IMG/VR virus record: IMGVR_UViG_3300033553_000062
Coordinates: 1-39,637 of that record
Length of the DNA: 39,637 nt
Source of the DNA: a virus
Strand: one strand, 5' to 3'
Part shown: positions 1 through 39,637 of the stretch, piece after piece
How the letters are laid out: every line of letters starts with the position of its first letter
How positions within the stretch are numbered: position 1 is the stretch's first letter
Translations under genes and position numbers: made by a program
Notes under the pieces: model-generated
What the model saw: only the letters and a program-made list of their open reading frames with translations
Told to the model about the DNA's origin: nothing
Database searches by the model: none

Positions 1-82
1 ACAAGAAGAAGCACTAGCCACTAGCGCCGACCCCGGTGCTGAACTAGTATCTCCACTATCCCGACAGCCAGAGGAGTACAAC
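1..82 (+). promoter_or_regulatory. Leader of the recombinase gene
   Basis: No gene is visible here. ACTAGC occurs twice in tandem (13-18 and 20-25) and a third CTAG lies in the palindrome ACTAGT (43-48). TAGTAT at 45-50 fits the loose actinobacterial -10 pattern TANNNT, without a convincing -35. AGAGGAG ending at 76 is a good ribosome binding site for the ATG at 83. The tandem CTAG motifs could be protein-binding sites, for example recombinase arm sites, but this is inference. Confidence 0.35.
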
Positions 83-898
83 ATGGATACCCCGATTCCA
101 GCCATCGACGCGTTCCTCAACATGAAGCGTCTCGACGGTTGCAGCAAGCATACGATCTCGGCCTACTCGGTCGACATACTTGCCTACTTCGAGAGCGGCT
201 TCGACCTGACACACCCCATCGAAGAGGCCATCCCCATGTACTTGGGACACCTTCGCGAAGAAGGCAAACTGGCCCCGTCTACCGTGAAGCGGAGGGTGAG
301 CACGCTCCGCATGTTCGGCCAGTACGTGACCGGCGATGACCGATTCATGACCAAGTACCGCGCCCCCCACGTGGCTGCCGGTCGGTCACACCCCCTGCCG
401 GATCTGATGGATGACGTAAAGAGGATGATCGACACCGCTCGTCAGCCGCACCACAAGGCGCTGGTCGCCATGTGCGGCAGGCTCGGCTTCCGTGTCGATG
501 AGGCACGACGCGTCACGGTGAACGACTTCTCCGACGACGACGGGATCGTCATCTCCGTGCACGGCAAAGGCGACAAAGGTCGCGACGTGCCGGTGTCCCT
601 ATCGGTGATGGTGGATCTCACCCCGGCCTACACACTGGCCTGTCAGACCGAGAGCCGACTGCTGGTGCCGATCAGCGACCGCGCCGCCCGCCGTGCGATC
701 ACCCGGATCGGGCGACTCGCGGGAGTGTCACGACCGGTTGCAAGTCACGACTTGCGACACACCTTCGGCACCGTGGCCTACGAGAAGTCGCACGACATCC
801 GGGCCGTGCAAGAGTTGCTTGGTCACGCATCGGTCGAGACGACCCAGGTCTACACCGGGGTCGGCATGGCCACGAAGCGGGCAGCAGCCGATGTCTAG
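83..898 (+). CDS. int: Tyrosine recombinase / phage integrase
   Basis: A 271-residue site-specific recombinase of the XerC/XerD/lambda-integrase family, which cuts and rejoins DNA through a phosphotyrosine. Residues 1-95 look like the helical core-binding (SAM-like) domain and 105-271 like the catalytic domain. The active-site set is visible: Arg137 in GFRVDEAR, Lys162 in GKGDKGR, His222 and Arg225 in HDLRH, His248 in LLGHAS and the nucleophile Tyr257. Length is at the short, Xer-like end and no arm-binding domain precedes the core domain. The start is set by AGGAG seven bases upstream. It could serve phage integration and excision or, less likely, multimer resolution. The excisionase-like gene at 10660 is a candidate partner. 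Confidence 0.93.
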   Translation: MDTPIPAIDAFLNMKRLDGCSKHTISAYSVDILAYFESGFDLTHPIEEAIPMYLGHLREEGKLAPSTVKRRVSTLRMFGQYVTGDDRFMTKYRAPHVAAGRSHPLPDLMDDVKRMIDTARQPHHKALVAMCGRLGFRVDEARRVTVNDFSDDDGIVISVHGKGDKGRDVPVSLSVMVDLTPAYTLACQTESRLLVPISDRAARRAITRIGRLAGVSRPVASHDLRHTFGTVAYEKSHDIRAVQELLGHASVETTQVYTGVGMATKRAAADV

Positions 899-1175
899 GT
901 ACCGGGACGCGTTCGGCAAGCAGTTACTCAGGGATATGATTATTCATACCGCCGTGATCTACTCCTGTCGACGGATCGGAGTGGGGATCGGAATGGATCT
1001 CTGGTGGCTGGTGGCGGTGGCCTACGGCATCCTCAACCTCGCCAACCTTGCTATGAGTCTTAGACTTGTCTACTGGACAAAGCAGTTACACAAGGCCCAA
1101 GCCGAGGGGATTGTACTCGACGCTGCAATCGTCGTGGAGCAGGAGTACAGTCGGTACCTAGATGAGCAACTTTGA
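891..1175 (+). CDS. Small membrane protein
   Basis: A 94-residue protein of unknown function. The ATG at 891 overlaps the end of the integrase gene by eight bases, suggesting translational coupling. A hydrophobic stretch around residues 32-58 (WWLVAVAYGILNLANLAM) looks like one transmembrane helix, possibly with a weaker helix before it. The C-terminal part is charged and helical (KQLHKAQAEG). An in-frame upstream extension lies inside the integrase gene and is not credible. Its place beside the integrase could point to a lysogeny or superinfection role, but nothing in the sequence proves this. Confidence 0.6.
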   Translation: MSRYRDAFGKQLLRDMIIHTAVIYSCRRIGVGIGMDLWWLVAVAYGILNLANLAMSLRLVYWTKQLHKAQAEGIVLDAAIVVEQEYSRYLDEQL

Positions 1176-1653
1176 GGACGAACTTCCCACGACGGTAGAG
1201 GTGCCTTGCGACATCTGCGGCGCCCCCTGCTGCCGTTCAGTCCTGAACGGTGTCTGGGTGCACGCCGACGATGAGGTCACCTTTCGGGGCCTTGAGCGCG
1301 TGTCCAACAGCAACTACGACCACCCGCCGCGTCCGTCCTTCATCGACGCGACCAACCCGACAGGAGAGCCATATGGCTCAAGCAAAAGAACTACTGGACA
1401 TGAAGAGGACAGCCGAACAGCAGGGCTGGTCGGTGGAGCACAACGGAGGCCACATGAAGTGGTATCCACCCGACGGGGAGTTCATCGTGACATCGGCAAC
1501 GCCCAGCGATTCCAACATCATCAAGACAATCAGGAAGGACTTGGAGAACGCCGGACTGATCCTCGACAGGCAGCAGATGAAGAGGCTTCAGAAGGCGATC
1601 CGGAATGGCGACACGGAAGTTCAGATCCAAGCGATCCCGGCACCCAAGGGTAG
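1162..1653 (+). CDS. Small Cys-rich protein, unusual long overlap with next gene
   Basis: The ATG at 1162 overlaps the preceding stop by 14 bases. The first 60-70 residues look like a real protein: CDICGAPCC is a metal-binding-type cysteine cluster, followed by LNGVWVHADDEV. The frame has no stop before 1653, so it runs 281 bases into the HicA-like gene at 1373. The translation after about residue 70 is Arg/Gly/His-rich and looks like the shadow of that gene. Either the natural stop was lost, or the product carries an unselected tail. Function unknown. Confidence 0.4.
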   Translation: MSNFEDELPTTVEVPCDICGAPCCRSVLNGVWVHADDEVTFRGLERVSNSNYDHPPRPSFIDATNPTGEPYGSSKRTTGHEEDSRTAGLVGGAQRRPHEVVSTRRGVHRDIGNAQRFQHHQDNQEGLGERRTDPRQAADEEASEGDPEWRHGSSDPSDPGTQG

Positions 1654-2305
1654 GAACAACATCTGGGACTGCTCTGACGAAGAAATCTTTGCTGCCATAG
1701 AGGTGCACCAGCCAAGGGTCTGGGAGGGGATCAAGAACTCTTCGGTACGCAAGAACGTCGCTGCCGCCATGTATCGCAACTGGGGTAGCCGTGGCCCGGA
1801 CGGGGACTTCCCAACTGACTGCGCGACGTGCGACAAGTCGTTCGTAGATCCCATGGGCTTGGCGATGCACATCTACCGCCAAGAGACTGACCACGTACCG
1901 AGGTGGACGTTCGCCGTCGAGGACGACCCGGAGGTAGCGGAGCCGGACGGGTTCATCCCGTGCCCGCACTGCGATGACCTGTTCCTCCTCGATGCACTGG
2001 GCACCCACGTGGACGACTGCTCCGAACGCCCTGACGCCCCGCTGGTTGCCCCGGAGCCGGATCCTGAACCGCAACCCGCACCAGAACCCGACAGCCACTC
2101 CGATGAACAGGACGGACAAACCTTGGCCCCAACCCAAGAACCCATCAGTACCTCTGGAGAGATCACCGACGACGAACTGTATGGCCTACTCGAGATCGTC
2201 CTTGACGGTCCGGTGATGGTCACGAGAGAATCCCTCTCCGCAATCAACGACTGGATGGACGCAACCCGGCGCCTGCTACAGATTCGGGCAGAATCTGTAG
2301 CCTGA
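1373..2305 (+). CDS. HicA-like domain fused to two zinc fingers
   Basis: The ATG at 1373 follows AGGAG at 1362-1366 with normal spacing; the upstream in-frame extension to 1250 is low-complexity and rejected. The product has 310 residues. Residues 1-62 resemble the HicA mRNA-interferase/dsRBD-like fold, with NGGH (His27) where HicA has its active-site Gly-Ser-His. Residues 98-135 form a helical segment. A C2H2-like finger follows (Cys150, Cys153, His166, His174), then a C2HC-like finger (Cys197, Cys200, His212, Cys216), a Pro/Glu-rich linker (225-245) and a helical tail. No HicB-like antitoxin is adjacent. RNA or DNA binding is likely; toxin activity is only a possibility. Confidence 0.65.
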   Translation: MAQAKELLDMKRTAEQQGWSVEHNGGHMKWYPPDGEFIVTSATPSDSNIIKTIRKDLENAGLILDRQQMKRLQKAIRNGDTEVQIQAIPAPKGRNNIWDCSDEEIFAAIEVHQPRVWEGIKNSSVRKNVAAAMYRNWGSRGPDGDFPTDCATCDKSFVDPMGLAMHIYRQETDHVPRWTFAVEDDPEVAEPDGFIPCPHCDDLFLLDALGTHVDDCSERPDAPLVAPEPDPEPQPAPEPDSHSDEQDGQTLAPTQEPISTSGEITDDELYGLLEIVLDGPVMVTRESLSAINDWMDATRRLLQIRAESVA

Positions 2306-2409
2306 ACGAGGCCACGCAGGTCGCGTGAGGTGGTATGGTGCCGACACGGATCCCTGGTGCCCGTCCAACAAACGACGCCATCCCCGACAGCACGGATCCA
2401 ATCACAAAT

Positions 2410-2433
2410 GCTTGACAGGGGTAACGGTCAAGC
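2410..2433. promoter_or_regulatory. Inverted repeat, possible operator
   Basis: In the 185-base gap between 2305 and 2491, GCTTGAC (2410-2416) and GTCAAGC (2427-2433) form a perfect 7-bp inverted repeat with a 10-base spacer. TTGACA at 2412-2417 inside it would be an ideal -35, but the best -10 (TACAAG, 2437-2442) is 19 bases away and poor. TATGGT at 2334-2339, nearer the start of the gap, fits TANNNT. Read as a regulator-binding site or short stem-loop before the gene at 2491. Confidence 0.35.
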
Positions 2434-2490
2434 CAGTACAAGCGCGCCCTAGAACCCGGAACGCAGAAATGAAAGGAAGGTCCGCTCGCC

Positions 2491-2940
2491 GTGCCACAAC
2501 CTCGATTGATCACCCTCAGAGGCTTCGAACAGATCCCTGGCGTAGAGACACACTTCGGCTATTCCCGAAAGGAGATGGACCGGTGGTGGCTGGTTGTCAT
2601 CCGAGAGGATGCCGTCCCCGGACACCGGCTGGCCCACTACTGCGGCCTGACTCCTCCCGAGGACGGTATCGACGGCCCGATGATCCCCGAGTTCTCCCTT
2701 GGGTGGGATGACGAAATGCTTCTGTTCGACCACCGTAGCGCCGTCCTCTTCAAGGAAGATCTCGAGCAGATGTTCTCGAACGAGACGTGGGGGGTGGTGA
2801 ACTTCGCTGACCTTGCTTCTGATCTGCCGGGGGTATCCCGAACAATCCGTCCAGGCAGTGTCGAGGCACTTTCCTGGCCCTACGTCCACAAGTTCGGCGC
2901 CACTTTCCCTTGTGCCGATGACGGCGAGGAACTATGTTGA
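2491..2940 (+). CDS. Hypothetical protein
   Basis: A 149-residue protein starting at GTG 2491, chosen because AAGGAAGG lies at 2473-2480. It is acidic, rich in aromatic residues and looks globular (RWWLVVIREDAV, FSLGWDDEMLLFD). No signal peptide, membrane segment or known motif was recognised. It stands between the HicA-like gene and a small basic protein and may be the first gene of its own transcript, given the inverted repeat in front of it. Confidence 0.65.
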   Translation: MPQPRLITLRGFEQIPGVETHFGYSRKEMDRWWLVVIREDAVPGHRLAHYCGLTPPEDGIDGPMIPEFSLGWDDEMLLFDHRSAVLFKEDLEQMFSNETWGVVNFADLASDLPGVSRTIRPGSVEALSWPYVHKFGATFPCADDGEELC

Positions 2941-3001
2941 TACTTGCCGAACCGAACGACCCGAATGGGTCGATGAAGATACAACGAGGAGAATCACTCT
3001 G

Positions 3002-3364
3002 ATGGCAACTGCCACCGATGATAAGCCCAAGGTCACCCGCAACGTGGAGCGCCCCCGCGGCTGGCTCTCGGATTCCGTGAAGGATGTCTGCGATGACTTC
3101 CTGACCGGGAAGATCGAACTGCCCGAGGGCAAGACGCTCACCCCCCACTACGTCGCCCAGGCCGTGGCCGACAAGGAGGGCCTCGACGCCCCGCCTTCGA
3201 CTGGCGCCGTCAGCGCCGTGTTCAAGCGTTGGGACGACTACGGGTTCGCCCTGTTCCACAAGAAGCCCTTCGCGTTCAAGGACTACTCGGCAACGGGGAA
3301 GAAGCTGGGCCTCCACGGCATCCTCGAGAAGCGCCGTGGTGCCCGCAAGACCGCTGCCGAGTAA
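3002..3364 (+). CDS. Small basic protein, possible winged-helix DNA binder
   Basis: A 120-residue protein from ATG 3002, with GAGGAGAA at 2986-2993 as binding site; an in-frame extension to 2813 overlaps the previous gene and is rejected. Residues about 40-85 (LTPHYVAQAVADKEG ... TGAVSAVFKRWDDYG) have the spacing of a helix-turn-helix followed by a wing-like strand, and both ends are rich in Lys/Arg. This suggests a small DNA-binding protein, perhaps a regulator or nucleoid-type protein. Family not identified. A strong terminator follows. Confidence 0.65.
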   Translation: MATATDDKPKVTRNVERPRGWLSDSVKDVCDDFLTGKIELPEGKTLTPHYVAQAVADKEGLDAPPSTGAVSAVFKRWDDYGFALFHKKPFAFKDYSATGKKLGLHGILEKRRGARKTAAE

Positions 3365-3420
3365 ACGGCGACCCAGTCAAGCCTGTTGATGACGTGAGTC
3401 ATCGAGGCTGACGGGAGGAA

Positions 3421-3466
3421 TGGGTCGGGGGCTGTCACGAGCACTCCCGGCCCATTTCTTCTCGTT
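3421..3466 (+). terminator. Rho-independent terminator
   Basis: TGGGTCGGG (3421-3429) pairs with CCCGGCCCA (3446-3454), nine pairs with one G-U, and is followed by the T-rich run TTTCTTCTCGTT (3455-3466). It closes the transcript that ends with the gene at 3002-3364. Confidence 0.7.
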
Positions 3467-3467
3467 C

Positions 3468-3636
3468 TATGGTCATCCATCTACGGCAACCGTGTCGATA
3501 CGATGACTGCCGTTGTGGATTGCACCGACGAGGTGTTACAGTCCATCCAGTCCCTCCTTGGCTGTCGGGTTGAGGTGAGGAAGGAACGGGGTCGTCCCGT
3601 CTGCATTGCAGACAGAGGGGCGGCCCCGTTTCGACT
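3468..3636 (+). ncRNA. Candidate short RNA between two terminator-like hairpins
   Basis: TATGGT at 3468-3473, just after the first terminator, fits a TANNNT -10 box and would start a transcript near 3480. That transcript would meet a second strong hairpin at 3585-3630, giving an RNA of about 150 bases. The same stretch also has a 55-codon open frame (ATG 3503 to stop 3670) with no ribosome binding site, which overlaps the next gene by 16 bases. A non-coding RNA, a mini-gene and a plain leader are all possible. Confidence 0.3.
3585..3630 (+). terminator. Long hairpin, terminator-like
   Basis: AACGGGGTCGTCCC (3585-3598) pairs with GGGGCGGCCCCGTT (3617-3630) over 14 positions including two G-U pairs, capped by TCTGC-ATT-GCAGA (3600-3612). 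Only a weak T-run follows (TCGACTT). It sits 25 bases before the protease start, so it may be a terminator, an attenuator or a stability element. Confidence 0.55.
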
Positions 3637-3654
3637 TGCGGTATGCTGCTCGCC

Positions 3655-4440
3655 ATGGCAACAACCTTGAAGAACGGCATGAGCGTCGAGAACGAACGGC
3701 TTGATCGTCTCTACGAACTCGACTGGCGGTCGCTGAACTACACCCTCGACGCCAAACTGGGGATCGACACCGAGCCGATGTACCGGCCCCGCTCCTACAC
3801 GTGGTCGGTTGATGCCTGGCTGGATCAGGGTCCGGACGGCGCCTGCGTGGGCTTCGCCTTCGCTCACGATCTGATCGCTCGTCCGTACGTGGTCAAGGGG
3901 GTAACAGCGAAGTATGCCAAGGAGGTCATCTACATCGAGGCGCAGCGCATCGATCCGTGGCCCGGTGGCTCGTATGCTGGTGCCGATCCGTTCTACGAGG
4001 GAACCTCGATCCTTGCTGGTGCCAAGATCTGCAAGCAGAACGGCTACTTCGAGTCGTACCACTGGGCACTGACCGCAGAAGAGGTCGCCCGAGGTATCGC
4101 CTACTTCGGACCATGCGTGCTGGGCCTCAACTGGTACGAGGGAATGTTCCACCCGGATCCACAGGGCTACATCCGCCCTCATGGTGGCCTGGCCGGTGGG
4201 CACGCCATCCTCGCCAACGCCGTCAAGATCGTTTACAAATCTGGAACCGGCTGGTGGAATCGCACGTGGCGCGATGTCGATCACGACAAGTCCTACGTCA
4301 CCATCCACAACTCCTGGGGCAAGAACTGGGCCAAGGAGGGCACCGCCAAGTTGTCGTTCACCGATCTGCAACGCCTACTCAACGAGCAAGGCGATGCCTG
4401 CTTCCCAGCCCGCACACATCTCCGTAGCGTCGAAGTCTGA
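3655..4440 (+). CDS. Papain-like (C1A-type) cysteine peptidase
   Basis: A 261-residue protein with the papain active-site pattern: Gln58 and Cys64 in DQGPDGACVGFAF, His183 in GGHAILAN and Asn219 in HNSWGKNW. It should hydrolyse peptide bonds with a Cys-His-Asn centre. There is no signal peptide, and the N-terminal 45 residues are too short for a classical inhibitory propeptide, so it probably acts inside the infected cell. ATG 3655 is preferred over ATG 3643. No ribosome binding site is visible, but TATGCT at 3642-3647 would start transcription almost on the ATG, suggesting a leaderless message. It overlaps the next gene as TGATG. The target is unknown; a role in virion processing is possible, though structural genes lie on the other arm. 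Confidence 0.85.
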   Translation: MATTLKNGMSVENERLDRLYELDWRSLNYTLDAKLGIDTEPMYRPRSYTWSVDAWLDQGPDGACVGFAFAHDLIARPYVVKGVTAKYAKEVIYIEAQRIDPWPGGSYAGADPFYEGTSILAGAKICKQNGYFESYHWALTAEEVARGIAYFGPCVLGLNWYEGMFHPDPQGYIRPHGGLAGGHAILANAVKIVYKSGTGWWNRTWRDVDHDKSYVTIHNSWGKNWAKEGTAKLSFTDLQRLLNEQGDACFPARTHLRSVEV

Positions 4441-4730
4441 TGCCGAAGCGACCCATGAAGGCATCGACGAATGGCCTGCCGATCCGGTCGTTCCTGTTCA
4501 CACTCGATCAGGTGTCGACCATGCTGGAGATCGGCACCAAGTCGCTGAAGGATGGTTACATCCACTTCCATGGTCGCTCCGTGGGGCCAAGGCCGTTGGA
4601 CAAGATTCTGGCACGCAACCTGGCCGAGCCTGGCGAGAAGCCAGAGTGGCGCGTAGCGGAGCAGGAGTTCATCCGCTGGATGCGCCGTAAGGGGTTTCGC
4701 GTGTACCAGAACGACTGGACCTTGCAGTAG
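4440..4730 (+). CDS. Helix-turn-helix DNA-binding protein
   Basis: A 96-residue protein translationally coupled to the protease gene (TGATG at 4438-4442). Residues 17-45 (FLFTLDQVSTMLEIGTKSL) look like a MerR/excisionase-type helix-turn-helix. The C-terminal half, EWRVAEQEFIRWMRRKGFRVY, is a pattern that I recall from actinophage regulators. It is probably a small transcription regulator or accessory DNA binder. Its nearest target could be the inverted repeats directly downstream (4737-4776), which would make it autoregulatory or a control of the next operon; this is inference. Confidence 0.7.
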   Translation: MPKRPMKASTNGLPIRSFLFTLDQVSTMLEIGTKSLKDGYIHFHGRSVGPRPLDKILARNLAEPGEKPEWRVAEQEFIRWMRRKGFRVYQNDWTLQ

Positions 4731-4736
4731 TTCCTC

Positions 4737-4803
4737 CAGAAAGTTTCTGTATCTGGAACGGGGATGTTTACATCCCGGCCCGGATGGTCTATGGTGATGG
4801 AAC
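4737..4803 (+). promoter_or_regulatory. Promoter with overlapping operator-like palindromes
   Basis: TTTACA (4767-4772) and TATGGT (4790-4795) are separated by exactly 17 bases, a good sigma-70/SigA-type promoter. The -35 lies in the loop and arm of the inverted repeat GGGATG-TTTA-CATCCC (4761-4776). A second perfect palindrome, CAGAAA-G-TTTCTG, lies at 4737-4749. A repressor bound at 4761-4776 would cover the -35. The promoter would drive the operon starting at 4837. Confidence 0.65.
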
Positions 4804-4836
4804 CGCCCGACCCGACAGCCCCACGAGGCCCGACCG

Positions 4837-5265
4837 ATGCCGAACCCAGTGACGTATGCCGAGGAGACTCTTGGCGTCCATGACGTGTACGCCGAATGCC
4901 GTACTCGTCTGCAGGGTCACGACGAGGCGCGCAACATCTACCTCGACGCGATCGCCCAACTGCGGGATCTGCGGGCAGCGGTAACGACACGGGAAGCCGA
5001 GATCACATCGGACGAACGTGGCGAGCACCCCGAGATGAAGATCACCGCCTTCAAGGATCACTTGAAGGTTGTGTTCGAAGCGGACACGGTGCACATGGCC
5101 TACCGGGACGAGATCGCCATTCAGGAGATCCGTCGCGATCAGGCCGAATCAGAGATGCGCCACCACGAACTGGGTATCCGGGCGCTCACTGCCCGGATGC
5201 ACGAACTGGCAGGACTGCTGGCCTTCTATGGTGCAGCCAAGGAGGCCAAGAAGCATGGGGCTTGA
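4837..5265 (+). CDS. Coiled-coil actinophage protein of unknown function
   Basis: A 142-residue protein, almost entirely charged and helical, with heptad-like patterns around residues 25-60 and 90-130 (EIAIQEIRRDQAESEMRHHE). The opening MPNPVTYAEETLG resembles a protein I recall from many actinobacteriophages, always without an assigned function. It is the first gene after the promoter at 4767-4795. A structural or scaffold-like role in a replication complex is possible. No catalytic motif is visible. Confidence 0.7.
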   Translation: MPNPVTYAEETLGVHDVYAECRTRLQGHDEARNIYLDAIAQLRDLRAAVTTREAEITSDERGEHPEMKITAFKDHLKVVFEADTVHMAYRDEIAIQEIRRDQAESEMRHHELGIRALTARMHELAGLLAFYGAAKEAKKHGA

Positions 5266-5294
5266 AGTGCCTGTTTGCAACCCGAAGCCAGAAC

Positions 5295-5516
5295 ATGGCT
5301 AACCAAGAATCTCGAGGCGGCTCCTCGCAATACAAGGGAGTCACCTGGGACAAGGCTCGCCAAAAGTGGCGAGCACAGATCCGAATCAATGGCAAGTCGA
5401 TCTGCATAGGCCGCTTTGCCGTGGAGGAGGATGCTGCTGAAGCGTACAACGCTGCAGCATTCGAGGCGTGGGGCGAGTTCTCACGTCTCAATGACACCAA
5501 TCCGAAGAAGTCATAA
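5295..5516 (+). CDS. Stand-alone AP2 DNA-binding domain protein
   Basis: A 73-residue protein that is little more than one AP2/ERF domain (residues 13-66): YKGVTWDKARQKWRAQI, then a strand with INGKSICIGRF, then the helix EEDAAEAYNAAAFEAWG. In phages this domain usually sits at the C-terminus of HNH homing endonucleases. Here no HNH part is present in any upstream frame, so this is either a relic of an inserted endonuclease or a functional small DNA binder. No clear ribosome binding site precedes ATG 5295. It interrupts an otherwise close pair of genes. Confidence 0.8.
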   Translation: MANQESRGGSSQYKGVTWDKARQKWRAQIRINGKSICIGRFAVEEDAAEAYNAAAFEAWGEFSRLNDTNPKKS

Positions 5517-5542
5517 CTGAACCAACGGAGACGACTGAACCG

Positions 5543-6409
5543 ATGAGCGATACACTTCCCGAGAAGTCCGGGTCCACCGACCTGGCCCGTTCCGACATCG
5601 GGGCACCCGAGGGTCTGGAGGACATGGATTCCTCCGATCTGGTGATGCCCCGCCTGAAGATCGACCACTCCACTGGAGTCTTCGAGGACAACCTGTCCGG
5701 CACGCAGTACGACAAGATCGAGGTGATTCTCCTCGGCCTGATCAAGCAGCGCATCCTGTGGTCGCCGGAACCGTCTGGCGACAACGACAAGCCCCTGTGC
5801 AAGTCGTTCGACTTCCACCGCGGCATCCCCGGTGACGGCTTCCCCGTCAAGGCTTCCGGGTTCGATGCCAACGAGGCCGAATCGGGTGAACTGCCCTGCG
5901 CCGACTGCAAGTTGAAGGACTGGGGCAGCCACCCCAACCGGGACACGCCCTGGTGCTCTGAGCAGTACACCTTCGCCCTGCTCCTGCCGATGTCGGACGA
6001 CGACCCCACTGGCGCCCCGGCGCTCCTGTCGGTCCAGCGTTCGGCCATCAAGCCGTCGAAGCAGTACCTGACGGCCTTCGCCCGCAGCAAGAACCCGCTG
6101 TACACGGTGCACACCGAGATCAGCCTCGACCAGCGCCGCCGCGGATCCGTGGACTACGCCGTGCCGAAGTTCATCCGTCGTGGCGCCACCGACGAGTCGC
6201 TGTGGCCCGAGTTCGCCCACCAGTACCGCATGATTCGCGACTTCGTGTCGACCCCCTCCGGGTCGGGTGACGAGGAGGTCACAGTGACGACGAAGGCCCC
6301 GGCCAAGGAAGAGGCGCCCGCCCCGACCACCCCGTCGGATGCCCCCGCCCCTGCTGCCGCCGACACCCCCGCACCCGCCGACGACGACGAGGATGACTTG
6401 CCCTTCTAG
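5543..6409 (+). CDS. SSB-like single-stranded DNA-binding protein
   Basis: A 288-residue protein. Residues 30-235 form a globular domain with four cysteines that could bind zinc (Cys86, Cys119, Cys122, Cys138 in CADCKLKDW ... PWC). A Pro/Ala-rich linker (about 250-278) leads to the acidic tip DDDEDDLPF. That tip is the hallmark of bacterial SSB proteins, where it recruits partner enzymes (known for E. coli SSB, ending DDDIPF). The architecture and place before a helicase operon support an ssDNA-binding or recombination-mediator role. The core does not look like a standard SSB OB-fold, so the assignment rests on the tail and context. Confidence 0.6.
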   Translation: MSDTLPEKSGSTDLARSDIGAPEGLEDMDSSDLVMPRLKIDHSTGVFEDNLSGTQYDKIEVILLGLIKQRILWSPEPSGDNDKPLCKSFDFHRGIPGDGFPVKASGFDANEAESGELPCADCKLKDWGSHPNRDTPWCSEQYTFALLLPMSDDDPTGAPALLSVQRSAIKPSKQYLTAFARSKNPLYTVHTEISLDQRRRGSVDYAVPKFIRRGATDESLWPEFAHQYRMIRDFVSTPSGSGDEEVTVTTKAPAKEEAPAPTTPSDAPAPAAADTPAPADDDEDDLPF

Positions 6410-6458
6410 AGTCAACTTGCCGCTACGGCGGCGAACGGAGACGCACTGAAGTAGAGTT

Positions 6459-6491
6459 GAGGCCGTCTCGCCGTCACGGTGGGACGGCCTC
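6459..6491 (+). terminator. Hairpin between operons, terminator-like
   Basis: GAGGCCGTC (6459-6467) and GACGGCCTC (6483-6491) form a perfect 9-bp stem; the loop carries a further CCGT/ACGG pairing. The tail TCTCGATACT is only weakly T-rich. It lies between the SSB-like gene and the gene at 6516. TAGAGT at 6452-6457 fits TANNNT and could be a -10, in which case the hairpin would be part of the leader. Confidence 0.5.
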
Positions 6492-6515
6492 TCTCGATAC
6501 TACCAAGGAGAACGC

Positions 6516-6857
6516 ATGTCAGAAGAAGAGAACGAGGTGCCGGGATTCATCCTCGGCATGGCCGAGTTCATCCAGCACCAGCAGAAGCAGCACGATCACC
6601 ACGAGATGTCCGTGGACGACGCGCAGCATCGCCTGCAGTCCCTCTTCCATGAGGCTGACAAGGAAAGCCTGGAGGCGATCCAGACACTCATGCGAGTCAT
6701 GATCCACGCCGAGAGTCCGGCCATGCTTGCCGCCTACTACGACGGCATCATCAGCGCCCTTCTGTCCACCAAGCACAACATCTGCGTGGCCTGTGGCAGC
6801 GACCATGACGAGGAACTGGCTGTCGTTGCTGCCGACGAGGAGGGTACAAACCAATGA
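6516..6857 (+). CDS. Hypothetical protein
   Basis: A 113-residue acidic, mostly helical protein starting eight bases after AAGGAG. It contains a His/Gln-rich stretch (QHQQKQHDHHE, residues 20-30) and a CVACGSDHDEE segment near the C-terminus (Cys90, Cys93) that might hold a metal. It is the first gene of a long chain of overlapping genes leading to the SNF2 helicase. No family recognised. Confidence 0.65.
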   Translation: MSEEENEVPGFILGMAEFIQHQQKQHDHHEMSVDDAQHRLQSLFHEADKESLEAIQTLMRVMIHAESPAMLAAYYDGIISALLSTKHNICVACGSDHDEELAVVAADEEGTNQ

Positions 6858-7240
6858 GTGACCACGATCAGATGATCAGCAAGATCAATCGGAAGGCGAA
6901 AGCCAACCATCAGAAGCAACAGGAACTTGCTGAGAACTTCCGCATCGCCCTAGACGCCCAGTCGGCTCTGGCGCAGCGGATGCTCCTGCTGGCCCGCACC
7001 ATCGAGGACGTGCCGCCCGGTACGCCGGTCGCGATGATCCTTGAGGTCGTCATCGAAAAGATCCTCGGCCCGATCGATGACGACGCTTCTGAAGAGCGCC
7101 TGCAGTTCGAGTTGGACTGGCAGCAGTTCGTTGGGGACTCCCTGGAGGAAGCCCACAACGGAGCGCTGGCTCAGATGCGATCATCCCGCAAGCCGAAGTT
7201 GATCGTGCCGAAGCAGAACGGGAAGATCATCAAGCCATGA
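6854..7240 (+). CDS. Hypothetical helical protein
   Basis: A 128-residue protein coupled to the previous gene by ATGA. It is rich in Lys, Gln and Glu; residues 10-50 and 85-110 look helical, possibly coiled-coil. The C-terminus is basic (SSRKPKLIVPKQNGK). Nothing indicates an enzyme. Its position upstream of the helicase gene suggests an accessory role in DNA metabolism, without direct support. Confidence 0.65.
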   Translation: MSDHDQMISKINRKAKANHQKQQELAENFRIALDAQSALAQRMLLLARTIEDVPPGTPVAMILEVVIEKILGPIDDDASEERLQFELDWQQFVGDSLEEAHNGALAQMRSSRKPKLIVPKQNGKIIKP

Positions 7241-7440
7241 GCGACGAACCCGGCTACACCTGGCCTCCCTACGAGGATGACGATCGCCCGAAGGCTCTGC
7301 CGATGACGGATCCGAAGCCCCTGGACCCACCCGTGTGGGTCAAGGTGGTTGTGAGCGCGATCGTGCTCATGATCACTGTGATCCTTGTCATCCTCCTGGC
7401 AGGCACCGTTACACGAGCATGGGAGTGGTCATTCGGATGA
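7237..7440 (+). CDS. Single-pass membrane protein
   Basis: A 67-residue protein with a Pro/Asp-rich N-terminal half and one strong transmembrane helix at residues 34-56 (VWVKVVVSAIVLMITVILVI), so the N-terminus is likely cytoplasmic only if the flanking Lys36 orients it that way. It overlaps both neighbours as ATGA. Function unknown. Confidence 0.65.
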   Translation: MSDEPGYTWPPYEDDDRPKALPMTDPKPLDPPVWVKVVVSAIVLMITVILVILLAGTVTRAWEWSFG

Positions 7441-7634
7441 GAGAAGAATGGGAAGTTATCTCTGTTCGCAGGGACTATTACGAACGAGTGATCCACGTGA
7501 CCCTTCAGTTAGAGGGTGTCATCGTTGCCGGTCAAGTGACCAGTCAGTCCTTTGAGTTACTTCTGGATTCCAAGAAGGATCCGATCCCTCAACTTGGCGA
7601 TCTGTACCGAGTAACAGTGGAGGAGGTGTCATGA
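7437..7634 (+). CDS. Small hypothetical protein
   Basis: A 65-residue protein starting at ATG 7437, which overlaps the preceding stop as ATGA; the longer in-frame reading from 7335 is discarded. The sequence alternates hydrophobic and charged residues (RVIHVTLQLEGVIVAG, LYRVTVEEV), as in a small beta-rich fold. It is coupled to the SNF2 helicase gene by another ATGA. No family recognised. Confidence 0.6.
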   Translation: MREEWEVISVRRDYYERVIHVTLQLEGVIVAGQVTSQSFELLLDSKKDPIPQLGDLYRVTVEEVS

Positions 7635-9142
7635 CCACCGCAACCACAACTGCAACCGAGTCCGGCACCGCTGGGCGGGGACGCAAGTCTCTCAGCAAGA
7701 TCCACGACGACACCAAGTTCTACCCTCATCAGATAGATGGCGTTCGAGAGATGGCCAGGATGAGCAGTTTCCTGCTCTGTGACGAGATGGGCCTGGGCAA
7801 GTCGCTCCAGTCCCTGACAGTGGCTGCCATCGACTTCGAAAAGGGATGGGCCAACCGCGTACTGGTGGTCGCCCCTGCCTCCCTGAAGTGGAACTGGCAG
7901 GACGAGATCATCAAGCACACCGAGTTCTCCTGCCTCGTGCTGGACGGCACGCCAGTCCAACGCAGGAAGCAGTTGGAGGAGTTCACCTCGCAGGGCATCG
8001 ACTTCTTGATCGTGAACTACGAGCAGGTTCTGTCGCACATAGAGGATCTGAACAAGATGCACTTCGACATCACGATCTTCGATGAGGCTCACTACATCAA
8101 GAACTACAAGGCCAAGCGAACCAAGGCGTGCCATCGACTGAACGCGCCACGGTCGTTCCTGTTGACCGGATCCCCGATGCTCAATCAGGTGAACGACCTG
8201 TGGGGACTCTTGCATCAGGTCAACCCTGGCGAGTTCCCCAACTACTGGCGCTTCGTCAATCGCTTCGCCGTGTTCGGTGGCTACAAAGACAAGCAGATCG
8301 TCGGCGTCAAGAACAAGGACGAACTGCAAGACCTCATCGATCACTACATGATCCGACGCCTCAAGAAGGACTGCCTGGATCTGCCTGCCAAGCAGCACAT
8401 CCCGATCCACGTGGACTTCCACCCCACCCAGGCCAAGTATTACAAGCAGGCCGAGGAGGAACTCCTGATCGATCTGCCCGACAGCCCGGACCCGATGGAG
8501 ATCGAGAACGTCCTGTCGAAGATGTTGCGGCTGAAGCAAATCTGCGGGACACCAGCCACCATCGGTGCCGAGGATCACTCCATCAAACTGGACCGTGCCG
8601 TGGAGATGGTCGATGAGATCACCCACGACGAGGGTGACAACCTGGCTGAACCCGTCGTTGTTTGGACCCAGTTCCGCGGCGTGCAGGCAGCCATGGTCGA
8701 CCGACTGGAGAACCCGCCCAAGGGATCCGGTCGTGACCCGATCCGTGCCTTCGTGCTCAACGGCGACACCCCGAAGGATCAGCGCGCCGAGGTCGTCAAG
8801 CAGTGGGCAGTGCACCATGCCGAGGGGCGCCGCGCTGCATTGGTGTCGATGCTGCAGGTCGGTGGCGTGGGTCTGAACATGACCCAGGCCAGCAAGTGCA
8901 TCTTCCTCGACAAGTTGTGGACTCCGAAGATGAACGAGCAGGCCGAGGATCGGATCCACCGAATCGGTGCCGACAAGACCAAACCGATTCAGATCTTTGA
9001 GATCGTCGTGAAGGGTTCAGTCGAGCAGCGCATTGAGACGATCTTGCGGCGCAAGGACAAGTTGTTCAAGACGCTGATCGAAGCCGACAGCGACTGGAAG
9101 CGTGCCCTCGTGGCATCACTAGCAGAAGAGGAAGTTGCATGA
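7631..9142 (+). CDS. SNF2-family DNA helicase/translocase
   Basis: A 503-residue superfamily-2 ATPase. Motif I is DEMGLGKSLQ (residues 51-60), motif II is DEAH (151-154), motif III is LTGSP (178-182). The second RecA-like domain has VVVWTQFRG (342-350), the motif V region VGGVGLNMTQA (410-420) and motif VI QAEDRIHRIG (437-446). DEMGLGK and the Q..DR.HRIG pattern are typical of SNF2 proteins, which use ATP to move on double-stranded DNA and displace bound proteins. Length matches the compact phage type without extra domains. It likely assists replication, recombination or removal of host proteins from DNA. It overlaps both neighbours by four bases. Confidence 0.92.
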   Translation: MTTATTTATESGTAGRGRKSLSKIHDDTKFYPHQIDGVREMARMSSFLLCDEMGLGKSLQSLTVAAIDFEKGWANRVLVVAPASLKWNWQDEIIKHTEFSCLVLDGTPVQRRKQLEEFTSQGIDFLIVNYEQVLSHIEDLNKMHFDITIFDEAHYIKNYKAKRTKACHRLNAPRSFLLTGSPMLNQVNDLWGLLHQVNPGEFPNYWRFVNRFAVFGGYKDKQIVGVKNKDELQDLIDHYMIRRLKKDCLDLPAKQHIPIHVDFHPTQAKYYKQAEEELLIDLPDSPDPMEIENVLSKMLRLKQICGTPATIGAEDHSIKLDRAVEMVDEITHDEGDNLAEPVVVWTQFRGVQAAMVDRLENPPKGSGRDPIRAFVLNGDTPKDQRAEVVKQWAVHHAEGRRAALVSMLQVGGVGLNMTQASKCIFLDKLWTPKMNEQAEDRIHRIGADKTKPIQIFEIVVKGSVEQRIETILRRKDKLFKTLIEADSDWKRALVASLAEEEVA

Positions 9143-9495
9143 ATATGCCAGAGGTCAACTGGACGTACGGATGTCGACTCGTTCGTGTCATAGATGGCGA
9201 TACCGTCGTCATGGACATCGACAACGGCTTCCGCAATCGCGAGCAGCACGCCATCCGACTCGTTGACGTGAACGCACCCGAGATGTTCAGCGGGGACGAC
9301 CGCGAGCACGGCAAGCGGATTCGGCAGATGGTGATCGAGTGGTTCGATCGTCAGCCCGTCACGCAGACGTTCCCGTTCATCATCCAGACCCTGGCCGACC
9401 GTCAGACCTTCAACCGGTACATCGGAACGATCTGGTCCCGTGATACCGGCGAGTCCCTCAACCAGTTCCTTGTCGACGAAGGGTATCAAGCATGA
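9139..9495 (+). CDS. Staphylococcal-nuclease-like (thermonuclease) protein
   Basis: A 118-residue OB-fold nuclease of the SNase family. The signature VIDGDTVVMDID is at residues 17-28. IRLVDVNAPE (39-48) supplies Arg40 and Glu48, matching Arg35 and Glu43 of the staphylococcal enzyme, and Arg93 in NRYIGTIW would match Arg87. The C-terminal helix LNQFLVDEGYQA is also typical. The length is that of the bare domain. There is no signal peptide, so it probably acts in the cell on phage or host nucleic acid. Calcium binding is inferred from Asp21. Confidence 0.87.
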   Translation: MNMPEVNWTYGCRLVRVIDGDTVVMDIDNGFRNREQHAIRLVDVNAPEMFSGDDREHGKRIRQMVIEWFDRQPVTQTFPFIIQTLADRQTFNRYIGTIWSRDTGESLNQFLVDEGYQA

Positions 9496-10472
9496 CAGAG
9501 CACATCCACGGGATCTTCAAGTTCATCGATCCACCGAGCGATACAGCCCTCCAGCAGTGCACCGATGCCATCGACGCCTGCTTCTACCCTTGGGAGAGAT
9601 GCCTGCCCGAGTTGAAGGCTGAGTCCGAGGGCAAGGTGACGGTCCGTTGGGAGGACACCGGCCAGGGCAACACCGGCATGTACTACGGCTCCAAGGATCG
9701 GGTCCAGAACGTCATCCTGCTCAACAACCGCTACTCGGTGACCAACTACGCATTCACCATGCTGCACGAGGCAGGTCACATGGTGGACGACTGCGCCCTG
9801 CGGGACGACCAGCGCCAGGCGCTCCTGGCGAAGTGGCACAAGGATCTCGACGGTCGCTGGGACGGCTACATCCAGAACGGCGAAGAGATCTCTTGGTCCC
9901 ACAACACACCCCACACCCACTCGACCTACCAGAGTGGCTGGCGGGTGTCGGATGCCGACTACTTCCACCGACCCAACGAAGCCTTCGCTGACGCCTTCGT
10001 GGCCTGCTTCGCCCCGAGTATCTTCTCCTACCCCCGCTTCGCTCACTGGAGTAACGACCTCGCCGGGGTGCGTTCGATCGTCCTGAGCCAGCCCGCACCA
10101 CCGCCACCGCCGAAGGTCTGGCCGTTCCCGAACGACTCGATCTACCGGCTGTACCGAGCCACGTTCCTGCGCGAACCGGACCGTGGTGGCTATGACTACT
10201 GGAAGGCCCGCCTCGACACAGGCACGTCGCTCCACACCATCGCCAACGGCTTCACCGGGTCCACCGAGTTCCGGCAGCGGTACGGGGCACTCGACAACCG
10301 GGCCTTCGTCACACTCTTGTATCGCAATGTGATGGAGCGTGCTCCGGATGCCGGTGGCCTGGCTCACTGGGTCGGTGCGCTGGACGGGGGCCAGAGCCGC
10401 GGCCATGTCCTGGTCGGGTTCTCCGAGTCCACCGAGTTGAAGAACAAGATCAACAAGGAACGCATGACGTGA
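9492..10472 (+). CDS. HExxH zinc metallopeptidase with C-terminal DUF4214 domain
   Basis: A 326-residue fusion. Residues 1-195 carry LHEAGH (His92, Glu93, His96) and NEAFADAF (Glu163), consistent with a gluzincin-type zinc peptidase in which Glu163 is the third ligand. A PAPPPPP linker (201-207) follows. Residues 216-320 form a DUF4214-like unit with the repeated pattern YRLYRATFLREPDRGGYDYW and LYRNVMERAPDAGGLAHW. DUF4214 occurs in bacterial surface and secreted proteins. No signal peptide is seen. The gene lies within a DNA-metabolism operon, which is odd for a protein of this make-up. Substrate unknown. Confidence 0.75.
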   Translation: MTEHIHGIFKFIDPPSDTALQQCTDAIDACFYPWERCLPELKAESEGKVTVRWEDTGQGNTGMYYGSKDRVQNVILLNNRYSVTNYAFTMLHEAGHMVDDCALRDDQRQALLAKWHKDLDGRWDGYIQNGEEISWSHNTPHTHSTYQSGWRVSDADYFHRPNEAFADAFVACFAPSIFSYPRFAHWSNDLAGVRSIVLSQPAPPPPPKVWPFPNDSIYRLYRATFLREPDRGGYDYWKARLDTGTSLHTIANGFTGSTEFRQRYGALDNRAFVTLLYRNVMERAPDAGGLAHWVGALDGGQSRGHVLVGFSESTELKNKINKERMT

Positions 10473-10663
10473 TCACCGAGTGGGATTGCTTCCCAGGAGG
10501 CAATAACCAGTTCATCACCGTTCCTGACGGCAAGACGTTGACCTTCGCTACTCTGAAGATCTGTCAGCGGTGCTACGCGCTCGTCGGAGAAGCACAGACC
10601 TACTTCCATGCCGAATGGCACAACGAACTAATCAACATGGGCGCAGAAAGAGAGTATCCATGA
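10469..10663 (+). CDS. Small putative zinc-binding protein
   Basis: A 64-residue protein starting at GTG 10469, overlapping the preceding stop as GTGA. It has one CxxC (CQRC, residues 32-35) and a later HAEWHNE that could complete a zinc site. Function unknown. It is coupled by ATGA to the excisionase-like gene. Confidence 0.55.
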   Translation: MITEWDCFPGGNNQFITVPDGKTLTFATLKICQRCYALVGEAQTYFHAEWHNELINMGAEREYP

Positions 10664-10884
10664 CCGACATCGAGATCAATGACGACGAGATCACCGAGGC
10701 CGAACCAGAGCAGTTGTACCCGTCCCGCAAGGTCGCGACGATGTTCCACGTGACGACCGAGACGATTCGCAACTGGATCAAGGAAGGAAAGATCGAGGGG
10801 GTCAAGCAGGGGAACCGGTGGTACATCCGGCGCTCCGAGATGATTCGCTTCGCCAACGAGGAACATGGCGATCCAGGGTTGTAA
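10660..10884 (+). CDS. Excisionase-like helix-turn-helix protein
   Basis: A 74-residue protein from ATG 10660 (overlap ATGA); the longer frame from 10570 lies inside the previous gene. After an acidic N-terminus, residues 22-70 match the MerR/excisionase HTH type: YPSRKVATMFHVTTETIRNW, then IKEGKIEGVKQGNRWYIRRS. Such proteins bind and bend DNA. It could be the recombination directionality factor for the integrase at 83-898, or a regulator. It ends this section of the operon; the next gene has its own promoter-like signals. Confidence 0.75.
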   Translation: MTDIEINDDEITEAEPEQLYPSRKVATMFHVTTETIRNWIKEGKIEGVKQGNRWYIRRSEMIRFANEEHGDPGL

Positions 10885-10908
10885 CCATCCCTGCCTATGA
10901 GTTACAGT
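10879..10908 (+). promoter_or_regulatory. Probable promoter
   Basis: TTGTAA (10879-10884) and TACAGT (10903-10908) are 18 bases apart and fit a SigA-type promoter with a TANNNT -10. It would start transcription near 10915 for the operon beginning at 10949. Confidence 0.45.
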
Positions 10909-10933
10909 GAAACCTGCCCGACAGCACCCTACA

Positions 10934-10957
10934 TAGGAGGTACTCCCCGTGGGAGTA
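10934..10957 (+). promoter_or_regulatory. Ribosome binding site and start-codon hairpin
   Basis: TAGGAGGT (10934-10941) is a near-perfect Shine-Dalgarno. TACTCCC (10941-10947) and GGGAGTA (10951-10957) form a perfect 7-bp stem with the loop CGT, so the GTG start (10949-10951) lies in the loop and the first stem pair. This could limit initiation until the hairpin opens. Confidence 0.45.
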
Positions 10958-11563
10958 GACGTTACCCATCTCGCTTGGATTGACCTGGAGAGTACCGGGA
11001 CCAACGAGCACGTTGACGACATCGTGGAGATTGCGATGATCGTCACAGACATGAGTCTGCAACCGGTCATGCAGTACACCGAGGTCATCCAGCCCGAACA
11101 CGGCGACTGGTACGACCGGATGCGTTCCATCGATGCCGTGTTCGACATGCACACCAAGAACGGTCTGATCGAAGATCTGCAGTCCGGGGTTGCTCCCGAT
11201 CTGTTCTCGGTTGACCGCGAAATCGTGTCCATCCTCAAGGAGATGGAGATCCGCGAGAAGGCGATCATGCTGGCTGGTTCCGGCGTTGGACACTTCGATG
11301 CTCGCTTCATCCGACACCACATGAAGTACCTCTCGAAGCACCTGGCGTACCCGGTCATCGACGTTGGCGTCATGCGCCGGTTCGTTCGTGACGTGGTGGG
11401 TCGACCGGACATGATCCCCAACGAGGGGGACGGGTCGATCAAGACGCACCGCGCCATGGACGACATCAAACTCCATCTCGAGGAGGCCCGCTACTACCGC
11501 AAGGTTCTGGCTCAGGCCTTCGACGTGGCAGGAGTTCAGGCAATCAGCGGGGAGATGCTGTGA
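10949..11563 (+). CDS. DEDDh 3'-5' exonuclease, oligoribonuclease-like
   Basis: A 204-residue protein of the DnaQ/RNase T superfamily. The metal-binding residues can be placed: Asp12 and Glu14 in WIDLESTG, Asp117 in GHFDARFI, His167 and Asp172 in HRAMDDI. The sequence WIDLEsTG with VEIAMIVTD, and the size near 200 residues, resemble oligoribonuclease (Orn), which degrades 2-5-nucleotide RNA, more than polymerase proofreading subunits. It could recycle nucleotides from degraded host RNA or trim DNA ends. It starts at GTG in a hairpin (see 10934-10957). Confidence 0.85.
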   Translation: MGVDVTHLAWIDLESTGTNEHVDDIVEIAMIVTDMSLQPVMQYTEVIQPEHGDWYDRMRSIDAVFDMHTKNGLIEDLQSGVAPDLFSVDREIVSILKEMEIREKAIMLAGSGVGHFDARFIRHHMKYLSKHLAYPVIDVGVMRRFVRDVVGRPDMIPNEGDGSIKTHRAMDDIKLHLEEARYYRKVLAQAFDVAGVQAISGEML

Positions 11564-11844
11564 TGAGCGGCGAACTGGAGCGACTGGAGATCATCATCGA
11601 TGACGTGCAGAACGCATACGACTCTCACAAGTACATCACTGCTGGTGTGATCGTTTCGGCGGCGCCCAGCACCCCTGCCAACGACCGACGGCTCTACCTC
11701 CGCAACGCCGAGGATCACGAGGAAGATCCCTTCCGACTGGTCCCCACCTCGTTCCTGAAGATGCTCCGCACGAAACTGGCGGCTCAGGAGGAACTGATCG
11801 CCACGGTCAACAAGGCCATAGATGAAGGACGGTTCAAGCCATGA
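11560..11844 (+). CDS. Hypothetical protein
   Basis: A protein of 93 or 94 residues: GTG 11560 and ATG 11563 are adjacent in-frame starts. GTG 11560 gives the usual GTGA overlap with the exonuclease gene. The N-terminal helix ELERLEIIIDDVQNAYDSH and C-terminal helix MLRTKLAAQEELIATVNKA flank a short beta-like middle. No family recognised. Confidence 0.6.
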   Translation: MMSGELERLEIIIDDVQNAYDSHKYITAGVIVSAAPSTPANDRRLYLRNAEDHEEDPFRLVPTSFLKMLRTKLAAQEELIATVNKAIDEGRFKP

Positions 11845-12260
11845 CCTACCTCATCGGACCCAACGAGCGCAGACTGACCGACCTGCCGCCACTGCGGGCT
11901 CTCGTCAGTCGCAAGGCAGCCCTGTCAGCCCACAAACCCGGCGTGTGGCTGATCCGAGCCTGGTGCCCCGGTAACTACTCAAGCCGACCGGATTTCGACA
12001 CCAAGCGTCTCCTCGGTTGGGTTCTGCACTACACGGGTCGCTTCGATCTAACTGGCATCGAGTGGTGGGGCTTCACCTACACCGGCCTCCCGTCATACAT
12101 GGACGGTCGCTACGACTGGTCATCGGGGCTCACCATCCAGCACTACGTGGAGCCCACCGACAAGTTGACCCGTGATGCCCAGGCAGAGGGAAGGGTCGGG
12201 TGTGCCTACGGCAAGCCTGAAACCTTAGAGATCCCCGAGTCAGGAGTGGTGCAGCGATGA
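11841..12260 (+). CDS. Hypothetical protein
   Basis: A 139-residue protein coupled by ATGA on both sides. The middle is rich in Trp, Tyr and Gly (GIEWWGFTYTGLPSYMDGRY). It appears soluble and globular. No catalytic or binding motif is evident. Its position between the exonuclease and sliding clamp genes suggests a nucleic-acid context only. Confidence 0.6.
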   Translation: MTYLIGPNERRLTDLPPLRALVSRKAALSAHKPGVWLIRAWCPGNYSSRPDFDTKRLLGWVLHYTGRFDLTGIEWWGFTYTGLPSYMDGRYDWSSGLTIQHYVEPTDKLTRDAQAEGRVGCAYGKPETLEIPESGVVQR

Positions 12261-12577
12261 CCGCCGTCGCCCTCCCCGACGAGTACGTTCGCTGTCGGGG
12301 CCTCGGTCACCGCTGGGACGACTTCGCCCCCATCGACATGCGGGCACCGCTGTTCGGGCATCGCCTGTCCTACCGTTGCGATCGGTGCCTGACCGAACGG
12401 CATGACCTGATCGCACGCCACTCGGGGGATCTTCTACAGCGAGAGTACCGCTATCCAAAGGACTACGCAGTCTCCAAGGACGAGCGTCCCGACGCCGCCG
12501 AGTTGCGTGCCCGCATTGCTGACATCCGTGAGCGCCGGAAGCGGCGCAAGTCTCAGAAGGCGAAGAAGTCCACATGA
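12257..12577 (+). CDS. Small zinc-ribbon-like basic protein
   Basis: A 106-residue protein with CRGLGH (Cys13, His18) and YRCDRC (Cys41, Cys44), a likely four-ligand zinc site. The C-terminus is a strongly basic helix (RERRKRRKSQKAKK), suggesting nucleic-acid binding. It is coupled by ATGA to the sliding clamp gene and could act with it, but no direct motif (for example a clamp-binding peptide) was identified. Confidence 0.6.
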   Translation: MTAVALPDEYVRCRGLGHRWDDFAPIDMRAPLFGHRLSYRCDRCLTERHDLIARHSGDLLQREYRYPKDYAVSKDERPDAAELRARIADIRERRKRRKSQKAKKST

Positions 12578-13695
12578 CGACCAAGATTACGTTCGACAAC
12601 CCCCAACTGGCTGACGCGCTGTCCAAGGCGGCGCGCATCGCTCCCACCAAGGGAGCTGCCTTCGACAAGGCGGCTGGGTTCCACATGACCGTCACGCCAA
12701 TGGCCAAGAAGCTGACTCTACGGGCCACGAACCTCGATACGAGTTACATCCAGGCTGTTCCTGCGGTGGAAGCCTCCGGAGACGAAGCGATCTGGCGCCT
12801 GCCGTCGGCGCTGCTGTCGTCGCTGGTGATGAACCTGCCGATGTCCGGATCGGACATGCAGACGACCTTCATCGACCGGGGGGATGGCTTCATTCGGGTG
12901 GCGGCAGGATCAGTCAAGGTCCGCTTCAACACACTCCCCGCACACGAGTTCCCGGTCCTGAACGAGTTCGATGGCTCCGCCTTCAAGGAGGCGAACGAGT
13001 TCGCATCGAAGGTGGATCAGGTCGCCTGGGCTTGCGACAAGAAGTCAACACTCCTATCCGGTGTGCACATCGACGGCGACAACCTCGTCGGCTGCAATCA
13101 GCAGATGCTGGCCGTCGTACCGTGCATCACCTCGGTAGAGGAGCCCATCACGGTCCCGCTTCTGACGCTTGCACCGATCCTGAAATCGGCCACCGATGTC
13201 GCCATCGGTTCGGATGGGCGTCGGATGCTGATGACCCTGGACGCCGAGACACAGGCCACCTCCCAGTTGATCGAGGGCAAGTACCCCAACTACACCGGCA
13301 TCATGCGAGACAACTTCGCCGGCTTCTTCAAGGTCCGCAAGCAGGCCTTCAACGACGCCATGGCCCGGATGATGGCAATGTTCCGCAACGAGCGCCTTCC
13401 GACCATGGAAGTGACCTTCGATGGGACCGGCCTCCTAAAGATGATTGTCATCGACATGGACGTGCCGGACACTGGCCGAATGCAGGACGCCATCGACTGC
13501 ATGGATGGGGACTACAGCGAGTCGACCACGCTCCACGTGATCCCCTCGATGCTGAACGATGCGGTCAGCCACAGCCAGTCCGACGTGGTGACGATCCAGT
13601 TCGGCCATGAGGATCCGGAGATGGCCTGGAAGTTGCCCCTGCGTGTCTCGGACGACCGCGGGTACGAGTGCTACATCATGCCGAAGCGGCCATGA
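12574..13695 (+). CDS. dnaN: DNA polymerase III sliding clamp (beta subunit) homologue
   Basis: A 373-residue protein with the length and layout of bacterial beta clamps, three repeated domains of about 120 residues that form a ring on DNA. Recognisable elements are LPSALLSSLVMNLP and VRFNTLPAHEFPVL in domain 1, the TSQLIEGKYPNY loop (equivalent to the clamp's EGRFPDY-type motif) in domain 2, and the C-terminal end YECYIMPKRP, which resembles the family's YxxMPMR-type tail. It should tether polymerase or repair enzymes to DNA. No DNA polymerase gene is present in this window. Confidence 0.9.
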   Translation: MTTKITFDNPQLADALSKAARIAPTKGAAFDKAAGFHMTVTPMAKKLTLRATNLDTSYIQAVPAVEASGDEAIWRLPSALLSSLVMNLPMSGSDMQTTFIDRGDGFIRVAAGSVKVRFNTLPAHEFPVLNEFDGSAFKEANEFASKVDQVAWACDKKSTLLSGVHIDGDNLVGCNQQMLAVVPCITSVEEPITVPLLTLAPILKSATDVAIGSDGRRMLMTLDAETQATSQLIEGKYPNYTGIMRDNFAGFFKVRKQAFNDAMARMMAMFRNERLPTMEVTFDGTGLLKMIVIDMDVPDTGRMQDAIDCMDGDYSESTTLHVIPSMLNDAVSHSQSDVVTIQFGHEDPEMAWKLPLRVSDDRGYECYIMPKRP

Positions 13696-13865
13696 AGGAT
13701 CACGAACGGTGCACGCACGTCGTGCTGACGAAGCAACCGATCGGGTCGGGTGGTCTGGGCTACATGCGTTGCCGCCAGTGGCGGTGGAAGGCTGCCGGGA
13801 CATCGACCTGCTGGGTCCACTCTTCATTCTTTGTCCGACTTCGTATGCTTAAGGTTGCAGAATGA
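13692..13865 (+). CDS. Small Cys/His protein
   Basis: A 57-residue basic protein from ATG 13692 (ATGA overlap with the clamp gene). Cys and His residues (HERCTH, MRCRQW, TSTCWVH) are spaced as in a small zinc-binding fold. It ends with the ATGA overlap of the next gene, so the frame is kept by coupling on both sides. Function unknown. Confidence 0.5.
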   Translation: MKDHERCTHVVLTKQPIGSGGLGYMRCRQWRWKAAGTSTCWVHSSFFVRLRMLKVAE

Positions 13866-14005
13866 TCCCGGCCCTGATCGCCGCGCTGATCGGCGGCACC
13901 CTCTACATTCTACTCATCCTTGATGTTCGCAAGCGTGCCCGCATTCGTAGGCGCCACCAGGGGCTTCACACTCTCCGACGCATCTACAGTCAGAAGGAAC
14001 TATGA
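13862..14005 (+). CDS. Micro membrane protein
   Basis: A 47-residue protein. Residues 2-21 (IPALIAALIGGTLYILLILD) form one transmembrane helix and the rest is a strongly basic cytoplasmic tail (RKRARIRRRH), giving a clear outside-N topology. Both ends overlap neighbours as ATGA, which supports it being real. Function unknown. Confidence 0.65.
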   Translation: MIPALIAALIGGTLYILLILDVRKRARIRRRHQGLHTLRRIYSQKEL

Positions 14006-14196
14006 CAGCCAACCGCGAAGCAGAACGACAGGTCACCCTCACCCTCACGATTCCGGTGTACGGGATCGCAGAGCACGTGGACAAGGCCGTGGAACGAATC
14101 AAGCGAGTGATCGAGTTGTCACTGGGCAAGCGAGCCACCGTTGAGGTTGTCGAGATGCACGTCGACAATCCGGATCAGTTGCAGTTCGATGGGTGA
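14002..14196 (+). CDS. Small hypothetical protein
   Basis: A 64-residue protein with a beta-alpha-beta look: VTLTLTIPVYG, the helix HVDKAVERIKRVIELSLG, then ATVEVVEMHVD. It could be a small ferredoxin-like fold, but no family was recognised. Starts with an ATGA overlap; the next gene overlaps its end by eight bases. Confidence 0.6.
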   Translation: MTANREAERQVTLTLTIPVYGIAEHVDKAVERIKRVIELSLGKRATVEVVEMHVDNPDQLQFDG

Positions 14197-14638
14197 GTTC
14201 AAGAGCCTCCCTCCGCACGGTCGTGGAGATCACACGGTCGAGATCTCGTCCGATAAAGGCTTCGTCACCGTCTTTCTGGATGGGGTCGAGATCAAGCAGT
14301 TGACAGAGATCAGCATCACGGCAGACGCAACCAGAGTCGCGCCGTTGGTGTCGCTGACGTTTCGGGCCGAGACTGTGACCGTGGATGGCGACATTGCTCT
14401 CGAAAGCGCCACCGAGTATGAACCTGACCGCAAGGTGGCGCCCGCCACATGGGCTGTGCCTGCCGCCACCCCGCTGGAGGACATCATGGAATGGAAAGAG
14501 AAGTACGAGAAGGCGACTGGCGTGGCGCCGAGGAAGATGTCGTGTGTGACATGCCGCGGTTCTGGCGAGGTCAAGAACATCTTGCGGCCACCGGCTACTT
14601 GCTCTGTCTGCCGTGGAACTGGGATCATCCCGCTGTGA
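14189..14638 (+). CDS. Protein with DnaJ-type zinc motif
   Basis: A 149-residue protein from ATG 14189. The N-terminal 85 residues look beta-rich (KGFVTVFLDGVEIKQLTEIS). The C-terminus carries two CxxCxGxG units, CVTCRGSG and CSVCRGTG, the same zinc-binding motif as the central domain of DnaJ. There is no J-domain, so chaperone activity is not implied; the motif here may hold protein or nucleic-acid partners. The beta-rich N-terminal part has no recognised family. GTGA overlap with the RusA-like gene follows. Confidence 0.7.
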   Translation: MGEFKSLPPHGRGDHTVEISSDKGFVTVFLDGVEIKQLTEISITADATRVAPLVSLTFRAETVTVDGDIALESATEYEPDRKVAPATWAVPAATPLEDIMEWKEKYEKATGVAPRKMSCVTCRGSGEVKNILRPPATCSVCRGTGIIPL

Positions 14639-15171
14639 TCTTCACCATCGACGGAATCAACCCCGAGCCGTGGACGGCTCCCGAGGTCAGCATCGGACGC
14701 AAGGGTGGCAAGACATTCCCTATGGTCTACAAGACCGAGACGCTGCGGGCCTACCAAGAGGCCGTGAAGGACGCCCTCTCTGATGTCGAACCCCAGCCGT
14801 TGATGGACGCCGGATCGCCCATCCGATTGGACTTCTACTTCTGGCGCCAACTGGCCGGGTACGAGATCGGTGACGGCAAGAAGTCGCGACGGCATCTGGC
14901 CGATGCCACGAATCTTCAGAAATCTCTAGAAGATGCTCTACAGGGCATCCTGTTCAAGAACGACCGAGATGTGTGGTTCGTAACCTCTACGATCGTGGAG
15001 CAGGATCCGGACACCGACCCCGGCATCGTGATCCGCATGTCGGGCCTGTTCGGTCACCCGATCCCACCCGACGACATCGCCACGGAGCGCGAAAAGATGC
15101 TGAACCGCTACGCCCAAGAACCACGCCAAGTGGACCGCCGTGCGGACATCGATATCGAGGACGTGTTCTGA
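14635..15171 (+). CDS. RusA-like Holliday-junction resolvase
   Basis: A 178-residue protein starting at GTG 14635 (GTGA overlap). The central region, residues 86-112, has the RusA pattern D-x-x-N-x-x-K-x-x-x-D-A-L-x-G followed by two acids: Asp90, Asn93, Lys96, Asp100, Asp110 and Asp112 (LADATNLQKSLEDALQG, KNDRDV). RusA dimers cut four-way DNA junctions using these acids and magnesium. The N-terminal IDGINPEPWTAPE also fits the family. It would resolve replication or recombination intermediates before packaging. Confidence 0.8.
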   Translation: MIFTIDGINPEPWTAPEVSIGRKGGKTFPMVYKTETLRAYQEAVKDALSDVEPQPLMDAGSPIRLDFYFWRQLAGYEIGDGKKSRRHLADATNLQKSLEDALQGILFKNDRDVWFVTSTIVEQDPDTDPGIVIRMSGLFGHPIPPDDIATEREKMLNRYAQEPRQVDRRADIDIEDVF

Positions 15172-15224
15172 TGCTGTGCCAGCAGCCGGAACGACTGACG
15201 GGGGCAGCAGGGGGCCAGCGATGA
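15171..15224 (+). CDS. 17-codon bridging micro-ORF
   Basis: The start at 15171 overlaps the resolvase stop as TGATG, and the stop overlaps the next start as ATGA (15221-15224). The peptide (MLCQQPERLTGAAGGQR) is unlikely to have its own function. Its translation would carry ribosomes across the 49-base gap to the gene at 15221, which otherwise lacks coupling. Confidence 0.35.
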   Translation: MLCQQPERLTGAAGGQR

Positions 15225-15601
15225 CCAGCCTCAACCCCCCGGATGCGATGATCACGTACCGGCGCGTCGATGGCGAACTGATCTATGGCGAGTTCTCTTT
15301 CGCCCTGCATCCCGACAGCCTGGACGAGGACTTCTCGGACGAGCCGGTCGAGTACTACGAGGAAATATGGACCCTTCTGGAATGCAAGACCATCGTCAAG
15401 TTCCCTCGGGCTCTGGCTTGCGGCATGTCACCTGACTGCGACAACGACGCCGAGAAGTGGGTCAAGCGGACAGTCGATGGCATCCAGAAGTGGATCGAAG
15501 CCTGCGAGGAGCACTTAGAAGAGCGCGATCAGCAGGATCACGATGATGATGGCCAAGAGGATGTCGGTGGGGTTGATTCGCATTCAGGAGACAGTACGTG
15601 A
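15221..15601 (+). CDS. Acidic hypothetical protein
   Basis: A 126-residue, very acidic protein. The middle contains KFPRALACGMSPDCDNDAEK and a helix around VDGIQKWIEACEEHLEERD. The C-terminal tail is Asp/Gly/Ser-rich and probably disordered. GTGA overlap with the methyltransferase gene follows. No family recognised; the charge could hint at DNA mimicry, but this is only a guess. Confidence 0.55.
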   Translation: MTSLNPPDAMITYRRVDGELIYGEFSFALHPDSLDEDFSDEPVEYYEEIWTLLECKTIVKFPRALACGMSPDCDNDAEKWVKRTVDGIQKWIEACEEHLEERDQQDHDDDGQEDVGGVDSHSGDST

Positions 15602-16227
15602 CTAAACCAGTGATGGCTACCGGCTTGTGGCGTAACAACGCCGAACTGATCCGCGATGTATCGCGACTTGGCTACCTCGACGGCAACGTGCTTGATGTGA
15701 CTTACGGGAAGGGCGGCTTCTGGACAGAGTGGATGCCCCAACTACTTGTCGGATGTGACATTGATCCCGACAAGTCACCGATCGGTTACAGCATCGACTT
15801 CACCAATCTGCCGTTCGATGACCACGAATACGACACCGTGGTCTTTGATCCACCTTACAAACTGAACGGCACGCCCGACAAGACCATAGATGAGCGGTAC
15901 GGCGTCCACACCCCAACGAAGTGGCAGGACCGAATGCGGCTGATCAAATCAGGCGCCGTCGAATGCGCTCGTGTGGCTCGCCGCTTCCTGCTTGTCAAGT
16001 GCCAGGATCAGGTCTGCTCTGGCAAGGTCCGCTGGCAGACACGCATGGTCGAGGATGCCGTGGTGGGACCGTGGCTCCCTGATCGGAACAGTGGCCTCTG
16101 GCGACTTCGGGATCGCTTCGACATCCTTTCGTACCGGGCACAACCCCCTGGGCAGCGTCAGCTTCATGCCCGCAGGAACTCGTCCACCCTGCTAGTGTTC
16201 GAGCGCAACCGACAGCACCAGGGTTAG
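15598..16227 (+). CDS. DNA methyltransferase, DPPY type
   Basis: A 209-residue protein from GTG 15598. NVLDVTYGKGGFW (residues 30-42) resembles the SAM-binding motif I, GCDIDP (52-57) motif II, and FDPPYKLNG (83-91) the catalytic DPPY motif of amino-methyltransferases acting on adenine N6 or cytosine N4. The order (SAM motif before DPPY) is that of the alpha/gamma groups, but no separate target-recognition domain is visible. No restriction endonuclease is adjacent. It may mark phage DNA against host restriction. Confidence 0.78.
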   Translation: MTKPVMATGLWRNNAELIRDVSRLGYLDGNVLDVTYGKGGFWTEWMPQLLVGCDIDPDKSPIGYSIDFTNLPFDDHEYDTVVFDPPYKLNGTPDKTIDERYGVHTPTKWQDRMRLIKSGAVECARVARRFLLVKCQDQVCSGKVRWQTRMVEDAVVGPWLPDRNSGLWRLRDRFDILSYRAQPPGQRQLHARRNSSTLLVFERNRQHQG

Positions 16228-16236
16228 AGGTACCAA

Positions 16237-16935
16237 GTGAGCGAGAACATCATTCTCCACGGCGACTGCCGGGAACTGGGCGCGACCGTCGATCGGCCCA
16301 TCCAATGCATCATTACCGATCCTCCTTACGGGATGGACTTCCAGTCCAACAACACCCGCAAGGTTGAGTCCAAGAAGTACAGCCAGAAGATCAAAGGAGA
16401 CCAGGGTCTGGACGCCGCGATCCTGCTGTTCCGGCAGGCCATGAAACCGCTGCTGCCTCGCATGGACACCGAATCGGAGATGTACATCTTCACGGCCTGG
16501 CACATCCTCGACACGTGGATGCCTCTGGTGCGCCGGATCCCCGACTTCGAACTGAAGCAGATGCTCGTCTGGGACAAGGGCTACCCCGGCCTCGGTGACC
16601 TAGAGGGCAACTGGGGATGCGGACATGAGGTCATCTTGTACCTCAAGAAGGGTCGCCGGAAGATGCCGTACCGTCGATCGGGGATCATCCACGTCGACAA
16701 GATCGCGTCCGGCAAGAATACGCATCCCACCGAGAAGCCCGTTCCCTTGATCGAGAAGTTGATCGAGATGAGCACCGACCCCGGCGATCTGGTGGTCGAC
16801 CCATTCTCAGGGTCCGGGTCCACATCGGTCGCGGCACAGAACCTGGGCCGCGACAGCATCGCCTTCGAACTAGACGAGATGCACTTCCAGAACTCCACGG
16901 AGCGCTTGAAGCAGTTGGGTCTGTTCAGTTGGTAA
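16237..16935 (+). CDS. DNA methyltransferase, beta-class N6/N4 type
   Basis: A 232-residue protein from GTG 16237 with TTAGAGG just upstream. TDPPYGMDF (residues 27-35) is motif IV, near the N-terminus, while the SAM-binding motif VDPFSGSGST (187-196) is near the C-terminus, preceded by HPTEKP (163-168). This circular order defines the beta class of adenine-N6/cytosine-N4 methyltransferases. It is an orphan enzyme next to another, unrelated DPPY methyltransferase. Confidence 0.88.
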   Translation: MSENIILHGDCRELGATVDRPIQCIITDPPYGMDFQSNNTRKVESKKYSQKIKGDQGLDAAILLFRQAMKPLLPRMDTESEMYIFTAWHILDTWMPLVRRIPDFELKQMLVWDKGYPGLGDLEGNWGCGHEVILYLKKGRRKMPYRRSGIIHVDKIASGKNTHPTEKPVPLIEKLIEMSTDPGDLVVDPFSGSGSTSVAAQNLGRDSIAFELDEMHFQNSTERLKQLGLFSW

Positions 16936-16945
16936 CGTCCTCCGC

Positions 16946-16973
16946 TTGCTGAGTCCCACTCCTGGTATAGAGT
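16946..16973 (+). promoter_or_regulatory. Possible promoter
   Basis: TTGCTG (16946-16951) and TAGAGT (16968-16973) are 16 bases apart, a weak SigA-type match with a TANNNT -10. AGGAGG at 16990-16995 then serves the ATG at 17000. This would give the acidic protein and WhiB their own transcript. Confidence 0.4.
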
Positions 16974-16999
16974 GAATCACCACCTAGCCAGGAGGAAAG

Positions 17000-17293
17000 A
17001 TGAGCACAGAGATCAGATCCCCAGTCGAGTTCTTCGGTGAAGGCGCCGCCCCCGGCGTCACCCGAGACTTCCGACCGAACCCGATCGTGTCGACGTTCGA
17101 AGGCGATGGCCGCAATCAGGACGCCACCCCGGACCGTTCCGACGGTGACGACGACACGCCCGAGCCGGAACCAGAACCCGAGCCGGAACCCGAGCCGGAA
17201 CCCGAGAACAACGACGATGACGGCACCCCCGAACTTCCCCCGAGCCGCCCCCGGACCCAGAAGGCCTCCAAGGGCCGCAACTCCGGAGAGTGA
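17000..17293 (+). CDS. Acidic protein with EP repeat
   Basis: A 97-residue protein that looks largely disordered. After 50 mixed residues it has a run of Glu-Pro dipeptides (nine EP units, about residues 54-71), an Asn/Asp patch and a basic C-terminus (TQKASKGRNSGE). The start is fixed by AGGAGG. It overlaps WhiB as GTGA, so the two are made together. EP runs act as stiff spacers in other proteins; the function here is unknown. Confidence 0.65.
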   Translation: MSTEIRSPVEFFGEGAAPGVTRDFRPNPIVSTFEGDGRNQDATPDRSDGDDDTPEPEPEPEPEPEPEPENNDDDGTPELPPSRPRTQKASKGRNSGE

Positions 17294-17655
17294 GTTTCGA
17301 GGGGCCTTTGCCCTTCGACATCCAGCCCATGGCCTGGATGGTCGATGCCGCTTGCCGGGACGCCGACCCTTCCTTGTTCGTTCTCGAACAAGGACAGTCG
17401 GCAGCCAGAGGCAGGGAGTACTGCAACGTCTGCCCGGTGGCCAAGGTCTGCAATCAGTTCGGTCACGCTACTGGTTCGGTTGGCTTGTGGGGTGGGGAAG
17501 TGATCTCTTGGCGACGTGCAAGCAATCGGTTTGGGGACATCCAAGACAGTCGACCAAGACATCTGAAATCCGTCCGACGATCGGCTGGCACGGTGGATCC
17601 GGGCACATCCGTTCCGTTGCCCATGGCAGCCAGAAAGTCAACCCCTGAAACCTGA
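17290..17655 (+). CDS. WhiB-family transcription factor
   Basis: A 121-residue protein with the full WhiB pattern: Cys22 in DAACRD, Cys45, Cys48 and Cys54 in CNVCPVAKVC, which hold a 4Fe-4S cluster, followed by the GLWGGE turn (65-70). WhiB-like proteins are restricted to Actinobacteria and their phages and bind the primary sigma factor to alter promoter choice; phage copies can repress host whiB genes. The C-terminal 50 residues (basic, with SRPRHLKSVRRS) replace the usual short AT-hook-like end. This gene is the best evidence for the host phylum. Confidence 0.93.
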   Translation: MSFEGPLPFDIQPMAWMVDAACRDADPSLFVLEQGQSAARGREYCNVCPVAKVCNQFGHATGSVGLWGGEVISWRRASNRFGDIQDSRPRHLKSVRRSAGTVDPGTSVPLPMAARKSTPET

Positions 17656-17847
17656 TTGACTCACTGGTAACAGGCCGACCGGGCTGGTACTATGCGAACC
17701 GGTGACGGTCCCTGTCCGGGGCTGGTGCTGTATCCACCTTGGTAGGGTGAGTTGATCGGGATGGAGGTTCTATCCTCTAAGCAGGAATGAACCTCCATCC
17801 CGACAACGCTTCCACGCCAGGTCAACCCGACACATAGAGGACATCAC
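17656..17847 (+). promoter_or_regulatory. Structured leader with a 15-bp perfect hairpin
   Basis: This 192-base gap has no gene. TACTAT (17688-17693), preceded by TGG, is a possible extended -10, starting RNA near 17700. TCGGGATGGAGGTTC (17756-17770) and GAACCTCCATCCCGA (17789-17803) form a perfect 15-bp stem with an 18-base loop containing TCCT and AGGA, which can pair with each other. No T-run follows, so it is not a normal terminator. A smaller CCC/GGG hairpin lies near 17710-17722. CATAGAGGAC before ATG 17848 gives a moderate ribosome binding site. It could be a riboregulatory leader, protein-binding site or processing signal. Confidence 0.55.
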
Positions 17848-18996
17848 ATGGAGCCAAGAACACTCTCTGCTTCGGCTTGCCTCGTATTCGAAGGCTGTGA
17901 AGCACGTTACAAAGCCACCTACATCGAACGCACTCCGGAACTGTCCGGATCGGCGGCGAACCTGGGGACGGCCTGCCACGAAGCCCTGCAGCACTGGGTC
18001 GAGGACGGACACCACTTCCCACGTGCCCCGTTCTCCAAGTTGGAGGAACTGTTCGGGGTCGAGTACGACCGCCTGTTCGCCACCAACGACCGCAAGGCCG
18101 AGGGCGTGAAGATGCTCCGGAACTGGTACGACCGGTCCGGGGACGACTACTGGGAGGGTCGCACGGTCATCTCCACTGAGGACAAGTTGACCTTCGACCT
18201 CAAGACCAGCAAAGGCGTCCTGCCCTTCACCTACATCATCGACCGCTGCGATCGGCTGGACGACGGCACGATCGACATCATCGACTACAAGTCTGTGTCG
18301 GCGCCGGTACAGCCCGAGGAGATGAAGGAGCGAATCCAGCCGCGTGCCTACGCCCTGGCCGCACAGATCGCCTACCCCGATGCCTCCGGAATCTGGATGT
18401 CCTTCGACTTGCTTCGCTACGACATCGTGGGGGCCAAGTTCGACCGAGACGAGAACGTCCAGACGTGGAAGTACCTGCAGAACTTGGCAGAGAAGATCTA
18501 CGAGAGCGATGGCACCCGTGAAACGCTAAACCCCGAGTGCCGGTGGTGCGTCCGGGCCATGTCGTGCGAAACGATGCAGCGCCACGTCAGCGGCGGCGGC
18601 GTCATGAGCGTGACGACCCTGGAAGATGCAGCCAACCGACGCGCCGAACTGGAGTGGAAGCGCAACGCCCTGTCCGGCCTGCTGGATCAGTTGGACGAGT
18701 ACATCCTTGATGAGATGGCCGAGCAGGAGATGACTGATCTCCGAACCAACACCACCGAGGTCAAGATCACCGCATCGGCCCGACGCGAGGCCGACAGCGA
18801 ACGGATCATCAAGGTCATCGGTCCCGACCTGGCGTCCCGCTACGGCAAGATCGGCGTCACCGACCTCGACAAGATCATCAAGGAAGAGGATCTGACCGAC
18901 GACCAGAAGTCGCAACTGCGCCAACTGGTCCGCAAGAAGTTCGGCAAGGCTCGCATCAAGACGAAATCGTTGACCCCGTTCGCGGAGGACATCTGA
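17848..18996 (+). CDS. Cas4/RecB-like PD-(D/E)XK nuclease
   Basis: A 382-residue protein. The nuclease core has His44 in LGTACHEAL, Asp132 in YIIDRCDRL, Asp146 and Lys148 in DIIDYKS, and Gln164/Tyr168 in QPRAYAL, the RecB/Cas4 motif series. Cys11 or Cys17 near the N-terminus plus Cys231, Cys234 and Cys240 fit an iron-sulfur cluster as in Cas4 and AddB. Residues 255-382 form an extra helical and basic domain. Such enzymes resect DNA ends to make single strands for recombination. With the SSB-like protein and the resolvase it could form a recombination set. No Cas1/Cas2 or CRISPR is present. Confidence 0.83.
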   Translation: MEPRTLSASACLVFEGCEARYKATYIERTPELSGSAANLGTACHEALQHWVEDGHHFPRAPFSKLEELFGVEYDRLFATNDRKAEGVKMLRNWYDRSGDDYWEGRTVISTEDKLTFDLKTSKGVLPFTYIIDRCDRLDDGTIDIIDYKSVSAPVQPEEMKERIQPRAYALAAQIAYPDASGIWMSFDLLRYDIVGAKFDRDENVQTWKYLQNLAEKIYESDGTRETLNPECRWCVRAMSCETMQRHVSGGGVMSVTTLEDAANRRAELEWKRNALSGLLDQLDEYILDEMAEQEMTDLRTNTTEVKITASARREADSERIIKVIGPDLASRYGKIGVTDLDKIIKEEDLTDDQKSQLRQLVRKKFGKARIKTKSLTPFAEDI

Positions 18997-19562
18997 TGCC
19001 GAAGCAGATCCTGCTCTTGGATCAAGATGGCCCGCTGGCCGACTTCGATGTCCACTTCTTCAAACGGTGTGGGGAGGAAGGGTTCGTGCTGGACTGTGAG
19101 GTGCACGAACAGCGCCACCGCTTCGCCACCGAACACATCGCCAACGGTCGTCATCGTGGACGCGCTCGTCAGATGGTCGACATGGCCGGGTGGTTCGCTG
19201 ACCTGCCCGTCACCCCCGGCGCCCAAGACGGGATCGAACTGCTGGCAGAGCACTTCGACGTGTGGATCTGCACCAAACCGCTGGAGGCAAACTCGACCTG
19301 TCGGGACGACAAAGCCTTCTGGGTGAAGCGGCACTTCGGCCGCAAGTGGCTCGAGAAGTTGATCTTGGCGCCCAACAAGTCCTTGATCCGCGGCTCCGTT
19401 CTGCTGGACGACGCACCCAAGGTGCAGTGGTTCCAGCGTGCCGAGTGGAACCCGGTCATCTTCGACGCTCCGTACAACCGCGAAGGTTCCGAGTGGGCCA
19501 GCCAACCGCGCTGGTCGTGGGGCCACGATATGGAGGTTCTATTCGATGCCGCTCAATCTTGA
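18996..19562 (+). CDS. 5'(3')-deoxyribonucleotidase-like HAD phosphatase
   Basis: A 188-residue HAD-superfamily protein. LLDQDGPLADFD gives the nucleophile Asp9 and acid Asp11; CTKP (92-95) provides the motif II Thr; LLDDAP (Asp138, Asp139) is the metal-binding motif. The LADFD continuation and the VIFDAPYN segment are typical of the NT5C group, which removes phosphate from deoxynucleoside monophosphates. It may balance dNTP pools or remove unwanted nucleotides. TGATG overlap with the nuclease gene. Confidence 0.82.
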   Translation: MPKQILLLDQDGPLADFDVHFFKRCGEEGFVLDCEVHEQRHRFATEHIANGRHRGRARQMVDMAGWFADLPVTPGAQDGIELLAEHFDVWICTKPLEANSTCRDDKAFWVKRHFGRKWLEKLILAPNKSLIRGSVLLDDAPKVQWFQRAEWNPVIFDAPYNREGSEWASQPRWSWGHDMEVLFDAAQS

Positions 19563-20049
19563 TGATCTGACTTGGACGTGTCACGTCTGCGGAGATGAAC
19601 GTCCTGACCGGTTCATCCTTGTCCACAAGAGCAAGTGGAAGCGGAACGGGATCGAAATCCAAGAGAACATCCGCTACTGCCGCGATCGGCTGGACTGCGC
19701 CGACGCTGCCCCCTTCAAGACATTCATGCGCGAACAGGAGAATACCGACATCATGCCCGACAACAAGTACGTCACCTTCAAGGCTGACGAGTTCAGCGAC
19801 TGGTACCAGACGGTCGAGGCCAAGGGTGACACGATCCCGATGGCCGTCGATGACGCGGTGGTGATCCGTCGTCAGGACGCCTTCGCCGGTCCCGCCCTGC
19901 TCACCTACGCGTCGAACATCGCCCTGACGGCACGCCTGCTGGCCGACAACGGTCAGGAGTTGGCAGCCAAGCGGATGCAAGGGATCGCTGACTACTTCCA
20001 CGAGCAGGCTGAGATCGCCCTCGATACCATCGGCAAGTTGCCGGACTGA
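19546..20049 (+). CDS. Zinc-ribbon protein, possible second start at 19753
   Basis: A 167-residue protein from ATG 19546, overlapping the nucleotidase gene by 17 bases. CHVCGDE (Cys13, Cys16) with YCRDRLDC (Cys45, Cys51) form a likely zinc site in the first 55 residues. The second part (from residue 70) is helical and acidic. ATG 19753 is in frame and preceded by AGGAG at 19736-19740, so a separate 98-residue product may also be made. Function unknown. Confidence 0.6.
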   Translation: MPLNLDDLTWTCHVCGDERPDRFILVHKSKWKRNGIEIQENIRYCRDRLDCADAAPFKTFMREQENTDIMPDNKYVTFKADEFSDWYQTVEAKGDTIPMAVDDAVVIRRQDAFAGPALLTYASNIALTARLLADNGQELAAKRMQGIADYFHEQAEIALDTIGKLPD

Positions 20050-20075
20050 TCCATCAACCAAGGAGAATGAACATC

Positions 20076-20594
20076 ATGAAGAAGCGCAAACCTATTCGCT
20101 CCCTCATCCTGATCACCCTCGCCCTCACCCTTTCTCTTCTTTCTGGAGCGTGTACCTGGGAGGACACGCTTGTCTGGGACAAGATCAATAGCGATCCACC
20201 CGGCACGATGAACCACGTCATCTACACCGCCACCGGCCAGAACATGCAGGCCGCTGGCCACTCCCACCCCTGGCAGAAGGCCCCCGCTCCACGTACCGGC
20301 TCCGTGGATGACGCCATTCAACGGGCCTTCGGTGATCTCGGATCCGGTGTCGTCTCCCAGGCCCATCGAGTGGCGCAGTGCGAGTCCGAAAAGGATCCAC
20401 GGGCACTGAACGGCAACACCGCCTACTCGGCTGCCGGACTGTTCCAGATCATCAAGCAGTGGGCCACCCGCTACGGCCAGGTCACTGGCGTCCCCTACTA
20501 CGACGGTCGCTTCGACCCCTACGCAAACGCTCGCTTCGCCCGGTACTTGTACGACGATCGAGGCGGCTGGGGCCATTGGGCCTGCCAACCTTGA
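20076..20594 (+). CDS. Lysozyme-like lipoprotein (transglycosylase fold)
   Basis: A 172-residue protein. ATG 20076 is preferred to ATG 20067 because AAGGAG (20060-20065) has proper spacing only to it. Residues 1-26 are a lipoprotein-type signal (basic start, hydrophobic core, LLSGAC; the lipobox is not canonical at -3), making Cys26 the likely acylated residue. Residues 95-172 resemble the SLT/Rpf lysozyme-like domain: CESEKDPRA with Glu103 as the probable acid, YSAAGLFQI, and the C-terminal GGWGHWAC. It probably cuts or binds peptidoglycan at the membrane surface. It could aid lysis or alter the wall against superinfection. Confidence 0.75.
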   Translation: MKKRKPIRSLILITLALTLSLLSGACTWEDTLVWDKINSDPPGTMNHVIYTATGQNMQAAGHSHPWQKAPAPRTGSVDDAIQRAFGDLGSGVVSQAHRVAQCESEKDPRALNGNTAYSAAGLFQIIKQWATRYGQVTGVPYYDGRFDPYANARFARYLYDDRGGWGHWACQP

Positions 20595-20612
20595 GATAAA
20601 CCTGTCCAAAAG

Positions 20613-20651
20613 CGCCCATGCGGCGGGGGTAGTACCCTCACCGCATGGGCG
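20613..20651 (+). terminator. Long hairpin overlapping the next start codon
   Basis: CGCCCATGCGG (20613-20623) and CCGCATGGGCG (20641-20651) form a perfect 11-bp stem, extendable by G-U and AAA/TTT pairs to about 15. The loop has its own palindrome GGGTA-G-TACCC (20627-20637). TTTCC follows. It would end the lipoprotein transcript. The ATG of the next gene (20645) lies in the right arm, and TACCCT (20633-20638) could act as a TANNNT -10 for a leaderless message. Confidence 0.6.
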
Positions 20652-20833
20652 TTTCCACTTCCAACGAAGGTGTCGTGACGATCGACCTGCGGGACGGCAT
20701 TCATCGCGACGATCCGGACATCCAGCAGATGATCGCCTACCTGCAGGCGAACAACAGCGGGAATCTCCGTGATCGCTTGATGCGTGCAGCCATCGTCCGA
20801 GTCCTGCACAACGCAGAGATGATGGTCGAATAG
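20645..20833 (+). CDS. Small hypothetical protein
   Basis: A 62-residue protein. The ATG 20645 sits inside the right arm of the hairpin above and has no Shine-Dalgarno. GTG codons at 20669 and 20675 are possible alternative starts. The sequence is mostly helical (DPDIQQMIAYLQANN, DRLMRAAIVRVLHNAEMM) and acidic at the N-terminus. Function unknown. Confidence 0.5.
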   Translation: MGVSTSNEGVVTIDLRDGIHRDDPDIQQMIAYLQANNSGNLRDRLMRAAIVRVLHNAEMMVE

Positions 20834-20877
20834 CGGGTCTTGCAGTACGGTTCACTAGGAGAAAGGACTCTGTCTCC

Positions 20878-21066
20878 ATGCCTGATGAACCCGACGCCAG
20901 CGACGACGACTTCCTCGACTGGTCATGGCGCGCGCTGACTGGCGGTATCCGCGAGGAACTGACCGACGACCAAGCGATGGGCGTTGCCCTGTTCGCTGGC
21001 GTTCCCGAGGATCAGATCGATCAGCACAAGCGAGATCTGGAGGCACTCGGTGCCCCGACAGACTGA
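20878..21066 (+). CDS. Small acidic protein
   Basis: A 62-residue acidic protein with AGGAGAAAGG at 20857-20866 upstream. Two helices are likely (DDDFLDWSWRALTGGIREEL and EDQIDQHKRDLEALG). It overlaps the endolysin gene by 17 bases and so probably belongs to the lysis operon. Function unknown. Confidence 0.6.
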   Translation: MPDEPDASDDDFLDWSWRALTGGIREELTDDQAMGVALFAGVPEDQIDQHKRDLEALGAPTD

Positions 21067-21877
21067 CCTCGCCCCCGCCCTGCGCGACTGGGGTCTACCT
21101 GTCATCGAAGTCAACGGATGGCAGTGGCGCGGATCCAGCACCTTCAATCCACGGGGTGCGGTCAACCATCACACGGCTGGCGCCCGACGCGGATCGATCC
21201 CTTCGCTGCGGATCTTGATCGAGGGTCGCGCTGGCCTGCCCGGTCCGTTGTGCAACGTCGGCCAGTCCCGATCCTCGGAGTACAACCCCAAGGCCAAGTA
21301 CGATGACGTGTACCTGATCGCCGCTGGTCGTGCGAACCACGCCGGTCGCGGCGGGTTCCGGGGTCTGTCAGGCAACTCCAGCGTGTTCGGTCTGGAGATC
21401 GAGCACGTCGGCATCATGGCGCACGAGCACTGGCCTGAGCGCCGCCAGGAGACTGCCTTTCGGATTCACGGGGCAATGCACGATGTCGCTGGGTATGGAC
21501 CGGAAAAGGTCTGCCAGCACGAAGAGTGGGCTCCAACTCGCAAGATCGATTTCGTTGACGCCAACTTTGATGGCTTCCGATATGCCGTCGCCCTCTACAT
21601 ACTTGCCCACCATCAGCCCACACCGGCACTTGCTGGAGGAGATGACGACGTGATCGCAGAAGCCATTCGCACGCTGTACCTACTCACCCGCCGAACGAAG
21701 GACAACCCGGACTACGACGTTCGGGTCAACGATCCGAAGGGCTACCTGTCCTGGCTGGGCGCTGCGGCGAAGTCGTCCAACCCGGTCGCGGTGATCAACA
21801 ACCACTTGATTCCTGGCTTGGAACGTGAACTGCGCGTCAGCGGCAAGGCCGACCGTCTCCCTCTTCCCCGCCTGTAA
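21050..21877 (+). CDS. Endolysin: N-acetylmuramoyl-L-alanine amidase
   Basis: A 275-residue protein of the Amidase_2/PGRP family, which cuts the bond between muramic acid and the stem peptide. GTG 21050 is chosen because GGAGG lies at 21038-21042 and the longer frame from 20984 reads into the preceding gene. Zinc-site elements are AVNHHTAG (His40/His41), His157 in QHEEWAPTRKIDF with Lys165 and Asp167. AAGRANHAGRGGF and FGLEIEHVG are typical. Residues 195-275 are an uncharacterised C-terminal part that may bind the wall. Adjacent small membrane proteins support a lysis cassette. Confidence 0.9.
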   Translation: MPRQTDLAPALRDWGLPVIEVNGWQWRGSSTFNPRGAVNHHTAGARRGSIPSLRILIEGRAGLPGPLCNVGQSRSSEYNPKAKYDDVYLIAAGRANHAGRGGFRGLSGNSSVFGLEIEHVGIMAHEHWPERRQETAFRIHGAMHDVAGYGPEKVCQHEEWAPTRKIDFVDANFDGFRYAVALYILAHHQPTPALAGGDDDVIAEAIRTLYLLTRRTKDNPDYDVRVNDPKGYLSWLGAAAKSSNPVAVINNHLIPGLERELRVSGKADRLPLPRL

Positions 21878-21887
21878 GGTTTCCGAC

Positions 21888-22112
21888 ATGGCGGCCGAGG
21901 AACGAAGAAAGAGCGATGCATGGATCAAGTACGACAAGCGCGTTCGCGACTCGATCATCTTTCTGGTCGGAATCGGTGGATGCATAAACGAGTTGTTCGT
22001 TGTGAACCAGCCACGGCCAGCGGCCCTGGTGTTCCTGGCCTCGCTGATCGGCATTCCCTTCGTCTTGTCAGCCGACGAGAAGAAGTCCCCCCCCGGAACT
22101 GGGGAAGAATGA
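21888..22112 (+). CDS. Holin-like membrane protein
   Basis: A 74-residue protein from ATG 21888, ten bases after the endolysin stop. Two transmembrane segments are visible at about residues 22-40 (SIIFLVGIGGCINELFVV) and 47-63 (ALVFLASLIGIPFVLS), with charged ends on both sides (AEERRKSD, SADEKKSP). Size, topology and position match a class II holin, which would release the endolysin. This is assigned by context. Confidence 0.65.
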   Translation: MAAEERRKSDAWIKYDKRVRDSIIFLVGIGGCINELFVVNQPRPAALVFLASLIGIPFVLSADEKKSPPGTGEE

Positions 22113-22216
22113 CAATGAAATCAGGAAGAGATCTCTTGCGCCGATATGAATATCTCGTCATCTACATCGCCGTCGTAGTGACGCTCGTCCTTGCCCTGCT
22201 CCTGTTTGGAGAGTGA
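22109..22216 (+). CDS. Micro membrane protein in lysis cassette
   Basis: A 35-residue protein from ATG 22109 (ATGA overlap) or 33 residues from ATG 22115, which is better spaced from GGGGA at 22101-22105. A basic head (SGRDLLRRYEY) precedes one transmembrane helix (LVIYIAVVVTLVLALLLF). It could be a second holin or antiholin, or modulate the holin-like protein. Confidence 0.6.
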   Translation: MTMKSGRDLLRRYEYLVIYIAVVVTLVLALLLFGE

Positions 22217-22217
22217 A

Positions 22218-22595
22218 ATGAACATCGTCGTGCGACGGTGGCGGTTGACCATCGGCTACGCCATTCTCGTGATTGCCGTCACAGCGGCCCTTTTCCTGAG
22301 CGTGCAGAATCAGGACCGCATCGAGGAACAGGCCAGAACGGATGCCGTGACGCTCTGTCAGTCGAACAACGAACTCAAGACCGTCATCATCACGATGATC
22401 GAACGCTTGGCCGAGGAGCGTGAACCAACAGACTTCACCAAGGTTTCAGGCTTCGATAACCTTGAGACTTCCGTGCAGGATTACCTCAAGACACTGAGTC
22501 TGCCCCGGCCCGAGAGTCCTGGTGAGGACCGCACCATCTCTGTTGCTCGAGAGGTACTTGTGCCGATCGACTGTCCCAAGGTTTCACTGGGTTAG
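22218..22595 (+). CDS. Membrane-anchored coiled-coil protein
   Basis: A 125-residue protein starting at ATG 22218, just after the previous stop. A basic N-terminus and one transmembrane helix (residues 10-30, GYAILVIAVTAALFLSVQN) are followed by a helical external domain (NNELKTVIITMIERLAEE) and a short Pro-rich tail. The topology resembles i-spanins or other late membrane lysis factors, but Gram-positive-type phages usually lack spanins. Last gene of the plus arm. Confidence 0.6.
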   Translation: MNIVVRRWRLTIGYAILVIAVTAALFLSVQNQDRIEEQARTDAVTLCQSNNELKTVIITMIERLAEEREPTDFTKVSGFDNLETSVQDYLKTLSLPRPESPGEDRTISVAREVLVPIDCPKVSLG

Positions 22596-22957
22596 ACTAA
22601 GGCTGACGCCAAGGTTGCGTAAGGTAGTTGGAATCCCCCCCTGTTATCCGGGTAGCGACCAGATCCCAGTACGAGTCACCGAATCGCGACCCTCTGACCA
22701 GGGCGTATGCACCCGGATCCCTTCAGACACCCCTATAGGGCGCTCTGTTGCGTTTCACGTCCTGGCGGGTATCGGCACCGTCAGCACGGCTCGATTCGCA
22801 GCCACGGGGCACACAGCAGGCCATCTTGGGGCTGAACGCGAGTGGAGGGCCGGTTCCAGCGGAAGAACCGACCCCCACACCCTGCCGAACCGGAGACGCA
22901 ACGCCGGTCACCCTCACATGATGCCGGGGCAACCGCCGAAGGTCCATGCTCTCTGGG
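22596..22957. other. Convergent intergenic gap
   Basis: A gap of 362 bases separates the two converging arms. No convincing gene is seen on either strand; open frames here are continuations of neighbours. Visible structures are the palindrome CCCTATAGGG (22731-22740) and the hairpin CGGTTC-8-GAACCG (22851-22870), neither with a T-run. TAAGGT (22620-22625) fits TANNNT. No tRNA fold could be built. It could hold a small RNA or a bidirectional stop zone. Confidence 0.4.
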
Positions 22958-23284
22958 TCAGGCCAACTCGGACTCGATGAAGATGTCCATGTAGCCGTGG
23001 TTCGGAGCGGAGATCTTCTTGCCGTTCGCGAACGTGATTCGGAACTCGCCCTTGAACCGGCCAGCGTTGGCCGTGTCGCCTGCCTGCCAGACGTACTCCA
23101 CGAAGCCGGTCGCGGGATCGATGACATCGACAGCGCCGCCAGCCACCAGGGGGTCGGTGTGCGGGACGGCGCTCATCCAGAACGTGACCGTGGCGCCGGA
23201 CAGTGCGATCGGGTTGCCGCCCGCATCTGTCAAGAGGTACTGCAAGCCAGGACTGGTATCGCCCTGCTTGATGTAGAAGGTCAT
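22958..23284 (-). CDS. BppU-like baseplate/tail-tip protein
   Basis: A 108-residue protein, last of the tail operon. MTFYIKQGDTSPGLQYLLTD, then GNPIALSGATVTFWM, and later VEYVWQAGDTANAGRFKGEF are close to the N-terminal domain of BppU-type upper baseplate proteins (DUF2479-like), which attaches receptor-binding proteins to the tail tip. Only this domain is present, with no trimer-forming tail. ATGA overlap with the upstream gene. Confidence 0.7.
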   Translation of the reverse strand: MTFYIKQGDTSPGLQYLLTDAGGNPIALSGATVTFWMSAVPHTDPLVAGGAVDVIDPATGFVEYVWQAGDTANAGRFKGEFRITFANGKKISAPNHGYMDIFIESELA

Positions 23285-23589
23285 TCCATGCTCGCCTTCC
23301 GTAGTGTGGCTGCAGTCGGGCCGACTGCCAGCACCGGCGCCACCTTGACCGGGCTGCCGAAGTAGCGGAACACCTGAATGAAGTTCAGTTCGACCACAGC
23401 ACCGTTGGCGATCACCACGTCGGCCAAGGGCCAGATGACATCGGTGGTGACATCGACCGCAGTGCCATCCGCGATGACGCCATCGGTCTGCGGCTCACCA
23501 TTGGGCCAGAGGTTGCCGAACGTGCCACCGGTCGAACCGAATCCGATGTCTGGATCCCCAAAGGGCTTGTTGCCGTGGATGAGCGCCAT
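23281..23589 (-). CDS. Small tail-associated protein
   Basis: A 102-residue protein from ATG 23589 (TAATG overlap with the sialidase-like gene); the longer frame to 23826 lies in that gene and is rejected. It is Gly-rich at the start (FGSTGGTFGNLW) and then beta-rich (DVTTDVIWPLADVVIANGAV). Probably a tail-tip or fibre component by position. No family recognised. Confidence 0.6.
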   Translation of the reverse strand: MALIHGNKPFGDPDIGFGSTGGTFGNLWPNGEPQTDGVIADGTAVDVTTDVIWPLADVVIANGAVVELNFIQVFRYFGSPVKVAPVLAVGPTAATLRKASME

Positions 23590-25403
23590 TAGATGAACAC
23601 CGCCCCCCACCGTTCGAAGCCGCCGATCGAGAAGGTCCGAAGAGTGGCATACGGACTGTCGGCTCCACCCGTATCCTCGGTCGCAACCGTCCACTGGTAG
23701 GTCATGCCCTGCTCGAAGTCGGCTGACCCGAAGGTGGCCTCGGTAGTTGCCGTAACGACATAGGCGGGCGCCATCGGCACCCACGCCGAGCCGTTCCAGA
23801 ACTCCCACGGGTTGAGGTTGCGCCAAGCCGTGTAGGCGCCCAGCCCCCCCAGAGCATCGGCAGTGGCGATGGCGTACTGGTAGGTGTCGGCGTCGGCAGG
23901 CCAGTCGGTGATCGTCTTGGACGAGGCCGTGCCAGCGTTGGTGACCGGACCGGCACCCCAGGTGTTGGCCGTGCGGGGGATGATCGAGCCATACGTGACG
24001 TTGTACGGGGAGGTGGTGCCGTCGGTGTAGATGAACTCGATGCGGCCGTTCGAGAAGCCACGCTTGGCGCTGACGTAAGGGGCGAAGTTGGCCGAGACAT
24101 CAATGACTACAACAGGGTCAAGAGCGGTTGTGGCTCTCACCCACTTCCGGTAACCGACTTTCGCAGTGCTCGACTCATTGAATCGTCCGGAGATGTAGAC
24201 GTCCCCATTGCCGTCGTAGGTCGCTGAGCCGGTGATGAATGGTTGAGCTGCAACCGCACCCGCTGACGCATCTTGGTCATCCAGAAGAAGGCGGGTAGTT
24301 GTGACCGTGTCGGCCGAGTCTCGCTCGTACAGCATCACGTCATAAGACGAGCCGGTAAGGCTGCCGACGAGGATCACTCGGGTGCCGTCGAACAGACAGT
24401 TGAGCCAATAGTTCGTATTAAACACATACCGGGTGTTGTCGATCTCCCGCTCGGTGCCCCACGTCCACGACCCGCCCGAATAGGTGGCCTTCTTGAACCG
24501 GATCCCGTCACCCCCTCCGGACCCACCGGTCGACCATGCGGCGTACAGGTGGGGCGTGCCACCAGCCACGGTCTTGCCGTCGCCGGTGTGGTTGAAGTCG
24601 ATGGAGGGGTAGGTGTGGCTATTGCGTGAATGGAGACCGAGCGTCCCAATCGAGCCTAAGGAGACCGCCCCACCAGAGGTAATAGTCAGCGGGTAGTGTC
24701 CGGCGCCATTGGCTGTGCCGGGGGACGTGACGAGGAACGACAACACGATGTGCGCCATCCATCCCGTGCCCTCCCTATGGGCAACGATGTCGGGGAAGTC
24801 GCCCGAAGTATTCGACCGGACCGCCGTCGCCGCGCTCCACGTCCACGAAGTCCTGCCAGCGTTCGGGGTGCCACGGCGGTAGTAGATGTAGCCGTCGTTG
24901 TGGTCCTTGTAGACGGCGTGGGCGTAGTCATCGAGGTCGATGAAGAAGGAACCATTCCCCGTGTATGTCCTTGCGCTACCACTAGCGAACGAGCCACCAA
25001 GAGCCCATGTCTCCCCATCATCGGTGGAGTAATGGAACTCCCAGTCAACCCCGAACCCAGTCTCGCCGTTGTCGAACATCGCCCACAGCACGCCGTTCTG
25101 GCAGCGGTCGACTTTGCGCTGATTCGAGTAGGCGGTCGCCGTGGCGGCGGTGGAGGTGTCGATGGTGGTCGGGCCGGAGAGAACATCCTGGGCAGTGTCG
25201 CTCCACCACTCCTCGGAGCCGTACTGAAGGCCCGAATCCATGTCGCTCGGGAGATCGGCGCTTCGGCGCTTGATCGCCCACGCCGCCTGGGGGTCACTGT
25301 CGGGGTCGTTGTGGGTCCAGGCGAAGTCCACCCCGCTGGTCAAGGCAAGGGTGTCGTTGTCGGCGGGAGATGTGACCGTGGGTGCGTCTGGAGTAACAGC
25401 CAT
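23589..25403 (-). CDS. Sialidase-like beta-propeller tail protein
   Basis: A 604-residue protein. Residues 1-50 hold a fibronectin-like segment (FAWTHNDPDSDPQAAW) also found at the end of the next gene upstream. Residues 80-460 look like a beta-propeller: the Asp-box S-T-D-D-G-E-T-W is seen near residue 126, and further blades repeat patterns such as YYRRGTPNAG and YAAWSTGGSG. The C-terminal 130 residues are again Ig/fibronectin-like (TYQWTVATEDTGG). Asp-box propellers occur in sialidases and other surface-glycan binders. Likely a receptor-binding or glycan-acting tail protein; catalytic residues were not confirmed. Confidence 0.65.
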   Translation of the reverse strand: MAVTPDAPTVTSPADNDTLALTSGVDFAWTHNDPDSDPQAAWAIKRRSADLPSDMDSGLQYGSEEWWSDTAQDVLSGPTTIDTSTAATATAYSNQRKVDRCQNGVLWAMFDNGETGFGVDWEFHYSTDDGETWALGGSFASGSARTYTGNGSFFIDLDDYAHAVYKDHNDGYIYYRRGTPNAGRTSWTWSAATAVRSNTSGDFPDIVAHREGTGWMAHIVLSFLVTSPGTANGAGHYPLTITSGGAVSLGSIGTLGLHSRNSHTYPSIDFNHTGDGKTVAGGTPHLYAAWSTGGSGGGDGIRFKKATYSGGSWTWGTEREIDNTRYVFNTNYWLNCLFDGTRVILVGSLTGSSYDVMLYERDSADTVTTTRLLLDDQDASAGAVAAQPFITGSATYDGNGDVYISGRFNESSTAKVGYRKWVRATTALDPVVVIDVSANFAPYVSAKRGFSNGRIEFIYTDGTTSPYNVTYGSIIPRTANTWGAGPVTNAGTASSKTITDWPADADTYQYAIATADALGGLGAYTAWRNLNPWEFWNGSAWVPMAPAYVVTATTEATFGSADFEQGMTYQWTVATEDTGGADSPYATLRTFSIGGFERWGAVFI

Positions 25404-26194
25404 CAGGTCACCACCTTCTTCCGTACCAAGGCATAGCGGTTCTGGGCGTCACCATCGGGATCGTTGTGCGTCCAATCGGCGGTCACCGGGTTCGACACCT
25501 GGGCGTTATCTTCGGGCGCCACCAGGGTCGGGACGGTGGGAGCGCTTTGGAGGATGACTACCTGGAATGCTGACCGACTATTGGTTGAGATCGTGGATGC
25601 GACCGCCGTGGCTGACGGCGCCGTGGGGTAGTAGTTGTTCACCTCGCGAGTAGAGAGGTTGCAACCTCCACCGTCTGTCACGCCAAAGTTGACCGCCTTG
25701 TCGAAGCGGCGCGTCCAGCCAGACGGCGCAGAGATCTCGTAGGCGTACCCCAACCAGAAGCCTGCCAAGAGAAGCATCGGCTCAACACTCTCGGAGATCG
25801 AGGCCGATGGGGCAGGAATCAGCGTATTGGAGGTGTAGGCCGACCACGCATCGAAGCCGTACCCGCCGACCGGGTTAGCGCGAGCGGTGCCATTGACGCG
25901 AGAAAGAGTTCCCAACACTTTGGCTGTGCTTGGAATAGTGAGGCTGTAACTGGCGGGTTCACTTGCTCCAGCATACTTCCAGAAGGCAATGGTGCCGACC
26001 CCATTATCGACCTTGCGATCAATGAGGTTCCAGCCAGACATGGCGTCGAGCATCGTGCCGGAGTTACCCCAGTGGAGGATTGCAACAAGCAGATCACCCT
26101 GCACCGTGCCGGAAGGCTTGTTGATCGAGTAGTTCGTTCCGCTCGTGTCGGTCTTCTCGGCAAAGGTTGAAGCTTGCCACAGAGGGATCGCCAT
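25403..26194 (-). CDS. Minor tail protein, beta-sandwich with fibronectin-like end
   Basis: A 263-residue protein. Residues 1-215 look like a jelly-roll/lectin-type beta-sandwich (GDLLVAILHWGNSGTM, SYSLTIPSTAKVLG, SRSAFQVVILQSA). Residues 218-263 begin a fibronectin-like module (TADWTHNDPDGDAQNRYAL) that matches the start of the following gene product. TGATG-type overlaps with both neighbours. A carbohydrate-binding role at the tail tip is plausible from fold type and place only. Confidence 0.6.
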   Translation of the reverse strand: MAIPLWQASTFAEKTDTSGTNYSINKPSGTVQGDLLVAILHWGNSGTMLDAMSGWNLIDRKVDNGVGTIAFWKYAGASEPASYSLTIPSTAKVLGTLSRVNGTARANPVGGYGFDAWSAYTSNTLIPAPSASISESVEPMLLLAGFWLGYAYEISAPSGWTRRFDKAVNFGVTDGGGCNLSTREVNNYYPTAPSATAVASTISTNSRSAFQVVILQSAPTVPTLVAPEDNAQVSNPVTADWTHNDPDGDAQNRYALVRKKVVT

Positions 26195-26658
26195 CAGAAC
26201 GTCCGCTTGTATCGAACGTGGACGACGAGATCCGCTCCCGCCACGGTCGAGCCGATCTGATCGATGTCGACGGTCATGTGGTCGCCAGCGGCAAACGCTG
26301 CAACATCGGGCACCGTCTCGGCGCCAGCGTAAGCGCCGTCAGCGATGGTGGGGCGGTTGCCCTGCGTGGTGTAGATGGTCGACAGGGTAGCCAAAGACGC
26401 AGCGGCAGCCTTGTTCACGTCGATGATGGCAGCAGCACCGGTCGGGGGCGTGTTCGCCGTCAGGGCGACTCCGAGGATCTCCACCGCGAAGGGCCACCGG
26501 AAGCGGCCCTTGCCGACCTTCACGGCCAGGTCACCTTCAGACGCGAAGACCTCGATGCCACCCATCTGGTTCACACGAGTATTCGCGTCGTTATGGGCAG
26601 CGGCATGGATCGTTGGCGTCTGCGTTGAGTCTGTGAAGTTCGTTGCGAGATCGGCCAT
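26194..26658 (-). CDS. Minor tail protein
   Basis: A 154-residue protein. The N-terminus (TIHAAAHNDANTRVNQMGG) resembles linker regions of tail fibres. The rest is Ala/Thr-rich with beta strands (RFRWPFAVEILGVALTAN, DHMTVDIDQIGSTVAGADL). Position between hub and tip genes supports a tail-fibre or tip role. No enzyme motif. Confidence 0.6.
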   Translation of the reverse strand: MADLATNFTDSTQTPTIHAAAHNDANTRVNQMGGIEVFASEGDLAVKVGKGRFRWPFAVEILGVALTANTPPTGAAAIIDVNKAAAASLATLSTIYTTQGNRPTIADGAYAGAETVPDVAAFAAGDHMTVDIDQIGSTVAGADLVVHVRYKRTF

Positions 26659-26660
26659 TC

Positions 26661-27230
26661 TCAGTCACCCACGTTCAGATGGAGGTCAACGTCCCGAAGT
26701 CGGAACACCGCCTGGGCGTCGTACTCGGTCAGCGGGAACTCGCCCCATCCCAAGATGGAGCCACCAGTTTGGCCATCCATGACCACCGCGTGCGTCATCG
26801 GTGTGTTGGCAGCCACGTCGAACTCGGGCATCACTGCAGAATCGAGATTGCCAAGAGCAGCAGCGTTCCATGTGATCGCCTTGCGGGCAAAGGCGGGGGC
26901 GCCACCCGAGGGCTCCTTGGGGCCGACTGCCACGTTGGGATCGTACGAGACGTACACCCCGGCGCTATGCGTGTTCGCAAGGTTCGCTGCCAAGGTCAGC
27001 GTGTAAGGACCGGTGCCAGCCGTCGCTGTGACGCTGTGGGTCTCCTCGTTCGCCCCGGCAGCATCGACCTTGACGGTGGCTCCGACCTCGACGGGATCAG
27101 CCACGGCGACCTGATTCTGGGCCGCTGCTGCGCCAGACGTGAGGGTGGTGGGCATGTGGACCGTCACCCAATCCGCGCTGACCGCCAGGGTGTTCAGCAT
27201 CAGGTTCTTGGCTTCATCACTGAATGGCAT
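26661..27230 (-). CDS. Minor tail protein
   Basis: A 189-residue protein. The start MPFSDEAKNLMLNTLA and the C-terminal half (ITWNAAALGNLDSAVMPEFD, GWGEFPLTEYDAQ) resemble a minor tail protein type I recall from actinophages. A Ser/Thr/Gly-rich beta region (VTATAGTGPYTLTLAAN) lies between. Exact function unknown. It starts with a TGATG overlap to the micro-ORF at 27230-27295. Confidence 0.6.
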   Translation of the reverse strand: MPFSDEAKNLMLNTLAVSADWVTVHMPTTLTSGAAAAQNQVAVADPVEVGATVKVDAAGANEETHSVTATAGTGPYTLTLAANLANTHSAGVYVSYDPNVAVGPKEPSGGAPAFARKAITWNAAALGNLDSAVMPEFDVAANTPMTHAVVMDGQTGGSILGWGEFPLTEYDAQAVFRLRDVDLHLNVGD

Positions 27231-27295
27231 CAGGTGTCCTCCGGTCGCGGGCCAGGGTAGTCGACGGTCAAGCCTCGGTCACTCATCTTGATCAT
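27230..27295 (-). CDS. 21-codon bridging micro-ORF
   Basis: ATG 27295 overlaps the stop of the gene at 27292-27576 (ATGA), and its stop overlaps the start of the gene at 26661-27230 (TGATG). The 21-residue peptide begins MIKMSDRGLTVDYPG. GGAGG inside its end also serves the next start. It fills a 61-base gap, so it may exist mainly for ribosome transfer, or be a small tail peptide. Confidence 0.4.
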   Translation of the reverse strand: MIKMSDRGLTVDYPGPRPEDT

Positions 27296-27576
27296 GCGGG
27301 GTTCACCACGTCATCGACGTAGCGGTCGTTCGGCAGGCCCGCGATCCGGATCGTGTCGCCTGCTGACGGGACCAGGCTGCCGTAGCGGATCTTGATCCCC
27401 GACGTTCCGTCCGGGTAGGTCACGGAGACGATCTTGTTCACCGTGTCGACGGTATCGACCACGGCGTAGCGGTAGCGCGGCCGCAACTTCTCGATCTCGT
27501 CGGCAACGACCTGGCGCACCCAGTCACGGAACCGGGCTGCGAACTGGTGGTCCTCGAAGGTTGCGTGCTTCATCAT
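27292..27576 (-). CDS. Small baseplate protein, possible OB-fold spike
   Basis: A 94-residue protein. After a helical start (FAARFRDWVRQVVADEIEKL), residues 34-94 form a compact beta domain (YAVVDTVDTVNKIVSVTYPD, then IKIRYGSLVPSAGDTIRIAG) that resembles the OB-like domains of gpV/gp5 spike proteins. It sits next to the hub-like protein, as spikes do. The assignment is by pattern and context. Confidence 0.5.
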   Translation of the reverse strand: MMKHATFEDHQFAARFRDWVRQVVADEIEKLRPRYRYAVVDTVDTVNKIVSVTYPDGTSGIKIRYGSLVPSAGDTIRIAGLPNDRYVDDVVNPA

Positions 27577-28673
27577 CCGACGAACGTCACTCTCTTGACC
27601 GTACTGGACATCGGGGCCAGTGTAAGCGGAATCTCGAGGCTACTCAACAGGAACCGCGTCGGGTCGGCCGGGTTCGGATCCGGATCCACGAACTCGATGA
27701 TCTCGCCAGCCTCCAGCCAGGGGATGACTGCCGAGGTCAACGACAAGTCGTACTGCTCCAAGGCGTAGATGTTGAGCAGGTTCGCAGCGACCTCTTCGGC
27801 CTGCAGAACCGTGGTGATGTAGGAACTCTCGAACTCGTAGGTTCGTTCGCCCAACTGGTCGATCCGGGTCGGTGAAGTGACTGCGGTGTTCCTGACCTCC
27901 GCGTAGACCGGAGCCTGGTTCGTGCCCTCGCCGGTCACGGCGATGTGGTTGTAGATCCGGGCGTCAGTGGACTGCTTCTCCCAGTCCGCAAGTGATCCAC
28001 CGGGACCAGTCTCAAAGGTGAAGATCGTCGGGGACAGGAACGGATCACGCTGGGCCTGCATGACCATAGCGCCGCGAGGGTTCATGAACGCCTCGTACCC
28101 GTGGGCCAGCACCAACTCCTTGATGGCTTCCCAACGCTCCGTGCCCTTGTCGAAAAGATGCTCGTCAGCCAACGTCAGGCCCGTGTTCGGCAAGATCACA
28201 TCATCGATACCGCCGTTCAGGGCGATGGCCGACACAACATCCTCCAACGGCGTGCCCGCTTCGAACAGGGTCGGGTAGGCGAACTTGCTCTTGAGCAACT
28301 TCTTCGTGAAGTCCCGACAGGTCAGACCGACGATGCTCGGGAACCGTGGCTCCTTGAACTGGTCGATCATGAACATGCCGATCTGGGCCTCCCAGACCTC
28401 GCCGTTGACGATGGCGCCCCGGTAGACCTTGACAACCTTGTCGTACCAGAGTTTCCCCGGCGTGGTGTCCAGGTTGCCGTCGTCGTTCACCAGGGAGAAC
28501 TCGCCGGTCCGGCGTTCGTCCCGCGTCTGGTCGATCGAGACGCTGCCCGACACTAGAGGGGCGTCCATCATCCAGGGCGTGGTGCCGTCCGACTCGTAGA
28601 TGTCCACGTGCCGCACGACCTGGGTGACCGGAGCAAGGATCGCCTCCAACACCTCTGGCGGCGGCGTGCTCAT
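27573..28673 (-). CDS. Baseplate hub-like minor tail protein
   Basis: A 366-residue protein. GSVSIDQTRDERRTGEFSLV, IGMFMIDQFKEP and the long mixed alpha/beta middle with KKLLKSKFAYPTLFEAGTPL fit tail-hub proteins of the gp27/XkdQ type. The C-terminal part has NLLNIYALEQYDLSL and EAGEIIEFVD, as in hub proteins that end in a receptor for the spike. ATGA overlaps on both sides. Function by family pattern and gene order. Confidence 0.65.
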   Translation of the reverse strand: MSTPPPEVLEAILAPVTQVVRHVDIYESDGTTPWMMDAPLVSGSVSIDQTRDERRTGEFSLVNDDGNLDTTPGKLWYDKVVKVYRGAIVNGEVWEAQIGMFMIDQFKEPRFPSIVGLTCRDFTKKLLKSKFAYPTLFEAGTPLEDVVSAIALNGGIDDVILPNTGLTLADEHLFDKGTERWEAIKELVLAHGYEAFMNPRGAMVMQAQRDPFLSPTIFTFETGPGGSLADWEKQSTDARIYNHIAVTGEGTNQAPVYAEVRNTAVTSPTRIDQLGERTYEFESSYITTVLQAEEVAANLLNIYALEQYDLSLTSAVIPWLEAGEIIEFVDPDPNPADPTRFLLSSLEIPLTLAPMSSTVKRVTFVG

Positions 28674-30289
28674 GGGCTGATCTCCTCGTAGGCCACCTGC
28701 AGGTCAGCGAACTCTCGGTTGCCGACCCCCGCCATGCGGGAGACGCTGATCCCACCAGGGGCCACCATCCAGAGATCTCCGAAGGGATTCCGCAGGTAGA
28801 TGTCGTTGGTCGTGGTCTTGAGGTCGCGGATGCGCTGCTGCTGGGCGCGGGCCGTCAGGTCGCCGCGGTCACGCAGTTGCAGGTTGAGCGAACCGCTGAA
28901 GCCGAGACGATCACCGACATCCTTCTTGCGACCTCGACCGATGATGTGGTGCGTCTGCTCCTCATACTCTTCGGTGAAGTCGTCGGAGGTGGTTCCGTAC
29001 AGTTCGACGGTCAGGTCCGGATCGCCGTCAACCAACAGCCAGTAGGAATCGCTGTAAGGCAGGATGGCTCGGGTGGGGGAGTCGCTCTCCACTTCGGCTC
29101 CGAACCGGGTGGCTGCCTGCACCAGTCGGTACTCGTTCACGACGTTGGATGCAGCAAGCCAATCCTTCAGGGCGTAACCGGCCTGCGCCGTCGTGGTGCT
29201 GTGGATCAACTCGTCGGTGTCCTGATCGGGGCGCCGACGATAGAGGTCATACCGAACGAAGGAACCATCTTCACTGGCATTCGACCACGACAGGTGGACA
29301 TAGCCGTAGCGGGTGAAGATGTCAGCGTCGATCACCAGGGCGGGCGTATCCGGCGCCACCCACGAGGTGCTGACAGCATTCGAGTCCGACCCGACGTTTC
29401 CGAGGTCATCCTTCACGTCGACCGTGACCGTGTAGTTCTGGTTGTTCGCAAGGATGCTGGGCGGCTGGTAGTTCTGCGTGGCGCTGGCCGTCCAACCCGA
29501 GTCATGCACGACCACCGAATCGGAGGTGCGGGTGAAGCGGACCCGGTAGGCCGACTGCGTGCGACCCGGCGCCATCGTGAGCGACCAGGCGACGGACGGC
29601 GCGGGCGTGTCCAGCACGGTGGCGTCCACCGGGGACGTGATCGCCACGACTGGAAGGTCGGCAAGCCAGTACGTCTCCCATGGCGTCCACGGGCCAACAA
29701 CGTCACCAAGATCCCAGAGCCGGACACGCCACCGGAGCCGAGTGTTGTTGTAGGTGCCGCTGATCGCCTGAGTGTGCTGGGTCGTGCCAGACACGACCTT
29801 GCCGGTAGCGAGCACCGACAAGCCGTCGCTGTTGCGCTCGATCTGCAACTCGTACGCAGTCTGGGCGTCATCCGGAGATGTGTCGAAGAACGTCCAATCG
29901 TGAACGATGTCGCCAGTCCCGTAGGCCACAGACTCATCCGACGACGGGTCGAGGTTCGTCGCGCTGGGGGGATGCGTGACGGTGACGGTGTTGGTGGCCG
30001 TCCAGTCGGACGGCACGCCGTCAGAATCGATCGCACGGCCCCGCAGATACCACGTGCCCTGGGTCAACGCGGAGCCGCCAGGAACCGTTTCTGACGCATA
30101 CAGGCTTGACGTGAACTTGGCGTTGGCCTGGGTGATCGTGCGGATGCTGGCCGTGAACCCCGCGTCGCTGGCGAACTGCCACTCGGCCTTCTGCTGCTTC
30201 GTATGCGAAGCGAAGATCATCTCCAGTAGCGGGAGATTGGTGTTGATCGTGGCTCCGTTGACAGGAGCGATTCCAGAAGGCGTCGGCAT
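28670..30289 (-). CDS. Fibronectin-repeat minor tail protein
   Basis: A 539-residue protein, directly after the tape measure (TGATG overlap). At least three Ig/fibronectin-type modules are visible in residues 1-330, each with a Trp-rich strand (AEWQFASDAGF, YELQIERNSDG, YRVRFTRTSDS) and a WYLRGRAIDSDG-type strand. The last 150 residues (YWLLVDGDPDLTVELYG, RDLKTTTNDIYLRNPFGDLW) look like a tail-specific attachment domain. In this position many siphoviruses encode the distal tail protein. It probably links tube and tip and may bind surface glycans. Confidence 0.7.
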   Translation of the reverse strand: MPTPSGIAPVNGATINTNLPLLEMIFASHTKQQKAEWQFASDAGFTASIRTITQANAKFTSSLYASETVPGGSALTQGTWYLRGRAIDSDGVPSDWTATNTVTVTHPPSATNLDPSSDESVAYGTGDIVHDWTFFDTSPDDAQTAYELQIERNSDGLSVLATGKVVSGTTQHTQAISGTYNNTRLRWRVRLWDLGDVVGPWTPWETYWLADLPVVAITSPVDATVLDTPAPSVAWSLTMAPGRTQSAYRVRFTRTSDSVVVHDSGWTASATQNYQPPSILANNQNYTVTVDVKDDLGNVGSDSNAVSTSWVAPDTPALVIDADIFTRYGYVHLSWSNASEDGSFVRYDLYRRRPDQDTDELIHSTTTAQAGYALKDWLAASNVVNEYRLVQAATRFGAEVESDSPTRAILPYSDSYWLLVDGDPDLTVELYGTTSDDFTEEYEEQTHHIIGRGRKKDVGDRLGFSGSLNLQLRDRGDLTARAQQQRIRDLKTTTNDIYLRNPFGDLWMVAPGGISVSRMAGVGNREFADLQVAYEEISP

Positions 30290-33200
30290 CAGACCAGGCT
30301 CTCCAGGTTCCGGATGAACGTCTCGGCATCATCAGGCGAGGTGATGTTCGGGAACGACAGGTCGCCGTAGAAGTTGTAGTTCTTGCCTCCATCTCCGTCC
30401 TTGCCGTGAACCGGGAGCACCTGAACCTCCTCGTCGTGTCGGCCTTCACCGACTCGCAAGAGGGTACCACCGGAGCGACGACGGATCCGGCCCCCTGTTG
30501 CCAGGTCGATCGGGTACTGAGGAACACCCCGCTCGTAGCCTTCGCGCTGGAGCATGTCGGTACCCATCTTGGCGACGTGGATGTGGTCGTAGTGGCCCTT
30601 GGTGCGCCACAGGAACTCACGCCATCCGCCCATCCCTCGCAACTTCGGAGCCAGCCGATCAAGGGCTGCAGTAGAGCCACCGATGTCGACAGCCGGGTTG
30701 TTCCGATCCATGTGGTACGAAGTTGGCGAACCACCGACTGCCCGGTTGCGCTCTGGCGTGCGGTACGTGGAGGTAACGTACGTGCCGCTGATCAGCGCCG
30801 ACCGGACACGAGCCAGATTGTTCCCGCCACCGCCACCGCCCGTGATAGCGCCGACGATGCCGCCGACCATATTGACCGGGTTGAAGGTTGCCGCCAGATC
30901 CAAGAGCTTCTTGACTCCCTTGGCTGCCTGATCCTTGATCCAGTCGTAGCCCTCGTCGGCAGCCCACTTGCCTGCGGCTCGCACTGGCTCGGCGGCCAGG
31001 CCACCGAGGACGCTTCGGGCGTTGTCGATCATGCCGTAAGCAGCGGTTGCAAGGTTCTTAAGTTCATCGACACCACTCAGTAGGCGGCGGGGATCCATCG
31101 GCCCAAGCGCTCCCCCGACGACACCACCGATGATGTCGCCCAGCCCCAGGGCCGGAATGACCCCACCCTTGGCGAACAGTCGACCTCCAAGATCTTCGAA
31201 CAAACCCTGCGCCCGACCCCGGTAGCGCGGATCCGTGGGGATCACATACTCGGGATGACGAGAACCTTCTCCGACGATGGCCCGCACGCCATCGGTCACG
31301 AACCCAGAGCCGACACCGGTCATCGCTGCGTTCCCCCACGGCGTAGGGATGCTGCCGCCCTTGGCAAGTCCAGATTCCTCCAAGCCAGCCCAGTTAGCCC
31401 CGCCACCGCCACCGCCCATCCGGGGGAGGGAAACTCTACTCATCTCCGTCACACGAGAATCGGCACCCACGAACTCGGCAACCTTATTCACCGCACCGGC
31501 GATGATATTGAAGCCACCCACGAAGCCATTGATGCCGCCCTCGATGATCCCGGCGATGCCGTTCCAGGCCGTGGCGATGATGCTGCTGATCCCGTTCCAA
31601 ATCTGACTGACTCGATCAGAAAGCCAAGTGAAGGCAGGCTCAACGATGTTCTCGATTGCCCACTTGATGCCATTCCAGACCGGAGAGATGATGTTGTCGT
31701 TCACCCATCCGAGGGCGGTGCCCAATGCCTCGAATGCAGTCTTGCCCTTATCGAGGAGCCAGGCGAAAGCAGGCCCAACGATATTCTCGATTACCCACTT
31801 GATCGCATCCCAGACCGGCTGGATGATGTTGTTATTGACCCACGCGAGGGCCTTGCCGAGAAGGTCGAACGCCTCGCTGCCCTTGTCCTTGAGCCAAGTG
31901 AACGCGTTGGGGAGCGTGTCCTTCAGCCACCCGTAGATAGCGTCCCAGACCGGCTTGATGATGGTGTTCCAAACCCAGACGATGACCGCGCCGATGGCAG
32001 TGAACACGATCTCCGCGATGGTCTGGAACAGAGTGAAGATCGGAATCAGGTAGCCGGTGATGAAGCCCCAGATTGCATCCCAGACCGGCTTGATGATCGT
32101 GTTCCAGACCCAGGAGATCGCGGTGCCGATAGCATTCCAGACTGCCTCGACCACGCTCTGGAGGAAGTTGAAGATCGGCACCAACACCGTCTCCACAAAC
32201 CACTTGATCGCATCCCAGACCGGCAGGATGATGCTGTTCCACACCCAGGAGATGGCAGTGCCGATAGCGTTCCAGACCGCCTCGACAGCAGCCTGAAGTG
32301 CTTCAAAGACCGGAATCAGTACCGGCGAGATGAAATCCCAGATCGCCATGAACGTCGGGTACAGAAGGTTCTGCCACACCCAGACCACAGCGTTGCCTAT
32401 TGCTTCGAAACCGGCCTTGATACCGTCCCCGATGTCGCTGCCGAAGTTGTCCAGACCCTCGATGCTCAGGTTGCGAATCAGCCATTCCTTGGTGTCGTTC
32501 CAGGCATCCTTGATCCACTCCCAAGTTGCGTTCCAGGCATCCTTGATGGGAGCGAAGATGTCCATCTCGCCCAGAACGGCGCCCAGTTCTTCCTCTAGCA
32601 GCTTATTGAAGTCCTCGATCTCGGACAGGCCACCCTCGGGGCTAAGGATGGCGTCACCACCAGGCACTTCGAACTCACCGAAGTCCGGACGACCGTCGCC
32701 GCTGCCACCAGCGGCGGCACCAGCCCCGGCAGCGTCATCGACGGCAGACCCTGCACCTTCAAGAATCCCTTGAGCCGACTCTGCCAGGGAGATGAAATCT
32801 GACAAGGCCGAGCGCATGTCACCGATCTGACTGGTGATGGCACTGTAGGCATCCTCCAGTGCGCCCAACTTGTCGCGCTGAATGTCGTGCAGGTCGTTGA
32901 TTCGCTCCAGTTCAGCCTGCTCGATCTTGAGTTGAGCCTCGATCGCATCTCGAGCCTTGCGAGCCTCCTCTACAACCCCTTCCTGCTCCTTGATCTTGTC
33001 AATGATCTCCTGTTCGCGATCACGCAGGTCGGCCAGGAGCGTCTGCTGCTCCTTGATCTGACGAATGATCTCCTCGAAGGTCATCTCTTGGATGCCATTG
33101 ACCAGATCATCGATCTGCCGCTGCAACGGGGCGAACTCAAGCCACTTTTCAAGATCAAGGATCTCGCCCTCGCGCTGCAGATCCTCCAACTGCTTCCGCA

Positions 33201-36192
33201 GTCGGTCGACCTCGGTTTCCCCGACAGCGCCAGCGCCAGTGCTGGCCATCGAATCCCCCAGCGCCCGACGCTGCGCTTCAAGGCTGGAGATTTGCGAGTC
33301 CAACCCACCCAGGACATCCGACCCGGCACCTGCCAAGCGAAGATCCTCGCGGCTGCCCCGCATCAGTTCGATCATGCCGCCCAGCGCAGCGTAGCGACGA
33401 CTCAGGTCATCGACGGCATCGCCCTCGTCCTGCTGCGCCTTCTCCAACTTGAGTATCTCGAGTCGCAACTGCTTCTGGGCAGTCTCGTTTGCGAAGAGTT
33501 GATCCTCGTACTCCCGCATACCCTCGATCGGCATACTGGCCAGTCGTCCGATGGCCGACTCGACGGCTTGGATCTCGTCTAGCACCGACGACAGCGCATT
33601 CTCGTATGACTGAAGAACATCTTCCTGGCGCTGCAAGGCTTCATTGGCAAGGTCAAGTTGATCTCCAAGATCACTGACGCGCTGTTCGGCAACCTTGATT
33701 GCAGCCGCCCAGAAGTTGACCACGACGGTCTGATCCATGATCTGTCGCTTGACCCGTGGAAGTGTCGATTCCAACTGCCGGATCGATGCGACTACGGCGT
33801 CGAACGCTCCACCCGCACCGGGAGCGTGGGCTACGACCCGTGACCGCTGATCGGCGTACTCCACGTCCTCGGAGCGACGGCGGGCGCCAGACGTGGATCG
33901 ATTGAAGGCGTCGTGGGCGCTGGCAGCCTGACGAATCAGGCCGGGGATCATCCGCAGCCGATCGTACTCGTCCAAGATGGTGGCGACACCGGCCCTCACG
34001 TTGTCCACCAGCGAGGGGGAGTGACGTGCGAAGGGATTCAGGTAAGACAGCCAGTCGATGACCGCCCGCATCGCGTTCGCAATGACTCGAACGACGTTCG
34101 TCATGACCTGCACGACCACGCCAGGCAACTGGCCCAGGTACTGAACGATGCTGCGAAGCCCGTTAAGGAATCCGTTCCTCAGATCGTCGTTCATCAACAG
34201 GACGATTGCAGCCACCGCCGCAGCGATCACGGCCACCACCGCCCACACAGGGCTGGTCACGGCGCCGGTGATGGCGGTTGCCACGCCGGACATTGCCACC
34301 ATCAGCGGCTTCACTAGCAGGATCACCAGACGCCGCATGTATGTCAGCATCCACGAGCCCCAAGTCACCACCACCAGGCGGGCGAATCGCCACAAGGCAA
34401 CCCAGAAGGAACTGAAGGCTCCCCAGATGCCTGCCGTCCCAGCAGCAGTCCGAGCATGAATAGCCATGAAGATGGCCGACCAGTTCACCGTCGTCGTGAT
34501 AATGGCCGACGCCATGCCGATGAAGAATCGACCCGTCGCCAGAGCCATTACCTTCATGCCAGCAGCCATGCCGCCGAAGAATCGACCCGTCGATAGAGCC
34601 ATTAGCTTTATGGCAGCAGTAGCCCTAGCCCAGATCCCCGTCGTCGCCGTCGCCGCCGCCGCCTGAGAACTGGTAGTGGTTGCAGCGCTTGTCGCCCAAG
34701 CACCGCTGACCGTTCCAGCACCGAGAACTTGGGTAGTCACGAAGGCCCAGACCATATCTATAACCTTGACCAGAGCGATAGTGAACAGCGGCAACATGTT
34801 CTTGGCAACCCAGAAGATCCCTCTTCCGGCGAACATGGCACCGAGTCCCAACTGGCTGAACAGCAGGACGATTGCGCCGAGGTACTGGGCCATCGGGCCG
34901 ATGACGGCGAGGAACAGCAGCGCCGACAGGATCATCTTCTGCATGTCGGGACTAAGATTGCCGAAAGCCCGAGCCAGTGAGGCGATGCCCTTGACGATGC
35001 CGACGACGGCAGGCAGTAGAGGCTCGAACGCCTTCGTCAGTTCGTTCTTGACGACATTCGCCATGATCTGAAGTTTGCGAGGGTTCGACTCAAGAACCGC
35101 TAGAAGCTCTCGCTGGTAAACCGTAGCGTTGCGGGTCGAGTCACTGCTCGCTTCCAGAGCCTTCTTGTAGAAGGACTGGGTGTCGATGAAGCCACGCATG
35201 AGCACGTCGAACCTGTTGACCTGCCAGCGGCTGGCGATGGTCGACGTGATGTACGCCTTCTCGGAGTTGGTCAGTTCCTCCCAGCCCTCGGACATGCGCT
35301 GCATCCGCTCTGTGAAGTTGAGACTCGTCCAGCCGAGTGTCTCAACCTCCAAGCCCATCCTGTTCAGTTCCTCCGCGGCCTTCGCCGTGGGGGACATGAT
35401 CCGGGAGATGACAGTTCGCAGCGCACTACCGGCCCTGGCCGCGTTGCCGGTCGCCGGGACCAACTGGGCAGCCATCGCCGCCAGATGACGGAGATCGACG
35501 CCGCCCGTACGCGCCGCACCAGCGGCCCTCTGGATCACCTGAATGAGGTCACCGAACTGCGCGGCCGTCTCGTTCTCGATGATGTTCAAGGTCGCAAGAC
35601 TGTCACCAAGTTCGTCGGCAGTCAGGCCGTACGCAGCCATCGTGGCGATCAACGCCTCGGTAGCCTCGTTCAGTTCCATCTCGCCAATGATGGAGGCTTC
35701 CAACGTCGACCTGACGTTCTTGGCCAGACCCACGCCAGCAGAACCAGCAGCGGCCCAGGCAGCGCCGACCTCGATCACCTTTGACTGATGCTCACCGAAC
35801 CTGCTCGACAACAGTTCGAAGGTCTTGGCTAGAGCGTCGGTTTCTTCCTTGATGGTCTTGGATGACAGGCTCAGGTCGCCGTAGACCTTCCGGACCTTGG
35901 TCATGGCCTTCTCGTTCTCGAGAGCCCACTTGGTCGCGGCGTACCCGGCTATGCCGATCGGGATCGTGAAGTTCCACGTCAACTGCCGACCGACCCACTG
36001 GAGGTTCTTGCCGAACTTCTCCATGTTCTTCATTCCTCTGTGGAATGAAGCACTGTTCATCATCGCGCCAATGCCGCCGCCCTTGGTAGCGGCGGCATTG
36101 GCGCGTGTCACGGAGCCTGTGAAGTTGTCCATTTCACGGGCGGCAGCGCGGGCAGCAACTCGGACCTGAATATTTAAGGTTGCGTTGTTCAT
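30289..36192 (-). CDS. Tape measure protein with C-terminal M15 peptidase
   Basis: A 1967-residue protein, the longest here. Residues about 60-420 match the TP901-type tape-measure core (ASIIGEMELNEATEALIATM, RTGGVDLRHLAAMAAQLVPA). Residues about 400-720 contain several hydrophobic segments, 780-1110 are coiled-coil (IKEQQTLLADLRDREQEI), 1265-1550 hold 45-residue repeats. Near the C-terminus, residues 1793-1875 form a peptidase M15-like domain: STYRTPERNRAVGG, SYHMDRNNPAVDIGG (His1827, Asp1836) and GHYDHIHVA (His1870, His1872). It sets tail length; at about 0.15 nm per residue that is near 300 nm. The peptidase probably opens the cell wall during DNA entry. ATG overlaps the frameshift product's stop. 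Confidence 0.95.
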   Translation of the reverse strand: MNNATLNIQVRVAARAAAREMDNFTGSVTRANAAATKGGGIGAMMNSASFHRGMKNMEKFGKNLQWVGRQLTWNFTIPIGIAGYAATKWALENEKAMTKVRKVYGDLSLSSKTIKEETDALAKTFELLSSRFGEHQSKVIEVGAAWAAAGSAGVGLAKNVRSTLEASIIGEMELNEATEALIATMAAYGLTADELGDSLATLNIIENETAAQFGDLIQVIQRAAGAARTGGVDLRHLAAMAAQLVPATGNAARAGSALRTVISRIMSPTAKAAEELNRMGLEVETLGWTSLNFTERMQRMSEGWEELTNSEKAYITSTIASRWQVNRFDVLMRGFIDTQSFYKKALEASSDSTRNATVYQRELLAVLESNPRKLQIMANVVKNELTKAFEPLLPAVVGIVKGIASLARAFGNLSPDMQKMILSALLFLAVIGPMAQYLGAIVLLFSQLGLGAMFAGRGIFWVAKNMLPLFTIALVKVIDMVWAFVTTQVLGAGTVSGAWATSAATTTSSQAAAATATTGIWARATAAIKLMALSTGRFFGGMAAGMKVMALATGRFFIGMASAIITTTVNWSAIFMAIHARTAAGTAGIWGAFSSFWVALWRFARLVVVTWGSWMLTYMRRLVILLVKPLMVAMSGVATAITGAVTSPVWAVVAVIAAAVAAIVLLMNDDLRNGFLNGLRSIVQYLGQLPGVVVQVMTNVVRVIANAMRAVIDWLSYLNPFARHSPSLVDNVRAGVATILDEYDRLRMIPGLIRQAASAHDAFNRSTSGARRRSEDVEYADQRSRVVAHAPGAGGAFDAVVASIRQLESTLPRVKRQIMDQTVVVNFWAAAIKVAEQRVSDLGDQLDLANEALQRQEDVLQSYENALSSVLDEIQAVESAIGRLASMPIEGMREYEDQLFANETAQKQLRLEILKLEKAQQDEGDAVDDLSRRYAALGGMIELMRGSREDLRLAGAGSDVLGGLDSQISSLEAQRRALGDSMASTGAGAVGETEVDRLRKQLEDLQREGEILDLEKWLEFAPLQRQIDDLVNGIQEMTFEEIIRQIKEQQTLLADLRDREQEIIDKIKEQEGVVEEARKARDAIEAQLKIEQAELERINDLHDIQRDKLGALEDAYSAITSQIGDMRSALSDFISLAESAQGILEGAGSAVDDAAGAGAAAGGSGDGRPDFGEFEVPGGDAILSPEGGLSEIEDFNKLLEEELGAVLGEMDIFAPIKDAWNATWEWIKDAWNDTKEWLIRNLSIEGLDNFGSDIGDGIKAGFEAIGNAVVWVWQNLLYPTFMAIWDFISPVLIPVFEALQAAVEAVWNAIGTAISWVWNSIILPVWDAIKWFVETVLVPIFNFLQSVVEAVWNAIGTAISWVWNTIIKPVWDAIWGFITGYLIPIFTLFQTIAEIVFTAIGAVIVWVWNTIIKPVWDAIYGWLKDTLPNAFTWLKDKGSEAFDLLGKALAWVNNNIIQPVWDAIKWVIENIVGPAFAWLLDKGKTAFEALGTALGWVNDNIISPVWNGIKWAIENIVEPAFTWLSDRVSQIWNGISSIIATAWNGIAGIIEGGINGFVGGFNIIAGAVNKVAEFVGADSRVTEMSRVSLPRMGGGGGGANWAGLEESGLAKGGSIPTPWGNAAMTGVGSGFVTDGVRAIVGEGSRHPEYVIPTDPRYRGRAQGLFEDLGGRLFAKGGVIPALGLGDIIGGVVGGALGPMDPRRLLSGVDELKNLATAAYGMIDNARSVLGGLAAEPVRAAGKWAADEGYDWIKDQAAKGVKKLLDLAATFNPVNMVGGIVGAITGGGGGGNNLARVRSALISGTYVTSTYRTPERNRAVGGSPTSYHMDRNNPAVDIGGSTAALDRLAPKLRGMGGWREFLWRTKGHYDHIHVAKMGTDMLQREGYERGVPQYPIDLATGGRIRRRSGGTLLRVGEGRHDEEVQVLPVHGKDGDGGKNYNFYGDLSFPNITSPDDAETFIRNLESLV
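31530..32500 (-). repeat. 135-bp (45-residue) repeats in the tape measure gene
   Basis: The words CAGACCGG / CAGACC occur at 31676, 31811, 31946, 32081 and 32216 on the plus strand, exactly 135 bases apart. They correspond to the protein motif PVWDAI (and PVWNGI). Each unit reads roughly [WN-x-I-G-x-A-x-x-W-V-x-N-x-I-I-x-P-V-W-D-A-I] plus about 20 variable residues. Weaker units extend on both sides, for six to seven in all. Spacing is exact although sequence has diverged. Confidence 0.8.
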
Positions 36193-36949
36193 TTCGGCCT
36201 ACCGCCACCCATCTTCTGGTTCTTTTCTCTAGCCCGACGCTTGCGCTCCACGCTCGCCTCCGTCGCCATGATGATCTGGAAATCATCCAGCAGTTTCGGG
36301 TGCTGGTCGTACAACCCACCCTCGACTGGAAGATGTGACCACTTCATAGATTGGCAGATGGCGTAGAGTCGCAGACTCTCTGCCACAGCCCCGACAATGG
36401 GCTTGTCCTCAAAGAACGCTTGGGCTTGCTCCTCTAGTTGTCTTTTCCCTCTTCCTCGGCCTGCTTCTGTGCTCGCAGTTCCTCGAGTTCCTTGATCTGC
36501 TGATCGATGTCCTCCAGGCTGACTTCCTGCATCAGCCAGGGGTTGTGCTTCCGCACATCCTTTTCGATCTTGTCGATGATCTTCGGGTTGGCCTTCGACA
36601 GGAACTGGTCGACCTGGCCACCATTGAAGGGAACGGGGTTGCCGTCCCGCATGAGGTTCCAACCGGTGATCGCGGACTTCAGGAGCGCGTGGCGCTCCTC
36701 GCCGGTCTGCATGTTCAGGATCGCATCGCCAGTCGCCTTGGCAAGGCGCACCTCGCGATTGACGGAGTTGAGGTACTTCCGTCGTGATCCCTCGTTCAGG
36801 GTCTGGTGCTGCACCCAGGACACGTCGTCCGGCAGCATGACCGTGTTCGTCTCTTCGAAACCGAAGTAGTCAGCCTGCACGACCTGAGTCGGCTCCGACT
36901 TCGTCTTGGCCTTCGATGTCGACACTTCTTCTTCTGCTGTCTCTTCCAC
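36189..36949 (-). CDS. Tail assembly chaperone, frameshifted long form
   Basis: A -1 slip on the heptamer at 36443-36449 joins residues 1-169 of the short form to 84 residues in the overlapping frame, giving about 253 residues. The added part (RQLEEQAQAFFEDKP ... ICQSMKWSHLPVEGG, RKRRAREKNQKMGGG) is helical and basic at the end. This is the gpGT-type product of siphoviruses, where both forms wrap the tape measure during tail assembly. It ends with an ATGA overlap to the tape measure start. The frame before the slip site is not coding-like. Confidence 0.85.
36434..36949 (-). CDS. Tail assembly chaperone, short form
   Basis: A 171-residue protein starting at GTG 36949, preceded by GGAGG. It lies between the major tail protein and the tape measure, the standard place for gpG-like chaperones. 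The N-terminus is Glu/Lys-rich, the middle helical (NEGSRRKYLNSVNREVRLAK), the C-terminus strongly helical and acidic (DQQIKELEELRAQKQAEEEG). Most ribosomes would stop at TAG 36434-36436. Confidence 0.85.
   Translation of the reverse strand: MEETAEEEVSTSKAKTKSEPTQVVQADYFGFEETNTVMLPDDVSWVQHQTLNEGSRRKYLNSVNREVRLAKATGDAILNMQTGEERHALLKSAITGWNLMRDGNPVPFNGGQVDQFLSKANPKIIDKIEKDVRKHNPWLMQEVSLEDIDQQIKELEELRAQKQAEEEGKDN
36443..36449 (-). promoter_or_regulatory. -1 ribosomal frameshift site GGGAAAA
   Basis: On the coding strand the heptamer reads G-GGA-AAA in the frame of the short form, the canonical X-XXY-YYZ arrangement. Purine-rich GAGGAAGAG just upstream could act as a Shine-Dalgarno-like stimulator. 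AGCCC-ATTGTCG-GGGCT about 40 bases downstream may form a small hairpin. The zero-frame stop follows three codons later. Confidence 0.85.
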
Positions 36950-36990
36950 TTTATGGACCTCCGAGTCCCTTAGTGTGGTTGGGGTATTAT

Positions 36991-37024
36991 TGTGGGCGAG
37001 CGGAGCGTACCCCGCCCGCCCACA
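36991..37024 (-). promoter_or_regulatory. GC-rich hairpin after the major tail protein gene
   Basis: On the minus strand TGTGGGCGGGCGG pairs with CCGCTCGCCCACA over 13 positions with one G-U and an 8-base loop. It lies 5 bases after the major tail protein stop. The following bases are AATAATACC, not a T-run. It may partially terminate transcription or protect the abundant upstream message from 3' decay. Confidence 0.5.
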
Positions 37025-37028
37025 TCGT

Positions 37029-38051
37029 TCAGGCGACGGTGGTGAACGAGTTCGTCACAACTGCCGTCAGGATGTCGACGGCGGGGTCAGGCTGGACCGC
37101 CCGGATCTCGAGATCGTGCTCAAGCACATCGTCCCCAGAAGGGTCGACCGAGAACGGGGCGATGATCGCCTTCGGCACCGTGACGCTGAGTTGGTACTTG
37201 ATGCCAGTGGCACCCGGCACGTCCTCGTAGGTGGTGACGGTGATCGTCACGTCATCCTTGTAGGACTGGCCCAGCGGCTGCGTTGCGGAGGGGCTACCCC
37301 ACATCGCGGTGCGCCACAGGATCGAATCCTCGGGACGGATGGTCACGCCCATCGTGATCTCACGACGCTTCTCCGTCAGGTTCCCCAGGAACAGGGAACC
37401 CAGTCGGAAGTCGTCATCTTCGAGGTTGTTGTTGATGTCGAGGCTGAACGACTTGGCCGGAAGATCCACACCACCCCACTGGACCGTGACGTTGGTTCCG
37501 ACCACCAGGGGGCTGGTGTCCACGCGCTGGGAACCGGCAGCAGTCGGAGCGGCTTCGATGGCCTGAGTGAGGGCGATCATGCCAGCGGTACCCATGAGGT
37601 ACCCACCAGCGTCGGCCTCCAGATGGAAGGTGTTGACCTTCGCATCCGTGTACTCGAAGGCCTCGTAGCCGTTGGCGATCTTCTCCTCGATGGAGATCCA
37701 GGGGATCGTCTCACCGGGAGTGATCGTGTGGTCGTACGCCGTGGTGGCGCCCTGCACCGCCGACGCCGACTCACCGAGGGCGCCGCGCAGCAGCGTGGCC
37801 ACGGACTCCATCCGAGCGTAGAAGTCGTACTCACCCGAGAACGAGATCGGACCCAACTGGGCGTCCGGAACGTCGCGGGAGCCGCCGATCTCCGGATCAG
37901 GGATCAGGAGTTCTCGGTTGCCGCCGAGTGCGCCCGACCGCAGGCGCATGAACACGCCCTCGTTCGGATCGACGGCGCCGGGGTCGAGGTACGCACCCTT
38001 GGCTACCTGGGTCTTGAGGCCGACGTGACCTGCCTGTGAGAGGAATCCCAT
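37029..38051 (-). CDS. Major tail tube protein
   Basis: A 340-residue protein with AAGGAG 6-7 bases before the start. Position before the frameshifting chaperones identifies it. Sequence features agree: GVFMRLRSGALGGNRELLIP at the N-terminus, a core with YDHTITPGETIPWISIEEK, AEADAGGYLMGTAGMIAL-like strands, and KSFSLDINNNLEDDDFRLG, a typical tube-protein loop. The C-terminal part (KDDVTITVTTYEDV) may be an extra Ig-like domain. Hexamers stack to form the non-contractile tail tube. No sheath gene is seen, consistent with a siphovirus. Confidence 0.85.
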   Translation of the reverse strand: MGFLSQAGHVGLKTQVAKGAYLDPGAVDPNEGVFMRLRSGALGGNRELLIPDPEIGGSRDVPDAQLGPISFSGEYDFYARMESVATLLRGALGESASAVQGATTAYDHTITPGETIPWISIEEKIANGYEAFEYTDAKVNTFHLEADAGGYLMGTAGMIALTQAIEAAPTAAGSQRVDTSPLVVGTNVTVQWGGVDLPAKSFSLDINNNLEDDDFRLGSLFLGNLTEKRREITMGVTIRPEDSILWRTAMWGSPSATQPLGQSYKDDVTITVTTYEDVPGATGIKYQLSVTVPKAIIAPFSVDPSGDDVLEHDLEIRAVQPDPAVDILTAVVTNSFTTVA

Positions 38052-38054
38052 GTG

Positions 38055-38363
38055 CTACTCCTTGTCGTTCTCGGCCTTGCGAGCCGATGTGTCACGCGGC
38101 TCGTTGGTGCGTGCCGTGGGGGTCGGGGCTGGCGCCGCCGCGGGGGCGGGGGTCACCTCTTCCGGAGCGGGCTGGTTCCGCAGGGCGGCGAGTTCGCGCT
38201 CGAACTTCTCGGCCTCCAGATCCAGTCGCTGCTTGCGGATCGAGTTCTCTTCGGAACGGATCTCAGTGCTCTGCTTGCGGCGCTCCTCGGCAACCTGTGC
38301 CCGAAGTTCTGCGACGCGAGCACGAGTCTCCTCGACCTGCTCGTCTGTGACGTTCTCTGCCAT
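38055..38363 (-). CDS. Small coiled-coil protein
   Basis: A 102-residue protein. Residues 5-65 are one long charged helix (EETRARVAELRAQVAEERRK, then EKFERELAALR); residues 66-102 are an Ala/Pro-rich, likely disordered tail. It has its own AGGAG. It sits between the tail terminator and tube genes, where such a small protein is uncommon. It could be a structural accessory or assembly factor. Family not recognised. Confidence 0.65.
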   Translation of the reverse strand: MAENVTDEQVEETRARVAELRAQVAEERRKQSTEIRSEENSIRKQRLDLEAEKFERELAALRNQPAPEEVTPAPAAAPAPTPTARTNEPRDTSARKAENDKE

Positions 38364-38375
38364 CGGTGCTCCTTC

Positions 38376-38846
38376 TTACAACTTGGTGATCTCGGTCTGA
38401 ATCCAGAGATCAGTGGTCGCAAGGTAGACGAACTGTCCCTGAAGTTCATTGTTCATGAACGACTGGGTTTGGATCCCATACCTCTGAAGCCGCTCGATAG
38501 TGCCAAGAACCTCTTCGGTGAGTCCAGTGAACTCTACCTGTAGGGTTGGGTCGCGGTACAGCATTGCTCGTACCGTCTTGGCATCTAGGGCATAGAGGTT
38601 ACGTCCCTCGATTTCGTCGCCAGCCTTGATCATGTTCTGAACTCGGATGAAGTAGTTCGCCAGAGTCGGCTCTTCCTGGCCAATCTGAACCTCTGCTTGG
38701 TCGGGAACCCAGTTGACCACGAAGATCCCGATCGATCTTGCCGGGTCTGCGTGTCGCAGCGGGCGCCGGATGATCGCGTGGTCGGGCATCGTAATCTTGA
38801 AGCGCGCTTCCAGAACGTCGATGATGTTCTCGGGGAAGCCAGCCAT
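38376..38846 (-). CDS. Tail terminator-like protein
   Basis: A 156-residue protein. The pattern of an N-terminal helix (FPENIIDVLEARFKI), a region on small-molecule-like loops (IGIFVVNWVPDQAEVQIGQ), the strand NYFIRVQNMIKAGDE and later FTGLTEEVLGTIERLQRYG resembles tail terminator/neck proteins, which cap the tube and fix its length. Gene order (before the tube gene) supports this. Start overlaps the previous stop as TGATG. Confidence 0.65.
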   Translation of the reverse strand: MAGFPENIIDVLEARFKITMPDHAIIRRPLRHADPARSIGIFVVNWVPDQAEVQIGQEEPTLANYFIRVQNMIKAGDEIEGRNLYALDAKTVRAMLYRDPTLQVEFTGLTEEVLGTIERLQRYGIQTQSFMNNELQGQFVYLATTDLWIQTEITKL

Positions 38847-39424
38847 CAGATCGCCGCCGCGATCCGCTGCATGAGGTAGATCTCAAGCAAGCGCAGAAGG
38901 TTCACCATGTCGCCCGCGTTGGTAGCCAGCACCGGGCGGGGCGGCGTCGTGGCGCCAGGGAAGAGGGGGTTGTTGCTCGACCCCTGCTGGGCGGTCCGCA
39001 ACTTGGCCTCGACCGACTGCGTATCCGGCTTGCCGGGAACATCCATGAAGCCCATGTTCGGACCCACGCCGAACTCCCGGTGGAACGCCACGAACTTGAG
39101 CAACTCTTGGGTACGCTCATTGATCGGGTTCGATCCGGGGTACCCCAGCGCCTCGCGGATGCGACGTGTGGAGTCAGCCAGAGGAGCCCAGTCACCGGAC
39201 GCATCGTCGCCCTCGTAGGCGAACCGATCGATGATCTCCTCGGTGAAGTACTCCGAGGCCATCGTCTCAAGGAACACCGCAAGCGACGGTCCACTGAGGG
39301 CTGCCCAGGTGGCAGCCAGCAGTTCACCCACCTCGGTCGCGTCGGTCAGGACGCTGAAGTAGCCCCACTGTGCCGCACGCGGACTCTTGGTCAGACGGTC
39401 GATGTTGACCGGCATCATGCTCAT
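38846..39424 (-). CDS. Phage morphogenesis / tail completion protein
   Basis: A 192-residue protein from ATG 39424 (ATGA overlap); the longer frame to 39451 is not needed. EEIIDRFAYEGDDASGDWAP and LADSTRRIREALGYP, then NERTQELLKFV match the virion-morphogenesis (Mu gpG-like) pattern of a G-x-W-x-P-L segment followed by an Arg-rich helix and a TxxLL element. Such proteins join head and tail. C-terminus is helical (MVNLLRLLEIYLMQRIAA). Confidence 0.7.
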   Translation of the reverse strand: MSMMPVNIDRLTKSPRAAQWGYFSVLTDATEVGELLAATWAALSGPSLAVFLETMASEYFTEEIIDRFAYEGDDASGDWAPLADSTRRIREALGYPGSNPINERTQELLKFVAFHREFGVGPNMGFMDVPGKPDTQSVEAKLRTAQQGSSNNPLFPGATTPPRPVLATNAGDMVNLLRLLEIYLMQRIAAAI

Positions 39425-39637
39425 GGCAGCGCCCCCGGTTCCGTGTACCACGGTATCCGCTTCATGACGTTCATTTCGAAGCCAAGCAGAAGCGACTCGT
39501 CGTCGTAGTTCTTGATTGACGGGGCCGTGTCGGACTCGCCAGCCAACGTGGACGGATCTTGTTTGGCGGCGATCAGTTCGACCGCGCCGTTGGAGACGGT
39601 ATGCAGTTCATCCAGGGCTTCCTTGACGAGACGGAAG
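39421..39637 (-). CDS. C-terminal part of a neck-region gene
   Basis: An open frame enters from the right edge and ends at 39421, leaving about 71 residues. It reads FRLVKEALDELHTVSNGAVE at the edge, then IAAKQDPSTLAGESD and a C-terminus with LLLGFEMNVMKRIPWY. It overlaps the next gene as ATGA. Position before tail-completion genes suggests a head-tail connector, but the fragment carries no recognisable motif. Confidence 0.6.
   Translation of the reverse strand, partial: FRLVKEALDELHTVSNGAVELIAAKQDPSTLAGESDTAPSIKNYDDESLLLGFEMNVMKRIPWYTEPGALP

What the first reader, a model, noticed from the sequence alone, without database searches (positions are those of the whole stretch)
3655..4730. Isolated papain-like protease plus HTH gene block
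A complete Cys-His-Asn papain-type peptidase without signal peptide sits in the early arm, far from structural genes, with its own flanking hairpins, a probable leaderless start (TATGCT eight bases before the ATG) and a translationally coupled DNA-binding protein. Cytoplasmic C1A peptidases are unusual in phages. The block could be a moron that acts on host or prophage regulators, or a defence or counter-defence pair.
Basis: partly seen in the sequence, partly recalled or inferred. Interest (0 to 1): 0.62.

Follow-up and report, generated by a model that had tools for sequence, protein, structure and literature searches.

The report
Phage cytoplasmic papain-like protease, known family
This phage gene encodes a complete, apparently active papain-like protease that belongs to a protease family already catalogued in many phages; the DNA-binding gene next to it is a standard replication-region neighbour and not a dedicated partner, so the find is largely ordinary, though no one knows what these proteases cut.

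Summary
The protease is real. Window 3655-4440 encodes a 261-aa single-domain C1A-type peptidase. Cys64, His183, Asn219 and Gln58 are invariant wherever those columns are present in 173 relatives. An 87-sequence AlphaFold2 model (pLDDT 92.9) matches xylellain, a bacterial C1A protease, at Z 21.2. It has no signal peptide or membrane segment.

It is not novel. It falls in PHROG 16701 ('peptidase'), has relatives in 44 isolated-phage records (many annotated 'peptidase' or 'cysteine protease') and about 100 IMG/VR contigs for its own branch, and xylellain-type C1A peptidases in tailed phages are already published.

The 'protease plus HTH pair' is not supported. The HTH gene (PHROG 6746) belongs to a replication module kept in the same order in Tsukamurella, Gordonia and Rhodococcus phages without the protease. 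None of 11 protease-bearing isolate phages has the HTH; none of 10 HTH-bearing phages has the protease. The protease occupies a variable slot behind the strongest hairpin in the window.

Most likely it is a stand-alone accessory protease acting in the host cytoplasm, substrate unknown. A second branch of the family sits in tail/lysis regions, so a lysis role remains a rival, weaker for this gene.

The parts
3391..3460 (+). strong hairpin after the upstream HTH-like gene (2813-3364)
   Evidence: inverted repeat 3416-3429/3446-3459; -39.7 kcal/mol, among the five best 70-nt windows of both strands; z -5.9 for 3370-3480
3571..3640 (+). very strong hairpin just before the protease; possible terminator or insulator, no U-tract
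   Evidence: -45.7 kcal/mol, the strongest 70-nt window of the whole record; z -7.3; not called by the terminator scan
3642..3647 (+). TATGCT, possible -10 element for a leaderless start
   Evidence: sequence; not above chance alone
3655..4440 (+). xylellain-type C1A cysteine peptidase, 261 aa; Gln58, Cys64, His183, Asn219; N-terminal segment of about 40 aa
   Evidence: PHROG 16701 2.3e-51; PF00112 0.0088, below cut-off; model pLDDT 92.9; xylellain Z 21.2
4440..4730 (+). 96-aa HTH-like protein (PHROG 6746), start overlaps the protease stop; core module gene, not a dedicated partner
   Evidence: HTH_17 best E 0.0042 among four members, 0.11 for this one
2813..3364 (+). upstream module gene (PHROG 6622, HTH-like); the upstream edge of the variable slot
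5543..6409 (+). downstream module gene (PHROG 5686, Pam3 gp34-like)

Best explanation
A stand-alone, xylellain-type papain-family cysteine endopeptidase carried as an accessory gene in a variable slot of the phage's replication module. It is made in the host cytoplasm during the early/replication programme, possibly from its own start site behind the strong hairpin and followed by read-through into the core HTH gene. Its roughly 40-residue N-terminal segment probably lies over or near the active-site cleft, as the short pro-segments of such enzymes do, and it carries out limited proteolysis of one or a few proteins, most probably of the host. Shown by computation: the family, the fold, invariance of the catalytic residues, lack of export signals, purifying selection in relatives, lack of a constant partner gene, the position in a slot that relatives fill differently. 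Inferred: activity, timing, the role of the N-terminal segment. Guess: the host protein as substrate.
For: Catalytic Cys, His, Asn and the oxyanion Gln are invariant among 173 relatives where present; dN/dS 0.03-0.20 between ten near pairs; confident papain-fold model with best solved match xylellain, Z 21.2, rmsd 2.6 over 211 residues, and a family profile that matches the xylellain sequence at 4e-19 with DQGxxGSC, GGHA and NSWG in register; no signal peptide or TM; gene order HTH-a / variable genes / HTH-b / gp34-like / SNF2 helicase / DnaQ / clamp in TIN2, Amore2 and Perlina without the protease; neighbours of the protease differ in almost every relative of its branch; codon composition like that of the neighbours.
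Against: No activity, expression or substrate data. The sister branch (starred branch, support 99) lies mostly in tail/lysis regions, so the ancestral role may be lytic. One sub-branch sits beside ribonucleotide reductase genes, which could mean a phage-protein substrate. No closer relative of this virus was found in which presence and absence of the gene could be compared.
Confidence: 0.6

Rival explanations
1. Lysis accessory: the peptidase is released with the endolysin through the holin and cuts envelope proteins or peptidoglycan cross-bridges, as the Gordonia/Arthrobacter relatives between lysin A and holin suggest.
For: In GMA2, Morgana, Lilbeanie, BlueNGold and Mufasa8 the gene is next to lysin A and/or holin genes; many contigs of that branch have it near tail and putative lysin genes; a close relative of the family in GMA2 was deposited as 'putative lysin'.
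Against: The window protein is in the other branch, where contexts are unrelated to lysis. In the window the gene is in the replication arm, and the only candidate wall-degrading enzyme found, an SLT-domain protein with an apparent lipobox, is about 16 kb away.
Confidence: 0.15
2. Counter-defence or host-takeover protease with one specific host target, for instance a defence sensor, a repressor or a transcription factor; this is the specific form of the main explanation.
For: Stand-alone, spotty, strongly selected, cytoplasmic, accessory position.
Against: No link to defence genes or PADLOC models; a host target is not demonstrated by any computation here.
Confidence: 0.25
3. Processing of a phage protein (maturation of a phage polypeptide, or proteolysis of a phage regulator such as the coupled HTH protein).
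For: Translational overlap with the HTH gene; a branch of relatives linked to ribonucleotide reductase genes.
Against: The HTH is conserved in phages without the protease and absent from phages with it; no single phage gene accompanies the protease.
Confidence: 0.1
4. The two genes are a dedicated functional pair (protease-regulator, or toxin-antitoxin like).
For: One-base overlap of stop and start.
Against: 0 of 11 protease phages have the HTH, 0 of 10 HTH phages have the protease; the HTH profile finds no match in about 180 other protease loci; gene order explains the HTH's position.
Confidence: 0.03

Closest known systems
PHROG 16701 ('peptidase') and the actinophage 'cysteine protease' genes, e.g. 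Streptomyces phages BillNye, Circinus, Muntaha, Wakanda
   Same: Same family, 41-46% identity over 90-95% of the protein, same catalytic residues, cytoplasmic, outside the structural genes
   Different: Other genomic place (after a terminase gene, among tRNA genes); the window protein has insertions at about residues 106-111 and 193-209
Xylellain (Xylella fastidiosa C1A cysteine protease, PDB 3ois)
   Same: Single-domain papain fold with a short N-terminal segment; best solved structure for the model (Z 21.2) and best PDB sequence match of the family profile
   Different: Only 18% identity over the structural alignment; bacterial chromosomal gene; longer loops
Short xylellain-type C1A peptidases acquired by Caudoviricetes (PMC10380794)
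   Same: That paper reports independent acquisitions of short bacterial C1A peptidases by Myoviridae and Siphoviridae
   Different: Whether this very branch is among its cases could not be checked, since its supplement was not available
Lysis-cassette cysteine proteases of Gordonia phages GMA2, Forza, Morgana, Lilbeanie (sister branch)
   Same: Same domain and catalytic residues, 28-31% identity
   Different: Between lysin A and holin; many environmental members of that branch carry a Pro-rich linker and a short C-terminal motif which the window protein lacks

Membership tests
C1A papain family (xylellain-type short peptidase) | Cys-His-Asn triad with oxyanion Gln in papain order | tested here: met
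   Gln58, Cys64, His183, Asn219; invariant in relatives where the column is present; aligned with the same residues of xylellain
C1A papain family (xylellain-type short peptidase) | Papain fold | tested here: met
   Model pLDDT 92.9; xylellain Z 21.2 and cathepsins/papain Z 15-18.
C1A papain family (xylellain-type short peptidase) | Pfam PF00112 above its curated cut-off | tested here: inconclusive
   16.6 bits against a cut-off of 20.7 for this protein alone; the family profile finds xylellain and cathepsins B at 1e-9 to 4e-19
C1A papain family (xylellain-type short peptidase) | Short N-terminal segment before the catalytic domain | tested here: met
   About 40 residues with conserved DxRS-like motif, in register with D-R-D of xylellain; model range 1-255 aligned
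C1A papain family (xylellain-type short peptidase) | Cys-dependent peptidase activity | not testable with these tools
   needs purified protein
PHROG 16701 | Full-length match to the family profile | tested here: met
   E 2.3e-51, residues 16-253 on profile 5-231 of 234
Phage lysis-cassette protease | Gene next to endolysin/holin | tested here: not met
   neighbours are an HTH-like gene and replication genes; nearest candidate wall enzyme about 16 kb away
Protease-HTH two-gene module | The two genes co-occur in other genomes | tested here: not met
   0 of 11 and 0 of 10 records; no HTH match in other protease loci
Known anti-phage defence system | Match to a PADLOC model | tested here: inconclusive
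   No match of either protein; this does not exclude an undescribed system or an anti-defence protein

The most novel reading that the evidence does not exclude
A phage-encoded cytoplasmic papain-family protease that disarms a host defence or takeover target by specific cleavage, making this branch of the family a mobile class of proteolytic host-takeover or anti-defence genes.
Probability: 0.25. Interest if true: 0.6.

Novelty: new member of a known kind. Interest (0 to 1): 0.22.

Why it matters
Phage papain-type proteases are annotated in many genomes but I found no experiment that shows what they cut. This case adds a clean example in which the gene sits alone in a variable slot of an otherwise conserved replication module, away from lysis and virion genes, and it separates the family into a branch found in tail/lysis regions and a branch that wanders. 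That makes a simple test possible (active against Cys64 mutant, with N-terminomics), and it warns against reading the neighbouring HTH gene as a partner.

Tried and rejected
Single-sequence structure prediction failed (pLDDT 33.5) and was replaced by the 87-sequence run. The patterns of the single protease and of the single HTH protein found no relatives in IMG/VR; alignment A1 was too diverse to scan with. Megablast of 20 kb of the window against phage records: no match. The 8 IMG/VR relatives of the gp34-like neighbour are 73-77 kb records of the Tsukamurella/Gordonia kind, lengths matching known isolates, so they give no closer comparison. N-terminal 'fusions' in some relatives look like over-long start choices, as low-complexity Arg-rich translations precede the conserved motif. 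Search for the C-terminal tail of the sister branch in neighbouring genes gave nothing. Rfam gave only one chance-level hit in the hairpin region. A recurring operator built on the hairpin arm was looked for; weak matches only, none placed at gene starts in a clear pattern. An inactive or decaying protease was rejected. Recent acquisition from a host of different base composition is not supported.

Full report
What was checked. The finding covers two adjacent + strand genes, 3655-4440 (261 aa) and 4440-4730 (96 aa), in a 39.6-kb virus record. The reading frames, the residue numbers Cys64, His183 and Asn219, and the one-base stop/start overlap are as described. An ATG twelve bases upstream (3643) is less likely as the start, because close relatives share the N-terminal motif L(K/R)(N/D)G...RLDR..FDxRS that begins just after the 3655 ATG.

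The protease. The single protein reaches Pfam's Peptidase_C1 only below its cut-off (16.6 against 20.7 bits), but it matches PHROG 16701, named 'peptidase', at 2.3e-51 over nearly its whole length. Tblastn finds relatives in 44 of 50,697 phage records: Streptomyces phages such as BillNye and Muntaha (41-46% identity), the uncultured GX15bay, Gordonia, Mycobacterium and Arthrobacter phages, and Xanthomonas and Stenotrophomonas phages with 320-385 kb genomes; many are already annotated 'peptidase' or 'cysteine protease'. Two profile-style scans of IMG/VR confirm 103 and 333 loci (the scans may overlap), and a scan of bacterial genomes gives 13 loci, nine of them close. In an alignment of 173 distinct sequences the catalytic Cys, His and Asn and the oxyanion Gln never vary where the column is present. 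Ten near pairs show dN/dS of 0.03 to 0.20. Neither the window protein nor its relatives show a signal peptide or N-terminal membrane segment by hydropathy; one relative alone passes the whole-protein TM threshold.

Fold. With 87 family members as input AlphaFold2 gives a model of mean pLDDT 92.9 and pTM 0.91. Its best solved match by VIA-align is xylellain, a cysteine protease of Xylella fastidiosa (Z 21.2, rmsd 2.6, 211 residues), followed by cathepsins and papain at Z 15-18; Foldseek puts the same entry first. The family profile finds the xylellain sequence at 4e-19, with the Cys, His and Asn motifs in register. In the viral model library the top hit is a C1A protein of Streptomyces phage Shady. 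A published survey of the papain family states that short, xylellain-type bacterial C1A peptidases were acquired independently by Myoviridae and Siphoviridae (PMC10380794), so the presence of such enzymes in phages is known.

The HTH gene is not a partner. The 96-aa protein belongs to PHROG 6746 and has relatives in 97 phage records, all of Gordonia, Tsukamurella or Rhodococcus; assignment as HTH rests on the annotation of those records and a weak HTH_17 match. In TIN2, Amore2 and Perlina the order is: PHROG 6622-like gene, one to four small genes, the HTH gene, the gp34-like gene, SNF2-type helicase, DnaQ-like exonuclease, sliding clamp; the window has the same order, with the protease between the first gene and the HTH gene. 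No protease is present anywhere in 10 such phages, and no HTH relative anywhere in 11 phages with the protease, nor in the other protease loci. The simplest reading is that the protease fills a variable slot in a conserved replication module. The overlap of stop and start then reflects compact packing and possibly read-through, not a functional pair.

Surroundings. The gap before the protease holds two strong hairpins; that at 3571-3640 has the lowest folding energy of any 70-nt window in the record on either strand (-45.7 kcal/mol; z -7.3). Neither has the T-run of a textbook terminator. There is no comparable structure after the block, so the genes are not flanked on both sides. TATGCT eight bases before the ATG, with no Shine-Dalgarno, fits a leaderless start, but 2 of 36 examined starts have such a motif, about what I expect by chance. 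Base composition of the gene is like that of its neighbours.

Where the relatives sit. A FastTree of 172 sequences separates a branch that holds the window protein, the Streptomyces phages and several bacterial loci (support 91, not starred) from a branch with the Gordonia and Arthrobacter genes (99, starred). In the first, the neighbours differ from locus to locus (terminase and tRNA genes, kinases, portal genes, sugar genes), with one sub-branch next to ribonucleotide reductase genes. In the second, the gene is between lysin A and holin in isolates, after lysin A in Mufasa8, and near tail or putative lysin genes in many contigs, with a Pro-rich linker and a short C-terminal motif in many members. 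The window's own candidate wall-degrading gene, an SLT-domain protein with an apparent lipobox, lies 16 kb away.

How it most likely works. I commit to an accessory peptidase made in the host cytoplasm, held in check by its N-terminal segment until folded or processed, that cuts one or a few proteins, most likely of the host. The identity as an active-type C1A peptidase is about 0.95 likely; the cytoplasmic accessory role about 0.6; a specific host or defence target is a guess, about 0.25. Lysis assistance is the main functional rival for the family (0.15 for this gene). PADLOC does not match either protein, which excludes nothing.

Verdict. Interest is low to moderate, because the biological role of the family remains unknown and is now easy to test.

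Noticed in passing
window 3571-3640 and 3391-3460: Two exceptionally stable hairpins in one 290-bp gap, including the strongest of the record, without a T-run; purpose unknown.
   Followed up: partly
window 9492-10472: A protein with an IrrE/ImmA-type metallopeptidase domain (PF06114, just above cut-off) joined to a DUF4214 domain (1.1e-32), an unusual combination in a phage replication arm; weak PADLOC capP hit.
   Followed up: no
window 5304-5516: A 70-aa protein that matches only the C-terminal part of HNH endonuclease profiles (AP2-like DNA-binding part), without the nuclease: possible homing-endonuclease remnant next to the block.
   Followed up: no
window 20067-20594: SLT transglycosylase domain behind an N-terminal hydrophobic stretch with an apparent lipobox (LLSGAC): a lipoprotein wall enzyme at the end of the + strand arm.
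   Followed up: partly
window 23589-25403 (-): 604-aa ORF at the start of the late arm without any Pfam or PHROG match.
   Followed up: no
L071-L095 (17 loci with XacN1 and RAS14 loci L010, L012): Protease genes beside or near class I ribonucleotide reductase genes in many environmental phage contigs and in two large-genome phages.
   Followed up: partly
L114, L122, L127-L129, L134-L137, L140-L178: Sister-branch proteases end in a Pro-rich linker plus a short motif such as AARTWLTAKGL or LMQAWAHDNHVTGA; function unknown, possibly a docking tail.
   Followed up: partly
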